A stretch of DNA of 64,000 nucleotides from Candidatus Saccharimonadota bacterium (GTDB lineage Bacteria; Patescibacteriota; Saccharimonadia; Saccharimonadales; Saccharimonadaceae), in the NCBI GenBank assembly GCA_015655045.1, contig JAATFU010000005.1, forward strand, positions 62,001-126,000, in the 5' to 3' direction. The translations under genes and the position numbers were made by a program. Under the pieces are notes generated by a model. It was not told the origin of the DNA, made no database searches, and was given only the letters and a program-made list of their open reading frames with translations. Below are positions 1-64,000 of the stretch, one piece after another. Each line of letters starts with the position of its first letter. Position 1 is the stretch's first letter.

Positions 1-318
1 GACGCCGCTCACGCCATCGACTTTCTGAAGCTTGGTCATAAGGTCGTTCACCTGTGGTGTATAGTCCTTAATAGTTTTCGAAGCTGGCGCCTCAATGACA
101 ATGCGAGCCGAGCCCTTTCCGGCGTCTGGGAATAGTTCCCCAAAACGCGTTAAGGCTTTTTGAGCTTCGGTACCGGGAATACTGACCGAACTACTCGTAG
201 GTAGCATAAACTGAAAAGCAAGCACTCCCGCAACAAGCAAGATGAGTATCCACCCACTGATTACTCTCCATTTATGTGCAAACGCAAAAATACCAAGTTT
301 ATGTAAGAGTGGCGCCAT
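1..318 (-). CDS. MMPL/RND-type transporter, N-terminal fragment
   Basis: The reading frame is open from an ATG at 318 to the window edge (106 residues), so only the N-terminus is present. A cytoplasmic start (MAPLLHKLGIFAFAHKWRV) leads into one membrane helix (residues about 20-40). Then comes an SIPGTEAQKA stretch and an FPDAGKG segment, which match the start of MmpL/YdfJ-like RND transporters, where the first helix precedes a large extracytoplasmic domain. A good Shine-Dalgarno (AAGGAGAG) lies just upstream. Substrate cannot be inferred; in the family it is lipids, drugs or peptides. Confidence 0.75.
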   Translation of the reverse strand, partial: MAPLLHKLGIFAFAHKWRVISGWILILLVAGVLAFQFMLPTSSSVSIPGTEAQKALTRFGELFPDAGKGSARIVIEAPASKTIKDYTPQVNDLMTKLQKVDGVSGV

Positions 319-412
319 ATAGATTTTCTCTCCTTATGTGTATGTTAGAGTTAGCTACTTAACTACAAGATAGTATAGCAAGGACAAGCAGCTTGGGCTA
401 GAGGCTGTTTAG

Positions 413-1315
413 TCAAGCCGTTTGCGCAAGATGGGCCTGAGCCCGACATACTTGACTATGATACAAGAGGTCAGGGTTCTGTTTGCATTGAAGACAAATC
501 AGGACGAGTTCATTGCAATTTGCCCAGGCACAGTTTTCATAGTTATTCGTCGGTCCACCGCAGTGAGAACAGGCACCGATAACCTTTGCGTGGTCACTAA
601 AGTCAACTATCATGCGATCATCAAACACCCGTAAGCTTCCCTCCCACAAACCGTCATCACCATACGCTTCACCATATTTCACGATACCGCCATCAATCTG
701 GTAGACTTCTTTGAAGCCACGGTTAATCATGAGAGAACTTAAGATTTCACAGCGGACGCCACCGGTGCAATACGTTACGATTGGCTTATCTTTTAACTCA
801 TCGTACTTACCGCTCTCAAGTTCAGTAATAAAATCCCGTGATGTATGTGTATCGGGTACAATGGCATTTTTAAATTTGCCGATTGCCGCTTCATGAGCAT
901 TGCGACCGTCAAAAAAGACAACCTCTTCACCGCGCTCTTCGACGAGTTGGTTTACCTGTTGGGGTTTGAGATGTACACCACCACCGACTACACCCTGTTC
1001 ATCAACCCGTAGTTCGTCGGCCGCATCAAAAGCGACAATTTCAGGGCGAACCTTCACGCTCATTCGAGGGAAGTTCTCCCGTCCACCATCGCTCCATTTA
1101 AAGACAATATCCTTAAAACCGACGAATTCCTTTGTCATCTTGATATAGTGCCTCAACTCATCTATATCGCCACCGACCGTCCCATTTATACCGTGGGGTG
1201 AAATGAGGATGCGCCCTCGCAACTGGAGACTATCGGCAAGCGTTTTTTGCCATAAGCGAACTGCAGCCGCATCTTTAATCGGCGTAAATTTATAATAAAG
1301 AAGAATCTTTTGCAT
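413..1315 (-). CDS. trhO: tRNA uridine(34) hydroxylase TrhO (rhodanese family)
   Basis: About 300 residues, the usual TrhO/YceA length. An N-terminal acylphosphatase-like part is followed by a rhodanese domain with the active-site loop YCTGGVRC (catalytic Cys near residue 183). A C-terminal Cys-rich region (CSHCGG, CLQCKQ, CRAQ) is also typical. Known TrhO enzymes hydroxylate uridine at tRNA position 34 in an oxygen-dependent way. The ATG at 1315 is preferred; a TTG lies directly before it. A TATAAT box ends 8 nt before the ATG and no Shine-Dalgarno is seen, which suggests a leaderless or near-leaderless message. Confidence 0.9.
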
Positions 1316-1445
1316 CAATCTTTATTATACTATATAATTTTTATTACTATGATCTGTTAAGATCCTCTATGCGCACACGTTTGGACGGCCAAACCAATTG
1401 CGATGATCTCATCAAAAAAATCTTTTTAAACTAATAGGGAGCCCT

Positions 1446-3212
1446 ATGTCGCAACCACACTCATCAAAACGTATCGTACAATTTCTATTTGGTCTATGGA
1501 AAGTGACACCTGCACTCTCATGGTCAATGATCGGTGCGCAAGTTATCTTTGCCATCTTAACAACCACGATTGCCCCGATCTTTGTCTCGCAGCTGCTCAC
1601 TCAAGTGGCTAATGGCTCGGCCTCTCTGCATGCAAGTGTTGGTCTATTGGTTGGCTACGCGGTCATTCTTGTTCTCGGTGATGTTATCGCTGTTCGAGTC
1701 ACAATTGCAATGGCTTATCTTTCTGAATCTCGTATGCAAGCTTCCGTCGCTGCCCACGTTCTTAATCATCTGACCCATAAAAGCATGAGCTACCATGGCA
1801 ATAACATGAGTGGTGGCATTGTTTCAAATGCAAGCAAGCTCAATGGCTCGATTGAACGCTTTTGGGATACCCTTGTTTTTACCGCAGTTCCAATCGTCAC
1901 GACTATCGTATCTGTCTGCGTCGCTTTAGGCTTTATCTTTTGGCAATACGGACTCGTCCTTGGAATACTTTCAATTGCTATTATCACACTCATTGTGAAG
2001 CTTCAAACTTCAATTGCACCCATTAGTCGTGACGTAGCTGAAAAATCAAGCGCTATGACTGCTTTTTTGGCAGATGTAGTAACCAACATCTCAACTGTGA
2101 AAGCCTTCGCACATGAAGAAGCTGAACTCAAAGAATATAAGAAGAAGATTAACACCTGGCGTCAGGCAAATCTTAAAGAAATGAGAGGCGTATTGCTCAT
2201 CACGGGGTCTTTTGGCGTTATGATGACCGTCATGAACATTGCTGCATTTATTGCAGCTATATTTGCCACAGAGCACCATATCGCCCATATCGGCGTACTG
2301 TACCTGGTCATTAGTTATACCCTCAACGTTGTCTCACAATTATGGTCTGTCGGCAGTACGACGCGAGCTTATATTCGAATTGTTGGTGACGCCGGCCCCA
2401 TGATTGCTACCCTTGATGAACCACCTGAGCTACAAAATAATACGATCGTTCAACCTTTTGCTGTCACAAAAGGAGAGGTAAACTTTCGTGCTATCTCGTT
2501 CACACACGAGGAGAATAACGAAGCTCTCTTTCATAACTTCTCGCTGAATATTCAGCCGGGTGAACGAATAGGACTCGTGGGCGAATCAGGTTCTGGGAAG
2601 ACCACGCTAACGCGACTACTCCTTCGCTTTAGTGATCTTGACAGTGGCGCTATTGAGATTGACGGTCAAAATATAGCCAACATTGCCCAAGAGGAGCTTC
2701 GTCGCCACATCGCATATGTCCCCCAAGAACCGCTTCTCTTCCATCGCAGCCTCCGCGAGAATATTGCCTATGGCAACCCCCATGCCAGCGAACAGGCAAT
2801 TCGTCAGGCTGCCGACCAAGCTCATGCGCTTGAATTTATTGAGAAGCTGCCAAAAGGCTTCGATACGCTTGTTGGTGAACGCGGTATTAAGTTGTCTGGC
2901 GGACAACGCCAACGCATCGCTATTGCACGTGCGATTTTAAAAGACGCTCCAATCCTTGTTCTCGACGAGGCAACTTCGGCGCTTGATAGTCAAAGCGAGA
3001 AGTTCATTCAAGATGCCCTTCTTAAACTTATGAAAGGACGCACCTCGATAGTTATTGCCCACCGCCTCTCGACTATTGCCCGACTTGATCGAATAGTTGT
3101 CCTTAGTAATGGCCAGATTATTGAACAGGGCTCGCACCTCGATCTATTAAAGGCCCAGGGCATCTACGCAGGCTTGTGGAGTCATCAATCGGGCGGTTTC
3201 ATCGAGGAATAA
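1446..3212 (+). CDS. ABC exporter, fused membrane and ATPase domains
   Basis: 588 residues, the length of half-transporters that act as dimers (MsbA/LmrA type). The first 310 or so residues hold about six membrane helices. The ATPase domain has Walker A GESGSGKTT (379-387), Q-loop VPQEP (near 427), signature LSGGQ (483-487) and Walker B VLDEAT, followed by an H-loop (IVIAHRLST). Start ATG 1446 has GGGAG upstream. It stands alone between TrhO and an HD protein on a plus-strand run. Cargo (lipid, peptide or drug) is not determinable from sequence. Confidence 0.9.
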   Translation: MSQPHSSKRIVQFLFGLWKVTPALSWSMIGAQVIFAILTTTIAPIFVSQLLTQVANGSASLHASVGLLVGYAVILVLGDVIAVRVTIAMAYLSESRMQASVAAHVLNHLTHKSMSYHGNNMSGGIVSNASKLNGSIERFWDTLVFTAVPIVTTIVSVCVALGFIFWQYGLVLGILSIAIITLIVKLQTSIAPISRDVAEKSSAMTAFLADVVTNISTVKAFAHEEAELKEYKKKINTWRQANLKEMRGVLLITGSFGVMMTVMNIAAFIAAIFATEHHIAHIGVLYLVISYTLNVVSQLWSVGSTTRAYIRIVGDAGPMIATLDEPPELQNNTIVQPFAVTKGEVNFRAISFTHEENNEALFHNFSLNIQPGERIGLVGESGSGKTTLTRLLLRFSDLDSGAIEIDGQNIANIAQEELRRHIAYVPQEPLLFHRSLRENIAYGNPHASEQAIRQAADQAHALEFIEKLPKGFDTLVGERGIKLSGGQRQRIAIARAILKDAPILVLDEATSALDSQSEKFIQDALLKLMKGRTSIVIAHRLSTIARLDRIVVLSNGQIIEQGSHLDLLKAQGIYAGLWSHQSGGFIEE

Positions 3213-3275
3213 GGCCACCCTCGCACAAGTTGCTCATGCTTGCAATAAGCCCATATCCTCATATGATAACAAGTG

Positions 3276-4187
3276 ATGAATACTATCGATAGCCGCGTTG
3301 ACAGCCTACAAGACCTGAGTCAAGAGGTCTATCGTGCCATTGATGTCGTTACCTCTGGTGGCGAAACACGTGCACATCAGATAGTACTGATAGGAGTTGC
3401 TACCGTTGCCAACGTATTGAGATACGGCCCCGATCCGACACGGGCCGGAGATATCTACCACGCCCAACTTCTCGGGCAACTGGCCCGCGAAAACGTTGCC
3501 CCTAGTCTCCCCGTCTATGAACCATGGCCACGATACAGGAAGAGTGTGCAAAGACTCCTTGATGCTCCACAAGTAAAGGCGACAGCAAATGGACCCATTG
3601 ACCGGCTCGCCGCGCAATACGCAAATGTCCGACGAAGGACTATAAATAGCGCCGGTGAACGCGAGACAGACGCAAGTCATGTCGTTCATCTATCAGCTCT
3701 CGCTCTGCCATATGCAGCAGAATATTATCCCAAACTTGACCAGAGTAAGATCGCCCTTTACTGCCTCATTCATGACATCCTCGAAGCCTATACTGGCGAC
3801 ACCGCCACCTTAGGTATTAGCGAGGCTGCTCTCGCGCAAAAACATGCACGCGAGTCTCGGGCACTGCGTCAACTTAGCAAAGACTACGCACACGAATGGC
3901 CCGACTTTGTTAGAACTGTTTATACGTATGAACACCTCAGCAACGACGAGGCAAAGTTTGTAAAGACATTTGATAAACTCGATCCCTCATTCACCCATTT
4001 TACAAATCGGGGCCTCCAACTTCGACAATTTTATCACTATACCTCAGCCGATCAATTCCTTGCAAAGGCAGATGAAACTACCCAGCGTATGGGGTATGCT
4101 CACAATTTTCCAGAGCTTCTCCAGGATCGGCAAGAACTACTTGATCGCATCGCTCAACAAGTACCCTGGAGTGATACTTTACTCTAG
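3276..4187 (+). CDS. HD-domain hydrolase, possible 5'-nucleotidase-like
   Basis: About 303 residues. The C-terminal half carries an HD phosphohydrolase pattern: conserved His in SHVVHLSALAL, the HD pair in LIHDILEAYTGDT (near 166-175) and a late Asp in FDKLDPSF. The HD..E...GD spacing resembles YfbR/HDDC2-type 5'-deoxynucleotidases, but overall similarity is loose. The N-terminal 110 residues are not recognised. A GTG at 3273 directly precedes the ATG at 3276. A TATGAT box ends 8 nt before the ATG and there is no Shine-Dalgarno. Confidence 0.6.
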   Translation: MNTIDSRVDSLQDLSQEVYRAIDVVTSGGETRAHQIVLIGVATVANVLRYGPDPTRAGDIYHAQLLGQLARENVAPSLPVYEPWPRYRKSVQRLLDAPQVKATANGPIDRLAAQYANVRRRTINSAGERETDASHVVHLSALALPYAAEYYPKLDQSKIALYCLIHDILEAYTGDTATLGISEAALAQKHARESRALRQLSKDYAHEWPDFVRTVYTYEHLSNDEAKFVKTFDKLDPSFTHFTNRGLQLRQFYHYTSADQFLAKADETTQRMGYAHNFPELLQDRQELLDRIAQQVPWSDTLL

Positions 4188-4201
4188 ACCGCTCAGTCTA
4201 T

Positions 4202-4930
4202 TTATTTATTCGCATCAACGTTTGATTGCTTTGGCTCATCTTGGCTCTTGCCACCAGGTTTTGTCTCTTCGGTTTGGCTATCCTGTGGAGTGTCGCTACC
4301 ATTGTCAGCTTCAACACCTTCAATTTCACCATCTCCCGCTGCTTTATCATTGGCAGCCTGGAGAGCTGATGGTTCATAGACATTAGCGATCACCAGATCA
4401 AGGTCTTGTTCGTGATCAGCAAATTCTACGCCTTCGGCAAGCTTAAGATCACCTACCGTAAGCTTGTCTTCGTCAGTTGCAAGATCAACAATTGAAATTT
4501 CAATTGACTCAGGTAAAGCGGATGGTAAGGCGCGAACCTCAATATGTTCAATTGCCTGAAGAACAACTAGACCAGCTTTTTCAGCTGCACTTTCACCAAG
4601 ACCGGTAAGGATAATTGGAACTTCTGTCACAATTTTTTCGTTTTGTTGAATAGTATGAAATTCAACGTTGCGCAGCGTGTGCTTCACTGGATCCATATCA
4701 ATTGCCTTAATAATAGCGAGGGTCTTCTTACCACCAATCGTCAGATCAACTGGCGAGTGCTTTCCGGCTGCATGGACTACCTTCGTAGTTTCCACGAGAC
4801 CAGATTGTGTAGAGACGGGAGTTTTTGTGCCACCGTACACGACACTCGTTACGAGGCCAAGTTTTCGTAGGCTAGCAACTTTTTTACCTGTTACGGTACG
4901 TTCATCTAATTTCAATGCTATATTGCTCAT
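4202..4930 (-). CDS. rplY: 50S ribosomal protein L25 (CTC form)
   Basis: 242 residues. The first 95 or so match the 5S rRNA-binding L25 domain (LDERTVTGKKVASLRKLG, VVHAAGKHSPVDLTI, DPVKHTLRNVEFH). The middle matches the TL5/CTC C-terminal beta domain (VPIILTGLGESAAEKAG, EVRALPSALPESIEI). The last 60 residues are an acidic, Ser/Gln/Glu/Lys-rich disordered tail, longer than in most L25 proteins. Start ATG 4930 has a strong AAGGAG Shine-Dalgarno. Convergent with the HD gene, 14 bp away. Confidence 0.92.
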   Translation of the reverse strand: MSNIALKLDERTVTGKKVASLRKLGLVTSVVYGGTKTPVSTQSGLVETTKVVHAAGKHSPVDLTIGGKKTLAIIKAIDMDPVKHTLRNVEFHTIQQNEKIVTEVPIILTGLGESAAEKAGLVVLQAIEHIEVRALPSALPESIEISIVDLATDEDKLTVGDLKLAEGVEFADHEQDLDLVIANVYEPSALQAANDKAAGDGEIEGVEADNGSDTPQDSQTEETKPGGKSQDEPKQSNVDANK

Positions 4931-5040
4931 GCGTGTATTCTCCTTTAATCAATCATAATAAATTGATAGTCACTCAGTATCTCTGTGGACGTTAGTTCTA
5001 TTATACCTTAAAAGGGCTGATCATGCTAAACTAAGACGGT

Positions 5041-5727
5041 ATGATACCAGGATTTGACCTCTCCGCATTTGCTCTTACCGCCGGACCCTGGGCCGCGATT
5101 CTCATTGTCGCCCTTATTATTTTTGCCGAAAGTGGTCTTCTGATTGGCTTCTTCTTACCAGGTGATAGTATTCTATTTACTGTCGGCTTTCTTATTCAGG
5201 GCGGAAGTCATCTTCACTTCAATATTATTGTCGCCGTCCTTATCTTCTTTATCGCTGCTGTCATAGGTGATAGTACGGGTTATTTGTTTGGACGAAAAGT
5301 AGGTCCACATGTGTTTGTGCGTAAGAATTCAGTTCTCTTTAAACAGGAGAATATCCAAAAGGCCCAAGAATTCTATACCAAGTATGGCGGTAAGGCAATC
5401 GTGCTGGCTCGATTCGTGCCTATTGTCCGCACCTTTGCTCCAATTGTCGCTGGGGTTGGTCACATGAAATACAAAACATTTCTTGTCTTTAATCTCATCG
5501 GTGGTTTCTTATGGGCTGCTGGCGTCACGCTTACGGGCTACTTTCTTGGTTCGGTTCTCACGAAGATGGGACTACAAATTGACGATGTGCTTCTGCCGAT
5601 AATTGCTCTTATTTTAATAGCTTCGATCGCCCCTGCCCTTTATCATCTTTTAAAAGATAAGAAACAGCGGGTTGCTCTATGGGCAGCAGCCAAGAAACAG
5701 CTCAACGTTTTATTCCGTAGAGGCTAA
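5041..5727 (+). CDS. DedA-family membrane protein
   Basis: 228 residues with about five hydrophobic segments. Family signatures are FAESGLLIGFFLPGDSILF near the start and ARFVPIVRTFAPIVAGVGHM in the middle, where the conserved Arg and Glu sit. DedA/VTT proteins are inner-membrane proteins linked to undecaprenyl-phosphate or phospholipid flipping and membrane homeostasis. A TGCTAAACT extended -10 ends 8 nt before the ATG, so the message is probably leaderless. Convergent with uvrA. Confidence 0.88.
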   Translation: MIPGFDLSAFALTAGPWAAILIVALIIFAESGLLIGFFLPGDSILFTVGFLIQGGSHLHFNIIVAVLIFFIAAVIGDSTGYLFGRKVGPHVFVRKNSVLFKQENIQKAQEFYTKYGGKAIVLARFVPIVRTFAPIVAGVGHMKYKTFLVFNLIGGFLWAAGVTLTGYFLGSVLTKMGLQIDDVLLPIIALILIASIAPALYHLLKDKKQRVALWAAAKKQLNVLFRRG

Positions 5728-5877
5728 GCCATAGTTTTCCAGACTCATTAGTGTCAGTGGCTTGCAAGAACTCAGTAGGCGTCAAGCTACTACTATCCCC
5801 CTATAGCTTCCCAAACCTTGGATAGATATTGTATTATCATCTCAATAGTTACTATGCGAGAAGGGGCTCAATAATCG

Positions 5878-8691
5878 CTATAGCAGCTGCTTTAAGTATT
5901 GACCTGTATACGACGCCTTCACTTTTGCAACTTCTTCTGGTGTTCCGGTGGCAACAATACTCCCACCAGCTAGGCCACCCTCAGGCCCCATATCAATGAG
6001 ATAGTCAGCCGTCTTAATCACATCTAAATTGTGCTCAATGATAACCATGCTGTTCCCGCTTGCGACCAATTTTTGGAGAATCATCAGTAAGCGTTTGACG
6101 TCAGCACTATGAAGGCCCGTTGTTGGTTCGTCGAGAATATAAAGAGTCTTTCCGGTTGGTCGTCGAGACAGCTCACTCGCAAGCTTAATACGCTGCGCTT
6201 CACCACCACTGAAGGTGGTGGCTGGCTGACCGAGACGGATATAGCCCAGACCCACTTCAACAAGCGTATCGAGCTTGCGAGCAATGGCAGGGATATTCTC
6301 AAAGAAAGTAGCGGCTTCCTCCACCGTCATCCCGAGGACATCACTAATAGTTGAGTTTTTATATTTAATCTCAAGTGCTTCACGGTTATAGCGTTTACCC
6401 TTACACACATCACAAGTGACATAGACGTCAGGTAAAAAATGCATTTCGATTTTAATAACACCATCACCCTGACAATTCTCGCAGCGGCCACCCTTAACGT
6501 TGAAGCTGAAGCGTCCGGCTTTATAGCCACGGATGTTAGCTTCTGGTGTGCCAGCGAATAATTCACGAATGGGCGTAAAGACCCCCGTATAGGTTGCAGG
6601 GTTCGAACGGGGAGTACGCCCGATAGCTGATTGGTCAATAATAATTGCCTTATCAAGATGCTGGATGCCCTCGATATTCTCGTGTGTGCCGGGGATATCA
6701 TGTGAACGATGCAGCCGAGCCGAGAGTTCCTTGGCAAGGATATCGTTCACAAGCGTTGATTTTCCCGAACCGCTTACGCCACTCACGACCGTCATGACCC
6801 CAAGGGGGAAAGCGACGTCAATATTCTTTAGGTTATTCTCACGAGCACCGCGTACAATAAGCTGACGATCTTGCATAATCGGACGGCGCTTCTTAGGCAC
6901 CTCAATCTTCTCAACTCCACTAAGGTATCGTCCCGTAATACTATTCGGGTCTTTAGCGACCTCGTCGGGTGTACCACTCGCCACAACTTCCCCGCCAGCC
7001 ACGCCAGCGCCCGGCCCAATATCAAGAAGATAATCAGCTTGTCGAATAGTATCCTCGTCATGCTCAACTACGAGGACCGTATTGCCAAGATCTCGCAAAC
7101 GTTTCAGTGTAGCAATCAAGCGATCATTGTCTCGTTGGTGTAGGCCAATTGATGGTTCATCAAGCACATAGAGCACACCCTGAAGCCCAGAACCAATTTG
7201 TGTTGCAAGTCGGATGCGTTGAGCTTCACCACCACTCAAGGTATTCGCAGCACGAGCCAGCTCGAGATAATTCAAACCAACGTTACTCATAAAGCCGAGA
7301 CGTGCCTTAATCTCCTTCATAATTTGAGTGGCGATAAACTGCTCTTGCTCATTAAGCTTTAAGTTATTCTCGAATAGATCGAGGGCAGCATCAACCCCTA
7401 AGTTACAAATATCCATAATGTTGAGGCCATGAACAGTTACCGCAAGCACGACTGGTTTGAGGCGCGCACCTTTGCAGGTATAGCATTGACGCTCGCGCAT
7501 AAATCGCTCAATATCTTTACGCATAAATTCGCTATCCGTTTCTCGGTGGCGACGTTCGAGATTAGGAATCACCCCTTCATAAGTTGAGTCGTAGGTGCGT
7601 CCACCGCCCAGTTGGACGGTATACTTTTGTGCGCCCGTTCCGTAGAGGACTTTCTGAAGGTCTTCCTTGCTCAGTTCTCGAACAGGAACCTGCAAGCTAA
7701 ATCCATGCGCAGCAGCTACTTCGGCTAATCGCTTCATGTACCATGCGTCGCTATTGACACGGTTATATGGACGGATAGCACCCTCGGCAATGGTGAGGTT
7801 GGGATTAAAAACGAGGTCAGGATCAACTTCCAAACGACTCCCTAATCCAGTACAGACTGGGCAGGCCCCTTGAGGGGCATTAAAGCTAAAGAGACGTGGC
7901 TCAAGTTCAGGGATGTCTTCTTCTGGGTGATCCAAACAGGCGTATCGTTGACTATAGGTTGCTACCGTATTGTCGTCGGTATTAAGGATCTCGACGATGC
8001 CATCGGCAAGTTCCAGGGCTTGTTCAACTGACTGCGTTACGCGGCCGAGGCTTTCAGGTGAGAGCACGATACGATCAACCACCACTTCGATGTCATGTTT
8101 ATATTTCTTATCAAGTTCAGGGAATTCATCAAGTGCATACACCACACCATCAACCCGTGCCCGAGCAAAACCTGCTCGTCGATACTGTTCAGGAATGTGG
8201 GCAAACTCACCTTTTTTACTCTTAACGAGCGGTGCTAAGACCATGAGCTTAGCTGCTTGGGGTAGTTTCATCACTTCATCGATGATTGTTTCTGAAGTTC
8301 GCCTCGAAACGGGCTTGCCGCAAATAGGACAATGAGGCACGCCAATGCGAGCATAGAGCAAACGCAAGTAATCATAGATCTCAGTAACAGTTGCCACGGT
8401 ACTACGAGGATTACGGCTGGTTGATTTTTGGTCAATACTAATTGCCGGACTTAGCCCTTCGATTTGATCAACGTCCGGTTTCTCCATCAGACCTAGAAAC
8501 TGGCGTGCATAACTTGAGAGACTTTCAACGTAACGACGTTGACCTTCGGCATAAATAGTATCAAAAGCGAGGCTTGACTTACCCGAGCCACTCAAACCAG
8601 TAATGACCACTAATTTATCACGTGGAATCTCCACGCTAATATTTTTTAAGTTGTGCTCACGTGCACCAGTGACCCGAATTACCTCTGACAT
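5878..8691 (-). CDS. uvrA: Excinuclease ABC subunit A
   Basis: 937 residues, normal UvrA length. Both ABC modules are complete: first Walker [10 protein letters not shown] near 33, signature [16 protein letters not shown]; second Walker [10 protein letters not shown], signature [16 protein letters not shown]. Zinc modules CPICGK and CENCQGDG...[10 protein letters not shown] are present. UvrA2 scans DNA for bulky lesions and loads UvrB in nucleotide excision repair; uvrB and uvrC are not in this window. ATG 8691 has a TATACT box 9 nt upstream and no clear Shine-Dalgarno. Confidence 0.97.
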
Positions 8692-8821
8692 AACTCAATT
8701 AGTATACGCTTTTTTGAAGCTTTTTTCTAGTCCCGCTCGTTTCATGACGCTTATCGTTGCTAGTTGACGAATGGAGTGGTATATTGCTTACAAAGTTAAT
8801 TGACAACGAGAGATTTTATCT

Positions 8822-9100
8822 ATGCGAACATTCATTATCACCTTCTGTCTTATTGGCTCCGGACTCATTTTTTTGCAAGTCCCTGGCGTCCAAGATTCAT
8901 TGATGTTGCTTTTCATGGCAGGAATTATTCCCGGAACAACTGATCGCATTTCATCAAGCGCAATGCTATTTGGTTGGAGCATCATTGGCTTTGCACTTAT
9001 CGCTCGGATTATCTTTCATTTTGTCACGATCGAACGATTAGCCCGTCACTATATGAAGACGAAAAAACGACTCCCCCGACGTCGCTACAGTCGCGCGTGA
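8822..9100 (+). CDS. Small two-helix membrane protein, unknown function
   Basis: 92 residues. Two hydrophobic stretches (about 5-35 and 45-68) are followed by a very basic tail (MKTKKRLPRRRYSRA), which predicts a cytoplasmic C-terminus. GAGAG lies upstream of the ATG. It ends 7 bp before the convergent exonuclease I gene. No family recognised; the coding call rests on length, start context and a classic small-membrane-protein profile. Confidence 0.55.
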   Translation: MRTFIITFCLIGSGLIFLQVPGVQDSLMLLFMAGIIPGTTDRISSSAMLFGWSIIGFALIARIIFHFVTIERLARHYMKTKKRLPRRRYSRA

Positions 9101-9106
9101 GTTAGC

Positions 9107-10531
9107 TTAGACGTCAAGCTCAACTGGAAGCACGCTCTCGGCCCATAGCTGCATCTCTTGAATCACAAACTGCTTTGAATCATCAGTGATAGTCGCTGCA
9201 AGCTTTTGAAGCGACTTCATAAATCCAGGTAACGCATTGGTAATCTGGGCGGAACGCCATGCTTCCCATGCCACCGCCTCATCTTGGGAGAGAACCTTCG
9301 GGAAGTTGCGGGCTTTATAGTGTAACAAGAGTTCCGGCAATCGTTCGTCAATAAAATCAGGATGAAAGTCCGCAAGATCATGCTCAGTTGCGTTTCGAAC
9401 CGCTTCAATGCGTAGCCGATCTGTATCAGGTACGAAGCTATCGTAAAGTTGCGCTTCCGGATTAGGCGACTTCTTATACTCACGCTTGTTTTCGAAAATA
9501 CCCCGAATGTTCTCAGCAAATCCTGGTGCCGAAAGCAGAATATTACGATGGGTCGTTATCGTCTCTTCGGTAAGACTTAGTTTAGCCCATCCATCTGCTT
9601 GTGCAAGCACTCCCAGTGGTGCAACGGCGGGAGCACGATTATATTGAATTTCTTCAACCGGAAGCTTGACGAATGCCTCTGCTTGACGCTCTTCCCAAGG
9701 GGTATAGAGAATATTAGCTAGTTCATGAGATGAAAGCTGTAGAAACGGCGTTGGATCAATCCGCAGGTCATAGACGACCACGTTACCATTCTTACCAGCA
9801 GTCAAGGGAAAGGCCACGGTCGCTTTATTATATGCCCCATCAAGATGGCCACTCACATAGACAAAAGGTTGTTTATCTTCCAGATTAACCAGTTGTTTGA
9901 CTTCATTCTTATCGCGCATTTTAAAGAGATAGTCGTAAAGTTGTGGCTGTTTTGACTTAATAAGCCGAGTTACGCCAATCAGAGCTTCAACATCACTCAG
10001 AGCATCATGGGCCTTTACGTGATCAAGCCCATTCGATCCGCTCAGAAGTTCAAGTCTATTCGTTGGCTGACCTTTGTCATCGACTGGCCAGACGATACCC
10101 TCTGGCCTTAAGGCTCGAGTCATACGAACCACATCGAGAAGATCCCAACGCGAGCGTCCTTCCTTCCAAGTCCATTCATATGGATCGTAGAAATTGCGCC
10201 AAAATAGATGTCGGATAAATTCATCATCGAAACGAATATTATTAAACCCTACTGCTATGGTATCGGGGGTAAAAATGTCATCTGTCAACAGGCGGGCAAA
10301 GTCAGCCTCAGTATACCCATCGGCTTGAGTATCCTGTGGCGTAATACCCGTAACCATCAATGCTTCGGGGGTTGGCAAAACATCGTCAGTAAGCTTTACT
10401 AGCACGTTTACAGGCTCTCCGATTGGCTCGAGATTCATAGTAGTTCGAATACCGGCAAACTGCATAATACGCGATTCTTGAGGGCTAAGGCCACTCGTTT
10501 CAAGGTCGTAAAAGAAAAAGGTTTTAGGCAT
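9107..10531 (-). CDS. sbcB: Exodeoxyribonuclease I
   Basis: 474 residues, the length of E. coli ExoI. The DEDDh exonuclease motifs are visible: FYDLETSG (Asp9, Glu11), GFNNIRFDDEF (Asp102/103) and HDALSDVEALI (His175, Asp180). ExoI degrades single-stranded DNA 3' to 5' in recombination and mismatch repair. The -10 box TATGCT ends exactly 6 nt before the ATG. The same 17-base block around the start recurs at the prepilin gene at 59159. The structured RNA terminator ends about 85 bp upstream, so sbcB has its own promoter. Confidence 0.93.
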   Translation of the reverse strand: MPKTFFFYDLETSGLSPQESRIMQFAGIRTTMNLEPIGEPVNVLVKLTDDVLPTPEALMVTGITPQDTQADGYTEADFARLLTDDIFTPDTIAVGFNNIRFDDEFIRHLFWRNFYDPYEWTWKEGRSRWDLLDVVRMTRALRPEGIVWPVDDKGQPTNRLELLSGSNGLDHVKAHDALSDVEALIGVTRLIKSKQPQLYDYLFKMRDKNEVKQLVNLEDKQPFVYVSGHLDGAYNKATVAFPLTAGKNGNVVVYDLRIDPTPFLQLSSHELANILYTPWEERQAEAFVKLPVEEIQYNRAPAVAPLGVLAQADGWAKLSLTEETITTHRNILLSAPGFAENIRGIFENKREYKKSPNPEAQLYDSFVPDTDRLRIEAVRNATEHDLADFHPDFIDERLPELLLHYKARNFPKVLSQDEAVAWEAWRSAQITNALPGFMKSLQKLAATITDDSKQFVIQEMQLWAESVLPVELDV

Positions 10532-10537
10532 ACCTCT

Positions 10538-10543
10538 AGCATA
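10538..10543 (-). promoter_or_regulatory. -10 box of leaderless sbcB promoter
   Basis: TATGCT followed by AGAGGT and then the ATG. Transcription would start at or next to the start codon. AGAGGT is also Shine-Dalgarno-like, so the leaderless reading is inferred from spacing only. Confidence 0.5.
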
Positions 10544-10614
10544 ACAAAAAACACGCTACTTGGCGCGCTAGATCTCTTTCTCAATTGACTTTGCAAGGTC
10601 AGAGTATCATCGTC

Positions 10615-11009
10615 TAAGAAAATAACGCCCCTGAGGGCGTTAAGGTGTATTGATGAAGAATAAAATGGGGGTCGAGTAGGAGGAGATTCAGGAGAAGCGC
10701 GGAAGCTTCAGAATCCTTATAAGACGAGGTCTTACTCTCCTCCTACCCGAAATTGCTGTATCCACCAGGGGAGGTAGTGGATATACCACGGCAGGCTGTG
10801 AAAACACCATGGTCCAGCAAGATTAGAGCACACGTTCGAGTACGTGTACTCTACATGACGTGGGCTCACAGCCCACGAAACAACGCAACAGCCCGAGGAG
10901 GGAGGCTGTTGCGTTGGCCTTCAAGGTATAAAATCTCAAAAAATAAGCAACAGCTCTCTACTATTCATTTCATCAAAAAACATCAGGGGACAGTAATGTC
11001 TCGACTGAT
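10615..11009 (-). ncRNA. Structured RNA of unknown family, about 395 nt
   Basis: This gene-free interval between obg and sbcB has its own promoter and a terminator on the minus strand. Read on that strand, a helix of 8+5 pairs near the ends (UUGAUGAA with UUCAUCAA, GAAUA with UAUUC) closes the molecule. Inside are a 13-bp hairpin (10881-10917), an 8-bp hairpin (10859-10877), a long hairpin over 10825-10853, a UUGCUG/CAGCAA stem holding two hairpins (10751-10820) and an 11-bp arm GUAGGAGGAGA/UCUCCUCCUAC with nested stems (10675-10747). The CCAUGG/CCGUGG pair needs a U-G wobble that works only for minus-strand RNA. RNase P, tmRNA, SRP and 6S signatures were looked for and not found. No ORF fits. 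Confidence 0.7.
10617..10641 (-). terminator. Rho-independent terminator of the structured RNA
   Basis: Stem AACGCCC / GGGCGTT with loop TCAG, followed on the minus strand by ATTTTCTT. There is no T-run on the plus strand, so it is a minus-strand terminator. Confidence 0.75.
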
Positions 11010-11015
11010 CTTATA

Positions 11016-11044
11016 ATTATGTCACCTATAATATGTAAAGTCAA
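11016..11044 (-). promoter_or_regulatory. Promoter of the structured RNA
   Basis: TTGACT, 17-bp spacer, CATAAT on the minus strand. It starts 9 bp after the obg stop codon. Predicted transcription start is near 11009. Confidence 0.7.
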
Positions 11045-11052
11045 TAGAGGCT

Positions 11053-12348
11053 TTATTGTTCAATAAAGGTAAATGCCTGATCACCAATGAATATCATCGT
11101 TTCAGCCTCGGCACCCTTTCGACGGAGCTCATGACTAATGCCTAGTTTCTTCATGATATCTCGAAGACGATTCACGCCTTCAAAGCTGTCAAAGTCAGTT
11201 CGACGAGCAAATTTCTCTATCTTCTCGCCAATAACCCTAAAGGAAAGCACACCATCTTCTTCCACTGTTTCAATAGTCCAACCTTCTGCAATTTGTGTCT
11301 GCCCAAGGCTAATCGTCTCGTAGTCATCGGGGAGCGCATCTTCCTCGTATTCAGCCGTTGCTTGACGCGCATCACTCACCTTCTGGCGGAGTACTCGCAA
11401 TACTTCCTTTAAGCCTTGGTGAGCAGTCGATGAAAGCGCAAAGATAGGCACTTCTCCCGCGACGGCCCGAACCGCATCCATTTGCATTGCAATAATATCT
11501 TCGTCGAGGCCATCAATTTTTGTTAAAGCAATCACCTCGGGGCGATCCGTAAGAGCCATGTTATAACTTGCTAGCTCGTGACGAATGGTTGTATAGGCCT
11601 GAGCGATATCGTCCGTATAGACATCAATGAGGTGAAGAAGTACTGCGGTACGTTCGACATGACGAAGGAACGCATCCCCCAAGCCCTTACCTTCACTCGC
11701 TCCTTCAATAAGGCCCGGAATATCGGCAATCAACAAGCTTCCATCATCAATATCAGCCACACCAAGGTTTGGAGTTAGAGTCGTAAAGGCATAGTCGGCG
11801 ATTTCAGGTCGCGCATTACTGACCACCGAGAGAAAAGTTGACTTACCTGCATTTGGAAATCCTACTAAGCCCACGTCGGCTAAGAGTTTGAGTTCAAGCT
11901 CGGCTTCAAAGGTATCACCAAATTCACCCTTTTCAGCCATACGTGGGGTTTGTCGAACCGAGCTCTTGAAATGAGCATTTCCAAAGCCGCCATCGCCCCC
12001 TTTTGCAATAATCACTTCCTGGTCGTTATCGGTCAAATCAGCGATTATAACGCCGTCTCGACGAACGATCGTACCCATTGGTACTTTGACATATAATGGT
12101 TCACCCGAGCGGCCATGGCGGTCTTGCTTTGAACCATTTTTACCGGGTTTTGCCTTTAGTTCCGGTTTATAGCGAAAATCTAAAAGTGTGTTGACGTTTT
12201 CAGTGGCAACAAAGATAACGTCACCACCTTTCCCGCCGTCACCCCCGTCGGGGCCTCCCTTATCAACATAGATTTCATGACGAAAGCTAACGGCTCCGTC
12301 GCCGCCCTTACCTGCTTGAATTAATACTTTGGCGGTGTCGACAAACAT
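11053..12348 (-). CDS. obg: GTPase Obg/CgtA
   Basis: 431 residues with the three-domain Obg layout. The N-terminal Gly-rich Obg fold spans about 1-158 (GGPDGGDGGKGGDV). The G domain has P-loop GFPNAGKS (163-170) and switch region DIPGLIEGAS. The OCT domain fills about 345-431. Obg is an essential GTPase in large ribosomal subunit assembly and stress control. An extended -10 (TGCTATACT) ends 9 nt before ATG 12348 with no Shine-Dalgarno. The adjoining structured RNA starts from its own promoter just after the stop. Confidence 0.96.
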   Translation of the reverse strand: MFVDTAKVLIQAGKGGDGAVSFRHEIYVDKGGPDGGDGGKGGDVIFVATENVNTLLDFRYKPELKAKPGKNGSKQDRHGRSGEPLYVKVPMGTIVRRDGVIIADLTDNDQEVIIAKGGDGGFGNAHFKSSVRQTPRMAEKGEFGDTFEAELELKLLADVGLVGFPNAGKSTFLSVVSNARPEIADYAFTTLTPNLGVADIDDGSLLIADIPGLIEGASEGKGLGDAFLRHVERTAVLLHLIDVYTDDIAQAYTTIRHELASYNMALTDRPEVIALTKIDGLDEDIIAMQMDAVRAVAGEVPIFALSSTAHQGLKEVLRVLRQKVSDARQATAEYEEDALPDDYETISLGQTQIAEGWTIETVEEDGVLSFRVIGEKIEKFARRTDFDSFEGVNRLRDIMKKLGISHELRRKGAEAETMIFIGDQAFTFIEQ

Positions 12349-12423
12349 TATATGGTTAGTATAGCAGAATCACCCCTGAATTAACAGGGGCGATTAGCGA
12401 TGTACGGCTCTTACATTCCAAGA

Positions 12424-13578
12424 CTAGTGAATGAAGGTATAAACTGCGGCTTGACCAGCACTAATGGTTCGCGTGTCTTTGACACCCCATCCACCATAGG
12501 CACCGTTATTCATTTCACTCACCGTCACGTCACCATTGGCGGCAACGTTTTCAACGACAGCGACGTGACCAAGGCCACCACCATTTTGCATAATAGCACC
12601 GTATGAAGGGGTGTGATCAACTAAGAACCCAGCACTTCGAGCAGCATATGCCCAACTTGAGGCATTGCCCCAATAGCTTCCAATTGGCATACCCATCTCC
12701 GAACGACGGTTATATACATACCAGGTACAATAACCATAGCTATACTTATTACCCACTGCCGCGCCAGAGTATTGGCCATACTGAACACTGCCACTTGCCA
12801 CATTGGAGCTATAGCTCGTCGTGCGAGGGGCGACGTATCCAGGGCGCTCTGTATCAGGAAGAATTGCTCCCGGTAAGATGATCTTACTATTGGCAGTCAA
12901 GCCACTGAGGTCGAGGTCGTTGTAGAGCACTAGACGTGATTGGTCGACGTTATACTTCGTCGCAATTGAGGCAACGGTATCACCATCTTTGACAGTATAT
13001 AACACACCATCCACCGGTAAGACCTGAAGGGTTGAACCTGGTGTTAATGTATCGGCTGTCAAGTTGTTGGCCCACTTAATAGTATCGGTTGAGACACCAA
13101 ACTGAGCTGCGACAGAGGCAACGGTATCACCATCTTTGACTACATAGCTCGTAATACTCCGGCTTTGTGTTGTTGGCTGAATGATTTGCGGCTTACTGAT
13201 AGAAGCATCAGCCGACTGAGGAACCTCACTCTGTATTTGAGTAGAAACGGCGAGGTTAGCAACGTTGGCCGCAACCGATAAGTTAGTGGTTTGGGCAACA
13301 TTGGCAGCGATATCAGCTGCAACGACATTATCAACTGAGGTTTGGGTCACCTGACCATATGCATTCGTGCTGGCACTTGAGGCAACTGCAGCTGATTGTT
13401 CTGGTGACCGATAGCCAAGGGCTACGATAGCAACAATAAGTGCGAATACACCTGAGTATATAGCTACGGTTGAGGCTTTTGGTACGCCACGGGCGCGACG
13501 GCGTCGTTGGCTAAGTACTTGCTGTCTTAGAGCGACAGTTGATCCTTGAGCAATGCTCTTCGTGATCTGATTACGAAT
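12424..13578 (-). CDS. LysM-CHAP peptidoglycan hydrolase, probable AUU start
   Basis: About 384 residues if started at ATT 13578. The frame is open upstream of the first usual start (GTG 13350) to a stop near 13624. It has no ATG, GTG or TTG, yet AGGAG sits 7 nt before the ATT. The extra 76 residues make sense: a basic segment (QRRRRARG), then a membrane helix at about 37-57, giving a signal anchor that the short form lacks. Two LysM domains follow (each with VKDGDTVAS), then a CHAP domain with catalytic Cys in GYCTWYV and His in LGHVAVVE. CHAP enzymes cut peptide bonds in peptidoglycan; LysM binds glycan. It may act on self or host wall. Confidence 0.8.
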   Translation of the reverse strand: MRNQITKSIAQGSTVALRQQVLSQRRRRARGVPKASTVAIYSGVFALIVAIVALGYRSPEQSAAVASSASTNAYGQVTQTSVDNVVAADIAANVAQTTNLSVAANVANLAVSTQIQSEVPQSADASISKPQIIQPTTQSRSITSYVVKDGDTVASVAAQFGVSTDTIKWANNLTADTLTPGSTLQVLPVDGVLYTVKDGDTVASIATKYNVDQSRLVLYNDLDLSGLTANSKIILPGAILPDTERPGYVAPRTTSYSSNVASGSVQYGQYSGAAVGNKYSYGYCTWYVYNRRSEMGMPIGSYWGNASSWAYAARSAGFLVDHTPSYGAIMQNGGGLGHVAVVENVAANGDVTVSEMNNGAYGGWGVKDTRTISAGQAAVYTFIH

Positions 13579-13806
13579 TATCGTTCTCCTGCCGCCTGTA
13601 TTACTACAAGGGCGTCTACCATACTATGTCTTTCTTCTCGCTAAGAACAGGGTACGTGTCGACCGATTTCATTAATAATATTAGTTGAAAGTGTTCTGTT
13701 TCGGTACCCGTGCGACATTTCTGGTAGGCTCATCTATGCTCCGTGCTTCCCACTCGCTGATGTCAGTCTTTCGACCGCACTAGTAGACAGAGTCACAAAT
13801 GTGCTA
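13579..13806 (-). promoter_or_regulatory. Long structured 5' leader of the CHAP gene
   Basis: About 228 nt of untranslated leader are predicted between the promoter and the ATT start. On the minus strand it contains a hairpin CGGUC-GAAA-GACUG. It also has a larger pairing of CGGGUAC with GUACCC, nested with ACCGA/UCGGU. Known ydaO (c-di-AMP), GEMM, SAM, fluoride and ZTP motifs were considered but do not match. It may be an unrecognised cis-regulatory RNA. Confidence 0.45.
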
Positions 13807-13812
13807 TCCATA

Positions 13813-13841
13813 AGTGTATCAGGGATTGCTAAGTATGTCAA
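13813..13841 (-). promoter_or_regulatory. Consensus promoter of the CHAP gene
   Basis: TTGACA, 17-bp spacer, TACACT on the minus strand. It lies 3' of the mltG stop and is the best sigma70-like promoter in this part of the window. Confidence 0.75.
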
Positions 13842-13882
13842 TTTGTTTTGTAGCTATGCTGTGGATAACCCTCTCACAGGGG

Positions 13883-15064
13883 TCACTGACTACATTTTAC
13901 CTGGCAATGAGTCGCAATATTCGCTTGGTGTTCGGCATCAGTTGTGGCGTAATAGGTCCTGCCATCATCACCACTCAGGAAGAAGAGATAGTTACCACTA
14001 GCCGGACTCGCCACAGCTTGCAAAGCAGTGAGGCCAGGAACTGAAATAGGCCCTGGAGGTAATCCCTTATTCAAACGAGTATTATACGGTGAGTCAAGGC
14101 TTGGCGTAGCGACGACACCGAGTTTCTTTGCTGCATAGATAAAGGTAACGTCCGAGCCAAGCGGCATATCGAGCGCGAGTCGCGAATAAAAGATCTGGGC
14201 AACCTGTTTTTGATCTGTCGGATCATGTACCTCTCGTTGGATGATTGAAGCTAAGGTAATACCTTGATATAAGCTGAGGCCATGGGCCGAAAAGGCGTTC
14301 ACTAAGTTATTATCTGTGACGACCGTATAATATTGGCTAAATGCTCGTTCAAGCACATCCTGCACCGTAACTTCACTACTAAAAGCGTAGGTTTCTCCAT
14401 AAATGTACCCCTCAAGATCACTGCCTGGGGGTTTAGTCGCAAATAGTGGCGCGAAGGCAAATGACGATGCACTATAATCTACTGCTAGTGCCTTATTAAT
14501 ATCTTGCTCACTAAAACCCGCTTTCGTGAGAACCTGTGTATTCTCAGCGAGCGTTGCGCCAGGTAGGAAGGTAATATTGAATTGATCTACGTCACCCTTT
14601 ACGAGATGGTCCACAATCTTTTGCATTGATTCTCCCGGGGATAATCGATACGTCCCTGCCTGTAGCTCCGTCCCTACATTAGAAAGCCGAGTATACACAG
14701 TAAATGCAAGTGCACTATGGATAATTCCTTCTTTTTGCAGCAAGGCACCCATCTGAGCGGGAGTACTCTCAGGCTCAATCGTTATTTTCTTAAGTTGAGT
14801 TGTATCGGTACCCACAGGTTTAAGTTGAGTATGATACCACAGTACACTACCACCCATAAGACCGACCAAAATGACAAAGATAACCGCCAGCGTCCATAAG
14901 ACTCTTTTACGCCATGGATGCCCCGAAGGAGTCGCTAAGCCACTTGGTTGCTGCTCAGTCGGTTGGGATTCGGATACAGCAGGAGGAGGCACCAGAGAGG
15001 GCGCAGGAGAGGGAACTATCGGTTGCGTCGTCCGTAACCGTTGTGCGGGAGGTTTAATATCCAT
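13883..15064 (-). CDS. mltG: Endolytic murein transglycosylase MltG
   Basis: 393 residues. A Pro/Ser-rich cytoplasmic N-terminus (about 45 residues) precedes one membrane helix (about 50-77). Then come a LysM-like part and the YceG catalytic domain. Signatures are LEGYIYGETYAF, LASIIQREV (conserved Glu), MPLGSDVTFIYA and SPYNTRLNKGLPPGPI. MltG cuts nascent glycan strands near the membrane and sets their length. The start overlaps ruvX by 11 nt, making it the last gene of a four-gene operon. Confidence 0.93.
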   Translation of the reverse strand: MDIKPPAQRLRTTQPIVPSPAPSLVPPPAVSESQPTEQQPSGLATPSGHPWRKRVLWTLAVIFVILVGLMGGSVLWYHTQLKPVGTDTTQLKKITIEPESTPAQMGALLQKEGIIHSALAFTVYTRLSNVGTELQAGTYRLSPGESMQKIVDHLVKGDVDQFNITFLPGATLAENTQVLTKAGFSEQDINKALAVDYSASSFAFAPLFATKPPGSDLEGYIYGETYAFSSEVTVQDVLERAFSQYYTVVTDNNLVNAFSAHGLSLYQGITLASIIQREVHDPTDQKQVAQIFYSRLALDMPLGSDVTFIYAAKKLGVVATPSLDSPYNTRLNKGLPPGPISVPGLTALQAVASPASGNYLFFLSGDDGRTYYATTDAEHQANIATHCQVKCSQ

Positions 15065-15467
15065 ATTGACGATCCAAATAATCTTGCAATATAAGCGCCG
15101 CAGCTTGCGCGTCGATATCGCCTTTTTTGTATGGGCGCTTGTAGCTAATGAGGAGTTGCTCAGCCAAAACGCTCGTTAATGATTCGTCTTGGAAAATAAT
15201 CTCTGACGCAATGTCCTCAAGTCGTCTCGCAAATACCTTAACATACTCTGTTTGAGCCGTCTCTTCGCCCGCTTGGTTGCGAGGGTAGCCGATAATGACA
15301 GTTTGAGCGTTCTCGGTGAGAATAATGTTTGCAATTGCTTCTATCTCTGTACCGTCAACTTCTACCGTCTCAAAGGGTACGGCAATATGGACGGCGCTAT
15401 CACCCACAGCGACCCCAATTCGCTTTTCACCCACATCAAGTGCAACGAAATTGGTAGCCTTAGCCAT
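15054..15467 (-). CDS. ruvX: Putative pre-16S rRNA nuclease / Holliday junction resolvase-like RuvX
   Basis: 137 residues, standard YqgF/RuvX size. RNase H-like fold motifs are present: FVALDVGEKRIGVAVGD (first Asp), IIGYPRNQAGEE, QDESLTSVLAE and DAQAAALILQDYL (last acidic pair). The family is implicated in 16S rRNA 5'-end maturation. It overlaps its upstream neighbour by 8 nt and mltG by 11 nt, so translation is probably coupled. The ruvX-mltG pairing is widespread in bacteria. Confidence 0.93.
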   Translation of the reverse strand: MAKATNFVALDVGEKRIGVAVGDSAVHIAVPFETVEVDGTEIEAIANIILTENAQTVIIGYPRNQAGEETAQTEYVKVFARRLEDIASEIIFQDESLTSVLAEQLLISYKRPYKKGDIDAQAAALILQDYLDRQYGY

Positions 15468-17112
15468 TCGTCAGCTTGAACTGAACGTCAACTTTATTAG
15501 TATTGGTCGGAACTTTTGTGACCCAGAAGTATGAGAAGTTTACTTTGACACTACTGACGCCATCAATATCCTGTAACATTGCTTGGATTTCACCAGATTT
15601 CTTACCTTTGGCCTGCGTTTTAATTGCATCGGGGTCAATGTTTGGACCTACTTGTCCAGTTGTGGCAATATTCACAGTCGTAGCACTCGATACATTACTG
15701 TACCCAGCTACGACGACCTTACTGATACCGTCATCATAGATGCGCTGATCGGTCGCTCCATTGATTTGCTTATTGAGCGCGCTCTTAAGGTATTGCTCGA
15801 TATCAGGACGGGCAATGGCTGTAATCGTATACGTAGTTGTACTCGAGAGAGTAGCTTGGGTATCGGCCTCGGCCCCAGAAGCGGGAGTGGAAATAGCATC
15901 TGCATGATCAACATTAAAGCTATCATTAATGACATACTCACCATTCTTGAACTGGGCAATAAGTTGTGCCTTGTCTGTGTCAGTTGGTAAAGCCGCGAGC
16001 GCAACTTTTGCTTTTTGAATATCATCATCGGTCACCACTGTTGCAATTTTAGTGGTACCACCGGTCATCGCACTTCCTTGGGCGCTGACTCCATTGACGC
16101 TTGCTTGGTAAGAACCGCCAGCTAGGTTGTAATCTGGACCCGAGTTTGCAGCTGTTACATTGACCGTTCCAGAATCTTGAATAATACCGTTGCTTCCTAC
16201 CTGAGTAGCAGCTAGGGTAATACCCTGAGTACTATAGAAGGTGTGGTCGTCACTACTTGTAAAAGCAGTGCCAGCTGGTAGATTGAGACTTGAATTTGAA
16301 ATCGACGTACGGGTAACCTTCATTGTACCAGTGGCTTTTTCCCCCACGTCTTTTTGCCCCGTTGCACTAAACTTCACGCTCACATCTTTCTTGAGTTGCT
16401 GATTAACGGTTTGTATTGTACCTTTTGAGACATCTGTTGCTGCGCTACTCAGTGTCACTGTCTGGCTAATGGGACTCGGAATGGTTTTAGCTGTGATAAC
16501 AATTGTTGCCGCCGGAGCGAATACATTGGCCCAGACGAGAAATCCAACAAGAACAATCAAGCCTGCAATGCCAAAAAAAAGACGCTTACGAAATCGCTTG
16601 AAATTGGGGACCTTAATATTACTTTTAGGCGGTAGAGCTCGTTTTGGGGCTGTCGCTGCGGCAACCACCGGGAGGACAGATTCTTCACTATCAACGTCGA
16701 TCGTATCAACTAGCTTGTTGATCTTAACCATTTTTGGTGCCACCGCTTCTCCATCGGCCGTCCGTTCAAGTTCCCCTACGGGCAACTGTGAGCCATCAAT
16801 AATATCTTCCTCGTCATCAACCGCAAGGGCAGTGATTTCTGCTAGTTCCGGCTTACTTTGAAGGTTTTTTGCAACAGGAATCGCAGCGGCTGCCGACAAT
16901 GCAATAAGAGCCTGATTATTGGTGACAAGTACTAGCTGCTTGTCGGCGTTTTTCGCCATCCGGACAAGGAGATGTAAATTCACCGCACTTTGCAACACAC
17001 CAATTCGCTTTGGTGGCACTAAAGCAACGATTTTCTCTTTACTGGCTTTTACTTTACCAATAATAGCGGTGATATCGTCTTCGACATCGATGTAAATTAC
17101 GTCTTTATTCAT
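15460..17112 (-). CDS. Conserved CPR-type membrane protein (baseplate J-like region)
   Basis: 550 residues. The N-terminal about 90 residues form a cytoplasmic domain (VALVPPKRIGVLQSAVNLH, AAAIPVAKNLQSKPEL). A charged linker and one membrane helix near 172-195 follow. The large extracytoplasmic part is rich in Ser, Thr and Ala beta-type sequence. Proteins of this form sit beside FtsA/PilM-like ATPases in candidate-phyla genomes and are often labelled baseplate J/gp47-like. That label is from memory and the function is unknown. It starts 3 bp after the FtsA-like gene, so the two are probably partners in division or envelope assembly. Confidence 0.6.
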   Translation of the reverse strand: MNKDVIYIDVEDDITAIIGKVKASKEKIVALVPPKRIGVLQSAVNLHLLVRMAKNADKQLVLVTNNQALIALSAAAAIPVAKNLQSKPELAEITALAVDDEEDIIDGSQLPVGELERTADGEAVAPKMVKINKLVDTIDVDSEESVLPVVAAATAPKRALPPKSNIKVPNFKRFRKRLFFGIAGLIVLVGFLVWANVFAPAATIVITAKTIPSPISQTVTLSSAATDVSKGTIQTVNQQLKKDVSVKFSATGQKDVGEKATGTMKVTRTSISNSSLNLPAGTAFTSSDDHTFYSTQGITLAATQVGSNGIIQDSGTVNVTAANSGPDYNLAGGSYQASVNGVSAQGSAMTGGTTKIATVVTDDDIQKAKVALAALPTDTDKAQLIAQFKNGEYVINDSFNVDHADAISTPASGAEADTQATLSSTTTYTITAIARPDIEQYLKSALNKQINGATDQRIYDDGISKVVVAGYSNVSSATTVNIATTGQVGPNIDPDAIKTQAKGKKSGEIQAMLQDIDGVSSVKVNFSYFWVTKVPTNTNKVDVQFKLTNG

Positions 17113-17114
17113 AT

Positions 17115-18380
17115 TTATATGCGAAGGATTCTATTTAGCTTTTCCTTAATAGTATCAGTGTCACTACTCCCTATCATTGTATCATAGCCAACCCGGAGCA
17201 AACCCATGGCCGTGATGTATGTGTGATCAGTTACCTTGTCGGTTGTATCGGTAATACCGATCACTTCCGAAGGGTGAATATGATGCACGGTAGGTTTTTT
17301 CGTAAATGGCAGATCCTTGTGCCAATCCTGCTCATTGAGGGCATCAACTAGTTTTGTCAGACTTGAACCGCCGCCGCAGAGCAAAATCCGATTTGGTAAG
17401 TGATCGACTGAATCAAATTCACTGAGCGCTAGTTCTACACCAGCTACCCAAACTTCGAGTGTCTTATCAATCGCCTCATTTACCTCTTTTGCAACGCTTG
17501 CTTTGATTTGACTATGGTCGATATTAACCTTTAGTTTCTCGGCATCGCTATACGATAGGTCCATTTCGCTTGCGATAGTATTTGTGAAGCTCCGTCCACC
17601 AATACCAAACATTTTAGTACCTTCAACGCCGCCATCGTTCACGACGGCAATGTCGGTCGTACCACCACCAACGTCAGCGAGAATAGCCGTGAAGTTACTA
17701 CTTGCATCGGTACCTAGTACGCTACGACTCACAGCGAAGGGTTCGGCGGCTACGGCAAGCAGTTCCAGCGAGAGTTCGTCGGCGACGCGCTCAAGAGCAC
17801 CAATATGTACCATTGGCGCAAACGCAGTATAAATTTGCACTGCAACATCTCGTCCCTGAAAACCGATGGGATTGCTTACCTTATACCCATCTATATGAAT
17901 ACTCACAAGCGCACTGTTGACGAGCTTAACTTCAACCTCATTATTACCAGTTTCGAGAGCGATTTGCTTTTGGGCCTTACCTTGGGCACGCTCTTGAACC
18001 TTTTCAATGATAAATTCCATCTCCGCACTGTCGAGGGGTCGATCTGGCTGTGGGCGACGATAACGAATCGTATTCGTAACGCCCTTAACGAGTTCACCAG
18101 CAATACCGATGACTACGTGCTTGGCCTGTAAACCAGCTTGATCTTCGGCCTCAGACAAGGCTTCCTCGCAATTGCGAACTACACCGGCAATATCAGCAAT
18201 TGCACCTGAGTGCATATCGCTCACTTCTTGGCGGGCTCGACCGACACCAATAATACTTAACGTATCGTCATCAAGCTTGGCAATAAGGGCCTTCACAAAC
18301 TCAGTTCCAATATCTAGGGCGACAATATAATCATTAGCGGCTGCATTTTTGCGACTTGCTCGTAGTTTTTCGAATACCAT
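17115..18380 (-). CDS. FtsA/PilM-like actin-fold ATPase
   Basis: 421 residues. Actin-like ATP-binding motifs are clear: IVALDIGTEFVKAL, ILADVGGGTTDIAVV and ILLCGGGSSLTKL. An SHS2/1C-type insert follows the first lobe. It could be FtsA (membrane tether of FtsZ) or the PilM-type relative; the partner at 15460 with one membrane helix makes a PilM-N style complex possible. ATG 18380 is preferred over TTG 18392, because TATAAT immediately precedes the TTG, which could not then be within the transcript. First gene of the operon with 15460, ruvX and mltG. Confidence 0.8.
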   Translation of the reverse strand: MVFEKLRASRKNAAANDYIVALDIGTEFVKALIAKLDDDTLSIIGVGRARQEVSDMHSGAIADIAGVVRNCEEALSEAEDQAGLQAKHVVIGIAGELVKGVTNTIRYRRPQPDRPLDSAEMEFIIEKVQERAQGKAQKQIALETGNNEVEVKLVNSALVSIHIDGYKVSNPIGFQGRDVAVQIYTAFAPMVHIGALERVADELSLELLAVAAEPFAVSRSVLGTDASSNFTAILADVGGGTTDIAVVNDGGVEGTKMFGIGGRSFTNTIASEMDLSYSDAEKLKVNIDHSQIKASVAKEVNEAIDKTLEVWVAGVELALSEFDSVDHLPNRILLCGGGSSLTKLVDALNEQDWHKDLPFTKKPTVHHIHPSEVIGITDTTDKVTDHTYITAMGLLRVGYDTMIGSSDTDTIKEKLNRILRI

Positions 18381-18460
18381 AATTAGTCTCAATTATATAC
18401 TAAAAGTGCTTATGGTGGCAAAGAGTTGAATATTACGTGTAATTATGTTATAGATATAAC

Positions 18461-19417
18461 ATGCAATACAAGCGTGGTATCTTAGACTACTCTGGCTTTA
18501 ATCCAGAGGCTCCAATCAGCCCTGAATTACTTGAGCCATATACGGACGCTCTCGCAGATGAGTCTATTGAGCATTTCTTCGCATCAAGCGAGGAGGCTAT
18601 ATTTAGCCAGGCAGTCTCACTCCATGTGTCGACAGAATACGCAGTAGATAATCGACTCTATAATTTTGGCACGTCCCGCCCAGATGATCTTACGCTAGGT
18701 GAATTTGATATAGAGGCGAGCTTCATATCTGGTGTTCTCGGCGATCTATCAATACGAACAATTCGCGACGATGATAGTCCGGAGATCTTCCATATTAAAG
18801 GCGATAAGGAAAGAGTGGGGGTATTCATGGGATTTGCTGAAGATTCAGATGATATACATTTTTTATCGGATGATGACCTCACGGAACTGTCACTAAGAGC
18901 AGCGAACTTTGACCCACTCGAAATATCAGGCACCATACATATAAAAGAACAGACAGAATCAGACCAAGCGAAACCCTCTGGACTTAGTTTTACAGATTAT
19001 TTAGCACGCTACTGGGAAGGACTTGCTCGCCGTATCGGAGGTACTATTATCGCTACCCATTACGTCGAAGTGCCGATCCCTACCACGCAACAAAATCCGA
19101 CTTCTGCTCGTTTGCTACTTGAAGATACCGAGAAGCTTGGCGAGACACGACAACGACTCGTCATCGAACATGTTACCACCTATCAAGAGTTGGATGCCGA
19201 GCAGATTTTTCGACTTGAGCTTGAATATGTCCTTAAGGAGCAAGAATCTGTTCAATATACTAATGCTCACAAACTCGTGGTTTCAGATTTGCGACCCGAA
19301 CTCGCTTATGCTCGTATCAAAAAGATTCAACAGAATGGCAGAAGCGAAGCTGTTACACCGACAAACGACATCATGCAGCAGTTTAGCGTTCTTCTCCGTT
19401 ATGTCGTCGAGTCTTAG
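18461..19417 (+). CDS. Hypothetical protein, 318 residues
   Basis: No family recognised. The protein is acidic, soluble, without membrane helices or signal peptide, and looks alpha/beta. Segments such as FTDYLARYWEGLARRIGG and the last 60 residues look helical. A TATAGA box ends 6 nt before ATG 18461, matching the leaderless pattern of the region. Divergent from the FtsA-like gene (80-bp gap) and convergent with alaS. Long open frame and good start context support a real gene. Confidence 0.6.
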   Translation: MQYKRGILDYSGFNPEAPISPELLEPYTDALADESIEHFFASSEEAIFSQAVSLHVSTEYAVDNRLYNFGTSRPDDLTLGEFDIEASFISGVLGDLSIRTIRDDDSPEIFHIKGDKERVGVFMGFAEDSDDIHFLSDDDLTELSLRAANFDPLEISGTIHIKEQTESDQAKPSGLSFTDYLARYWEGLARRIGGTIIATHYVEVPIPTTQQNPTSARLLLEDTEKLGETRQRLVIEHVTTYQELDAEQIFRLELEYVLKEQESVQYTNAHKLVVSDLRPELAYARIKKIQQNGRSEAVTPTNDIMQQFSVLLRYVVES

Positions 19418-19440
19418 CTTTGGCTCTTAGCTCCTAGCTC

Positions 19441-21321
19441 TTAAGCTAGGACTGCCTTAATTCGTCTTATTCCAGCACTGCTTGATTCTTCCTTAATAAT
19501 CTTGAATGCCCTGCCACCTTCAGCCAGTGCGCCCGTGTGGGTCACGTGTGGACCACCACAAATCTCCAGAGAAGCAACGTGATTATCTGGACCCATTTGA
19601 TAGACTTTCACCATCTCACCGTATCGTTCACCAAACGGACCAATCGCGCCCATATCAAGCGCGGCCTGCGTTGGATATTCACTATATTTTACCGGTAAAT
19701 CTTCAGCAATCCAGCCATTTACCAAGTCTTCAATTTTTTGAATATCTTCAGGACTTACTTTTTCATCATGATTAAAATCAAACCTAAGACGCTCTTCGGT
19801 AATGTTGCTCCCGTGTTGACGGAGGTCAGGGCCGTACAATGTACGCAGAGCAGATTGTAATAAGTGCGTCGCCGTATGATATTTCTTATGAATTTCCTTA
19901 TCGCCACCCAGTCCACCTTTAAAGGTTCCTTTGGCAGCAGTTTGAGAACGTTGACGCTGTTCAAGCATCTTCGCATCAAATTCTTGACGCCACTGTTCGG
20001 ATAAAGTGATGCCCTGTTTGAATGCCTCCTCAGTACTGAGTTCGACTGGAAAGCCATACGTATCATAAAGCTTGAAGAGCTCTTCGCCAGTAATACCCTG
20101 TTGGGCAAACTTGCTTAGTTCATTCAGACCTTTTCGAAGCGTTTGGCGAAATACCTTCTCTTCCTTTGCAAGCGTCACAATGACGTCGTCACGTTGTTCC
20201 TTCACTTCTGGATAGTCATTTGTATATAGGTCGGCAATCACTGGAACGATTTCTTCAAGAAAGTTTTGTTCAATACCTAAATCAAAGGCAAAACGAATCG
20301 CTCGACGTAGCAAGCGGCGCATCACGTAGCCCTGCTCCTTATTGGCTGGCTTTACCCCATCTACCGCCAGGAAGGTCGCAGCGCGCAAGTGGTCAGCAAT
20401 CACTCGCATACTTTCGGTATGCGTTTCATACGCCTTACCACTTAATACTTGGAGCTTCTCAATAATTGGCCAGAGCAGGCTAATCTTAAAGACATCAGGG
20501 CTATCAATTGCTGCTGCGGCAATACGCTCAAGGCCGCCGCCAAAATCAACGTTTTGTTTTACGAGCGGCTCAAAGTTACCATCCTCAAGACGGTGATATT
20601 GCATGAAAACTTGGTTGCCAATCTCCATAAACTGTCCACTATCACTAGCGGGGTGGGCTAGTCCATAACCTTCTGCATGATTTTGAGGACCAAAGTCATA
20701 GAAGACTTCGCTATCGGGTCCACATGGATCACCAATCGGCGTCTTCTCAAGTCCACCACCGCGGCTCCACCAGTTCTCGCCATCATCGTAAAAGAAGATG
20801 CGCTCACCCGGCTTAATGCCGCGAATATCGCCGTCAGCTTGACTACCAATCTCCACAATTTGCGCTTCAATACCTTTTTCTTCAAATACTTTCTGCCAAA
20901 TGGATGCAGCTTCGTCATCCCGTGGAATATTATGTGCTGGATCACCCATAAAGGCAGTCACGTAAATCTTATTTGGATCGAGTCCAACCACATCTGTTAG
21001 AAACTCAAAGAACCACCGTATTTGTTGCTCTTTAAAATAATCACCTAGACTCCAGTTTCCAAGCATCTCAAAAAATGTAGTGTGGCGATTATCACCCACG
21101 TCCTCAATATCTTGCGCTCGCAAAGCCGTTTGACTATCTACGAGACGGATCCCTGCTGGGTGCACTTCGCCAAGTAAATAGGGCAAAAGTGGCTGCATGC
21201 CACTCCCGGTGAATAAAGTTGTCGGATCATTATAGGGAATAAGCTTGGCACGTGGAATAATTGCGTGACCACGGGCGGCAAAGTACTGCAAATAGGCATT
21301 ACGAATTTCTTGAGCATTCAT
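19441..21321 (-). CDS. alaS: Alanyl-tRNA synthetase, minimal form
   Basis: 626 residues against about 875 in E. coli. The class II catalytic core and tRNA-recognition part (about 1-450) are present (FFEMLGNWSLGDYFK, FMEIGNQVFMQ, GGGLERIAAA). The editing SAD domain is present, with zinc ligands HTATH (482-486) and CGGPH (588-592). Two parts are missing: the beta-barrel normally lying between the core and the SAD domain (only about 60 residues separate TYGFP from HTATH) and the whole C-terminal C-Ala/DHHA1 domain. TATAAT ends 8 nt before the ATG. Confidence 0.95.
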   Translation of the reverse strand: MNAQEIRNAYLQYFAARGHAIIPRAKLIPYNDPTTLFTGSGMQPLLPYLLGEVHPAGIRLVDSQTALRAQDIEDVGDNRHTTFFEMLGNWSLGDYFKEQQIRWFFEFLTDVVGLDPNKIYVTAFMGDPAHNIPRDDEAASIWQKVFEEKGIEAQIVEIGSQADGDIRGIKPGERIFFYDDGENWWSRGGGLEKTPIGDPCGPDSEVFYDFGPQNHAEGYGLAHPASDSGQFMEIGNQVFMQYHRLEDGNFEPLVKQNVDFGGGLERIAAAAIDSPDVFKISLLWPIIEKLQVLSGKAYETHTESMRVIADHLRAATFLAVDGVKPANKEQGYVMRRLLRRAIRFAFDLGIEQNFLEEIVPVIADLYTNDYPEVKEQRDDVIVTLAKEEKVFRQTLRKGLNELSKFAQQGITGEELFKLYDTYGFPVELSTEEAFKQGITLSEQWRQEFDAKMLEQRQRSQTAAKGTFKGGLGGDKEIHKKYHTATHLLQSALRTLYGPDLRQHGSNITEERLRFDFNHDEKVSPEDIQKIEDLVNGWIAEDLPVKYSEYPTQAALDMGAIGPFGERYGEMVKVYQMGPDNHVASLEICGGPHVTHTGALAEGGRAFKIIKEESSSAGIRRIKAVLA

Positions 21322-21363
21322 GTTAAGTCATTATAACAGAGCAGCTCTTTCTCCGTAAGATAG

Positions 21364-21897
21364 CTAGTAAGCTCCTCTCCAAACGGGGCGAGATGCTGAG
21401 GAGTTACGCCATCCATCAGATCCAGATTTGTCGACATCGGCCTGCTCAAGACCATTGAGGCTATCTAACTTTGATATGCCCAAAATGTAACAATTCGGAG
21501 TTGAGCTTCCACATTGTGCCGTATTGTTACTATAAAAATAGTAGTAAAAGAAATGGGTACTATCATTAACTGGATCGGCTGGTATGGGCCTCATGTACGG
21601 AAGAAGTTTATTGAGCCAGCTAGAGCCCTGGATACTACTTACCTCCCATCCTCCACCAGGGTATCCGTCCACACTCGATGTTCCACTGTTAGTAGCTAGC
21701 GGATAAGTACCGATATCGGTCTTATATAATTCCAATGCCCGACGTATTTTAGATATCTCGTCAATACGAACGGTGTCTCGCGCTCGGGCAGAGATACCAC
21801 CATATGAGATGGTTACAATTGCAGCAAGAATAGCAATGACGACGATAACTACGAGAAGTTCAACAATAGTGAAGCCATTCTGCTTATACTTATACAT
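21364..21897 (-). CDS. Type IV prepilin-like protein
   Basis: 177 residues. The class III signal is textbook: a short basic leader, then G-FTIVELLVVIVVIAILAAI, with cleavage after Gly8 and Glu at +5 of the mature protein. The region after the helix (ARARDTVRIDEISKIRRAL...YKTDIGTYP) is typical of type II pseudopilin/type IV pilin heads. The C-terminal half has two Cys (QCGSSTPNCYILG) that could form a disulfide loop. TGCTAAACT extended -10 ends 8 nt before the ATG. Isolated from other pilus genes. Confidence 0.85.
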   Translation of the reverse strand: MYKYKQNGFTIVELLVVIVVIAILAAIVTISYGGISARARDTVRIDEISKIRRALELYKTDIGTYPLATNSGTSSVDGYPGGGWEVSSIQGSSWLNKLLPYMRPIPADPVNDSTHFFYYYFYSNNTAQCGSSTPNCYILGISKLDSLNGLEQADVDKSGSDGWRNSSASRPVWRGAY

Positions 21898-21928
21898 ATT
21901 CTTTTAGTTTAGCATATGGCTCATGAGC

Positions 21929-22975
21929 CTAAACCACGATACCACCGCCAACACATATGGAGCCATTATAAATAACGACTGACTGGCCAGGTGCCACAGC
22001 TCGCTCGGCATTAGATAAATCGAGCTCTACTCCAGCCTCATTTAGCATCAGGTTGGCCGAGACAAGAGGCGCTCGGTGACGTACACGAATCTGATAGGTA
22101 CCACTAACGGGCGCTTCATTAATCCAATGAATGCTAGCTAGTCCAACCGTCTTCTTCCAAAGTGTGTCATCGTTTAGATCTGTCGTAACGTAGACTTCAT
22201 TCTTATCCATATCTTTACCTACCACATAATAGGGTAAGCCACCGCCCACTTCTAAGCCATGACGTTGGCCAAGCGTGTAGAAAATAGCTCCATCGTGGTG
22301 CCCCAAAACCCTACCAGTTGACTTATCAATGATTTCTCCCGGCTTTTGCTCCACATATACACTGAGAAAGTCGCGAATACCTACCTTACCGACAAAGCAA
22401 ATGCCCTGGCTATCCTTTTTCGCAGCCGTATATAGACCACGTGCTTTAGCCATTTCTCTCACCTGTGGTTTCGTGAATTCACCAAGTGGAAACAGGGTTT
22501 TTTGCAGTGCCTGGCCTGTAACGCGATAGAGAAAATATGTCTGGTCCTTATTTGTATCGACTGCTTGTTTTAAAACGCCGTCTTCAACTCTGGCATAATG
22601 ACCCATCGCAATCATGTCAGCTCCTTCTTCAAGTGAGGTCTCGAGGAATAGTTTAAATTTCACCTCTTGGTTACACATAATATCCGGGTTAGGTGTTCGT
22701 CCTCGTTTATATTCTTCAATCATATAATCGACAACTTTGTGCTTGTACTCGTTTTCAAAATCAAAGACTTTAAAGTTAATCCCTAGTTGCACTGCCACCC
22801 GTTTTGCATCAGCTAGATCATCCGCCCAAGGACAAATCATTCCAGGTAGGTCTTGGGTCCAGTTCTTCATGTACACCCCAGTCACATCATAGCCTTGCTC
22901 AAGCAGGAGGGCTGCAGTTAAAGAAGAATCAACTCCCCCACTCATCCCCACGTAGACTTTTATTTTCTGATTCAT
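21929..22975 (-). CDS. mnmA: tRNA-specific 2-thiouridylase MnmA
   Basis: 348 residues. PP-loop GMSGGVDSS near the start, first catalytic Cys in NPDIMCNQEVKF and second in SQGICFVGKVG. It adds sulfur to uridine 34 of tRNA-Lys, Glu and Gln. It begins right after the ydcF stop with a GGAGGTG Shine-Dalgarno. A cysteine desulfurase sits in the same cluster and can supply the persulfide. tRNA-Glu(UUC) in this window is a likely substrate. Confidence 0.96.
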   Translation of the reverse strand: MNQKIKVYVGMSGGVDSSLTAALLLEQGYDVTGVYMKNWTQDLPGMICPWADDLADAKRVAVQLGINFKVFDFENEYKHKVVDYMIEEYKRGRTPNPDIMCNQEVKFKLFLETSLEEGADMIAMGHYARVEDGVLKQAVDTNKDQTYFLYRVTGQALQKTLFPLGEFTKPQVREMAKARGLYTAAKKDSQGICFVGKVGIRDFLSVYVEQKPGEIIDKSTGRVLGHHDGAIFYTLGQRHGLEVGGGLPYYVVGKDMDKNEVYVTTDLNDDTLWKKTVGLASIHWINEAPVSGTYQIRVRHRAPLVSANLMLNEAGVELDLSNAERAVAPGQSVVIYNGSICVGGGIVV

Positions 22976-23575
22976 TTAGGCACCTCCGACGTAAAAAGCA
23001 ATGATCTTAAAGAATTCTCCGAGTGCTAACCACCACCCTCGTGGCGTAAGCCACCACCAAGCCGACCAATCTTTATCAGTTACCACCGGACTGTTCACAA
23101 TATGAACCCCTGGGGCGGCTTTATGGAATTCAAGCAGTGCCCGTCGTTGGTGATAGCCCGAGGTAACGAGAATAATACTTCCGATAGAGTTTCGAGCAAA
23201 AATCGCTTCTGTATTCTCAGCATTTTGTTGGGTTGTTGCGCCAACTTCATCAAGAAGAATGTGTGATTGCGGAACACCAGCAGCAACCGCCCGAGCACGC
23301 ATGGCGGCTGCGTTACTTGGTCCCGATTTATCTTGAGCTGCACCAGAGAAGATAAGGGTATGAGACCATCCGGCTTGGTATAGCGTGAGTGCCTGGTCGG
23401 TGCGAGCATTCGTATCGCCCCCGCTTACAACGACAATCGCATCGACTGACTGACATGGGGTATGAGTATTAGGAGTCGAGCCACAGTGCTTTATGTCATT
23501 TGGCTCTAGATACATACTAAGGCCAAAGATAATAGCGGCAAGAACAATAATAAAAATAGTGAGCGATTTAATCAT
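22976..23575 (-). CDS. YdcF/SanA-like DUF218 membrane protein
   Basis: 199 residues. One N-terminal membrane helix (about 3-22) precedes a DUF218 domain with AIVVVSGGDTNARTDQALTLY, LIFSGAAQD, ILLDEVGATTQQNAENT and IILVTSGYHQRRA. The family (YdcF, ElyC, SanA) is linked to envelope integrity, and the biochemical role is unsettled. It overlaps the cysteine desulfurase by 4 nt and abuts mnmA, so it is co-transcribed with the thiolation genes, perhaps only by genome packing. Confidence 0.85.
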   Translation of the reverse strand: MIKSLTIFIIVLAAIIFGLSMYLEPNDIKHCGSTPNTHTPCQSVDAIVVVSGGDTNARTDQALTLYQAGWSHTLIFSGAAQDKSGPSNAAAMRARAVAAGVPQSHILLDEVGATTQQNAENTEAIFARNSIGSIILVTSGYHQRRALLEFHKAAPGVHIVNSPVVTDKDWSAWWWLTPRGWWLALGEFFKIIAFYVGGA

Positions 23576-24726
23576 CGGCTAACCCGATCATATTCACGTC
23601 TCACTTCTTCGATCATAATTTGTCCAGCCTGAGCGATATTCTCTTTCGTAGAAAGATGTCCTAGACTGAGTCGGATACTCCCATCAGCCACCTTCTCAGG
23701 TAGACCAATGGCCGTGAGTACGTGCGAGCGTGTCCCCTTGTTGGCCGCACACGCACTGCCCGTGGCGACAAGGACGCCTCGATTCTCAAGTGAAAAGAGT
23801 AAACGTTCTCCATCAATATTTGGAAATGAGATATGGAGATGACCCGCGAGTCGATGTTTGGGGTGGCCGGAAACAATCGCCTCTGGAAACGCGGCTGTAA
23901 GGCGTTCTTGAAGACTGTCACGTAAATCTCGTAAACGATCCGCTTCATAGACCCGGTGCTCGGTCGCAAGCTCGAGAGCTCGGGCGAATCCAATAGTACC
24001 CGCCACATTCTCTGTTCCACTCCGTAAGCCTCTCTCTTGACCACCACCGACAATTTGCGCCGAAAGCTTCACGTGACTTGCAGCCCACAAAAGACCCATC
24101 TGTTTCGGGCCATAAATCTTGGCTGCATTGATAGTCAGCATATCAAGACCCAAGCGAGCAACGTTAATATCAAGCTGCCCTACACCTTGCGACGCATCAC
24201 TATGAAAATAGAGAGGTGTCGTATTATTGTGAGCAAGTCGATCTTCTCGTTCCTGCTTAATCACCGTGGCAATATCACGAAGTGGTTGGATTGTACCAAG
24301 CTCATTGTTGGCAAGAGCAATACTGACAAGCTCAGTATCTGGCCGAAGCGCCGCCCGCACACTGTCTGCAGTGACATATCCTCGCGCATCTGAAGAAATG
24401 AGTGTATGCGCACGTAATTTGGCGGCTTCGAGAACGGCGTGATGCTCGATGTTCGCCGTCACCACATGTCCCTTGATATTTCCAAAAGCTAGATTAATTG
24501 ATTCAGTCGCACCCGCGGTCATAATAAGTTCATCGGACTTAGCACCGATTTGTTTCGCCAGAACCTGCTTTGCAGCTTCGTAGGCCCGACGCACCTCGAT
24601 TGCCGGTGCATAGGGACTTGAGGGGTTATAAAAAAACTCCGTAAAGAACGGCTGCATGGCAGATAGTACCCGCTCATCGAGAGGCGTAGCGGCTGCATGA
24701 TCAAGGTAAATAGATGTTATCTTCAC
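23572..24726 (-). CDS. Cysteine desulfurase (NifS/IscS family)
   Basis: 384 residues. PLP enzyme motifs: start YLDHAAATPLDERV, cofactor region HSDASQGVGQLD, Schiff-base Lys in TINAAKIYGPKQ, and catalytic Cys in ATGSACAANKGTRSH (short IscS-like loop). It releases sulfur from cysteine as persulfide for tRNA thiolation and Fe-S clusters. It is first in the operon with ydcF and mnmA. The start is GTG 24726. A TATAAT box ends exactly 6 nt before it with no Shine-Dalgarno, so translation probably begins on a leaderless GTG. Confidence 0.95.
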   Translation of the reverse strand: MKITSIYLDHAAATPLDERVLSAMQPFFTEFFYNPSSPYAPAIEVRRAYEAAKQVLAKQIGAKSDELIMTAGATESINLAFGNIKGHVVTANIEHHAVLEAAKLRAHTLISSDARGYVTADSVRAALRPDTELVSIALANNELGTIQPLRDIATVIKQEREDRLAHNNTTPLYFHSDASQGVGQLDINVARLGLDMLTINAAKIYGPKQMGLLWAASHVKLSAQIVGGGQERGLRSGTENVAGTIGFARALELATEHRVYEADRLRDLRDSLQERLTAAFPEAIVSGHPKHRLAGHLHISFPNIDGERLLFSLENRGVLVATGSACAANKGTRSHVLTAIGLPEKVADGSIRLSLGHLSTKENIAQAGQIMIEEVRREYDRVSR

Positions 24727-24732
24727 TGAATT

Positions 24733-24738
24733 ATTATA
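24733..24738 (-). promoter_or_regulatory. -10 box of leaderless cysteine desulfurase gene
   Basis: TATAAT, then AATTCA, then the GTG start codon. The 6-nt gap puts the expected transcription start at the G of GTG. Confidence 0.6.
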
Positions 24739-24743
24739 TCAAG

Positions 24744-25487
24744 TTATGCAGCGAGATCGTGATCACTTTTGTAACCGACCTCGTCTTTTATGGGATCCGT
24801 TTCAATGGTAGGAGGCGTTGGAATGGTCTGGTCGAAATATAAATTTGTGGTCACTTGATTATAATAGGCGTGAGCATAGTACCCAAATCGACGTAATTCT
24901 TCGCCCGAGATAACGGTGTGGCCCACTCCGTCAGTTACGAGTAGAATACGATCCGGATTAACGATAAATCGGTGTGCCAAGATGCCTTGACCTTTTTTCT
25001 CAGTTTGGACTGTTCGGGCATAAAACCAGTCGTGATTGTTGGTGTAGTAAAACTTGTGACTATGACCAGCAGGGAGTTTCGGAAGAAAGTTAGAGCTCAG
25101 ATTACTCTCGGCTTCAATCAGATACTCAGGAGTAACGTCTTGCAAGCGTGGCATTGGTTCACGACCAAGCAGCTTCGAGAAGACGCGTAAAGGTCCTGTG
25201 GCTGGACGTGGCTCAAAAAAGGTTGAACCAAGTTTTCGCTCACGGGCCTGTTCAATCGCCTGCTCGATGATTCTAATCGATTGCGGATCAAGCTCGGCAC
25301 TCACCTGTTGCTCAATTGGCGAGGTCACGAACGAACGTGATACTTCTTCGCTGCTGTTTAGCCGCTGAAGAGTGGGGCCATTATTCACAAGTTCACTTGT
25401 CTGTTCAGGCGTAAAGAGCGCATCAATTTCAACACCAATTTCGTGGTGTTGTTCTGATTGAAAATCGTGCTCAGTTGATGGTGGCAT
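24744..25487 (-). CDS. Hypothetical protein, 247 residues
   Basis: Not recognised. The N-terminal 110 residues are Gln/Glu/Ser-rich and look disordered or helical. The rest looks like a compact alpha/beta domain (FYYTNNHDWFYARTVQ, HRFIVNPDRILLVTDGVGH, FGYYAHAYYNQVTTNLYFDQT). No signal peptide or membrane helix. GAGG lies about 9 nt upstream of the ATG. It lies between tatD and the cysteine desulfurase on the same strand with an 18-bp gap to the latter. Confidence 0.55.
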   Translation of the reverse strand: MPPSTEHDFQSEQHHEIGVEIDALFTPEQTSELVNNGPTLQRLNSSEEVSRSFVTSPIEQQVSAELDPQSIRIIEQAIEQARERKLGSTFFEPRPATGPLRVFSKLLGREPMPRLQDVTPEYLIEAESNLSSNFLPKLPAGHSHKFYYTNNHDWFYARTVQTEKKGQGILAHRFIVNPDRILLVTDGVGHTVISGEELRRFGYYAHAYYNQVTTNLYFDQTIPTPPTIETDPIKDEVGYKSDHDLAA

Positions 25488-25541
25488 GACGTGTAAGCCT
25501 CAGCGTATTAGGTTAACTTGTAGGTCTCTCTTTGTTTTGAA

Positions 25542-26288
25542 TTAGAGTGCGAATAACGCACGGGCATTTGTAGTCGTTGCATCCGCGATCATAGAAAGTG
25601 GCAAATGACGAATTTCAGCATGATGTTGGGCAACGTTTTTGACAAATGCTGGCTCATTTACTTTACCACGTAAGGGGACGGGCGTCAAGAAGGGCGCATC
25701 TGTTTCCAACAGCAAACGCTCCAAAGGAATCTGCTGAAACATAGCTTTTTGGGCCTCATCTTTCGTAAATGTACTAATGCCATTGACTCCTATAAATAGA
25801 CCTCGCGTCAGTGCCTTATCTAAGTTAGCCTGGGTATCGGTAAAACTATGCAACACACCTCGAATACCGGTAAAGCTATCGAATAAGGGCCAGAAGTCGG
25901 CAAATGCTTCACGCACATGGAAAATAATAGGGAGATTATGTGTTATTGCTAACTCCATTTGCCACTGGAGCGCCTGTAGTTGTGTCTCCCTGGGGCTATG
26001 AGTGTAAAAATAATCCAGTCCTATCTCACCAATAGCCACGAGTTTTGGGCGGGACACCCACTCGCCTATCATGTCGTATCCCTCACTGGTTTCGTGAGGA
26101 TGAATGCCAATAGAGGCAAATACCTCAGGGTGTTTCGCGGCAAACTCAATACACCTTCGTGAACTATCTTCGCTTGTGCCAACACAAATCATCTGGCTCA
26201 CCCCAGCCGCTCGAGCTCGAGCCAGCGTCTCAAGTGGGTCGAGCGGATAATCTGCCTCTTGAATATGGCAATGGGTATCAACTAGCAT
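25542..26288 (-). CDS. tatD: TatD-family metal-dependent DNase
   Basis: 248 residues. TIM-barrel metal motifs: DTHCHIQEADY, IGEIGLDYFYTHSP, IIFHVREA, and LLLETDAPFLTPVPLRG. Family members are 3'-5' DNases or hydrolases in DNA repair and degradation. It starts directly after the metG stop codon with no visible Shine-Dalgarno, so it probably depends on metG read-through. MetG-TatD is a common bacterial gene pair. Confidence 0.93.
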   Translation of the reverse strand: MLVDTHCHIQEADYPLDPLETLARARAAGVSQMICVGTSEDSSRRCIEFAAKHPEVFASIGIHPHETSEGYDMIGEWVSRPKLVAIGEIGLDYFYTHSPRETQLQALQWQMELAITHNLPIIFHVREAFADFWPLFDSFTGIRGVLHSFTDTQANLDKALTRGLFIGVNGISTFTKDEAQKAMFQQIPLERLLLETDAPFLTPVPLRGKVNEPAFVKNVAQHHAEIRHLPLSMIADATTTNARALFAL

Positions 26289-26290
26289 AT

Positions 26291-27772
26291 TTAAACTTTT
26301 TTAGGTGGTTCAGTGGTATGAAGATAGATTTTTGGAAACAAAACACCGTCGCTTGGCACCACAACACCCGATTCGAATGTTTGGTGAATCCGCGCAGCCG
26401 TCGCAGGCAAGAATGGCACTAGTAAGTCACCAATCTGCAATAAAGCGGCGACTGCATAGGCAAGGACTTCGCTTAGATGTTCCTCGGCTTCAGGGTCTTT
26501 ACCTCGCTGTTTTGCAATTTGCCATGGTTTTACGTTCTCGATATATTGATTAAGACTCCGAACCATGAGCCAGACCTCATCAAGCGCTTTATTAAATTCA
26601 AGTCCGTCCATTGCATCATGATAGGCACTCATGTCATGCTCACCTTGCGGAGCCGTACCAATGACCCCCGACTGATATAACGTCACCATGCTGGCAACTC
26701 GTTGAATAAGGTTTCCTAGATCATTGCCTAGCTCACTGTTATAGGCTTTTTCAAACTTTTCCCACGTAAAATCACCATCATCAAGAGTTGGAATGTGGCG
26801 CGAGAAGAAATAACGAAAGGCATCAAGGCCATACTGATCAATAATCTCGTTTGGATCAACTACGTTTCCAACTGTCTTACTCATTTTTTCACCACCTACA
26901 ACGACAAACCCATGAACCAATAGTTTTTTGGGAAGCTCAAGACCAAGGCCAAGTAGCATAGCGGGCCAAATACCAGCATGAAAACGAAGAATATCTTTGC
27001 CAATAACCTGGACATCAGCTGGCCAATATTCTTGCCAACCTTCTTGGTCGGGATAGCCAAGGACAGTAATATAATTTGCGAGGGCATCAAGCCAGACGTA
27101 CATAATCTGTTCAGGATCGCCCGGTACCGGTACGCCCCAACTCAAGTTTTTCTTTGGGCGAGAAATACTGACATCTTGTACGCCATCTTTTATGAGTTCC
27201 AAGAATTCCTTCTTACGAAACTCCGGGACAATCTCCATAACATTCGTTTCAATTGCTTCGCGAATTTTATCCGTAAAGGCACTTGTCTTTAAATAGTAAT
27301 TGTCTTCACTAATTTGCTGATAGGGCGTTTGGTGGTCGGGACAAATCCCGCCGGTCTCTTGAACTTCTTTATCGGTAAAGAACGCTTCATGTCCGACACA
27401 ATACCACCCTTGGTAGGTACCTTTATAGATATACGGGAGGAGTTTCTGCCAAATATACTGCACTGCCTGAACGTGATGTTCGTCAGTCGTGCGAATAAAG
27501 TCTGTGTAGCTTGCACCAACCTTCTTCACGAGAGCCTCAAAGTTAAGATATGTCTGATCGGTATATGCCTTTGGGGTAAGTCCTACTTCGGCTGCTTTGG
27601 CTGCAATTTTATTACCGTGTTCATCGGTCCCAACTTCAAAACGGACGTCATGACCATTTTGCTTCTGGTAGCGCGTCCAAATATCGGCCAGTAAGTAATC
27701 GAGAGCATTGCCAATGTGAGGTGTGCCATTAACATACGGGATGGCTGTGGCAATATATAATTTCTTTTCCAT
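26291..27772 (-). CDS. metG: Methionyl-tRNA synthetase
   Basis: 493 residues, class I. HIGH-type motif NGTPHIGNAL near 15, KMSKS motif GGEKMSKTVGN near 300. The connective zinc region is reduced: YCVGHEAFF pairs with GGICPDHQTP, lacking part of the four-Cys knuckle. The C-terminal EMAP-like tRNA-binding domain of longer MetRS is absent. TACAAT is followed by AGGAAGTACTT and then the ATG, giving a short leader with a weak Shine-Dalgarno. Operon with tatD. Confidence 0.96.
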   Translation of the reverse strand: MEKKLYIATAIPYVNGTPHIGNALDYLLADIWTRYQKQNGHDVRFEVGTDEHGNKIAAKAAEVGLTPKAYTDQTYLNFEALVKKVGASYTDFIRTTDEHHVQAVQYIWQKLLPYIYKGTYQGWYCVGHEAFFTDKEVQETGGICPDHQTPYQQISEDNYYLKTSAFTDKIREAIETNVMEIVPEFRKKEFLELIKDGVQDVSISRPKKNLSWGVPVPGDPEQIMYVWLDALANYITVLGYPDQEGWQEYWPADVQVIGKDILRFHAGIWPAMLLGLGLELPKKLLVHGFVVVGGEKMSKTVGNVVDPNEIIDQYGLDAFRYFFSRHIPTLDDGDFTWEKFEKAYNSELGNDLGNLIQRVASMVTLYQSGVIGTAPQGEHDMSAYHDAMDGLEFNKALDEVWLMVRSLNQYIENVKPWQIAKQRGKDPEAEEHLSEVLAYAVAALLQIGDLLVPFLPATAARIHQTFESGVVVPSDGVLFPKIYLHTTEPPKKV

Positions 27773-27831
27773 AAGTACTTCCTATTGTAACAGATAGTCA
27801 ATTGAGGCGAGAAGTGACCTCTTTAAGAACC

Positions 27832-28266
27832 TTAGGCGCCAGCTCTGGCAGCGGCTGAGGCAGGCAGTGCAGCGCAAACTCCTGGAGTTGACTCCTTGGT
27901 TGCGGCAGTTGCAAGTGTCTTATAGGCAGCACCTCGGAGGTTATACCCACGCATACAATAGTCGGTGGTATTAATAACGATATCAATCACGTTCCCAGGA
28001 CTCGGCGTAAAGTTAAGATTCGCATTCACGCCACTCCCTGAATACCAGGCAATACCTGCCGTATTATTCTTGACACCATACTGAGTCTCAAGGCCATCTA
28101 GGTCATCAAGGTCAGACAAAATGCTCTTATCTCGAGCATTCCCCTGGATGTTACCATACGAGACAATCGTAAGACTTGCGAGGATACCGATAACGACTAT
28201 CACTACCAGAAGTTCAATAATCGTAAATCCTTTTGTCGCAGACGATATCAATGTACGCGTATTCAT
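27832..28266 (-). CDS. Type IV prepilin-like protein
   Basis: 144 residues. A 13-residue leader ends KG, followed by FTIIELLVVIVVIGILASLTI, with Glu at +5. Two Cys in the C-terminal half (DYCMRGY and GVCAAL) could pair. The TGCTACACT extended -10 ends 7 nt before the ATG. A single gene between metG and rsmA, far from assembly genes; in these genomes prepilins are often scattered. Confidence 0.83.
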   Translation of the reverse strand: MNTRTLISSATKGFTIIELLVVIVVIGILASLTIVSYGNIQGNARDKSILSDLDDLDGLETQYGVKNNTAGIAWYSGSGVNANLNFTPSPGNVIDIVINTTDYCMRGYNLRGAAYKTLATAATKESTPGVCAALPASAAARAGA

Positions 28267-28288
28267 ACACCTGAGTGTAGCATGAGCA

Positions 28289-29065
28289 CTATAGGCTCAC
28301 AAGTTGAGCAAGTCGTTGCCAAGCCGCAAGATCTAATGCCTCGGCCCGATCATCAGGGTTGATTGACGCTTTTACAAGGAGCGCCTCAGCGTCCTCGCGA
28401 GAGATGCTCAATCCACCCGCAAGACTACTACGCAACTTCTTCCGTTTCGCAGAGAAGCCAGCCTTGACGATACGAAAAAAGTCAGCTTCGCTCACACCAC
28501 CGAACAACGGTTCAATTCGACGTCGTAGAATCACCACTTGGCTATCAACCTTTGGCGGTGGAGTAAAGAACTCACGCGGAACAACGTTACCAAGGCTTAC
28601 TTCGGCAAAGACCTGGGCGCTTACCCCTAGAATACTCATTTGACCTGGGTGAGCCGCTAAACGCTGTGCAACTTCTTTTTGGACGAGCAAGACTGCTACG
28701 CGTGGCTTATTCTCTGCCGTCATAAGAAGTTGGACAATCTTACTTGTAATGTAGTATGGCACATTCGCAACGACCTTATAGTCAGCGGGAAGACTTGAGA
28801 GGTTAAATGAAAGAATATCCTGGTTCACCACGCTTAGCTGCGTACCAGGAAACTGGGCGGGCAGTTTATCGGCCAATGCTTGATCGAATTCTACCGCTAT
28901 AACCCGCTTCGCTCGACGTAGGAGAATACTCGTGAGAGTTCCCAGGCCAGGCCCAATTTCAAGGACTGTATCGCTGTCAGTTATATCAGCACAGTCAGCA
29001 ATATGCGAAAGGATATCACGATCTTTGAGCCAATGTTGACCAAGGGATTTATTAGGAAGTGCCAT
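28289..29065 (-). CDS. rsmA: 16S rRNA dimethyladenosine transferase RsmA/KsgA
   Basis: 258 residues. Rossmann methyltransferase motifs: SLGQHWLKD at the start, SAM site LEIGPGLGTLTSILL, catalytic NVPYYITSKIV. It dimethylates two adjacent adenines in the 3' end loop of 16S rRNA. The start overlaps the rpf-like stop as TAATG, with no independent Shine-Dalgarno, so translation is probably coupled. Confidence 0.96.
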   Translation of the reverse strand: MALPNKSLGQHWLKDRDILSHIADCADITDSDTVLEIGPGLGTLTSILLRRAKRVIAVEFDQALADKLPAQFPGTQLSVVNQDILSFNLSSLPADYKVVANVPYYITSKIVQLLMTAENKPRVAVLLVQKEVAQRLAAHPGQMSILGVSAQVFAEVSLGNVVPREFFTPPPKVDSQVVILRRRIEPLFGGVSEADFFRIVKAGFSAKRKKLRSSLAGGLSISREDAEALLVKASINPDDRAEALDLAAWQRLAQLVSL

Positions 29066-30255
29066 TAGTTTGGAGGAAATTGCGAGAGCCCCAAACTCTT
29101 ATAACATCCGGGGTTCTGGGTAGCTAGCCCACCCTTTGATGCGTTTGTATTGTTAATAATTAATGCGTCTTGATCGGCTGGACTCGCAAGGTCGGGTCGC
29201 ACTCCTACTAAATCATTCCGCCCCATACGCTTTGCGGTGGCATCCCATGTTGATGGCAGGAATTGATAGGCGCCGTAGTAGCCGTTGCCTGAGTTGCGGG
29301 CATAGTTACCGCCAGTCTCACATGCCCGAAGCGCAGATAACCACTCGTTGAGTGATCCACTAAAGTTATTTTTTGAACCTATTATTTCAACCTGTTGAGT
29401 GGGCTGTGTGATAATGACAGTTTGAATTGCCGTACGACTGACTTCAACCCCGTTTTTCATTTCGATTTCATAGGTTATTGTCTTCTTACCTATTATGCCA
29501 GGGGTTTGTATAGACTTATACCCAATGAGTTGATCTGCATCTTGAATTTGCTTGGTGTCAAAAGCCACGTCCTCATCAACGTTGACCGTCTGCTTACCAT
29601 TGCGCCAAAGCTCGATATTCATACCTGTAGTAATTGCCTGAGTCACAGGGACAGAAACAGTATCATCAACTCCCAAGGTAATACTCTTCTCTTTGAGAAG
29701 GTCGGCCACAGTTTTGGCGTGTGTTCGAATTGTCATTTGCTTTCCGTATAGCACGAACGAGACCGGGGTAGCTCGATCAATGGTTAATTGTAAGCCCGCT
29801 CCCTCGGAGAGGTCATCGACGCGATCAAGCGTTGCCGTATCTTCCGGATACAGGGCTATACCTGCACTCGATGCAATTTGGCTCGGAGTCTGGTATGGAG
29901 TCATGATCTTTTCTCGAACCTTGCCATCCACGACAATGACCGGCCGAGCTCGATAGATATTAATTTTGTATTCGCTCGCAACGAGCTTCTCGCTAGCTGC
30001 TGGCTCGACGGTATCCTCTTTTGCAAGGCTCACGTGTGCCTGAGCAAGCGCATCACCAACAGTGGTTGCTTCGGTCAGAATTACTTTCTGATCACCGCGG
30101 TCGTAAATCGTAATGAGACGACCACGCTCAGTAGGTTGGGACGTATCAGCATGACTCACTTTTCCGATCACAAGAATCATCGTCACTACAAGCAGTAGAG
30201 CGATGGCAATGTACGCGGCAAAACGCGTGGTGGATCTAACAAAAAGACTTCTCAT
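29065..30255 (-). CDS. RpfB-like wall hydrolase (DUF348-G5-transglycosylase)
   Basis: 396 residues. N-terminal signal/anchor helix at about 14-33. Two or three DUF348 repeats follow (ITIYDRGDQKVILTEA, VVDGKVREKIMTPYQ, VLYGKQMTIRTHAKTVADLL), then a G5 domain (TITYEIEMKNGVEVSRTAI). The last 85 residues form an Rpf/SLT-like lysozyme fold with WLSALRACETGGNYARNSG (putative catalytic Glu) and YGAYQFLPSTWDA. This is the domain order of actinobacterial RpfB and YabE. Such enzymes cut glycan strands, and in an epibiont it could act on host wall. Operon with rsmA; a TATACT box lies about 31 nt upstream. Confidence 0.88.
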   Translation of the reverse strand: MRSLFVRSTTRFAAYIAIALLLVVTMILVIGKVSHADTSQPTERGRLITIYDRGDQKVILTEATTVGDALAQAHVSLAKEDTVEPAASEKLVASEYKINIYRARPVIVVDGKVREKIMTPYQTPSQIASSAGIALYPEDTATLDRVDDLSEGAGLQLTIDRATPVSFVLYGKQMTIRTHAKTVADLLKEKSITLGVDDTVSVPVTQAITTGMNIELWRNGKQTVNVDEDVAFDTKQIQDADQLIGYKSIQTPGIIGKKTITYEIEMKNGVEVSRTAIQTVIITQPTQQVEIIGSKNNFSGSLNEWLSALRACETGGNYARNSGNGYYGAYQFLPSTWDATAKRMGRNDLVGVRPDLASPADQDALIINNTNASKGGLATQNPGCYKSLGLSQFPPN

Positions 30256-30380
30256 GAATTAATCACATCCCAAGATGCGTTCTTTAAGTATAACAAATAT
30301 CGTCGTGGAGGCCAACTCTGCGAGCGTACTAAGCAACGGTTATTCGCATTTCCTCCACCCCTGTTATTTACTTCTTCTGT

Positions 30381-33300
30381 TTATAACTTTTCAAGTCGTG
30401 CATATTCAGCGTTCAGTTTTTTTGTGTGTCCACTATCAAACTGAATGGTTAAGGCGAGACCATCAACGTCCACTACTTCACCACTGCCAAAAGCAGCCGA
30501 ACGTACCCGATCGCCTGGAGTAAATAGCTCATCGGGGTAGAACTCATCCTGCGTATCACTATGGTGTTCTGTAGTCGATATAGCAGCGACCTGATCGCCC
30601 ATATCATCCAAGAAGCGAGATGGTTGGTTATATCCCCGTTGGCCAAACTGTAAGCGGCTCTGAGCATAGGTTAAATGTAGTTCTTCTCGGGCTCTCGTCA
30701 TGCCAACGTAGGCCAAGCGACGCTCTTCCTCAAGTTCGGCCGGTCCAGCCTCATATACACGAGCATGAGGCAAAATTCCTTCTTCCATACCTACAATGAA
30801 GACAACCGGAAACTCAAGACCTTTGGCGGCATGCAATGTCATGAGAGTGACCTTTTGGTCTTCGCTGCTACTATCTGCGCTCGACATCAATGCTACTTCT
30901 TCAAGGAAATCAGGCAGACTCATAAACGTTTGGGCATCCGACAGCAGCGAACCGAGGTTCGCCTCTCGGTCTTCAGCCTGCGGTGTTCCATCTTGGATAA
31001 AGGCTCGATAGCCCATGACGGTAATGAGCTTCTCGATAAGTTCACTCGGGTTTGTCGTATCAATCAGGATTTGCACACTTCGAAGCTTCTGGCCTAGCGT
31101 CAGCAGCGCAGCTTTAGCTCGGGGAGTAAGACTACTCGTCTGCTCCACATTTCCAAGGGCTGCCAATATATCCATATCGGTATTCGCTTGCCAGGTTAAG
31201 AATCGCTCCAAGCTCGTCGCGCCGATACCGCGGGTTGGTACATTAACAATACGGCTAAAACTCATCCGATCATTGGGTTGATAGATCAAACGTAAATAGG
31301 CGATGATATCTTTAATTTCTTTCCGGTCATAGAAACGAACCCCACCAATAATTTGATATGGGACGCGCAGCCGCAGAAAAGCTCGCTCAAGCGTGTAGCT
31401 CTGGGCATTCGTCCGATATAAAACCGCAAAGTCGTTAAAATTACGAGCGTTGAGCGCGACATGGGAGGCGATCCGTTCTGCAACAAGTTCAGCCTCTTCG
31501 GCTTCGTCATAGACCGCGTGAATCTGAACGGGTGCGCCAGCCCCTTGTGCCGTCCAGAGCTTCTTGTCACTCCGTTGAACGTTCTTGGTGATGACATTGT
31601 TGGCAGCTTCCAGAATATTCCCGGTACTTCGGTAGTTCTGCTCTAGCTTGATAACCTTTGCACCCTTAAAATCACGCTCAAAATTTAAAATATTTGTGAA
31701 GTCGGCTCCCCGCCAACTATAGATTGAGTTATGTACGACAATACCATCGCTCAGGTAATTATGTACTTTGTCGATGTCAAGATCATAGACTGAACCACTG
31801 TACGTTTCTCGAGTCACACTAACCACTTCGTCTTCATTAAGATCTTCTGTGGTGTCTTTACTTGGTAACACCATCCCGACATGAACTTGAGCGATAGGCA
31901 TAAATGCGAAACTATGTTCTGTCAGGAAAGCGTACTTACGAATATGAATATCATTCTGCTGTACTTCTTCTTGAATAGCACTGACGATTTGCTCAATCTT
32001 GCCATAATCCAGATTATATAATTCCGCCCGGAGTGTATTCGCTCGACCCGCACGTACCGTTAAATCACGCGACTGGAGACTCTGTAGGTTTGCCTCGTCC
32101 GTAGTATTCATTGATAACCGGCTAGCTGACCACGGACTAGCATGTGTCTTGCGCTTATCACCAAACAAGACCACGTTTAGGTTCACCCGTTTGGTAGTAC
32201 CACGCGTGGTTGCTGAGGGGAAGAAATGAGGATATTCAAATGAGAGGCTTAACTCTTTCATTAACCTCTCGGCTCGCGAAATAGTATCAATCTCTTTATA
32301 GAGATCATCGATGTAGTTCTGAGCAAGATGAATCCGAGGACTATCTGCACTTCGAAAGACCATCATAGGAATCCCGTATTGATATGCGAGCAGGGCTTCA
32401 TAATAGACCGCTTCCTGACGAGTTTGACAGACTTTTAGAACCCACATCCGATCGGCTCGCTCTTGATTAGCTCGCACTCGTAATCCAATGTCGTATCGTT
32501 TACCATCAAAACGACTGCCTTTAGTGAGACCGATCCGATATCCCTGGTGGCTTGAATACATCAAATAGACAAAATAGGGCGGAAGAGTCATCCACCTCGC
32601 AAAAACAATATGATTTGGTGTCGAGGTGATTATCTTCCCCGATGCCGTCGTGATCTTCACCACTTCACCAAAAAAAGGAAATGCCTTAAGAGTTGACACG
32701 GGAAAGAATCCTGTTTTACCATACCCCGTTGCTGATCGGACTAACTCGCCTGCTTTAATGGTTTCAATTTTTTGAAGTCCTTGTGGCGTCTCAACCAAGC
32801 TACCCTCAACGAGACATTGCCAGTCATCACCAACAACACAAATATTGTGCTTATCATTTACAAGCAGCTTAATAATGGCGTACTGAGCTGCATTCGTATC
32901 CTGGTACTCATCAATCAGAATGTGCTTGAAAGTTGTTTGCCATTTCACTCGGATCGTCGGCGCATCACGAAGCAGGTGAACCGTTTCAAGCAGGAGATCG
33001 TCAAAGTCAAGCGCACCAGCTTTTTGTCGAAGGATTTCATATTTTGCATAGATCTTAGCTATGTTCTTCTGGTAAGGGAATTGAGCCGTCGCCTCGTATT
33101 CATTCGGACCAACCATGGCATTTTTAGCAGCTGAAATTGCTCCACTAACTGCACGGGCTTTGACCTCCTTGTCACTAATCGAGAGTTCCTTCATGGCTTG
33201 TTTCACGAGGCCCTGACGATCGTCCTCATCATAAATAACAAAGTTGCGCGCGACACCGATTGCTTCGCCTTCGATGCGAAGCAATCGGACACAAATACCA

Positions 33301-33575
33301 TGAAACGTGCCCATCCATGGCATAAAATCGCGCCTGGCACTATTTTGGTTGAGGAGTATGCCTAGTCGTTGGCGCATCTCGCGAGCTGCTTTATTCGTAA
33401 AAGTGACGGCCAAAATCTCATTGGGCCAAATCGACTCGTTCGCAATTAGGTAGGCAATTCGATGCGTAAGCGTCTTTGTCTTACCACTCCCAGCCCCTGC
33501 TAAAATCAGTAGTGGTCCGGATGTTGTCTGTACCGCGTCAAGCTGCGCGGCATTTAATCCTTCAAGAATATCCAT
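30381..33575 (-). CDS. uvrD: UvrD/PcrA superfamily 1 helicase with in-frame intein
   Basis: 1064 residues, of which about 701 are helicase. Extein motifs: Walker A AGAGSGKTKTLTHR (near 27), TFTNKAA, DEYQDTN (motif II), VVGDDWQ-SIYSWRGAD (motif III, split), EQNYRSTGNIL, TLMTLHAAKGLEFPVVFIVG, YVGMTRAREELHLTYA. The intein sits between Gln253 and Ser617. UvrD/PcrA unwinds DNA in excision repair and removes protein blocks; uvrA is also in this window. The C-terminus ends with a small KOW/Tudor-like segment (GDRVRSAAFGSGEVVDVDG). TATAAT ends 7 nt before the ATG. Confidence 0.95.
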   Translation of the reverse strand: MDILEGLNAAQLDAVQTTSGPLLILAGAGSGKTKTLTHRIAYLIANESIWPNEILAVTFTNKAAREMRQRLGILLNQNSARRDFMPWMGTFHGICVRLLRIEGEAIGVARNFVIYDEDDRQGLVKQAMKELSISDKEVKARAVSGAISAAKNAMVGPNEYEATAQFPYQKNIAKIYAKYEILRQKAGALDFDDLLLETVHLLRDAPTIRVKWQTTFKHILIDEYQDTNAAQYAIIKLLVNDKHNICVVGDDWQCLVEGSLVETPQGLQKIETIKAGELVRSATGYGKTGFFPVSTLKAFPFFGEVVKITTASGKIITSTPNHIVFARWMTLPPYFVYLMYSSHQGYRIGLTKGSRFDGKRYDIGLRVRANQERADRMWVLKVCQTRQEAVYYEALLAYQYGIPMMVFRSADSPRIHLAQNYIDDLYKEIDTISRAERLMKELSLSFEYPHFFPSATTRGTTKRVNLNVVLFGDKRKTHASPWSASRLSMNTTDEANLQSLQSRDLTVRAGRANTLRAELYNLDYGKIEQIVSAIQEEVQQNDIHIRKYAFLTEHSFAFMPIAQVHVGMVLPSKDTTEDLNEDEVVSVTRETYSGSVYDLDIDKVHNYLSDGIVVHNSIYSWRGADFTNILNFERDFKGAKVIKLEQNYRSTGNILEAANNVITKNVQRSDKKLWTAQGAGAPVQIHAVYDEAEEAELVAERIASHVALNARNFNDFAVLYRTNAQSYTLERAFLRLRVPYQIIGGVRFYDRKEIKDIIAYLRLIYQPNDRMSFSRIVNVPTRGIGATSLERFLTWQANTDMDILAALGNVEQTSSLTPRAKAALLTLGQKLRSVQILIDTTNPSELIEKLITVMGYRAFIQDGTPQAEDREANLGSLLSDAQTFMSLPDFLEEVALMSSADSSSEDQKVTLMTLHAAKGLEFPVVFIVGMEEGILPHARVYEAGPAELEEERRLAYVGMTRAREELHLTYAQSRLQFGQRGYNQPSRFLDDMGDQVAAISTTEHHSDTQDEFYPDELFTPGDRVRSAAFGSGEVVDVDGLALTIQFDSGHTKKLNAEYARLEKL
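31728..32816 (-). other. Intein with GIY-YIG-like endonuclease region
   Basis: 363 residues inserted in helicase motif III. It starts with Cys (CLVEGSLVETPQG, block A), has block B TSTPNHIVF, and ends with block F/G (GSVYDLDIDKVHNYLSDGIVVHN), followed by Ser+1 of the extein. All splicing residues are intact. The centre (intein residues about 81-160) looks like a GIY-YIG nuclease: FVYLMY, GYRIGLTKG, an Arg, and EAVYYEALLAYQYGIP. No LAGLIDADG or HNH motif is seen. The endonuclease class is inferred by eye. Confidence 0.88.
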
Positions 33576-33594
33576 TGTGTCTATTATAGACTAT

Positions 33595-34779
33595 CTAAAG
33601 CTGTGGCAGGACAAAGAAATACACAGCCGCACCCACGCCTCCACCAATAATTAGCAGGAGGAGGATCCACACAATCCATAACCAGCCAGATTTCTTCTTT
33701 ACCGGATGGTTTAGAGGTTTATGATATGAAGCCGTATCAAAGATCGCGCCATTCTTTTGCTCCCCTGTGCTCGGTGTTTCGCTATATTGCTGCGTAATAG
33801 CTGTGGGGCCAATTGGGGTGTTGTCGGCCTGTGGATTTGTATCAGCCTTTGCAGTCGGGCTATCAGATGGCTCAGCTGTCGCAGACTCAATTGACAGAAG
33901 ATCGCTTTGTAACTCTTCGGGTAGGGGTGCTTCTGGAGCAGCAGTTTGCGGATCATCGTGACTAACTTCGTCGTCTTCGACTCCTGTCGCATCAGGCGCT
34001 AAAGGTGCCTCAGGAGAGGGTTCAATAGGTGGCTGTGGTGGTGTTGGTGGCTCGTCAAGCAAAGCGGGAGACGAGACAACAGGCGTCTCCGAAGAGAACG
34101 CACCTAGCGGTCGCTTATCAACCTTCGCGTCAGGTAAAAAGGGTGAGTTTAACGTATCATCAGGAGTTGTCTCAACTGAAGGCGTGGAGGTGGGCTCCGG
34201 TTTAGGCACGGGAGCCTCAACTGTTGGCACGGTTGATTCGACTGGACTATTCACCCGTGGTGTCGGCGTGAAATCAAGTGGATCAGGCCAGTCGTTCGTG
34301 CGTGGCGATACTACCGGGGATGTTACTGGAGGAGTTGGTGAGGGTGCTTCAGGCACTGTCGACGATGTCAGTGGATTTAGTGTAAGACCTTGGCGCGAAG
34401 GGCTGGGCGAAGCCTCGCGGGGGCGCATATCAGATGAAGGGTGAACGACATCCATGAAACGACCTGTACTTCGACGCGTTGCAAGAGTTGCACTGGGAGT
34501 AACCGCGGCAGGAGAAGTGGCAGCTGGACTCACTGCATCCGCATAGTTAACCGCCCCAGACATCGGCGTTACCCCGGGAGTGGACATGGAACTTTCTGGC
34601 ACGATCGGCGTTTGTTGCACGGCCGGTACAGATGGCACCGAAGGGAGCTGAGTATTAGGAACTGACGTGCTGTCAATTGTTAAGACCCTCTCTTTTACTT
34701 CCTCTGGCGCATGTTCGGGCGCCTTTGCAATAAGCGAATTTACCGCTCGGTCAAGTTCATCAAAATCAAGATCTGTCAC
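33595..34779 (-). CDS. Pro/Ser/Thr-rich tail-anchored membrane protein
   Basis: 394 residues. The first about 350 are low-complexity Pro, Ser, Thr and Val, with an acidic coil-like start (FDELDRAVNSLIAKAPE). A KKKSGWL stop and one C-terminal membrane helix (last 30 residues, WIVWILLLLIIGGGVGAAVYFFV) make it tail-anchored. Start GTG 34779 overlaps the tpiA stop by 4 nt (GTGA). Function unknown. No catalytic motif, and the sequence suggests a scaffold or spacer. Confidence 0.7.
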   Translation of the reverse strand: MTDLDFDELDRAVNSLIAKAPEHAPEEVKERVLTIDSTSVPNTQLPSVPSVPAVQQTPIVPESSMSTPGVTPMSGAVNYADAVSPAATSPAAVTPSATLATRRSTGRFMDVVHPSSDMRPREASPSPSRQGLTLNPLTSSTVPEAPSPTPPVTSPVVSPRTNDWPDPLDFTPTPRVNSPVESTVPTVEAPVPKPEPTSTPSVETTPDDTLNSPFLPDAKVDKRPLGAFSSETPVVSSPALLDEPPTPPQPPIEPSPEAPLAPDATGVEDDEVSHDDPQTAAPEAPLPEELQSDLLSIESATAEPSDSPTAKADTNPQADNTPIGPTAITQQYSETPSTGEQKNGAIFDTASYHKPLNHPVKKKSGWLWIVWILLLLIIGGGVGAAVYFFVLPQL

Positions 34780-35576
34780 GCTTTTCCACCCCTTTCGGCA
34801 CCCACAAGCATCGACTTATGGTGTGCCTTTTTAATAATCTCGCTAAATCCATGTGCGTCCAAACTTGCGCCCCCTACCAAGAGTCCATCAATACCGAGTA
34901 GAGTCAAATAGTCAGCGGCACTATCGGCCGTGACACTCCCACCATACAAGACACGAACAGCTTCTGCAGCAGCAGCCCCATAGAGGTGCTTAATTTGGCT
35001 CCGGATAGCTGCTACAGCCGCTGTAACATCCGTAGGACCCGCATTTTGGCCAGTCCCAATAGCCCAAACAGGCTCATAGGCAATGACGATATTTGTAAAT
35101 TCCTCACTGGTAATATTAGCGAGTCCCCCCAGCAGCTGATCATGAATAACGTCAGCCGTCTCGTTATCTGCCCTTTCAGTGGCAGTTTCCCCAACGCACA
35201 GGATGGGCACAATATCATTACGAATAGCAGCTTGGACTTTACTGCGTGTATCTTTGTCTGATTCATGAAAAATATGACGACGCTCCGAATGTCCCACAAG
35301 TGCATACTGCACCACTCCCTTTAACTGGGTTGCTGAGACTTCACCGGTAAATGCCCCGCTATCTCGCCAGTAGAAGTTCTGGGCGGCCAATTTAAATTGG
35401 CGATGATTAACCTGCAAACTTAAGGACTGCAATGCGAGCAATGTCGGCGCCAGGACAACCTCTACGTCACGATGAGCGGTAACCAAATGGCTTAGTTGAT
35501 GGAGATACAAACTAGCCTCATGAACATTCAGGTTCATTTTCCAGTTACCAACGATGAGTGTTTTATCGAGTGCCAT
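34776..35576 (-). CDS. tpiA: Triosephosphate isomerase
   Basis: About 266 residues. Active-site residues are visible: Lys in GNWKMNL, His in VGHSERR, Glu in AYEPVWAIGTG, and the phosphate loop LYGGSV. It interconverts DHAP and GAP. ATG 35576 (MALDKTLIVGNWKMN) is chosen over ATG 35582, because TAGTAT ends exactly 6 nt before it and directly abuts the other. It is followed by an overlapping membrane protein gene and preceded by pgk. Confidence 0.96.
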   Translation of the reverse strand: MALDKTLIVGNWKMNLNVHEASLYLHQLSHLVTAHRDVEVVLAPTLLALQSLSLQVNHRQFKLAAQNFYWRDSGAFTGEVSATQLKGVVQYALVGHSERRHIFHESDKDTRSKVQAAIRNDIVPILCVGETATERADNETADVIHDQLLGGLANITSEEFTNIVIAYEPVWAIGTGQNAGPTDVTAAVAAIRSQIKHLYGAAAAEAVRVLYGGSVTADSAADYLTLLGIDGLLVGGASLDAHGFSEIIKKAHHKSMLVGAERGGKA

Positions 35577-35619
35577 CTTCATATACTACTTATGGTTAAT
35601 TGTTTTCAGTTTACTCTAT

Positions 35620-36861
35620 TTAACGAGGAGCGTCCAGTAAGCTCTCAATGCCCGGTAGCTTTGCGCCTGCCATGAGTTCTAAGCTCGCCCCACCACCGGT
35701 GGACACATGCGAGAAACTTTCGCCATGATGCCCATCCCACTTGAGGACAAAGTCCGCTGTATCGCCACCGCCAATGATTGACATAATGCGTGGGTGCTCG
35801 GCAAGCTCAAGGGCCAGACGTGCCGATCCGTGGGCAAAGGTGGGCATCTCCGCATAGCCAAGGGTACCATTCCAAATAACAGTTTGAGCCGTATTGATAA
35901 CCGATACCATTTGCTCAATTGATGCATCACCAATATCGAGAGCACTGTCAGCCGGATGAAGCTCCTGCACATCAACGATTCGACGTTCCATGTGGGGATC
36001 AAGGCTGGTAGCTACCGCAACATCGGTGGGTAGAACAATAAAGTCATCCACCCGATCACCAACTTTTTTTCGAGCAGCGGCATATACCCGGTCAAGGAGT
36101 GTGTTTTGATCTGACTCAACCTTACTCGCTCCCATGCTGAGGCCTTTATAGGCAAGGAGTGTGTTGGCCATTGCCCCTCCCATAATAATGGTATCGGCAA
36201 TACTCACGAAGCGTTCAATAACGCCAATCTTATCACTTACTTTTGCCCCGCCGAGGACCGCGACTAAAGGACGCTTCGGTGCTTGCATAGCAGTTGTAAT
36301 AGTCATGTATTCCTTCTCGAGAAGAAACCCGGCCACGCTTGGGATATATAGAGTAATTGCATGGGTACTGGCGTGTGCTCGGTGAACAACGCCAAATCCA
36401 TCTTGCACAAAGTAACGAGCCTTGGTTGCCTCAGTAATCTGGCGTGCAAATTGTGGATCGTCCGCTTCTTCTTGGGCATAAAACCGGAGATTCTCCAACA
36501 CGAGTACACTTGCCTTCGGCGCTCGCTTGACTGCTTGGTAAACCCGGTCGCCAATACAGTCGTTGACAAATCGCACATCCCTTCTTAAAAGTTTCGCCAG
36601 CCGAGCCGCCACCGGCTCAAGGCTCAACGAAGAGTCACGACCCACTGGTCGACCAAGATGACTTATAATCACCACTTTACAGCCCCGCTCAAGCAAATAA
36701 CGAATCGTCGGAAGACTTGCCCGGATGCGTAAATCATCACTGATCTGACCATCGGGACCAAGCGGTACATTATAGTCAGCGCGCATTAGAACCGTTTGGG
36801 TATCGAGCGGGACATCACGAATTGTGCGTTTAAAAAAGCTCGTTCCCACCCGATATGTCAT
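35620..36861 (-). CDS. pgk: Phosphoglycerate kinase
   Basis: 413 residues from ATG 36861. Motifs: [35 protein letters not shown], and the nucleotide loop [18 protein letters not shown]-forming step of glycolysis. A TTG 36 nt further upstream opens the frame but lies inside the promoter: TTGCAG, 18 bp, TACAAT, then 6 nt, then ATG. With tpiA and pyk nearby, this is the glycolytic section. Confidence 0.97.
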
Positions 36862-36867
36862 GACCTC

Positions 36868-36897
36868 ATTGTAGCGCAATTCGCTCTTCTCCTGCAA
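36868..36897 (-). promoter_or_regulatory. pgk promoter, leaderless
   Basis: TTGCAG (36892-36897), 18-bp spacer, TACAAT (36868-36873), then GAGGTC and ATG. The -10 box ends 6 nt before the start codon. Confidence 0.65.
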
Positions 36898-36948
36898 GCT
36901 AAGACCTTTCTTGATTTTTGTCCTAAAGGCCCATATAGTTTACTATTC

Positions 36949-36977
36949 TTTGCCCCATCCCATTCATGCTTTATACT
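36949..36977 (+). promoter_or_regulatory. Promoter for the 19-codon ORF and deacetylase
   Basis: TTGCCC, 17-bp spacer, TATACT. The expected start point lies 3-4 nt before the ATG at 36988. Confidence 0.55.
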
Positions 36978-36987
36978 AAAGCTATAT

Positions 36988-37047
36988 ATGAATAATCATC
37001 AGTTTCTATCGCGACCCGCACAACAGCCAAAAGGGCCTACATCATGA
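36988..37047 (+). CDS. Possible 19-residue leader ORF
   Basis: ATG 36988 to TGA 37047 encodes a small Pro/Gln-rich peptide (MNNHQFLSRPAQQPKGPTS). Its stop overlaps the deacetylase start as ATGA. It sits at the predicted 5' end of the message, so ribosomes loading there could be handed to the next gene. No conservation data, so it may instead be untranslated leader. Confidence 0.35.
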   Translation: MNNHQFLSRPAQQPKGPTS

Positions 37048-38345
37048 GCATACTCGATCCACCTGGTTATTCAAAAGCACAGACCGATGCAAGGATTGGA
37101 GCAGCTATTCAAGCAGCTGGCGCCCAGACCCCGCCCTCTACTGCTCTATTACCAACAAAACCCCGCAAAACACTACTTCTTAGCTTTCAAGCTGGTCATG
37201 GGTTTTCTAGTACAGTTGGGACAGGAGGCGGCTCAGTCAATCTAAATGACACCACTGATTCCTCAATCGGTACCCAGTCTGTTCGCATAATTACCAGTGG
37301 TACCGGTACTACTTCCACTATTTATAGATCCGCTCTTTCGACTGCACTTAATATGACAGACCTACAATTTGCCATTCAACTCAAGGTTACTAATTCTGAC
37401 CATCTACAAAAGCTAAGCCTCTGGGCGGGAAGCATATTTGGCAATGCTTATTTCTCCTTTAATGGCAATAATGTTGCTCCGGCTGAACGCTTTGAAGATA
37501 ATGCTTGGATGTGGACTACCCTTCCCTGGCAACAAATTAGTGGCGGAGCAAATGCGACGATTGGCGCACCAGATCGAACAAACATTCCTGGTCTCCAATT
37601 CAATGTAGCTGACGATGGCATGGGAGTCCCGGTCACGGTCCAGATTCAGGCCATCGCCTCTGTTTCTATACCCGCAGCCTGGACTACAGGTTGTCTCACT
37701 TTTGATTTTGACGATGGCTTTGCGACCCATTATACAGTTGCCCGTAAAGCACTCGCAAAGTACGGATATACCGCTGATTGCTATCCAGTTCTTGAGGCTA
37801 TCGAAAGTTCGGCTGCCTATATGACCTGGCCTCAAATTCAAGAACTCCAAAACTCAAATGGATGGCTCATTGGTGCCCACTCAGATACTTGGGCCCACCA
37901 TAACGAACCCTTATCTAACCAGACAGCCTCAGAACTCGCCTTATTTGTGGCAGCCAACCGTAACGGCCTTGCTACTCGAGGGCTTCGCGGCTTCGATTTC
38001 TTCGCCTATCCAGGTGGTAAATATGGTGGTGCAAATTTACCCATCGCTCGTCAATACTACTCTAGTGCCCGAACTGTCAGTTCGATGCAGTACGAGACAC
38101 TTCCAGTAGATGACCCCCATAAACTCCGTGTCTTTCTTGTAGGAACAGGCACAACCTTAGCCAGTGCCCAGGCGGCAGTCAATAACGCAATCACTAATAA
38201 CTATCATTTAATCTTCGTATTTCATGACCTTGCTACCTCGGGAGCGGGGATTATGACCGTTGCAAACTTTCCGACCTTCGTGGATTGGGTTGCAACAACG
38301 ACAATTACGGTAAAAAATATGGCCGAAGTATTCGAAACTCGATAG
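37044..38345 (+). CDS. Polysaccharide deacetylase-like protein with phage tail-like N-terminus
   Basis: 433 residues. The N-terminus (PGYSKAQTDARIGAAIQAAG) resembles phage tail-fibre segments, then a beta-rich carbohydrate-binding-like region (about 45-215). The C-terminal 220 residues match a NodB domain: TFDFDDGFATHY (metal Asp pair), GAHSDTWAHHNEPLS (His ligands), FAYPGGKYGG. The enzyme class removes acetyl groups from GlcNAc polymers. No signal peptide is visible, so export could use another route or a virion/tail-like particle. A weak AAGGG precedes the ATG. Confidence 0.75.
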   Translation: MSILDPPGYSKAQTDARIGAAIQAAGAQTPPSTALLPTKPRKTLLLSFQAGHGFSSTVGTGGGSVNLNDTTDSSIGTQSVRIITSGTGTTSTIYRSALSTALNMTDLQFAIQLKVTNSDHLQKLSLWAGSIFGNAYFSFNGNNVAPAERFEDNAWMWTTLPWQQISGGANATIGAPDRTNIPGLQFNVADDGMGVPVTVQIQAIASVSIPAAWTTGCLTFDFDDGFATHYTVARKALAKYGYTADCYPVLEAIESSAAYMTWPQIQELQNSNGWLIGAHSDTWAHHNEPLSNQTASELALFVAANRNGLATRGLRGFDFFAYPGGKYGGANLPIARQYYSSARTVSSMQYETLPVDDPHKLRVFLVGTGTTLASAQAAVNNAITNNYHLIFVFHDLATSGAGIMTVANFPTFVDWVATTTITVKNMAEVFETR

Positions 38346-38367
38346 ATTTAATTTAAACCGAATGGAC

Positions 38368-38407
38368 AAAAAATATATCCACGGCTCAGCCATGGATATA
38401 TTTTTTT
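38368..38407. terminator. Bidirectional terminator between deacetylase and pyk
   Basis: A/T-rich arms plus TATATCCA/TGGATATA and GGC/GCC make a 17-bp stem with one mismatch and loop TCA, with T-runs on both strands. It serves two convergent genes. Confidence 0.85.
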
Positions 38408-38424
38408 AGTATAGGAATGCTTTT

Positions 38425-39837
38425 TTAGGCAAGTACACGTACCTTGATTGTATCGGTCATACCAATAACACCTGGTTGTTGGCCACTGACGATAATTACC
38501 GTCGCACCAGCTTCGAAGAAACCTTCCTGACGAAGTTCTTGAGCAATCTCAAGACCTGCTTCAGCTGAATCGGGTCGAATATAACTACGGTTAGCATAGC
38601 TGAGCGCCAACTGCTGGGCAGCACGGGCTTCACTGGTGACGCTAATAATAGGCAAGTTTGGTCGGTGAGCAGCAATATTTGAGGCGGTGGCACCAGATTT
38701 AGTTTCTGAAATAATCGCCGCAACCTTTAGCTGTTCCGCGAGCGAGACGGCAGCCGTACTAATAGCATCTCGTTGTTTCTTATCAATCGTCAATGCTCCA
38801 TGAAGTGGAGAGACTGGCGCATGGTCCTGGGTATAGAGAATAACCTTCTTCATTGCTGCCACTGTCTCGAGTGGGAAATTACCGTTGGCAGTTTCATCAC
38901 TAAGCATGACGGCATCAGCACCCTGGATAACGGCGTTGGCTACATCGCTCACTTCAGCACGAGTCGGCTCGGGTGCATCAACCATGCTCGCCATCATTTG
39001 AGTAGCGACAATGCTTAACTTACCGTATTGACGACAAAGCGCAATAATACGACGCTGAACAATTGGAACCAATTCGGCACCAGCTTCGACCGCAAGGTCT
39101 CCACGGGCAACCATCACGCCATCGCTGGCTTTGACGATCTCTTCAAGCGTCTCGTCAATAATGGCAGCTTTGGTCTCAACTTTCGCAATAATCTGAGCTG
39201 TAGAGCCATGTGAAACAAGGAGTTGGCGTAAATTGTTGATGTCATCTGCACTCTGGACAAAACTGAGGGCTACATAATCAATATCACGACTTGCACCCCA
39301 TTCAAGATCAGCAATGTCTTTTGGCGTCAGAATATCACCACCAAAGTCGGTATCAGGTAGATTAATACCCTTCTTGCTCATCAACGTTCCGTCATTCTCG
39401 ACGCGTAATTTGATAGCGGTCGCAGAAGGAATTTCAATGACTGTTGTACGGATCTTACCATCAAAGATATAGATTGGCTCACCAACCTTTACCTTTTCGG
39501 CCAGGTTATATTGCACAGGGAACGTTAGACCCGAGTGCTCAGCGGCGTAATCAAGTAAGATTTCGTCACCTTTTTTCACAGGGGTGTTTTCGTTAAGCAT
39601 GCCCAGACGAATCTTTGGTCCTTGCAGGTCTTGCAAGATAGCAACAGGTTTTTTAACCTTTGCACCAGCTTCGCGCACCCAAGCAATTTGTTGATCACGC
39701 TCTTCGTAACTACCGTGGCTAAAGTTGAGACGGAATCCATTCACCCCAGCAGCAGCTAGTTTTTCGATCATTTCGCTAGAGTTAGTAATTGGCCCTAGCG
39801 TTGCCAAGATCTTTGTACGTTTGAAAATAATACTCAT
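38425..39837 (-). CDS. pyk: Pyruvate kinase
   Basis: 470 residues. KTKILATLGP at the start, active-site block VMVARGDLAVEAGAELV, and SDETANGNFPLETVAAM. The C-terminal allosteric domain is intact. Last ATP-yielding glycolytic step. TACAAT ends 8 nt before the ATG, with AGGT between them. Confidence 0.97.
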   Translation of the reverse strand: MSIIFKRTKILATLGPITNSSEMIEKLAAAGVNGFRLNFSHGSYEERDQQIAWVREAGAKVKKPVAILQDLQGPKIRLGMLNENTPVKKGDEILLDYAAEHSGLTFPVQYNLAEKVKVGEPIYIFDGKIRTTVIEIPSATAIKLRVENDGTLMSKKGINLPDTDFGGDILTPKDIADLEWGASRDIDYVALSFVQSADDINNLRQLLVSHGSTAQIIAKVETKAAIIDETLEEIVKASDGVMVARGDLAVEAGAELVPIVQRRIIALCRQYGKLSIVATQMMASMVDAPEPTRAEVSDVANAVIQGADAVMLSDETANGNFPLETVAAMKKVILYTQDHAPVSPLHGALTIDKKQRDAISTAAVSLAEQLKVAAIISETKSGATASNIAAHRPNLPIISVTSEARAAQQLALSYANRSYIRPDSAEAGLEIAQELRQEGFFEAGATVIIVSGQQPGVIGMTDTIKVRVLA

Positions 39838-39981
39838 AGCTACCTATTGTAACACTTTTTAATCTGTGGGCTAGGCTAGCTGATATAGGTAAGGCCTTGG
39901 CTATTGAGTCTATCGGTCATCTCTTAAGGGGTCTTGATTAGGTGATCGGTGCTCGCATGGAACACCTTTAGTATGTGAGTA

Positions 39982-40515
39982 CTAGATTAATGTACTTGCT
40001 GTATGACCATGAATAGTCCGAATGACTCGTTCCCAAACATAAAATGGAAGCTTGTAAGGAGTTTTGATAAGAAGATTCATTTGATGGCTACTAAGCTCAA
40101 GTTTACTACTCGCCTTCTTTGCGATAATAGGCCACTCCGGACAACCCCACCATTCAGGACAAATTCTCAATCCATGTTGAGCGTACTGAGCTAGATTTAT
40201 ATTTTGATCTATATCTTGTTGAATGTTCATGGTAATTTGGCTTACAAGTTCTGGCCACTCCGTAGTAAAAATATTACGAGCTATTTTACCAGGCAGAATT
40301 TCTCGATCAGGATTCGTCATTATAGCCAACACGTGGCTATAATCAATAGTTAGGTCATCCAGTTTGAGAAACGGCAGAATATCTCTGGTTGTAATGATAC
40401 TCATCCAAGACATTTCCGAATCTGTGAGTAAATAATGCCACGCTTCCACGACGTCTCGCCACGAGCTCACCACAATACCAGCTGCAGCAGTCGATACGTA
40501 CATTCGTTTATCCAT
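39982..40515 (-). CDS. Hypothetical protein, 177 residues
   Basis: Not recognised. Soluble, Trp/Ile-rich, mixed alpha/beta, with a CPEWWGCPEW motif. The frame opens 24 codons earlier, but ATG 40515 is preferred because TATAAT ends exactly 6 nt before it, which makes upstream codons part of the promoter. Lone gene between pyk and an EEP-family enzyme. Confidence 0.5.
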   Translation of the reverse strand: MDKRMYVSTAAAGIVVSSWRDVVEAWHYLLTDSEMSWMSIITTRDILPFLKLDDLTIDYSHVLAIMTNPDREILPGKIARNIFTTEWPELVSQITMNIQQDIDQNINLAQYAQHGLRICPEWWGCPEWPIIAKKASSKLELSSHQMNLLIKTPYKLPFYVWERVIRTIHGHTASTLI

Positions 40516-40696
40516 AGGGCAATTATAACAAAGAGTCTCCATCCCGGGGACTCTTAACAATAAACTTAGTGACCCTTTCGCATCCACGCTTTAACTCCAT
40601 AATGGCGGAGATAGTTCATGGGAACGATACGACTTGGAATATAGATGTTCAGTTATCCCCTACGGAAGCAATGCGATGTGTCCGCGTTACGTTCTC
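40516..40696. other. Intergenic gap
   Basis: Apart from the -10 box at 40522-40527 for the leftward gene, no ORF, hairpin with T-run or repeat was seen here. Confidence 0.4.
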
Positions 40697-41419
40697 TTAT
40701 ATAATAGAAGTATCAACTGGCGAAATATCTGCGACAACTGGTATATGATCAGATGCACAGATTTCATTTGGTATAGAACGTAAATTATAGTCCGTAGTAA
40801 TTAAAGTGCCTTTTAGCCCGCGGATTGCTAGTAAATCAAGCGCAACCAGTTCACTGTTAACGATAGCTGTTGGCATTTCACCGCTCATATTTGTGAAGCC
40901 TGCTTGTTTAACCATTGTCTGCACACGTCCCTCGGGTCGGTCATTGCAGTCAGCAAGAATAACTGCAGTTTTTTGATCGCCAATAGTTTCGAGTAGCTGT
41001 TGTGTTTGAGCTACACCGATGTGGTGAGGTTCTTCTGCGGGTGCCCACTTAATATGCGTGTTTGCGATAGCGATCTCGCCTATGTTTGTTACTGAAAAAA
41101 CATGGCCCGAATCGTCATCATACATGTATGATTCATGGTCAGTTACTTCTATTCCGTGTTTAATAAGAGTAAGACACCCATCGGGTTTATTGCGTCTTTT
41201 TGGCGTCCAGAAATATTGCCAATTTTCATCGCTCTCAAATACTTCAACTAAACCTCTGTCAGCTTCTTGAAGTCCGACTACATCTGCACCTAAATTGTTT
41301 ATCAGTCGAGATATATGCTCAAGGCGTGCGCCGGGCTGCATTAGTTCGGGCTTAACATAACTGTAGTTGCCATAGCCAGTGTATGCGTCCGCTAAAACAT
41401 TGAACGTTGCGTATCTCAT
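40697..41419 (-). CDS. Endonuclease/exonuclease/phosphatase (EEP) family protein
   Basis: 240 residues. EEP motifs are present: ATFNVLADAY, VVGLQEADRG (metal Glu), IANTHIKW, VILADCNDRPEG and CASDHIPVVADI (catalytic Asp-His). Members range from DNA repair nucleases to phospholipases, and the substrate is unknown here. No signal peptide. TATAGT ends 10 nt before the ATG. The closing IPVVADISP is typical of the fold. Confidence 0.8.
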   Translation of the reverse strand: MRYATFNVLADAYTGYGNYSYVKPELMQPGARLEHISRLINNLGADVVGLQEADRGLVEVFESDENWQYFWTPKRRNKPDGCLTLIKHGIEVTDHESYMYDDDSGHVFSVTNIGEIAIANTHIKWAPAEEPHHIGVAQTQQLLETIGDQKTAVILADCNDRPEGRVQTMVKQAGFTNMSGEMPTAIVNSELVALDLLAIRGLKGTLITTDYNLRSIPNEICASDHIPVVADISPVDTSII

Positions 41420-41562
41420 AATTAAACATACTATAACACTATTTCGTTGATAACGGAAACACCTATCAGGCGTGAAAGAATCTAGTTACTTAACAGATAA
41501 GAAAAAGTGTCCGACTTTCAAAGGTGAGAGTAAGACACTTATTCTAATCTGTAATTCTCTTT

Positions 41563-41637
41563 TGGTGATCTCACGGAGAATCGAACTCCGATTGCCAGGA
41601 TGAAAACCTGGTGTCCTAACCGTTAGACGATGAGACC
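41563..41637 (-). tRNA. tRNA-Glu (UUC), CCA encoded
   Basis: Full cloverleaf on the minus strand: acceptor GGTCTCA/TGAGATC with one G-T pair, anticodon stem CCAGG/CCTGG around loop TTTTCAT, T arm CGGAG-TTCGATT-CTCCG, discriminator A, then CCA. Anticodon UUC. Confidence 0.95.
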
Positions 41638-41660
41638 ATAATTAGCCTAGTGATTGTAAC

Positions 41661-41685
41661 AAAAAACCCTTCATCTGTGAAGGGT
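41661..41685 (-). terminator. Terminator just upstream of tRNA-Glu
   Basis: ACCCTTCA/TGAAGGGT stem with a TTTTTT run on the minus strand. It ends whatever is transcribed from the region to its right, 24 bp before the tRNA. Confidence 0.75.
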
Positions 41686-41778
41686 GTCGCCTAGCCTCTT
41701 TGTAGGAAACCTCTCGGGTTCACAGGAAGAACAAACCTATATATTACCCTTAGGTCACATCCTCTCTGTACAAACCAA
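41686..41778 (-). other. Segment between two terminators, possible small RNA
   Basis: About 95 bp bounded on both sides by minus-strand terminators. It contains a GAACC-CGAGA-GGTTT hairpin. No ORF or promoter of good quality is seen, so a small RNA is only a possibility. Confidence 0.25.
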
Positions 41779-41803
41779 TAAAAAAACACCTTCCTGAGGT
41801 GTT
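41779..41803 (-). terminator. Terminator of the 42.0 kb transcript
   Basis: AACACCT/AGGTGTT stem, 5-nt loop, seven T on the minus strand. Confidence 0.8.
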
Positions 41804-41807
41804 TCAT

Positions 41808-41844
41808 CTGTGGTGACCGTGATATTACATCACGGTCACCACAG
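41808..41844 (-). repeat. Perfect 16-bp inverted repeat
   Basis: CTGTGGTGACCGTGAT and its complement separated by 5 nt. Placed just before the terminator on the minus strand. Its 5' arm in RNA can also pair with GGTCACCA at 42026-42033. Confidence 0.8.
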
Positions 41845-41915
41845 TTTCCAACCCTACTTCACAGGCTTTTCAGCCTGTGCCAGAAAGATTGGAATGTGCG
41901 CAGGATGGTCAATCC

Positions 41916-41942
41916 TCAGTTCCACCTCCACCGGTTCCACAT
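41916..41942 (-). CDS. Putative 8-residue Trp-rich leader peptide
   Basis: ATG 41942 to TGA 41916 encodes MWNRWRWN, three Trp in eight residues. The Shine-Dalgarno AGGGGGTGAT is among the strongest in the window. Downstream are a GAAA-loop hairpin (41860-41879), the 16-bp inverted repeat and a terminator, which is the layout of a transcription attenuator. No trp genes follow. Chance cannot be excluded for so short a frame. Confidence 0.35.
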   Translation of the reverse strand: MWNRWRWN

Positions 41943-42042
41943 ATCACCCCCTCAACGAAATGAATTTCGCACGTTCCCTGGCTGGGAAGCGTAGAGATGG
42001 TGCCAAATGGCTCCGATGTAAAGATTGGTGACCACGCGGTTT

Positions 42043-42336
42043 TCATGCCGCAATCCCCAGACGACTAAGCCGGCGCTTGTACAGCACATCTCGAATCAAC
42101 GAGATCTGACATATCGCGCTCACCGAGAAGCTCATGAGTAGCCCGCGCAAGCGGACATCCTCCTTGAGTATCTTCTCGAAAACTTCTTCGGCCGCCGCCT
42201 GACAGACGATTTCGCCCTCACCGACTGGGCTGTCCACCAGCCTATCGATTTGCACCTGCGAGAAGTTGAATCGCAAGAAGGCGGTAACCGCTTCCCTGGC
42301 TTCATCTGTCGTAGGCACTTCTTCTCTTTTACGCAT
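42043..42336 (-). CDS. Hypothetical protein, 97 residues
   Basis: Not recognised. Charged, helical protein (AREAVTAFLRF, AAAEEVFEKILKEDVRLRGLL) with a basic end (LYKRRLSRLG). ATG 42336 is chosen because GAGGAG lies 7 nt upstream; nine more codons are open before it. A strong promoter with a palindrome lies at 42457-42485. GC-richer codon choice than its neighbours suggests an accessory gene. Confidence 0.55.
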   Translation of the reverse strand: MRKREEVPTTDEAREAVTAFLRFNFSQVQIDRLVDSPVGEGEIVCQAAAEEVFEKILKEDVRLRGLLMSFSVSAICQISLIRDVLYKRRLSRLGIAA

Positions 42337-42456
42337 CTTTCTCCTCAGAAAGTGTCCGTACATTTTCGTAGCTACTCTTCCTATCCACCTAAACCTAGGA
42401 GATATTACGAGTAAGCTAACGGCCCGAGACTACCTCGTGCATGTACTTAACGATGC

Positions 42457-42485
42457 AATATATACCCCTTGACAAGTATTGTCAA
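42457..42485 (-). promoter_or_regulatory. Promoter of the 97-residue gene, overlapping a palindrome
   Basis: TTGACA (42480-42485), 17-bp spacer, TATATT (42457-42462) on the minus strand. The perfect palindrome TTGACAA-GTA-TTGTCAA (42469-42485) covers the -35 box. On the plus strand the same palindrome supplies TTGACA with TTATAT 17 bp on. Confidence 0.65.
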
Positions 42486-42497
42486 TCATTATTATAT

Positions 42498-42675
42498 ATA
42501 GCGTACGTTTTTACTTCTTGGTGCCATATATAGTGTCGAGATAAGTTCTACTTAAGGTAACTATGCCCTACCGAACACCTCATTTAAAATAATTTCTTAC
42601 GCAAGCCCACTCAGAATGTACGGTTGGGTGGTGGGTAGGGCGATCAAGGATGACCACCCTACCCAAAGGAGATAT
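42498..42675. other. Gap between two small genes
   Basis: No ORF supported. It contains an 8-bp stem GGGTAGGG/CCCTACCC (about 42633-42664) that may terminate the gene ending at 42676, although the T-run is missing. Confidence 0.35.
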
Positions 42676-43071
42676 TCAGTGAACTGATGCGACTTCCGGC
42701 CCGTAGAGTTCCTGGTCGTGCACCGTCTGCGCTATCCAACTCGATAGCCCCTGAATCAACTCCGGAATTACCTGTGCCGGCAGCACTCGAAGCTCTGCGA
42801 TGATGACATAGAGCGCTGTTTGGCGATGCTGCGGAGTGTAGAGAAGAGGAATGAGCTCGCGCTGAGCTGCTTTGCCTTCTTCGCCTCCCTCTTCAATCTT
42901 TTGCTTTCGCAGACGCGTAAGCGCCATGCATACTTCTTTAACCACCTGAAGATGGTTTACCTCATCGAGATGAGGCAGAGCTGCTTCCTTTATCACTGCA
43001 TCCCCTTGTAGTTCATGCACAACCTGTTGAGGACCTTCCTCGTTGTACCGCCGTAAATATAGCGTTCTCAT
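42676..43071 (-). CDS. Hypothetical protein, 131 residues
   Basis: Not recognised. Helical, leucine- and glutamine-rich (VNHLQVVKEVCMALTRLRKQK, ALYVIIAELRVLPAQVIPELI), soluble. GC-rich codon use like the neighbouring 97-residue gene. No clear Shine-Dalgarno or well-spaced promoter near ATG 43071, so the start is uncertain. Accessory gene of unknown role. Confidence 0.5.
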   Translation of the reverse strand: MRTLYLRRYNEEGPQQVVHELQGDAVIKEAALPHLDEVNHLQVVKEVCMALTRLRKQKIEEGGEEGKAAQRELIPLLYTPQHRQTALYVIIAELRVLPAQVIPELIQGLSSWIAQTVHDQELYGPEVASVH

Positions 43072-43180
43072 GAGAGTATGTCAAATTGAGCGCAAAAGTC
43101 ACTTAACGAAACTCACGGGGTTATATTCGTCGCCCCTTCTCAAATCGCTTGTGTTTATGGATATTTTATGATGTAAAGCA

Positions 43181-43209
43181 TTGACATTTTAGCGTTTATG
43201 TGATAAATT
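43181..43209 (+). promoter_or_regulatory. Promoter of the Pro-rich secreted protein gene
   Basis: TTGACA, 17-bp spacer, TAAATT with a TGTG extension. Predicted start near 43216, leaving about 340 nt before ATG 43555. Confidence 0.6.
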
Positions 43210-43215
43210 ACAAAC

Positions 43216-43554
43216 ATCAGTTGTCCACGGTGTGAGGACCCAAGATAACGGAGGTTTTTTAACAAGTCAGATCATTACAGTGCATGTCTGTGATTCCTGT
43301 CCGCAATAGTTTGATTCATTATTTCTTAGAAATAATGAATATGCTACTAGCGATAAGATAAAATTGAGTTTTACTCTTTTGTCACAAGATCATGTATTCG
43401 TACAAGTTAAGTTTTGTATTCTTCCTTTCTCTCTAAGGAGCAGCTCACCAGTTAATCTATACGGTTGGTTGATGTGCTGCTCCAAACCGAAGGGGTAGTT
43501 AAAGCGCGGCACTTGCCGCAACGGATCTCCCCTAATGGGGAAAGGAGAATTATC
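43216..43554 (+). promoter_or_regulatory. Long structured 5' untranslated region
   Basis: Holds several hairpins: ATTCATTATTT/AAATAATGAAT (about 43313-43340), an 8-bp GGAGCAGC/GCTGCTCC stem with inner pairing (43437-43483), GCGGC-ACTT-GCCGC (43506-43519) and CCCC-TAAT-GGGG (43529-43540). The last directly precedes the AAAGGAG Shine-Dalgarno, and CTCC at 43527-43530 could mask it. A possible 25-codon ORF at 43284 lacks a ribosome site. Confidence 0.45.
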
Positions 43555-44595
43555 ATGAGTATCAACGATACACCGCACTCCAGCCGTAGAAAGTGGGTGA
43601 TACCCGCTATCATCGCTGCTGTGCTTGTTGTGGCTGCAATCATTGCCGTCCTGGCGTTTTCATCGAAAGATGGTAACAACGCACAGGCCGTCGTCGTGAC
43701 CAAACCATCACCAACAGCGACAGCACCCGCTAACGCCTGCACCACGTGGAAGATCGAGTACTCAAACTACTCGAACAACCGCTGGTTCGGTAATGGCATC
43801 ACCGAGATCAAGGACGCGAAGACAGAGAAGGAGGCAGCGAAAGCTGCTGACGTCTGGCTCAACGAGGTTCGCAAGGACCCCAACCTGCTCAGTGGTGCTG
43901 CCAAGTACTTCCTTAACCGCGATGTCGACAAGACATCGCTTATTACAGAGAAGTGCGCCAGCGATACTGCGGTTCAGCTCTACACGGAGCTGAAGCTGAC
44001 GATTGGTAGTGCTAAGTCGATCGTTCCAAGCGAGGCACCCGCAACCGGCTACAACAGCGGCGTGAATAACGCCGTCGTGGTCGGCTCAACTGCCCCCGGT
44101 ATTGGAGGGGACCGTAAAGCAATTCAAGTTACGCTTCCCGACGGAAGAGTGATCTGGATCATGGCACGATGTGGAAACATCGTGACTAGCGGCCCTCCCC
44201 CCGTACCAGCAGGACACGCAGACGAATGTCTCCCAGGAGAAAAGGGAACTTTCCCTAACTGCTGGGTACCATGCTCCGCCAACCCGTCAGTTCCGCAGTC
44301 CTCACCCGACTGCAGCAAAGACTGGTCAAAGAGCGTACCGGCACCAACAAATGTTGCTCCCGCTCCGAACGACTCGTATGAGCCAAGGCCGCCGTTGCCA
44401 GCCAATCCGGCTCCTGTTCAATCTGCTGGACCAGCACCATCGTCAAGTTCGACTGCGCCAGGGGCAACCCCAGCTCAGCCGGATCGTCCGCTTCCCCCAC
44501 CTGCAACCGGTACTACCAGTGATGGAGGTGCCGGAAGCGTCAACGGAACGAGCGGTGGAAATGACGGAACGATCGTTAACCCCTTCGGGGGCTGA
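43555..44595 (+). CDS. Secreted or anchored Pro-rich protein, unknown function
   Basis: 346 residues from ATG 43555, which has AAAGGAG upstream. A basic start (SRRKW) leads into a membrane helix at about 14-36, then an extracytoplasmic domain of about 150 residues with four or more Cys, then a Pro/Ala/Ser-rich tail (about 90 residues) ending in Gly-rich sequence. Codons are GC-rich (GAC, AAG, CTC) compared with neighbours, hinting at transfer. No enzyme motif seen. Confidence 0.7.
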   Translation: MSINDTPHSSRRKWVIPAIIAAVLVVAAIIAVLAFSSKDGNNAQAVVVTKPSPTATAPANACTTWKIEYSNYSNNRWFGNGITEIKDAKTEKEAAKAADVWLNEVRKDPNLLSGAAKYFLNRDVDKTSLITEKCASDTAVQLYTELKLTIGSAKSIVPSEAPATGYNSGVNNAVVVGSTAPGIGGDRKAIQVTLPDGRVIWIMARCGNIVTSGPPPVPAGHADECLPGEKGTFPNCWVPCSANPSVPQSSPDCSKDWSKSVPAPTNVAPAPNDSYEPRPPLPANPAPVQSAGPAPSSSSTAPGATPAQPDRPLPPPATGTTSDGGAGSVNGTSGGNDGTIVNPFGG

Positions 44596-44606
44596 CGGTT
44601 CCTCCC

Positions 44607-44644
44607 TGAAGTGGGTGTGTGCCTAAAAACACACACCCACTTCA
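44607..44644 (+). terminator. Strong hairpin after the Pro-rich gene
   Basis: Perfect 15-bp stem TGAAGTGGGTGTGTG with its complement around an A-rich 8-nt loop, 12 bp after the stop. There is no T-run, so it may act as an RNA end-stabiliser rather than an intrinsic terminator. Confidence 0.55.
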
Positions 44645-44889
44645 TCGGAAAAATCCACGACACTCATTCAGAGAAGCCATATTCCTACTTGAGTTTTTAT
44701 TAGCTCGTAGTTGAGTATGACTTTTCAACACCAAACTTAGCTCGGACATGCACGTGTTTCCATACACTAAATGTAATGATCTGATTTGTACTGAATTTAA
44801 CAATTTGGAATCATCTATTTCACGCTACTTAAGTAATTTTATTAATTTGATTTAACCCTGCGAGGTAAATCAAGAAGGAGAAATGCATT

Positions 44890-46173
44890 ATGAATAAATT
44901 ATTCTCATTGCTAAAACGTGCCCCAAAGCGTATGACCGGCGCCCTTGTAATGATTGCTTTAGCAATCGCTATACCTGCCGCCCTCCACGCCTACGGACCA
45001 ACCCGCGCCACTTTTACAGGCGCAAATCCAGCACCATATGTAACATTTAACTCGATTACCGACAACCCAGACGTTGGCGACGAGCGAAACTTTGTTCGTA
45101 TTAAAGATGCCTCTGACACCAACTCATATGCTGAGAATGTAAACGTTCAAGCCGGTCACACTTACAATGTTATGGTCTATTACCACAACGACGCTTCAAC
45201 AAGTTTGAACGCAAGCGGTGTCGGAATTGCACATGATGTTACGCTACGTATGCAGATGGCCGCAAATGCCGCTGCTGGTAGCAGTACGGAAGTCACTGGC
45301 TTCATTAATTCATCAAACGCGAACCCTAAAGAAGTATATGACAGCGCCACTTTAACCAACCCAACTACGAGTACTATGGACCTTGCATTCGTTGCAGGTT
45401 CAGCAAAAGTGACAAGTAATGGTGCAGTGAATGGTGCGACACTTCCCGATGGTGTATTTACATCCGGTACTAACCTCGGCTATGATAGCCTTAACGGCGT
45501 GCTACCTGGCTGTAACCAATATGCCGGTTACGTTATCTTCCAGGTAACTGCTAATCAGCCTAACTTCACAGTAACGAAGCAAGTTCGTAAAGTAGGTGAA
45601 ACTACTTGGAATAAAACCGAAGCTGTCAATGCTGGCGACAAAGTTCAATACTTGATTAGTTATCAGAATACAGGTACAACTACTCAAAATAACGTTGTGC
45701 TTGCAGATACATTACCAAAAGGTGAAACGTACGTAGCTAATACGACTAACGTTGCAAATGCAAGCAATCCTAAAGGTCTGCTTCTTGACGCAAAGAGCGA
45801 TACCGCCACGACAACTGGCGTTAATATTGGAAACTATAGCCCTAAGTCAAATGCATATGTTATGTTAACCGCACAAGTTGCAAGCAATAATGATTTGCCT
45901 ACTTGTGGCGTTAATACACTCACCAACATAGCTAAGGTCACAACCGACAACGGTAGTAAGAGTGATACAGCGACCGTGACAGTTAATAAAATATGTACAC
46001 CCCCAACGTGTACACAGAACTGTACAACTACAACAACTCCGCCTACAACTCCTACTGAGCTTCCTCACACAGGTGCCAGTATGGGTGTTGCTGCCTTCGT
46101 TGGTCTTGGTTCATTGATTGCAAGTATTGCTTACTACATTACGAGCCGTCGTGCAGCCCTTGGCCGTTTATAA
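44890..46173 (+). CDS. DUF11 surface protein with LPxTG-like anchor
   Basis: 427 residues. N-terminal signal peptide (about 15-33, MTGALVMIALAIAIPAALHA). An extracellular region holds a DUF11-type beta domain (DKVQYLISYQNTGTTTQNNV, ADTLPKGETYV, LTNIAKVTTDNGSKSDTATV), then a Cys/Thr-rich linker. The C-terminus has LPHTG, a membrane helix and basic RR tail, the layout of a sortase substrate. No sortase is in the window. Strong AAGGAG Shine-Dalgarno and a long AT-rich leader; likely well expressed. Confidence 0.82.
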   Translation: MNKLFSLLKRAPKRMTGALVMIALAIAIPAALHAYGPTRATFTGANPAPYVTFNSITDNPDVGDERNFVRIKDASDTNSYAENVNVQAGHTYNVMVYYHNDASTSLNASGVGIAHDVTLRMQMAANAAAGSSTEVTGFINSSNANPKEVYDSATLTNPTTSTMDLAFVAGSAKVTSNGAVNGATLPDGVFTSGTNLGYDSLNGVLPGCNQYAGYVIFQVTANQPNFTVTKQVRKVGETTWNKTEAVNAGDKVQYLISYQNTGTTTQNNVVLADTLPKGETYVANTTNVANASNPKGLLLDAKSDTATTTGVNIGNYSPKSNAYVMLTAQVASNNDLPTCGVNTLTNIAKVTTDNGSKSDTATVTVNKICTPPTCTQNCTTTTTPPTTPTELPHTGASMGVAAFVGLGSLIASIAYYITSRRAALGRL

Positions 46174-46231
46174 AAAGAGTCTGACCGCTCCCTTCCTTAT
46201 CTTCTAAGATATCTGAAGCGATTCAGACCAA

Positions 46232-46264
46232 AATACCCCCGTTATCCAAACGGGGGTATTTTTT
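46232..46264 (+). terminator. Terminator of the DUF11 surface protein gene
   Basis: AATACCCCCGTT/AACGGGGGTATT 12-bp stem with 5-nt loop and T-run. Confidence 0.9.
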
Positions 46265-46280
46265 GATATACTATAGGCAT

Positions 46281-46499
46281 ATGGCAAAGCAAAAAAAGAA
46301 ACGTAATAAAGTCTATACGGGAGCCGATGCTGCTATCGCGCGCCCCATCGTCACTCGCATTACCGCCGCAAACCGCAGCAAGCTAGGTCAATGGTGGTTT
46401 GATCGTAAGCGAATCCTCAAGCCGATTCTCATTACCTCCGGCGTCGTGGTGGTCGTTATCGTTCTTATTATTGAGATCGTTCGACTTATTGCGGGATAG
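46281..46499 (+). CDS. Small basic single-helix membrane protein
   Basis: 72 residues from ATG 46281. A Lys/Arg-rich cytoplasmic start (AKQKKKRNK) and about 45 polar residues precede one strong C-terminal helix (PILITSGVVVVVIVLIIEIVRLI). TACTAT ends exactly 6 nt before the ATG, supporting this start over the upstream TTG. Its 3' end overlaps the convergent histidine kinase gene by 14 nt. Function unknown. Confidence 0.6.
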   Translation: MAKQKKKRNKVYTGADAAIARPIVTRITAANRSKLGQWWFDRKRILKPILITSGVVVVVIVLIIEIVRLIAG

Positions 46500-48651
46500 T
46501 TTGATCAAGTGGTAACCGGAAGCCAAATGTACTCCCCTTACCTTCACTGGAAGCAAAAATAACTTCTCCCCTGTGGGCAACAATCACCTTCTTCGCTAAA
46601 AAGAGGCCCACGCCTGTCCCGTCGGGACGTTGCTTCCGGGCATTACTCGCTCGATAGAATTTCGTAAATAGATGGGGCTGTTCAGCCAGGGGTACCCCGA
46701 TACCGGCGTCCTTAACAATAAAGACCGCATCCGCCTTGTCGACACTCAGTTCAACCTTAATTTTGCTCCCTTCGCGTGAATAATAAATGGCATTATCGGC
46801 AAAGTTCATCACTACCTGACGAATCTTCCCCTCGTCGAGTTCCATCACAGGGAAGTTCTTTGGTGCCTTATAGCTAAATGACAGTCCACGCGAAGAAGCA
46901 CTCGTCTCGAGACTATCAAGCTCTTCTTGTACAACCTTAGCAAGATCAATTGGCCGTTTATCAATAATAAACTTGCCTGTTTGAAGCCGTGAAACATTCA
47001 GGAAGTCATTAATTAGATGCACCATCCGTTCACTACTCGTAAATGCTTCACCCAATAAATGCTTTTGCATACTAGATACTCTTCCGGCATCTCCTTCAAG
47101 CACCATACTAATATAGCCCTTTACGCTCGTTAAGGGGGTGCGTAGTTGATGAGAGGCCATACTAATAAATTCATCCTTCGCCTCATCCAATCGATGGAGC
47201 TGGGCGTTGGTAGCCCGTAATTCCTTGGTAGCACTATTAATACGTTGCTGTAAGGATGCGTTGAGATCTCGCATCTCCTGGACAACTAGTGCATTTTGTA
47301 TGGCAATAGTGAGCTCATCTGACATTGTTTCAAGAACATTCAGATCATGCTTTGTGAAGCCACTACTCATCTGTTCACCAAGACATAAGAATCCTACTTG
47401 TTTATGCGATAACTCAAGAGGTAGGACCAGCGCAATTTTATGGCTTATCATAAGTCTGTGCATGACACTATCAGACTCGATCGATTCAAGCAGATTAGAA
47501 ATAATAACTGCATTATGATGACTCTGCGCGTAGATACTAAGTTGTTCCACGTCGGCCTGGGGTATACGTGAATGGTGCTCCATGCCAACGATAAGTGATT
47601 GAGTCGCGGAACGATGGATAACAAAGAAAGCCTGCTCGGCCTTCAGTGTGGTCGCAATCTCCGTTGCGGAATGCGTAAGGAGGCTATATAAATCAGTTGT
47701 CGAAGTCATAATGTGATTCAAGCGAGCAAAGAAATCACCGGTATTGTATCCGTCCTTATAAAATACGGCATTCGTAATACGATCAAAGAGTCGTTTGGTT
47801 GGTTGGAAGAAGAATGCCAATATCAGCGCGAGAGCAATAGTATAGGGGCTTTGCTCAATAAGGCTCGATTGTCCACTAAATAAAATGCTGGATATGGTGT
47901 AAATAAGTATGTAGTAAATTGCAGCAAGTGTGCTAAGCGCCAGCACATAGGCCACCGTCCGGACTACTGCTCGACGTATATCGAATAGGCCATGCCAGAC
48001 AATTGCATAGGCAATTATAACAACGAGGAGGATTGTCGCTAAAGGACCAAATCGTGTGAAATACCAGTTGTTGGTTAGGAGTGGAACACCCACGTTCAGG
48101 ATCAAACCAAGCAATGCACTTGTGCAAAAGGCGATCAAGACTAAGCGAGCTTGAGTTCGTCGACTCTTGCCACCATCTTCTGGTAGAGTGAGCATATTGC
48201 GTACAATTAGAGCTAGTAGCGTTATAAAGCCCAGTAAATACACCCAAATAAGTGGACCGACCGAAAATTCAAGTTCGGACGTAGATGAAAGACTGACATT
48301 ACCCGCAACGAGAGAAGTATAAGACAGACCAAGGACGAGACAACTCATAACAACTATTGCAATCGCCTCGCGTACCCCAATAGGTCGCCTAACCGGAAAG
48401 AGATAGGTAAAAATGAGCCCAGATAACACTAGTCCATATCCACTGATATACGCTATCTTATTTGCAAGATCATTAATTGCGAGATTGGGCGTGGAAAGAT
48501 TAGTTATAAAGTTACTGACAATCCAGATACAGATAACTAGACTCATAATGGCAAAAAAACGCACAAAACGTGCTTTTGGATCGTGTAATAAAATCAGTAC
48601 CCCAAGGGTAAGGTTAATCACACATGTAACAAGAAGAATCATTAGCTCCAC
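46486..48651 (-). CDS. Sensor histidine kinase with multi-helix input domain
   Basis: 721 residues. Residues 1-285 hold about eight membrane helices (7TM-type sensor plus one). A GAF-like domain follows (about 315-455), then a coil and HisKA with phospho-acceptor His501 (MASHQLRTPLTSVKG). The ATPase domain has N-box MNFADNAIYY, G1 KDAGIGVPL and G2 GTGVGLFLAKK. It starts at GTG 48651 with TACACT ending exactly 6 nt before. A lone CheY-like regulator lies 1.3 kb away (49956) and may be its partner. Signal unknown. Confidence 0.9.
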   Translation of the reverse strand: MELMILLVTCVINLTLGVLILLHDPKARFVRFFAIMSLVICIWIVSNFITNLSTPNLAINDLANKIAYISGYGLVLSGLIFTYLFPVRRPIGVREAIAIVVMSCLVLGLSYTSLVAGNVSLSSTSELEFSVGPLIWVYLLGFITLLALIVRNMLTLPEDGGKSRRTQARLVLIAFCTSALLGLILNVGVPLLTNNWYFTRFGPLATILLVVIIAYAIVWHGLFDIRRAVVRTVAYVLALSTLAAIYYILIYTISSILFSGQSSLIEQSPYTIALALILAFFFQPTKRLFDRITNAVFYKDGYNTGDFFARLNHIMTSTTDLYSLLTHSATEIATTLKAEQAFFVIHRSATQSLIVGMEHHSRIPQADVEQLSIYAQSHHNAVIISNLLESIESDSVMHRLMISHKIALVLPLELSHKQVGFLCLGEQMSSGFTKHDLNVLETMSDELTIAIQNALVVQEMRDLNASLQQRINSATKELRATNAQLHRLDEAKDEFISMASHQLRTPLTSVKGYISMVLEGDAGRVSSMQKHLLGEAFTSSERMVHLINDFLNVSRLQTGKFIIDKRPIDLAKVVQEELDSLETSASSRGLSFSYKAPKNFPVMELDEGKIRQVVMNFADNAIYYSREGSKIKVELSVDKADAVFIVKDAGIGVPLAEQPHLFTKFYRASNARKQRPDGTGVGLFLAKKVIVAHRGEVIFASSEGKGSTFGFRLPLDQTIPQ

Positions 48652-48695
48652 GCTCTCAGTGTAGCGTAAGCGGGATAGTTTTTATAGTCAGGATG

Positions 48696-49517
48696 TCAGG
48701 ATGAATGTGCAAGAACAATTGAATCGTCTTCAGTACCCTTCACTAATCTCGCAAGCGCCTTGTGGGCTAGTATACCCCGTGGTGTCAGACGATGCCGACT
48801 CATCTTTGCAAAGAATTCTGGTACATGCCCATATACAGCCGTACTGGATTGAGAGCCTAGGTAAGGATGCGGCTCCGAATCTGCTAGTGGCACAAAAGGG
48901 ATGCCTAGATAACCTGTCAGTTTTGTCAGTGCACGTCCATCAATAACCGATACAAGGTGCTCTATGTTACCATGCATGGCCGCAAGGTACATTGCCCGAT
49001 ACAACTGCACACTTACGGGGCCCTCACCCTTGCGGTATTCGGGCAATACAGCTACAGTGCCAATATCCCATGTTTTATTCATATCTTCGATACCGTGACG
49101 ATATACGACACTGTCAAGATCGACATAGAAAGGCTCTGATTCGATATCATTCAGTGTTTTTAGTCCTTGATCTGAATTATTAATAACTCGCAGGGCCCCA
49201 GTTGCCTTCTTTAAGTCCAAAACACTTCCATCGGCCCCTCTATCAAGAGAGATGAAGAACGTACTTGTTGTCTCGTAAGGCCCATACTCACGCTTCATCT
49301 GCTCTGGTGTATTGCCAAAAGCTGCTTGGAAGACCGTTCCTTCGATATATCGAGCAATGTTTGCATAGGGACTGTCCCCCTTAACCTCAACGGCAGCATA
49401 TCGATATCGAACAGGAACTTCATGGGTGTGTCTATCAATTAATTCCTGTGTTAATTGATCAATGGCCGCAAAAGGGAGATCGTATCGTGGTTCCAGGTTA
49501 TCATTTAATTCGGTCAT
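48696..49517 (-). CDS. GNAT-like acyltransferase family protein
   Basis: 273 residues. The central core WDIGTVAVLPEYRKGEGPVS resembles motif A of GNAT folds, as in N-acyl amino acid synthases, and is followed by LYRAMYLAAMHGNIEHLVSVID. No membrane segment. The start overlaps the SpeD-like gene's stop as TAATG, so both are made together. Substrate unknown; pairing with a SpeD-like protein suggests a small amine or amino acid derivative, which is speculation. Confidence 0.6.
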   Translation of the reverse strand: MTELNDNLEPRYDLPFAAIDQLTQELIDRHTHEVPVRYRYAAVEVKGDSPYANIARYIEGTVFQAAFGNTPEQMKREYGPYETTSTFFISLDRGADGSVLDLKKATGALRVINNSDQGLKTLNDIESEPFYVDLDSVVYRHGIEDMNKTWDIGTVAVLPEYRKGEGPVSVQLYRAMYLAAMHGNIEHLVSVIDGRALTKLTGYLGIPFVPLADSEPHPYLGSQSSTAVYGHVPEFFAKMSRHRLTPRGILAHKALARLVKGTEDDSIVLAHSS

Positions 49518-49858
49518 TAAAATTCTTTATACTCAATAACATCACTTGCAAAGAATTGCCTTGTAAAATTAACCGCTTCTTGTGGATCAAAGGCTTTACA
49601 TGTGTAAATGTCCACACTATAAAACAGTATCGGCTGTTCCCACGCATAAAAATGCGCACCCGAAGTTTCCCAGTGAATCCACCCAGCCCAACCAAATTGC
49701 TCACTACGATGCGTCACTGGCTCAATCAATTGCTTCATATCAATGATGACTGAAAGCTCTGATAAATACTGCTTAATCTGCTTGTCGGTTATCGAGGCGT
49801 GTGGGTACGCTTCTATTACAAGTCGCTGTCGGTAAATAGAGGGTGCAAGATCTTTCAT
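49517..49858 (-). CDS. SpeD-like (AdoMet decarboxylase fold) protein
   Basis: 113 residues, near the size of small bacterial SpeD. The C-terminal half aligns by eye: ETSGAHFYAW where SpeD has ESHLTIHSF, and FYSVDIYTCKAFDP where SpeD has YASIDVYTCGDLDP. The conserved Cys is kept. At the self-cleavage site, Glu-Ser is replaced by Thr-Ser and the processing His is shifted. It may be a pyruvoyl enzyme with altered substrate (ornithine or arginine variants of this family are known) or a non-enzyme. No aminopropyltransferase nearby. Confidence 0.6.
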   Translation of the reverse strand: MKDLAPSIYRQRLVIEAYPHASITDKQIKQYLSELSVIIDMKQLIEPVTHRSEQFGWAGWIHWETSGAHFYAWEQPILFYSVDIYTCKAFDPQEAVNFTRQFFASDVIEYKEF

Positions 49859-49955
49859 AACAAATGGCTGCCTTTATGTGTTTTTCACGTTTACTGCGTT
49901 GATTATATCACCATAAGCTTGATCGGGCCGACAGTCTAACGTATGATAAGGCTAT

Positions 49956-50327
49956 ATGACCAAGATAGCTATCATCGAAGATGACCCTGTAATTAGTCAA
50001 ATGTATCGCATGAAATTCGAGGCAGACGGTTTTGAAGTTGAGCTTGCCAATAACGGCAAGCGTGGCGTGGCGCTAGTTGAAGCCTTTGCGCCTGACATGA
50101 TCTTACTTGACCTTCAGATGCCCGAGATGGATGGCACCGAAGCGCTTGAAATTATTCGTCACCACGACTGGGGGAAGGACATCCCGGTTATTATTCTGAC
50201 TAACCTTGGTGAAGAAGAATCACCAAAACGACTACGCGATCTGGGTATCCATAGTTATATTGTCAAAGCCAATCTTACACCCCGCCAAGTCGTCCAACGG
50301 GTTAAAGAGGCTCTCGGCACAGCCTAA
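49956..50327 (+). CDS. Single-domain response regulator (CheY-like)
   Basis: 123 residues, receiver domain only. Acidic pair Asp9/Asp10, phospho-acceptor Asp52 in LLDLQMPEMDG, Thr82 in IILTN, and Lys104 in YIVKANLT. No DNA-binding output, so it acts by protein contact. TATGAT ends 8 nt before the ATG. Likely partner is the histidine kinase at 46486-48651. Confidence 0.92.
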   Translation: MTKIAIIEDDPVISQMYRMKFEADGFEVELANNGKRGVALVEAFAPDMILLDLQMPEMDGTEALEIIRHHDWGKDIPVIILTNLGEEESPKRLRDLGIHSYIVKANLTPRQVVQRVKEALGTA

Positions 50328-50334
50328 CTTCTTC

Positions 50335-51162
50335 CTATAGATCTTGTTGACCTGTTTGATCGGCCACTCGTCGGGCGGCAAGGAGCAAGTTGTCAAAGAG
50401 GGCGGTAATAGTCAGTGGTCCTACCCCGCCTTTACTGGGAGTGATTGTCAGATCGGTTCGCTCACGCACTGCGGGGGCTACGTCACCTACTACCTGGCCG
50501 TTTTCCGCTGCTGTACCTGCGTCTACCACAACGGCTCCTAGCTTAACCATCGCAGGCGTAATGAGGCCCGCTACGCCAGTTGCTGTGATAATAATATCGG
50601 CCTCTACCAAGACAGCTTCAAGATCTTTGGTCTGATCGTCGTAGACTGTCACATTCAGGCCTGCCGCTTGCCAAAGCGCATGTAGCGGTGCACCAACCAA
50701 TCGACCATTGCCTACTATTGCAATCTGTTTACCTACTAATTCAACGCCATAACCCGCGAGCAGCCAATCAATCGCCAAAGCAGTGGCTGGCGTAAATGCG
50801 GTAGATCCCCCCAGTCCATCGACGTCTTTTTCGGGCGCAACGGCATGCAAGGCTGCTTCGGTTATAGTCGGCTCACTCAGCGGAAGCTGGATAATAACGC
50901 CATGGACAGCCGTGTCCTGGTTTAGCGACTGAATCAGCTCTAAAATATGAGCAGGCGTGGTCTGGTGAACGGTTACTTCCACTAAAATATCTTCACCGTA
51001 GCGCCGTTTCAGGCGTAAGTAAGTGTCGGTAACCGGGTCCTCGCCCATCCGAACAATCGCCAGATGCGGTACAATACGCCACGATTGACGAAGCGCCCGC
51101 ACCTGTTTGGCTTGGCGCTCTTTGATATAGCTCGCAAGTTCAGCGCCATCAAGTACTTTCAT
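50335..51162 (-). CDS. folD: Methylenetetrahydrofolate dehydrogenase/cyclohydrolase FolD
   Basis: 275 residues. Catalytic Tyr and Lys in YLRLKRRYGED, VIIQLPLSEP, KDVDGLGG, NADP loop IVGNGRLVGAP and TPSKGGVGPLT near the end. It interconverts methylene- and formyl-THF. With glyA at the right edge it forms the one-carbon unit supply. GGRLVG replaces the usual GRSxxVG, a mild variation. AAAGG lies just before ATG 51162. Confidence 0.94.
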   Translation of the reverse strand: MKVLDGAELASYIKERQAKQVRALRQSWRIVPHLAIVRMGEDPVTDTYLRLKRRYGEDILVEVTVHQTTPAHILELIQSLNQDTAVHGVIIQLPLSEPTITEAALHAVAPEKDVDGLGGSTAFTPATALAIDWLLAGYGVELVGKQIAIVGNGRLVGAPLHALWQAAGLNVTVYDDQTKDLEAVLVEADIIITATGVAGLITPAMVKLGAVVVDAGTAAENGQVVGDVAPAVRERTDLTITPSKGGVGPLTITALFDNLLLAARRVADQTGQQDL

Positions 51163-51209
51163 TACCTTTCAGTTTACCAAAACCGGAGCTATGCTACAAT
51201 AAATGTATT

Positions 51210-51695
51210 ATGACATTCATATCTCATCTTGCTCAAGCATACACGAATTACCACTATATGTACGGGAACCACGGAGGCGACACCTACACCTACGAGAACA
51301 TCGATCCTGCACTGCTTGCTGGCGTCCTTCTCTTTATGGGTATCTTCAGTTTACTTGCCTATGCGGTCACTGCATGGTTTCTCAGTCGAATCTTCATTAA
51401 AGCTGGCGTGCCTGCTTGGATAGCGTGGGTGCCGTTTTATAACCTTTGGAAGCTCCTTGAACTGGGTGATCAACAGGGGTTCTGGGCTGTATTGATAGTC
51501 GTTCCCTTCATAGGGTACGTATCACTCGTATTTATCTTTATTGCCGCCTATCGCATCGGTCTCAAGTTTGGCAAAGGTAGCTGGTGGGTACTGCTCGCTA
51601 TCTTTGTCCCTATTGTCTGGCTCGCGCTCCTTGCCTTTGATCACTCAAAATGGCACCGCAATGCTCCTATTATTGACGAATCTTCTGCCGTCTAG
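51210..51695 (+). CDS. Multi-pass membrane protein (DUF5684-like)
   Basis: 161 residues with about four helices. PAWIAWVPFYNLWKLLELGDQQGFW followed by GYVSLVFIFIAAYRIGLKFGKG is the pattern of the DUF5684/signal-peptidase-associated small membrane family, recalled by eye. TACAAT ends 9 nt before the ATG. Function unknown. Confidence 0.65.
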   Translation: MTFISHLAQAYTNYHYMYGNHGGDTYTYENIDPALLAGVLLFMGIFSLLAYAVTAWFLSRIFIKAGVPAWIAWVPFYNLWKLLELGDQQGFWAVLIVVPFIGYVSLVFIFIAAYRIGLKFGKGSWWVLLAIFVPIVWLALLAFDHSKWHRNAPIIDESSAV

Positions 51696-51760
51696 CATCT
51701 CATTTTCAGACTCGATGACAAGCTTGTGATCGTGAAACTGCTTATGCTACTATTTATAGT

Positions 51761-52048
51761 ATGCATACTACTCTTTTAGTCCTCCATATTATCGGTATGA
51801 CAACTTCGCTGGTGCTCATGGCCGGAGCACTATTGTTTGTTCTTATGCACCAAAAGATCGCTGTCTACATGGCAACAAGCGCCGCTAGTGCGACAGGTTT
51901 AGGTGGGCTGAGCGGGGCGATACTTCTTATGAGTACACCTCTTAGTCCCATGTGTATTATGCTGACTGCCTATCTGATTGGATTCGGTCTTTTATATGGT
52001 TTCGTCTTTCATTTCGGTCGCATCCAAAACTGTGCCTGGATCCTTTGA
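51761..52048 (+). CDS. Small membrane protein, 95 residues
   Basis: Three hydrophobic stretches (about 5-28, 35-58, 63-85) and almost no soluble part. TGCTACTAT extended -10 ends 7 nt before the ATG. No family recognised. It lies in a plus-strand run of small membrane protein genes. Confidence 0.5.
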   Translation: MHTTLLVLHIIGMTTSLVLMAGALLFVLMHQKIAVYMATSAASATGLGGLSGAILLMSTPLSPMCIMLTAYLIGFGLLYGFVFHFGRIQNCAWIL

Positions 52049-52123
52049 GAATCACTCGCGCTAAAAGCACAAGCAATATTATGCTACACTGTAGAGAAAT
52101 TGACTTAGACACAAGGAGCTCCC

Positions 52124-52687
52124 ATGACCAGAAGTGCACTCGATAGATTATTATCCTCAGCAGGGCTCATCATTGCCATCGCGCTTTTGATTGGATCAAT
52201 CGCTTTGTTTTGGACCCATAATTTTATCCATAGCCAAGTGCACGACCAATTGGCGAGTGAGAAGATCTATTTTCCTGAAGCCGGAACAGACTCAATCACC
52301 TCGCTGCCACCCGCCGATCAATCCCAAGTCAGCCAGTATGCTGGTCAAGAGCTTCTTACCGGCGATCAAGCAGAGGTATTTGCCAATCACTATATCGCTG
52401 TTCACCTTACCAAAATTGGTGGTGGCAAGACGTATTCAGAACTGAGCGCCGCTTCCCTCGCCGCGCCAACCAATACTGCCTTAGCCGCTCAGGTTCAAAC
52501 AGTCTTTCAAGGTGAGACACTTCGAGGCATGCTGCTCAATGCCTACGCCTTTGATACCGCTTCGCTTATCGCCTTCTATGCAGCTATCGGCGCCCTCGTA
52601 ACTGGTATTTTACTAGTTGGCCTGGCCATACTTGGATTTATTCATGCCGGCACCGCAAAAGTGAAGAAAAGACGCCAGAGAAAATAG
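52124..52687 (+). CDS. Two-helix membrane protein with external domain
   Basis: 187 residues. Helix at about 14-32, then roughly 110 extracytoplasmic residues (EKIYFPEAGTDSITSLPP..., ANHYIAVHLTKIGGGKTYSELSAAS), a second helix (about 148-173) and a basic tail (KVKKRRQRK). AAGGAG is 6 nt before the ATG. Not recognised, but a plausible envelope protein. Confidence 0.65.
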   Translation: MTRSALDRLLSSAGLIIAIALLIGSIALFWTHNFIHSQVHDQLASEKIYFPEAGTDSITSLPPADQSQVSQYAGQELLTGDQAEVFANHYIAVHLTKIGGGKTYSELSAASLAAPTNTALAAQVQTVFQGETLRGMLLNAYAFDTASLIAFYAAIGALVTGILLVGLAILGFIHAGTAKVKKRRQRK

Positions 52688-52794
52688 TTTTTTCAATTAC
52701 ATACTCTCGAGAACCAACAGGTTATACTTGTGGGTGTCACCTTTAATAACCTTGCCGGTCGTGTAGCCTTAGACTCTGACTAACAAAGAGTTAT

Positions 52795-53277
52795 TTAGTG
52801 TTGTTTTGCGCTCTCAACGATTTTATTTGTTCGCATAACCCGTAAGACCGTATAGAGAATGCTCAGGTACCCCATAACACCAACACTGACCCAGAATACC
52901 GCCAGGTTCAAGCCGTAGCCCTGGCAGAGTTCATACGTTTCTTTCGCTGCAATAGCCAGTCCACCGCCAGCAACCATCACCCATGCCGTCGCTTTATTCA
53001 TCAAACCGATGAGTGATTCGATAATCTCGGGCGGAAGTGCGCGAATATATCGACGCCGGTAGTTTCGAGAGCGACTATATTCAAGATAGAGTTTGATGGG
53101 TGGAAAGAACCACCACAATACCGACACGTCAGCTGGTGGGGTGACTTTTTCGCCTGCTATTTTAAGATGATCTCGTCGGATATCTTGCTCAAGCAGTTCA
53201 AGCGCCGCCTGATAGACTGGCCCCGCGAATAACAACCACGCACCGATAAACCCGAGCCATTGCGTAAACAATTCCAT
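52795..53277 (-). CDS. Membrane protein of unknown function, 160 residues
   Basis: Helices at about 5-28, 92-112 and 122-145. A basic, aromatic loop (SRSRNYRRRYIRALPPE) is probably cytoplasmic. TATACT ends 7 nt before the ATG. No family recognised. Confidence 0.6.
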   Translation of the reverse strand: MELFTQWLGFIGAWLLFAGPVYQAALELLEQDIRRDHLKIAGEKVTPPADVSVLWWFFPPIKLYLEYSRSRNYRRRYIRALPPEIIESLIGLMNKATAWVMVAGGGLAIAAKETYELCQGYGLNLAVFWVSVGVMGYLSILYTVLRVMRTNKIVESAKQH

Positions 53278-53331
53278 GATCGTTAGTATAACAGGAACAG
53301 TATCACCCGTTCCATTTCTTTTTTCAACGAG

Positions 53332-54768
53332 TTAGGCAGGAACGGGAGAAGCTTGCTTAGGGGTTTTAATGATGACAAATGCAAGGAGAGAGGCGACGAG
53401 TGCAATGCAGGCCCCTACTAGAAATGCAGCATGCATACCCTGTACTTCGGCCGTAAGTGGCGTCAGTGCATTTGGCAACGAGCTGAGATGCTTAACATAA
53501 TCAGCTGCTTTGGCAGTTGCGATACCCGTCAGTACCGCCAAGCCCAGTGAGCCACCCACCTGTTGGGCCGTATTCAGAAGACCAGAGGCAAGACCGGATT
53601 CATGTGGTGCTACCCCAGAAGTTGCTGCAATTGTACCTGAGACAAAGCTCATCCCCGCACCAATACCAAGGAGGATGAGGGCTGGGAAGACGTGAGCAAA
53701 GTAGTTACCAGCGACCGGCACATGCGACAAGAACAGCAGAGCGCCAGCGATAAAGAGTGGACCCGTCACGAGCACTGGCTTATAGCCAATCTTCTTGATA
53801 ATACGAGGTACATTTGTAGCAGTCAGGGCAATGATAACCGGCGTTATCAAGAAACTAAGTCCCGTTTTAACTGGATCAAACTGGAGAACGTTCTGCAGGT
53901 ATAGTGAGCCGAAAAAGAAAGTTGAGAACATACTGGCAACCACTGGAAAGATCACCAGGTTCGCACCCGTCAAATTACGGTTCTTAAAGATATCCAGAGG
54001 GACGAGTGGTCGTTTGGCACGCTTTTCGTTAAAGATGAAGAAAGCTAACAGGACAAGGGCACCGATAAAATAGGCAAAGGTGGAGCCAGCCAACCAACCA
54101 TTGGTCGGCGCTTCGACAATGCCTGATACAAGTAGTAAAGCTGCACCAGTGACCGAGATAGCGCCAGGTAGATCGAGGCTTGTGTGGGTCTCTTCTGATT
54201 CGTGGGCTGGTAGTAAGCGCCACGCCGCAATAAAGATAACGATACCAATAGGGATATTAATAAAGAAGTTCCAACGCCAGTCGAGGTACTGTGTCAAAAC
54301 ACCACCGAGCAGCACTCCAATCGCTGCACCACCCGCTCCTACTGATCCCCAGATAGATAAAGCGGTATTACGCTCATGACCTTCTCGGTACGTAATAAGA
54401 ATAACCGATAGAGCTGCCGGTGACATAAGCGCCGCCGCGAGTCCCTGAACTGCCCGTAGTACGATAAGCATTGTGCCATTTAAAGCCAGGCCATCGATAA
54501 GTGAGGCCACTGTAAATAGGCTAATCCCAATTAAGAACATACGTTTGCGTCCGAATAAGTCGGCGGCTCGACCACCAAGGAGTAAGAAGCCACCGAAGGT
54601 TAAGGTATAGGCCGTGACAATCCACTGAAGCCCTGTTGAAGTCAACGAGAAGCTGTGTTGAATGGCCGGTAAGGCAACATTCACAACCGATGAATCGAGT
54701 ACGACCATAAGTTGCGCAACAGCGAGGATCACTAAAATGAGCCAATGGTTCTTTGCTTTTTCAATCAT
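53332..54768 (-). CDS. MFS multidrug efflux transporter (DHA2/EmrB-QacA type)
   Basis: 478 residues with about 14 helices. Signatures: LDSSVVNVALPAIQ in helix 1, LGGRAADLFGRKRMF (loop 2-3 motif A), and VLRAVQGLAAALMSPAALS in helix 4. Proton-driven export of toxic compounds is likely. A marR gene is divergent across a 115-bp region with inverted repeats, so the pump is probably repressed by MarR. TTGACC-16 bp-TACTAT on the minus strand serves as promoter. Confidence 0.93.
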   Translation of the reverse strand: MIEKAKNHWLILVILAVAQLMVVLDSSVVNVALPAIQHSFSLTSTGLQWIVTAYTLTFGGFLLLGGRAADLFGRKRMFLIGISLFTVASLIDGLALNGTMLIVLRAVQGLAAALMSPAALSVILITYREGHERNTALSIWGSVGAGGAAIGVLLGGVLTQYLDWRWNFFINIPIGIVIFIAAWRLLPAHESEETHTSLDLPGAISVTGAALLLVSGIVEAPTNGWLAGSTFAYFIGALVLLAFFIFNEKRAKRPLVPLDIFKNRNLTGANLVIFPVVASMFSTFFFGSLYLQNVLQFDPVKTGLSFLITPVIIALTATNVPRIIKKIGYKPVLVTGPLFIAGALLFLSHVPVAGNYFAHVFPALILLGIGAGMSFVSGTIAATSGVAPHESGLASGLLNTAQQVGGSLGLAVLTGIATAKAADYVKHLSSLPNALTPLTAEVQGMHAAFLVGACIALVASLLAFVIIKTPKQASPVPA

Positions 54769-54798
54769 AGAAAATATGAATTCCTTTTTTATTTGTCA

Positions 54799-54821
54799 GT
54801 AATATTGTAAAATAGTATTAC
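54799..54821. promoter_or_regulatory. Inverted repeat, candidate MarR operator
   Basis: GTAATA, 11 nt, TATTAC. It covers the -10 box (54812-54817) of the MFS promoter. Confidence 0.45.
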
Positions 54822-54834
54822 GTTAATTATAAAG

Positions 54835-54855
54835 GTCAATAATTGACTTTGTCAA
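54835..54855. promoter_or_regulatory. Overlapping inverted repeats, candidate MarR operator
   Basis: GTCAAT-A-ATTGAC overlaps TTGAC-TTT-GTCAA. It covers the -35 boxes of both divergent genes (TTGACC for the pump at 54834-54839, TTGTCA for marR at 54849-54854). Confidence 0.55.
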
Positions 54856-54883
54856 CTATATTATACGACCTATAGAGTAAATC

Positions 54884-55309
54884 ATGTCCTACACCACTTC
54901 ACTCCCTCAATTTTATGCCTCCCTGCTCGAGTTTCTTATGACCTCGAAGCAACATCTAGCGGCTATCGCCAAGGACTATGACCTCACTCCTATGCAAGCT
55001 ATTACCCTCGTCCTAACTAATAAAGATGAGCCAAAACCTATGAATGCATTTCAGAAGCTGTATAACTGCGATGCCTCTAATATTACGGGAATCATCGATG
55101 GGCTTGAAGAAAAAGGGCTTGTGAGCCGTGGCGAGAAAGAAGACGATCGTCGCGTCAAAATCGTTTTACTCACTCGTGACGGCGCTTCGGTTCAATCACA
55201 AATCACCACCGACCTGATCGGAGCAGATGATTCGCTGCTAGCTAATCTGAGCCAAGACGAGCTCGCCCAATTCAGAACACTGATTACAAAACTCGCGCTT
55301 ACTCTGTAG
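54884..55309 (+). CDS. MarR-family transcriptional regulator
   Basis: 141 residues. Winged-helix core: MTSKQHLAAIAKDYDLTPMQAI, NCDASNITGIIDGLEEKGLVSRG (recognition helix) and EKEDDRRVKIVLLTRDG (wing). Divergent from the MFS pump, the usual arrangement for a drug-responsive repressor. TATAGA ends 7 nt before the ATG, with no Shine-Dalgarno. Effector unknown. Confidence 0.9.
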   Translation: MSYTTSLPQFYASLLEFLMTSKQHLAAIAKDYDLTPMQAITLVLTNKDEPKPMNAFQKLYNCDASNITGIIDGLEEKGLVSRGEKEDDRRVKIVLLTRDGASVQSQITTDLIGADDSLLANLSQDELAQFRTLITKLALTL

Positions 55310-55322
55310 CGATACCCGCACT

Positions 55323-55496
55323 CTATGGCTTCGGCACTTTCCCGCCTGCTTTTCTCGCTTCTGATAAGCCAATGGCAATCGCTTGCTTCTGGCTCGTAAC
55401 CTTTCGACCACTCTTGCCAGATTTCAGCTTACCCTCTTTCATTTCCTGTACTGCCTTTTCGACTTTTTCTTGAGCTTTAGGTCCATATTTTGCCAT
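55323..55496 (-). CDS. DUF6496-like small basic protein, 57 residues
   Basis: Starts at ATG 55496 with AAAGGAG upstream. Sequence MAKYGPKAQEKVEKAVQE...GRKVTSQKQAIAIGLSEARKAG matches the small DUF6496 family found near stress genes in environmental bacteria (recalled, not searched). Very Lys-rich. Function unknown. It faces marR convergently. Confidence 0.75.
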   Translation of the reverse strand: MAKYGPKAQEKVEKAVQEMKEGKLKSGKSGRKVTSQKQAIAIGLSEARKAGGKVPKP

Positions 55497-55586
55497 ACTC
55501 GTTCTCCTTTATCCTTCTAGCATGACAGCTAGGCCATAGCTTGGCTGTAAGAAAGTTAACAAAAGAGTGAATACTTTATAGATTGA

Positions 55587-56408
55587 TTATGCGCCATGAG
55601 CTTCGATGCTCAGATCTTGGTAGGCATCCCATTCGTCGAGGCGTTTTTGGTACTCGTCATGGATCATTTGGTTTGCCCAATTGCCGAAGAAAATACGAAA
55701 GGGTGGTTCGTCCATATCAACCAGCTTTAATATGACAGGGGCTGTCGCCTCTGGCACACCTGGCTGTGAAACACGAGCCCGTCGCGCTGCATTGGCTTCT
55801 CGGACGTGATCGTACGCTGGTAGCTTAGCTGAGAATTTTGCAGATGGACCAGCCCAATCAGTGCTGTAGCCAACGGGCTCGATCATCGTTACCTTGATAC
55901 CGAGAGGCTCGACTTCTTGCCTGAGCGCTTGACTAAAGCCTTCGAGGCCCCACTTGCTTGCATGATACATGCCAATATATGGAAAGGCATTCACTCCACC
56001 GATACTTGAAACTTGAATAATGTGTCCTGATCTTTGCTCGCGTAAAATTGGTAACGCAGCTTGGGTCACCCATAGTGCACCAAATAGGTTTGTCTCCATC
56101 TGATCCCGCGCCTCTTGCTCGCTGAGCTCTTCAATCGCACCAAATTGGCCATAGCCAGCGTTATTAACCACGATGTCAAGTCGACCAAACGTATCATGGG
56201 CTTGCTTAAGTGCCGCTTCGACAGCCACCTTGTCGGTAACGTCAAGGGTTAGCGTGAGAACTTGATCACCATATGCTTGCTTAAGGCCAGTTAAACTCTC
56301 AAGATTACGAGCCGTCGCTGTCACTCGGTCTCCTCTTTCAAGCGCGGCTTCTGCCCAGATTCGTCCAAAGCCTTTTGAAGTACCGGTTATAAACCATGTT
56401 TTACTCAT
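55587..56408 (-). CDS. Short-chain dehydrogenase/reductase
   Basis: 273 residues, classical SDR. Cofactor loop ITGTSKGFGRIWAEAAL, NNAGYGQ, and catalytic Ser...Tyr-x-x-x-Lys in VSSIGGVNAFPYIGMYHASKWG. Arg in TATARN suggests NADP(H). AAGGAG precedes ATG 56408. The protein looks like those of free-living soil bacteria, so recent transfer is possible. Substrate unknown. Confidence 0.9.
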   Translation of the reverse strand: MSKTWFITGTSKGFGRIWAEAALERGDRVTATARNLESLTGLKQAYGDQVLTLTLDVTDKVAVEAALKQAHDTFGRLDIVVNNAGYGQFGAIEELSEQEARDQMETNLFGALWVTQAALPILREQRSGHIIQVSSIGGVNAFPYIGMYHASKWGLEGFSQALRQEVEPLGIKVTMIEPVGYSTDWAGPSAKFSAKLPAYDHVREANAARRARVSQPGVPEATAPVILKLVDMDEPPFRIFFGNWANQMIHDEYQKRLDEWDAYQDLSIEAHGA

Positions 56409-56562
56409 CGATGTATTCTCCTTTGATTATTTCATTTTTTAATAGTCACCCTACGCCCTGTTATGTCGAGAAATAAAAATTCATTTTCTCTGTCATACCA
56501 CGATTATGACAACGTAGAGTGTCGTGTACGTTTTAAGTATGATAACTTCGAGTACTCTAAGT

Positions 56563-56604
56563 CAATAATAAAACCACTCCAATAAAGAAGTGCTTTTATT
56601 ATTG
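56563..56604. terminator. Bidirectional-type terminator after DUF4342
   Basis: CAATAATAAAA/TTTTATTATTG plus CACT/AGTG with one mismatch. A/T arms supply T-runs on both strands. Confidence 0.6.
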
Positions 56605-56626
56605 AGATGTTGGTTCGAGTATAGCC

Positions 56627-56881
56627 TTACTTCGAAGCCTCTCGTTCGATGGCAATTGTACATTCCGTCACAAGAGCGGCTATTGCCCCAACGGCGGCAA
56701 AGACAGGCAATAGTAATACACCAACCACACCGATGGTAAGAGGTATCTCGATAATTGTTTTCGACTCTTTGTCTTTGATAGTTATGCGGCGAATGTTGCC
56801 CTCTCTAATAAGAGCTTTGACTCGTTTCAGCAGATCTTCTCCATTTACTTTAAATTCTTCTGTTCGTGCTTTATCTGTCAT
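56627..56881 (-). CDS. DUF4342 protein
   Basis: 84 residues. TEEFKVNGEDLLKRVKALIREGN, then RRITIKDKESKTIIEIPLTIGVVG and a hydrophobic end segment (LLLPVFAAVGAIAALVTECTI), the standard DUF4342 order. Cytoplasmic domain plus one or two short helices. Role unknown; common in Firmicutes and CPR. Confidence 0.85.
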   Translation of the reverse strand: MTDKARTEEFKVNGEDLLKRVKALIREGNIRRITIKDKESKTIIEIPLTIGVVGVLLLPVFAAVGAIAALVTECTIAIEREASK

Positions 56882-57026
56882 ATAAACCTACCTTTTTAAA
56901 GAATTATGCTTGTTACTAGCTTGAGCTTACTCTCCGTACGAGGTAATAGGTAGCGGATAATCTTTTCAATATAATGATAACAAAAAAGACTCCTTATTTA
57001 AGAAATCTTTAGAGTTTCATACACTT

Positions 57027-57103
57027 TGGAGGGCCAGCGGGGACTTGAACCCCGGACACCCTGCTTAAGAGGCAGGTGCTCTAACCAGCTGAGCTACTGG
57101 CCC
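57027..57103 (-). tRNA. tRNA-Lys (CUU), CCA encoded
   Basis: Cloverleaf on the minus strand: acceptor GGGCCAG/CTGGCCC, D stem GCTC/GAGC, anticodon stem CCTGC/GCAGG around loop CTCTTAA, T arm CGGGG-TTCAAGT-CCCCG, then T-CCA. The discriminator base is U instead of the A usual for bacterial tRNA-Lys. Confidence 0.93.
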
Positions 57104-57268
57104 ATAGAGCGGTCGCAATATGAACATAAGGCTCATATTTACTCTTTGAGACTATAGCAAATAGAGGTCAGTTTGTAAATGGATGAGGTAAACACAAAAG
57201 AGTTATATAGCGTAGTCAATAAAGTTAGAACGGCTTTAATAGCGAACTGATTTGCTATAGTAAAGAAT

Positions 57269-57946
57269 ATGCAACTACCTGAAGTCCGAATTCGCGCATC
57301 TTTCTTGCTTAACGGAGCCGTTATACCGTTGCTTCTTCCTGGACTCAAGGAGACTGGCAATGAAATTGCTGCAACTGATGAATATATCGACGAAACGGTT
57401 GAACTTTATAACAAAAATTGGGCACCATACGAAGAAAAGATACTTACTGGAATGTGTAAGGTGCTTGATCTTGAATTCAAGCAAAATATTATAGATGTAT
57501 ATGTAGCACCCTTTGGAAACTCATTCAGTGACCCTATGGTGATTTCGACAAAGTATGAAGGCGATCGATTTATCGAAATATTTACTCATGAAATTGCACA
57601 TAGGCTTTTAACGGATAATACAAAAATTACGAGCAGCCTTGATCGAAAGATATTAAAAACGTGGAAGAACTTATTTGGAGATAATCATGCATGGAATACT
57701 CTCGTTCATATACCCGTACATGCGCTATTGGCATACATTTTTATTGATGTACTGAATGAACCAGAGCGTTTGGATAGAGATATTGAACTGTGTAAAGAGT
57801 ATCCGCTATATGCCGATGCATGGAAATATGTAAAAGAGCAGGGGTATCAAAATATTCTTGATAAACTCAAGACGAGTTACGAGGAATTTTCTCGTTCTTA
57901 TACTACCGGCTCAATAAAAATAACCTCTAATCAAAGAGGTATTTAA
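57269..57946 (+). CDS. Putative HExxH metalloprotease-like protein
   Basis: 225 residues, soluble. FTHEIAHRLLTDN (107-111) gives an HExxH zinc motif typical of zincin peptidases. Later His residues (NHAWNTLVHIPVHALL) could supply the third ligand. No signal peptide, so it would act inside the cell. TGCTATAGT extended -10 ends 7 nt before the ATG. Lower GC than neighbours. Not assigned to a named family. Confidence 0.6.
   Translation: MQLPEVRIRASFLLNGAVIPLLLPGLKETGNEIAATDEYIDETVELYNKNWAPYEEKILTGMCKVLDLEFKQNIIDVYVAPFGNSFSDPMVISTKYEGDRFIEIFTHEIAHRLLTDNTKITSSLDRKILKTWKNLFGDNHAWNTLVHIPVHALLAYIFIDVLNEPERLDRDIELCKEYPLYADAWKYVKEQGYQNILDKLKTSYEEFSRSYTTGSIKITSNQRGI
57923..57940 (+). terminator. Weak terminator of the HExxH gene
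   Basis: ACCTCT/AGAGGT stem around AATCAA with an imperfect T-rich tail. It overlaps the 3' end of the coding region. Confidence 0.4.
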
Positions 57947-57953
57947 ATAATTT

Positions 57954-58030
57954 TGGTACACCCGGCAAGATTCGAACTTGCGACACCTGGTTCCGAAGAC
58001 CAGTGCTCTAATCCACTGAGCTACGGGTGC
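57954..58030 (-). tRNA. tRNA-Arg (UCG), CCA encoded
   Basis: Cloverleaf on the minus strand: acceptor GCACCCG/CGGGTGT, anticodon stem CTGGT/ACCAG around loop CTTCGGA, T arm GCAAG-TTCGAAT-CTTGC, discriminator A, CCA. Anticodon UCG reads CGA. Confidence 0.94.
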
Positions 58031-58086
58031 GTATCAGAGGTAATTATATCATGCATCCGCGTCTTGAGCTATAATAAGCTACACAT

Positions 58087-59109
58087 ATGGACATTCACAC
58101 TAACATTCCCTTAAAAAACTATACAACAATGAAACTCGGTGGCCCAGCTCGTTTTATGGCTGAGGTGCGAACGCCAGACGAAGTAGCGACAACCTATCGC
58201 AATGCACGCGCCCAAGGATTATCTGTTTTCGTGCTCGGCGGGGGTAGTAATGTTATTGCGAAAGACGAAGGTTATAACGGTCTGGTGATGCGTATCCGCA
58301 TCCCTGGTTTTACGGTTATAGCCGACGATCTTAACTCGACTACTATTGCACTTGGCGCCGGCGAAGACTGGGATGCAGTTGTCAAACGAACGGTCGACAT
58401 GGAACTTAGTGGGATTGAAGCCATGTCAGCCATTCCTGGTACGGCTGGCGGCACCCCCATCCAGAATGTTGGTGCGTACGGTCAAGAAATTGCCGACACC
58501 TTACAGTCGGTTGAGGCATATGATACTTCTACCGATAGCTTCGTAACACTGACACGACAAGAGTGCGGATTCTCATACCGAGATAGCGTCTTTAGGGGTG
58601 AATGGGCGGGACGGTATATCCTTACCTCGCTTACCCTAAAGCTTTCCAAAACCCCGCCGCAACCGCCTTTTTACGATGCACTCCAGCAATATCTCGACCA
58701 GCATTCAATCAAGCTCTACACGCAACTCATTATTCGAGATGCAGTCATTGCTATTCGGGCGAATAAGCTCCCCGACCCTACCGTTTTACCCAATACCGGC
58801 TCCTTCTTTAAAAACACCATTGTCGAAACCTGGAAGTTAAACGATCTTAAGAGCCACTACCCTACCATTCCTGCCTATGACATGGGTGATGGCAATTTTA
58901 AGATACCCACTGGTTGGTTCATTGAACAGGCGGGTATGAAAGGGAAACTCCTGCATGGCATGCGCGTTCATGACAAGAATTGTCTCGTGCTGATTAATGA
59001 ATCCGCTACCAGCTACAAAGATCTCGTTGAAGCACGCGAAGAGATTATTGGCACCGTCCGTGATACCTTTGGTATCCAGATCGAACAAGAGCCACTCGAG
59101 ATATCTTAG
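58087..59109 (+). CDS. murB: UDP-N-acetylenolpyruvoylglucosamine reductase
   Basis: 340 residues, E. coli-type MurB. FAD-binding GGGSNVIAKDEGYNG, substrate loop IPGTAGGTPIQNVGAYGQEI, YRDSVFRGEW, and GWFIEQAGMKGK near the end with a conserved Glu further on. It makes UDP-MurNAc, the second committed step of peptidoglycan synthesis. Two -10-like boxes lie just before ATG 58087 and no Shine-Dalgarno. It shows that the organism builds its own wall. Confidence 0.96.
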   Translation: MDIHTNIPLKNYTTMKLGGPARFMAEVRTPDEVATTYRNARAQGLSVFVLGGGSNVIAKDEGYNGLVMRIRIPGFTVIADDLNSTTIALGAGEDWDAVVKRTVDMELSGIEAMSAIPGTAGGTPIQNVGAYGQEIADTLQSVEAYDTSTDSFVTLTRQECGFSYRDSVFRGEWAGRYILTSLTLKLSKTPPQPPFYDALQQYLDQHSIKLYTQLIIRDAVIAIRANKLPDPTVLPNTGSFFKNTIVETWKLNDLKSHYPTIPAYDMGDGNFKIPTGWFIEQAGMKGKLLHGMRVHDKNCLVLINESATSYKDLVEAREEIIGTVRDTFGIQIEQEPLEIS

Positions 59110-59146
59110 GCCACATCGGGCGCTTGCGATTTAAGGGTAAACCCCT

Positions 59147-59152
59147 TATGCT
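59147..59152 (+). promoter_or_regulatory. -10 box of leaderless prepilin operon
   Basis: TATGCT, AGAGGT, ATG. The same block from TTATGCT to the start codon occurs at sbcB (10531). Confidence 0.55.
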
Positions 59153-59158
59153 AGAGGT

Positions 59159-59659
59159 ATGCAGCGCCGTGGGTTTACTATTGTTGAGTTGTTAGTCGTC
59201 ATTGCTATTATGGGTATTTTACTCATCTTAGGTGTAGTTAACCTACGCTCCACTCAAGCGAACGGACGAGACAGTGAACGTAAAACTGATGTTGAGACCA
59301 TTGCACTTCACCTCGAGAGTTACTATACCTCAGGTAGCGACACGCTCACGGCCGTTGGCTACTACCCTTCGGTATCAACTCTCATTGGCAACGAAAAGTC
59401 TGTCCTACGAGACATCGATCCCGCATCACTCGTAGCACCTGGCGATAGCGCCTCATCACTTGTCGCTGCGACCAATGCCGTTCAGACATCGACAGGCGTT
59501 CAGCCCCAGCCAAGTCTCACGACAAACGATTATGTATATCAGCCGATTCGATCAGATGGTAGCCTGTGTACGGGGCTTCCTACGTGCCGAAAGTTTAATC
59601 TCTATTACTACTCAGAAGTTGATAATAGCGTCAAAATGATAACGAGTAAAAATCAATGA
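59159..59659 (+). CDS. Type IV prepilin-like protein (minor)
   Basis: 166 residues. A five-residue leader ends RRG, followed by FTIVELLVVIAIMGILLILG; Glu at +5. ERKTDVETIALHLESYY after the helix is usual for pseudopilins. A Cys pair near the end (LCTGLPTCRKF) may form a loop. First of three overlapping pilin genes; the next start overlaps by 4 nt. Confidence 0.88.
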   Translation: MQRRGFTIVELLVVIAIMGILLILGVVNLRSTQANGRDSERKTDVETIALHLESYYTSGSDTLTAVGYYPSVSTLIGNEKSVLRDIDPASLVAPGDSASSLVAATNAVQTSTGVQPQPSLTTNDYVYQPIRSDGSLCTGLPTCRKFNLYYYSEVDNSVKMITSKNQ

Positions 59660-60054
59660 TAAAAGCTATACGTCCTCGATCAGCCTCGGGTTTTACGGCC
59701 GTTGAACTACTCATCACACTCTTCGTCGCAGTGGCTTTTATTATTGCTGGGTATCAGCTCTATGGAGTGATTATTAAAGATGGCGGCGCAACACGTGCGC
59801 AGTCTACTGCTAATAACCTTGCCTATACATATATGCGTCAATACGCCGCCTCAGCCCCAGCTTCCTGCACCACTCCCCTCACACCACTCACCAACTCACC
59901 TCTTAATACAGCCGGTCTATCGAATGCCACGGTCACTATCGTTATTACCTGTCCATACTATCCAGCCCTGACCAACATCGCTGAAGTACAGGCAATCATT
60001 AAATATAATACGCCACAACAAACCATAACGAATGCTGTCTATGTTACTCAATAA
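59656..60054 (+). CDS. Type IV prepilin-like protein (minor)
   Basis: 132 residues. Leader ending ASG, followed by FTAVELLITLFVAVAFIIAG with Glu at +5. A short globular part with two Cys (ASCTTPL and VITCPYYP). Middle gene of the operon; overlaps both neighbours, which suggests coupled translation and fixed stoichiometry with the large pilin that follows. Confidence 0.85.
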   Translation: MIKAIRPRSASGFTAVELLITLFVAVAFIIAGYQLYGVIIKDGGATRAQSTANNLAYTYMRQYAASAPASCTTPLTPLTNSPLNTAGLSNATVTIVITCPYYPALTNIAEVQAIIKYNTPQQTITNAVYVTQ

Positions 60055-62125
60055 ACACTCATCAAAAAGTGGTTTTACCCTGATTGAAATGCTCGTGATC
60101 GCGCCAATCGTCATTCTAATGATCGGTTTCTTCATCTCCTTTCTGATTAATATTACCGGTGAGGTACTCGCAAGCCGTAGCCAAAATGTGCTCGCCTACA
60201 ATATTCAAGATACACTCGATCGAATCGAACAAGACGTCAAATCAAGTGCGGCGTTTCTTGCCACCAATAACATTGATCTCGTGTCACCCCAAGGCTATAA
60301 CAACGATACGACACCATTCGATAATGCCGATGCGATAAGCGGGACAAAACTTATCCTTAATAGCTACGCTACTACGCTCAATCCCCTCACGCTTGGCAAC
60401 AATAGTACGATTTATGCGGCCAATCAACCCAATAGCTGCGGTAGTAGTAATGTGAGTCAAAATACCCTCATGTACACAAATATTATCTACTTTGTTAAAA
60501 ACGGGACACTCTGGCGACGAACCGTACTTCCGGCTAATTACGCTACGCTTGCTTGTCAACCAATGTGGCAACAGCCGAGTTGTGCCCCTGACACCACTGG
60601 AAGTATGTGCGTCACTCAAGATGTGCGCCTCGTCGATAATGTCAGTACTTTCTCGGTCGCCTACTATCCATCAGTCGGTTCAACCGCCGTTGATGCAAAT
60701 GCTGCCAATAGCGGACTCTCCGATAGTGACCGTGCAGCAGCCATGAACAGCGACAATACAGTTGGAGTCACTATCACCGCTACGCAGACGGTAGCTGGGC
60801 GCACCATCAGCCAATCAGCTACCTTACGAGCTATCGGTATTAATAATGATCGTACCGCGACCGTCGCTGTTTCAACGCCAACCGTTGTTACGCAGCCAAG
60901 CAATGTGAGTGTGAGCGATACCGCTACAAATACTACCTTTACTGCCGCAGCCGCTCCAGATGGCACGTTAGCCCAATGGCAGCAATCGACTGATAGCGGG
61001 GCTAGTTGGACCAATATTGGTGGGGCTACCTCGCCTACTCTTACGCTTCCGACCGTTTCAGTCTATATGAATGGGTATCAATACCGTGTTATCTTCGGGA
61101 ATAACGCCGGATCTACCACTTCAAATGCAGCCACCCTAACAGTCACAAGCGCTTCATGGACACCGATTGTATATCAGAACAACTGGCATGACTATGGTTT
61201 ACCATATACCCCTGCCGGCTTCCGCAAAACAAGTGCGGGTATGATCGTCCTTGAAGGCCTCTCGGCAAGTCGAGGAACACCCGGTACCAATGAAATTATT
61301 GGTACCCTTCCCCTTGGATATCGCCCGTCGGAGAATCTTATATTCCAAAATAATTCAAATGGCGCCGGTGGACGCATTGACGTTTGGCCAGATGGTACGA
61401 TACGATTTGTCGTTGGTAATGCAGCTTGGTTCTCGCTTGACGGTATCACCTTCATGCCAAGCGGCACGACATTTACAGCGATACCGCTACAAAACAGTTG
61501 GGTATTTTATGGTGCTCCATGGGCAACGCCTGGCTATATGGTTGACTCAAATGGCAGAGTACATCTAAAGGGTCTCATTGGCGGCGGTACTGCAGCTAGT
61601 GGTACGGTCTTAACCTCCGTTCCTGATGATCTACAACCATCTGGGTTTGAGTTCTTATCTGCAGACAATAGCAACGCGTTTGGCGTCATCGCTCTTGAAT
61701 ATGTTAACAGTAACATCTACACCAGGGGTGGATCAAATAGCTACCTCTCCTTACAGGCCCTATGGTATCCAAGCTCTTACACGGGCTGGACTGCCCTAAC
61801 ACCCCTTAATGGCTTCACATACTACGGCTCCCCATATTCGACACCTCGATACACGAAGTCGACCGATGGACAAGTGGTGATAAAAGGATTATTGAAGGGT
61901 GGATCAACTACCGCCAACACGATAATTGCAAACCTTCCTCCTGCATATTGTCCAAAACAACAGTCTCTTCAAACGGTTGTGGCGAATGGTACATGGGGGC
62001 GGGTCGACATTACGCCCGGTACGGCTTCTGGATGTAATATCATTGTTGGGCAAGCAGCTTCAATTAGTACGGCTTACACCTCCCTCGACAACGTGAACTA
62101 CTATGCCGACTATACGGCACCTTAA
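60032..62125 (+). CDS. Large prepilin with Ig-like and repeated tail-fibre-like modules
   Basis: 697 residues (ATG 60041 is a possible alternative). Residues 14-40 are a class III prepilin signal: G-FTLIEMLVIAPIVILMIGFF. A pilin-like head runs to about 275. An Ig-like domain follows (about 284-372; TLAQWQQSTDSGASWTNI). Then come three related modules of about 100 residues (376-475, 481-585, 587-690), each with a W/F-x-x-YG-x-P-Y/W core, a G-x-V-x-L-x-GL strand and a LP-x-GYRP-like turn. These resemble receptor-binding modules of phage tail proteins. Probably a pilus-tip adhesin; the role is inferred. Confidence 0.8.
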   Translation: MLSMLLNKHSSKSGFTLIEMLVIAPIVILMIGFFISFLINITGEVLASRSQNVLAYNIQDTLDRIEQDVKSSAAFLATNNIDLVSPQGYNNDTTPFDNADAISGTKLILNSYATTLNPLTLGNNSTIYAANQPNSCGSSNVSQNTLMYTNIIYFVKNGTLWRRTVLPANYATLACQPMWQQPSCAPDTTGSMCVTQDVRLVDNVSTFSVAYYPSVGSTAVDANAANSGLSDSDRAAAMNSDNTVGVTITATQTVAGRTISQSATLRAIGINNDRTATVAVSTPTVVTQPSNVSVSDTATNTTFTAAAAPDGTLAQWQQSTDSGASWTNIGGATSPTLTLPTVSVYMNGYQYRVIFGNNAGSTTSNAATLTVTSASWTPIVYQNNWHDYGLPYTPAGFRKTSAGMIVLEGLSASRGTPGTNEIIGTLPLGYRPSENLIFQNNSNGAGGRIDVWPDGTIRFVVGNAAWFSLDGITFMPSGTTFTAIPLQNSWVFYGAPWATPGYMVDSNGRVHLKGLIGGGTAASGTVLTSVPDDLQPSGFEFLSADNSNAFGVIALEYVNSNIYTRGGSNSYLSLQALWYPSSYTGWTALTPLNGFTYYGSPYSTPRYTKSTDGQVVIKGLLKGGSTTANTIIANLPPAYCPKQQSLQTVVANGTWGRVDITPGTASGCNIIVGQAASISTAYTSLDNVNYYADYTAP

Positions 62126-62163
62126 AATAGTGATTACATAGAATGAAAATTGAACGATAATGC

Positions 62164-62192
62164 TTGCGTTTATAAAAAACTTCCCGTATAGT
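62164..62192 (+). promoter_or_regulatory. Promoter of the probable major pilin
   Basis: TTGCGT, 17-bp spacer, TATAGT. A Shine-Dalgarno AGGGGG (62213-62218) sits 8 nt before the ATG, so this message has a leader. Confidence 0.65.
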
Positions 62193-62226
62193 ACAGTTAT
62201 CATAACAATTATAGGGGGCACCATAT

Positions 62227-62754
62227 ATGGTACTGAATGGCATTAAGAAGAGAAAGAATGAGCGCGGTTTCACCATCGTAGAGCTCTTGGTCGTTATCGT
62301 CGTTATCGCGATATTGGCCGCAATTACAATTGTTGCATATGGCGGTATTACCGCACGGGCAAACACCTCAAAAGCAGAGACAGCTGCAGCTAATACCCAA
62401 AAGGTGGCAGAAGCTTACAACGCGGATGGAGGAGTCTATCCTGCTAGTATTGCTCAATTCGGCTCTGGTTATACAGTTAATGGTGCAACACCTTCAAGTA
62501 AATTACCTTCTGCAATTGTCATTAAGCCAAGCGCAGCGGCAGCAACCGTAGCGGCAGCAACAACTGCAGCAGCGACTGCCTTAACCGCAACCGGCGTCGA
62601 TGTGACTAGTTCGGTATACGTTGTCATAACCGGGACAGCAGCAGCTCCAACTGGTGGAATTGTATTCTACTATGACTCCAGTCAGAAAATTGCAGTACCA
62701 GTATATTATGGTGCAGCAAATTCATCGAGCACATCCCTCCTAGCCCTAAGTTAG
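62227..62754 (+). CDS. Type IV prepilin, probable major pilin
   Basis: 175 residues. Leader KKRKNERG, then FTIVELLVVIVVIAILAAITIVAYGG, Glu at +5. The body is Ala/Thr/Ser-rich and Cys-free, ending in a beta segment (VYVVITGTAAAPTGGIVFYY). It has the strongest expression signals of the pilin genes and its own terminator, hence the guess that it is the main subunit. No PilB, PilC or PilD in the window. Confidence 0.88.
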   Translation: MVLNGIKKRKNERGFTIVELLVVIVVIAILAAITIVAYGGITARANTSKAETAAANTQKVAEAYNADGGVYPASIAQFGSGYTVNGATPSSKLPSAIVIKPSAAAATVAAATTAAATALTATGVDVTSSVYVVITGTAAAPTGGIVFYYDSSQKIAVPVYYGAANSSSTSLLALS

Positions 62755-62774
62755 GATAGGTTCAACGATTTACC

Positions 62775-62808
62775 TATAAGAATAGACTCGATTGAGTCTA
62801 TTCTTATA
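62775..62808. terminator. Terminator between pilin and glyA
   Basis: Perfect 15-bp inverted repeat TATAAGAATAGACTC and complement, 4-nt loop GATT. Lies between convergent genes; the T-run is short. Confidence 0.65.
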
Positions 62809-62827
62809 TTGTCATATTCTAGAAATG

Positions 62828-64000
62828 TCAGCTATCGCTTGGTAAAGGGAATAGCTTTGCAAATGCTTTGACGTCAGCACGTAGTGTAGCTAAAGTCTCT
62901 GAGCTATCTCGACTCTCGATAGCCTGTTTCATCCACTGCGCGATTTGTTCCATATGTTCAGTCTTTAGACCACGAGTAGTAATAGCCGGTGTACCAATCC
63001 TGAGGCCGCTTGGCTTAAAAGCAGGCAGAGTATCGTCTGGTACACTATTAGCGTTGGCAGTAAGGCCAATGGCTTCTAGTGCATTTTCTGCTATCTTTCC
63101 GTCGATGCCAAAGCTCTTATAGATATCGATGAGGATGAGATGATTACTCGTTCCACCGGTTACTAAATTAAAGCCACGCTGCTTCAGTGCCTCGGCCAAA
63201 GCCGACGCGTTATCAAGCACCTGTTGCGCGTACTGTTTGAACTCTGGCTGTAATGCCTCATAGAAAGCCACCGCTTTTGCTGCAATTGAATGCATATGTG
63301 GACCACCCTGCATACCGGGAAAGATAGCACGGTCAATCAGTGTTGGAATATTCTCGAGTGTCTTCTCCGGAGCACGTAATGGATTGCTCACTGTACCCAT
63401 CGAAAGAATGAGACCACCCCGAGGACCGCGCAATGTCTTATGAGTCGTCGTGGTAATAACGTGGAAGCCATAGTCAAAAGGATTCTTAGCTACCCCTCCC
63501 GCAATGAGACCGGCGATATGAGCCATGTCGGCCATAAGCAGAGCACCCACTTCGTTACCGATTGCGGCGAACTTCCCATAATCAAGCTCGCGAGGATAGG
63601 CGCTAAAACCAGCAATGATAAGCTTTGGCTTATGCTCAAGTGCAAGGCGACGTAATTCATCATAATCTATCTCACCAGTTGCAATATCTTTCATCTTATA
63701 ACGAATAAAGTTATATAAATGCGCACTCCGCGTGACGGGCGCACCATGAGTGAGATGGCCTCCATGGCTTAGGTCCATAGCAAGGACAGTATCGCCAGGC
63801 TCAAGCCACGCACTATACACAGCTTCATTAGCAGGTGCCCCCGAATGTGGTTGTACATTCGCATGATCAGCTCGAAACAGTTGCTTAGCTCGATCAATTG
63901 CAAGCTGCTCAACCTTATCGGTGTAGGTCTGACCCCCATAATAACGTCGCCCCGGATAGCCCTCCGAGTACTTGTTTGTAAAAACACTGCCAAGTGCCGT
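62828..64000 (-). CDS. glyA: Serine hydroxymethyltransferase, 5' end outside window
   Basis: About 390 residues visible; the open frame continues past the right edge, and roughly the first 40 residues are missing. Motifs: NKYSEGYPGRRYYGG, ANVQPHSGAPAN, HGGHLTHG, and PLP Lys in TTTTHKTLRGPRGG. It makes glycine and methylene-THF from serine, feeding FolD. HSGAPAN replaces the more usual HSGSQAN. Internal GTG codons are not the start. Confidence 0.96.
   Translation of the reverse strand, partial: TALGSVFTNKYSEGYPGRRYYGGQTYTDKVEQLAIDRAKQLFRADHANVQPHSGAPANEAVYSAWLEPGDTVLAMDLSHGGHLTHGAPVTRSAHLYNFIRYKMKDIATGEIDYDELRRLALEHKPKLIIAGFSAYPRELDYGKFAAIGNEVGALLMADMAHIAGLIAGGVAKNPFDYGFHVITTTTHKTLRGPRGGLILSMGTVSNPLRAPEKTLENIPTLIDRAIFPGMQGGPHMHSIAAKAVAFYEALQPEFKQYAQQVLDNASALAEALKQRGFNLVTGGTSNHLILIDIYKSFGIDGKIAENALEAIGLTANANSVPDDTLPAFKPSGLRIGTPAITTRGLKTEHMEQIAQWMKQAIESRDSSETLATLRADVKAFAKLFPLPSDS

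Follow-up and report, generated by a model that had tools for sequence, protein, structure and literature searches.

A structured RNA between obg and sbcB of a Saccharibacterium as a probable member of a family of sealed-end cassette transcripts

The 395-nt RNA unit encoded on the minus strand in the obg/sbcB intergenic region, at positions 10615-11009 of the window (the whole 64-kb stretch of DNA analysed here), very probably belongs to an undescribed RNA family found only in Saccharibacteria, in which the two ends of the transcript pair around an exchangeable interior. As the best explanation, to which a probability of roughly 55% was given, the unit was taken to be an independently transcribed member of a Saccharibacteria-specific group of sealed-end cassette transcripts. 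According to this explanation, a constant frame made up of a strong promoter, a 5' hairpin, an end-pairing helix and a terminator or hammerhead would shield both RNA ends, the seal together with the ribozyme or terminator would yield a long-lived RNA, and the interior would be replaced wholesale between units. The interior of the window copy would consist of very stable non-coding arms presenting C-rich loops that contain CCUCC. Non-coding units may act via such loops, and coding units would be translated. Because ORFs with actinobacterial codons occur in the same frame, we infer that the frame makes a long-lived RNA which works in, or has been shaped by, an actinobacterial host.

The flanking genes and the elements of the unit were listed in Table 1. 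The window was assigned to a Saccharibacterium, since the named relatives of its sbcB were Ca. Saccharibacteria, with one labelled Chloroflexi, and since it contains two Rfam motifs, one of which is named after TM7. The original prediction had placed between obg and sbcB a minus-strand unit with a promoter, a terminator, a helix joining its ends and at least six internal helices including a three-way arm, and all of these were found again in the sequence and in the MFE structure, whose closing helix comprised 14 pairs with a 2-nt bulge. The minus-strand transcript had an MFE of -162 kcal/mol (z = -10.7) and none of 100 shuffles was as stable, whereas the fold of the plus strand was weaker (z = -8.0). 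The helix CCAUGG/CCGUGG, which had been said to fix the strand, does contain one U-G pair that would read A-C on the opposite strand. A duplex-energy test of the two closing strands of the window chose a different duplex, which was no better than those of shuffles, and gave no support by itself. In the Rfam scan, no match of the window unit reached gathering score, and those at E <= 10 were at the level of chance. The blastn search of the unit returned only the self-match against 60 relatives and no match against phages. The second terminator was regarded as part of the locus rather than of the RNA, because a terminator of like form closes the short intervals of L041 and L009. With an RNA-like anatomy of this kind, as read from the sequence, the window unit is almost certainly a real RNA gene.

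Table 1. Elements of the window unit, its flanking genes, and hammerhead cores of related units (window positions unless a locus is named)
Feature	Position	Strand	Basis
obg (flanking gene)	11053..12348	-	
sbcB-type exonuclease (flanking gene)	9107..10531	-	
Promoter TTGACT-17-CATAAT, -10 preceded by TG	11016..11044	-	sequence
5' hairpin AUCAGUCGAGACAUUACUGUCCCCUGAU, the conserved 5' module	10982..11009	-	MFE; motif search; covariation of family hairpin
Closing helix, 5' strand UUGAUGAA-AU-GAAUAG	10961..10976	-	MFE; UUGACAAG at equivalent position in relatives
Two short arms	10918..10956	-	MFE
Hairpin A, 14 bp, C-rich apical loop CCCTCCTC	10881..10916	-	MFE; loop analysis
Hairpin B CGUGGGCU-GUG-AGCCCACG	10859..10877	-	MFE
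Hairpin C, 12 bp	10824..10853	-	MFE
Branched arm D, CCAUGG/CCGUGG (strand-specific U-G pair) and C-rich apical loop CCTCCCC	10753..10820	-	MFE; loop analysis
Long terminal arm E, three-way junction, purine-rich 5' strand	10672..10750	-	MFE
Closing helix, 3' strand UUAUUCUUCAUCAA	10650..10663	-	MFE; family-wide covariation
Intrinsic terminator of the RNA	10615..10642 (terminator hit 10642..10623)	-	sequence
Second terminator, upstream of sbcB	10550..10569	-	sequence; short-interval comparison
Hammerhead cores, L132	6499, 7923, ~10790	+	
Hammerhead cores, L117/L132 (those of L132 as above)			
Hammerhead core, L144		-	
Hammerhead core, L147		-	

Contrary to the earlier view, the RNA is no orphan. 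About 50 units of this kind, the window RNA among them, were found in Saccharibacteria, often at obg-sbcB, and about half of them have ORFs inside the frame; they have in common a promoter, a 5' hairpin, an end-closing helix and a terminator or hammerhead ribozyme. The source genomes were mostly MAGs, and the units were collected manually on the basis of promoter and fold, after which ORFs and helices were assessed by the automatic rule. Relatives with a long obg-sbcB interval frequently had such a unit, in which the elements were ordered as a strong promoter, the hairpin ACC-AUCAG-UU-GAAAC-nnn-GUUUC-CUGAU-C-GGU, the segment ACAUUGACAAGYUGGAUA, 300 to 1400 nt of variable sequence, the segment UAUCCARCUUGUCA and a terminator, and the promoters were TTGACA-17-TATAAT-like and placed equivalently relative to the hairpin. 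A covariance model built from three units (R1) retrieved independent units at promoter-proximal sites. The compensatory changes that had been sought in the relatives were present in both the 5' hairpin and the closing helix. For the 5' hairpin, in an alignment of 14 sequences that was fitted to its own model, 92.6% of the cells were paired and double changes were seen in 12 of the 14 pairs; such changes were counted in 31 cells, compared with 9.9 in shuffles, and sliding the partner gave no more than 8. The closing helix of 20 sequences was 94.6% paired, with double changes in 10 of the 14 pairs (49 cells against 11.9 in shuffles). The helices were picked by complementarity, so an independent shuffle control was needed; a closing-helix score of at least 29 was reached by 28 of the 48 units and by 5 of the 384 dinucleotide shuffles. 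No relevant Rfam match at gathering score was obtained for 40 relative loci, and no prior description of the family was found in open-licence papers on noncoding or small RNA, codon usage, hammerheads and RNA transfer in Saccharibacteria or Patescibacteria.

The membership of the window copy was judged from several features. The single occurrence of the motif ATCAGTYGARAC in the 64-kb window, against 0.03 expected, lies at the start of the unit, and among 150 loci the motif was otherwise found only in L003 and L008, directly 3' of promoters in the same interval. A promoter stands immediately upstream of the 5' hairpin in the window copy, this hairpin fits the type AUCAG-UY-GARAC..GUYUC-CUGAU with a 5' strand motif common to L003 and L008, and a helix closes the ends just 5' of the terminator. 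Long branched terminal arms were present in L008 and L181 at the position equivalent to that of arm E. R2, a covariance model of the 5' module, gave the window copy only 3.2 bits, in an alignment that spans UUGA and the hairpin's 3' strand; this score was low because the closing helix of the window reads UUGAUGAA, whereas that of the family reads UUGACAAG. Owing to this departure, membership rests on the site, the hairpin motif and the architecture, by which the window copy very probably belongs to the sealed-end cassette family.

The interiors of the units were unrelated even between species of one genus, and the two copies in genome G035 were 86% identical over the first 130 nt and entirely different beyond that. 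ORFs were accepted with an SD-led ATG or GTG, a length of at least 25 aa and a start 110-260 nt downstream. A rule-fitting ORF was found in 30 of the 59 units compared with 11% of shuffles. The GC3 was at least 0.7 in 18 of these 59 units (0.7% of shuffles), and in 14 units (0.2% of shuffles) it also exceeded the mean of positions 1 and 2 by 0.2 or more. The resident sbcB genes had a GC3 of 0.36-0.63, mostly near 0.45, and an ordinary GC3 was also found in many cargo ORFs (such as L076, L132, L142 and L145). In its high GC3, the cargo follows the codon choice of high-GC actinobacteria, which serve as hosts to the known Saccharibacteria. The actinobacterial host group of Saccharibacteria has been described previously (PMC10633639).

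Putative Sec-type signal peptides were recognised by eye at the ORF start in L070, L088, L100, L124 and L134. The cargo of L145 (from unit position 239 onward) comprised 207 aa with a signal-like start and a sortase-type LPRTG tail, after which come a membrane segment and basic residues. In L115, the second ORF was identified as a Band-7 protein (Pfam 2.4e-7), and all 117 of its 117 phage matches were actinophage records. Between L115 and L116, the Band-7 ORF differed at 16 third, 5 first and 0 second positions, with a GC3 of 0.89 in both; with the differences mostly at third positions and none at second positions, the ORF has been maintained as a protein under purifying selection. It is homologous to Band-7-like membrane lipoproteins of actinophages (36% identity, 2e-40), but differs from these in lying on a Saccharibacterial chromosome, inside a sealed-end transcript beside smpB. 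The smpB-adjacent unit of one genus (L115, L116, L119 and L123; also L135 and L136) encoded a small membrane protein and a lipoprotein, the latter of Band-7 type in L115/L116 and PHROG 902-like in L136. For the cargo of L134 and L147, no plasmid or phage homologue was found at the limits used. Micro-ORFs, mostly SD-led, with SGFT, SGFI or a close variant at their end were detected in about ten units (L006, L011, L012, L020, L024, L043, L064, L078, L081, L118 and L127). Their serine codon was TCA, TCG, TCT or AGT, and since it varies between TCN and AGT, these sequences point to selection on the peptide. The window copy contained neither an SD-led ORF nor an SGFT micro-ORF, such cargo being an optional trait of about half of the members.

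The non-coding-looking units grouped with the window were L003, L008, L015, L046, L048 and L181, and z ranged from -7 to -13 for the seven other members folded. Apical loops with CCCC or CCUCC numbered 13 in this subset against 2.8 in shuffles (maximum 6), an excess which is suggestive but is no clean test, because the C-rich loops were already known when the subset was picked. Both C-rich loops of the window contain CCUCC, and the loop sequence varied among the members between CCUCC and CCCCC. Hairpin loops rich in C, for which pairing with G-rich partners is conceivable, are also a feature of 6C RNA of Actinobacteria and of the C-loop sRNAs of Gram-positive bacteria. The window RNA has C-rich loops as well, but it lacks an Rfam match to 6C, has many more arms and has sealed ends. 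Pairing of the window loops with G-rich sites, for example Shine-Dalgarno sequences, is a tentative suggestion.

It is possible, though we consider it the less probable reading, that the window RNA is a lineage-specific trans-acting sRNA which works inside the Saccharibacterium only, as Gram-positive C-loop sRNAs do, and that the ORF-bearing relatives are ordinary mRNAs with a common stabilising 5'/3' element. The unpaired C-rich loops of the non-coding members would suit such an sRNA, as would a promoter and a terminator of its own, and nothing observed requires export. However, interiors so unlike within one genus would be odd for conserved endogenous targets, the actinobacterial codon choice of the cargo would be unexplained, and the site is empty in many relatives.

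Taken from the sequences, the host-like codons, the actinobacterial export signals and the actinophage-type proteins favour action in the host or capture from the host for the sealed-end transcripts. Recent capture of host genes alone would be insufficient, because the fixed place, the frame and the purifying selection with retained GC3 would be left unexplained. The sealed-end explanation can be extended to the doubtful proposal that end-sealed, degradation-resistant RNAs are passed to the actinobacterial host, some as host-codon messages for secretion signals and phage-type membrane proteins, and others, the window copy among them, as non-coding RNAs whose C-rich loops would act on host transcripts. 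If this were true, one bacterium would be manipulating another at the level of messages; even if the RNAs remain in the epibiont, swapped cargo between covarying ends would be a new way of building bacterial transcripts. The sealed-end family provides a direct lead to the means by which Saccharibacteria influence their actinobacterial hosts. Autonomous transcripts with a constant covarying frame, swappable contents, some host-like codons and actinobacterial or actinophage-type proteins would represent a new kind of element. The family is testable now, because strain TM7i carries a unit at obg-sbcB and Saccharibacteria are transformable (PMC10633639).

The distribution of the units was patchy. 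Among the 69 relatives with both genes in reach, obg and sbcB were spaced by at most 120 nt in 26, many of which were of the window's own genus, and an interval of at least 300 nt without an ORF of 90 aa was found in 20. The 118-nt interval of L009, in which the 3' closing strand directly follows what is left of the 5' hairpin, its 3' part, looks like the deletion scar of an L008-type unit. On account of the short or empty intervals, this scar and the second terminator owned by the locus, the window RNA was regarded as an additional unit that is gained and lost at obg-sbcB. In the unit of TM7i (complete genome CP075337), a cultured strain, the promoter is of consensus type and the closing helix has ~15 bp, and a 393-nt unit resembling that of the window was found in Ca. 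Microsaccharimonas sossegonensis. Away from obg-sbcB, units were located beside smpB in one genus, three within 5 kb in G003 and in two copies in G035. In L015, from a species of the window's genus, three sealed-end units were arranged in tandem upstream of sbcB.

The R2 model matched 35 of the 151 family genomes (E <= 0.05) and 19 of the 247 order genomes (E <= 0.005); these counts are rough, because the window and other diverged units escape R2, whereas its weaker hits include false ones. Across the rest of the phylum, R2 gave a single borderline match in 145 genomes, which is the level of chance. The restriction of the model hits to Saccharimonadales, together with the covarying 5' hairpin and closing helix and the lack of an Rfam family, supported the suggestion made in the original prediction that this is a new RNA class of the lineage. 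The R2 hits in L137, L138, L141, L143 and L146 lay inside coding genes and were rejected as false. A pattern search of viral contigs gave one match, inside a coding gene, which was taken as a chance match.

The window copy is unlikely to be a decayed cassette that has lost its ORF and is drifting. The lack of an SD-led ORF and the likeness of L009 to a deletion scar would fit decay, but the promoter, hairpin, closing helix, arms and terminator of the window are intact, its fold is far stabler than those of shuffles, and its C-rich loops are common to other non-coding members. Slightly more improbable is a non-autonomous mobile element of DNA, with inverted repeats that only resemble RNA helices. 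Mobility would fit the patchy presence, the tandem arrangement in L015, the copies located elsewhere and the empty sites, but no transposase was seen, most units have a co-directional promoter at the start and a terminator or hammerhead at the end, the closing helix lies between promoter and terminator, and the fold is better on the RNA strand than on the complementary one. That the unit is the 3' untranslated region of obg or the leader of sbcB would agree with the strand common to both genes and the RNA, but is highly improbable in view of a separate promoter after obg, a separate terminator, the second terminator before sbcB and the similar units of relatives away from these genes. The other half of the earlier suggestion, a very diverged known RNA (RNase P RNA, tmRNA, 6S or SRP RNA), has a negligible chance, because, in spite of a size and compact fold that resemble RNase P RNA or tmRNA, both of these were located elsewhere in the same genome (G000:C5:14846-15176, 249.6 bits, and G000:C5:12765-13173, 107.4 bits), which refuted the two identities, and no Rfam match was obtained even at E <= 10.

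That the unit carries no signature of RNase P, tmRNA, SRP or 6S RNA had been noticed before and held in the Rfam scan, where the window unit matched none of RNase P RNA (RF00010), tmRNA (RF00023), 6S, SRP and 6C. Among the known systems that come nearest are the ornate large RNAs OLE, ROOL and GOLLD, which are, like the window RNA, long, highly structured, multi-arm bacterial RNAs (PMC12286853). The sealed-end family is unlike them in that it has no Rfam match, only its frame is conserved, its interior is swapped, it contains internal ORFs and its ends are sealed by a helix; neither the window unit nor the relative loci matched OLE, ROOL or GOLLD in Rfam. Hammerhead viroid-like RNAs and Obelisks are closed, self-paired RNAs that may carry a small ORF. 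A few sealed-end units resemble these in having a type III hammerhead near the 3' end, but the sealed-end units are encoded in DNA with a promoter and mostly a terminator, and have at most one hammerhead and no replicase.

Type III hammerhead cores 3' of closing helices were found in L144, L147 and G003 by a pattern search that included the stems, and the other units end in a terminator. No hammerhead core was found by the pattern search in the window copy, the 3' end of which is the terminator. A local search matched the L147 hammerhead to Rfam Hammerhead_3 at 37.5 bits (E 8e-7), short of the gathering score of 48.5 bits. Positions 5350-12110 of L132 formed an island of several closely spaced sealed-end units and related small proteins (..NGRLIIDD.., ..NGRLVIKD..). 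Two Rfam RNA motifs were located elsewhere in the window, namely MDR-NUDIX at 1346-1403 on the plus strand (67 bits) and lysM-TM7 at 13586-13729 on the minus strand (109.8 bits), the latter upstream of a LysM/CHAP-type gene.
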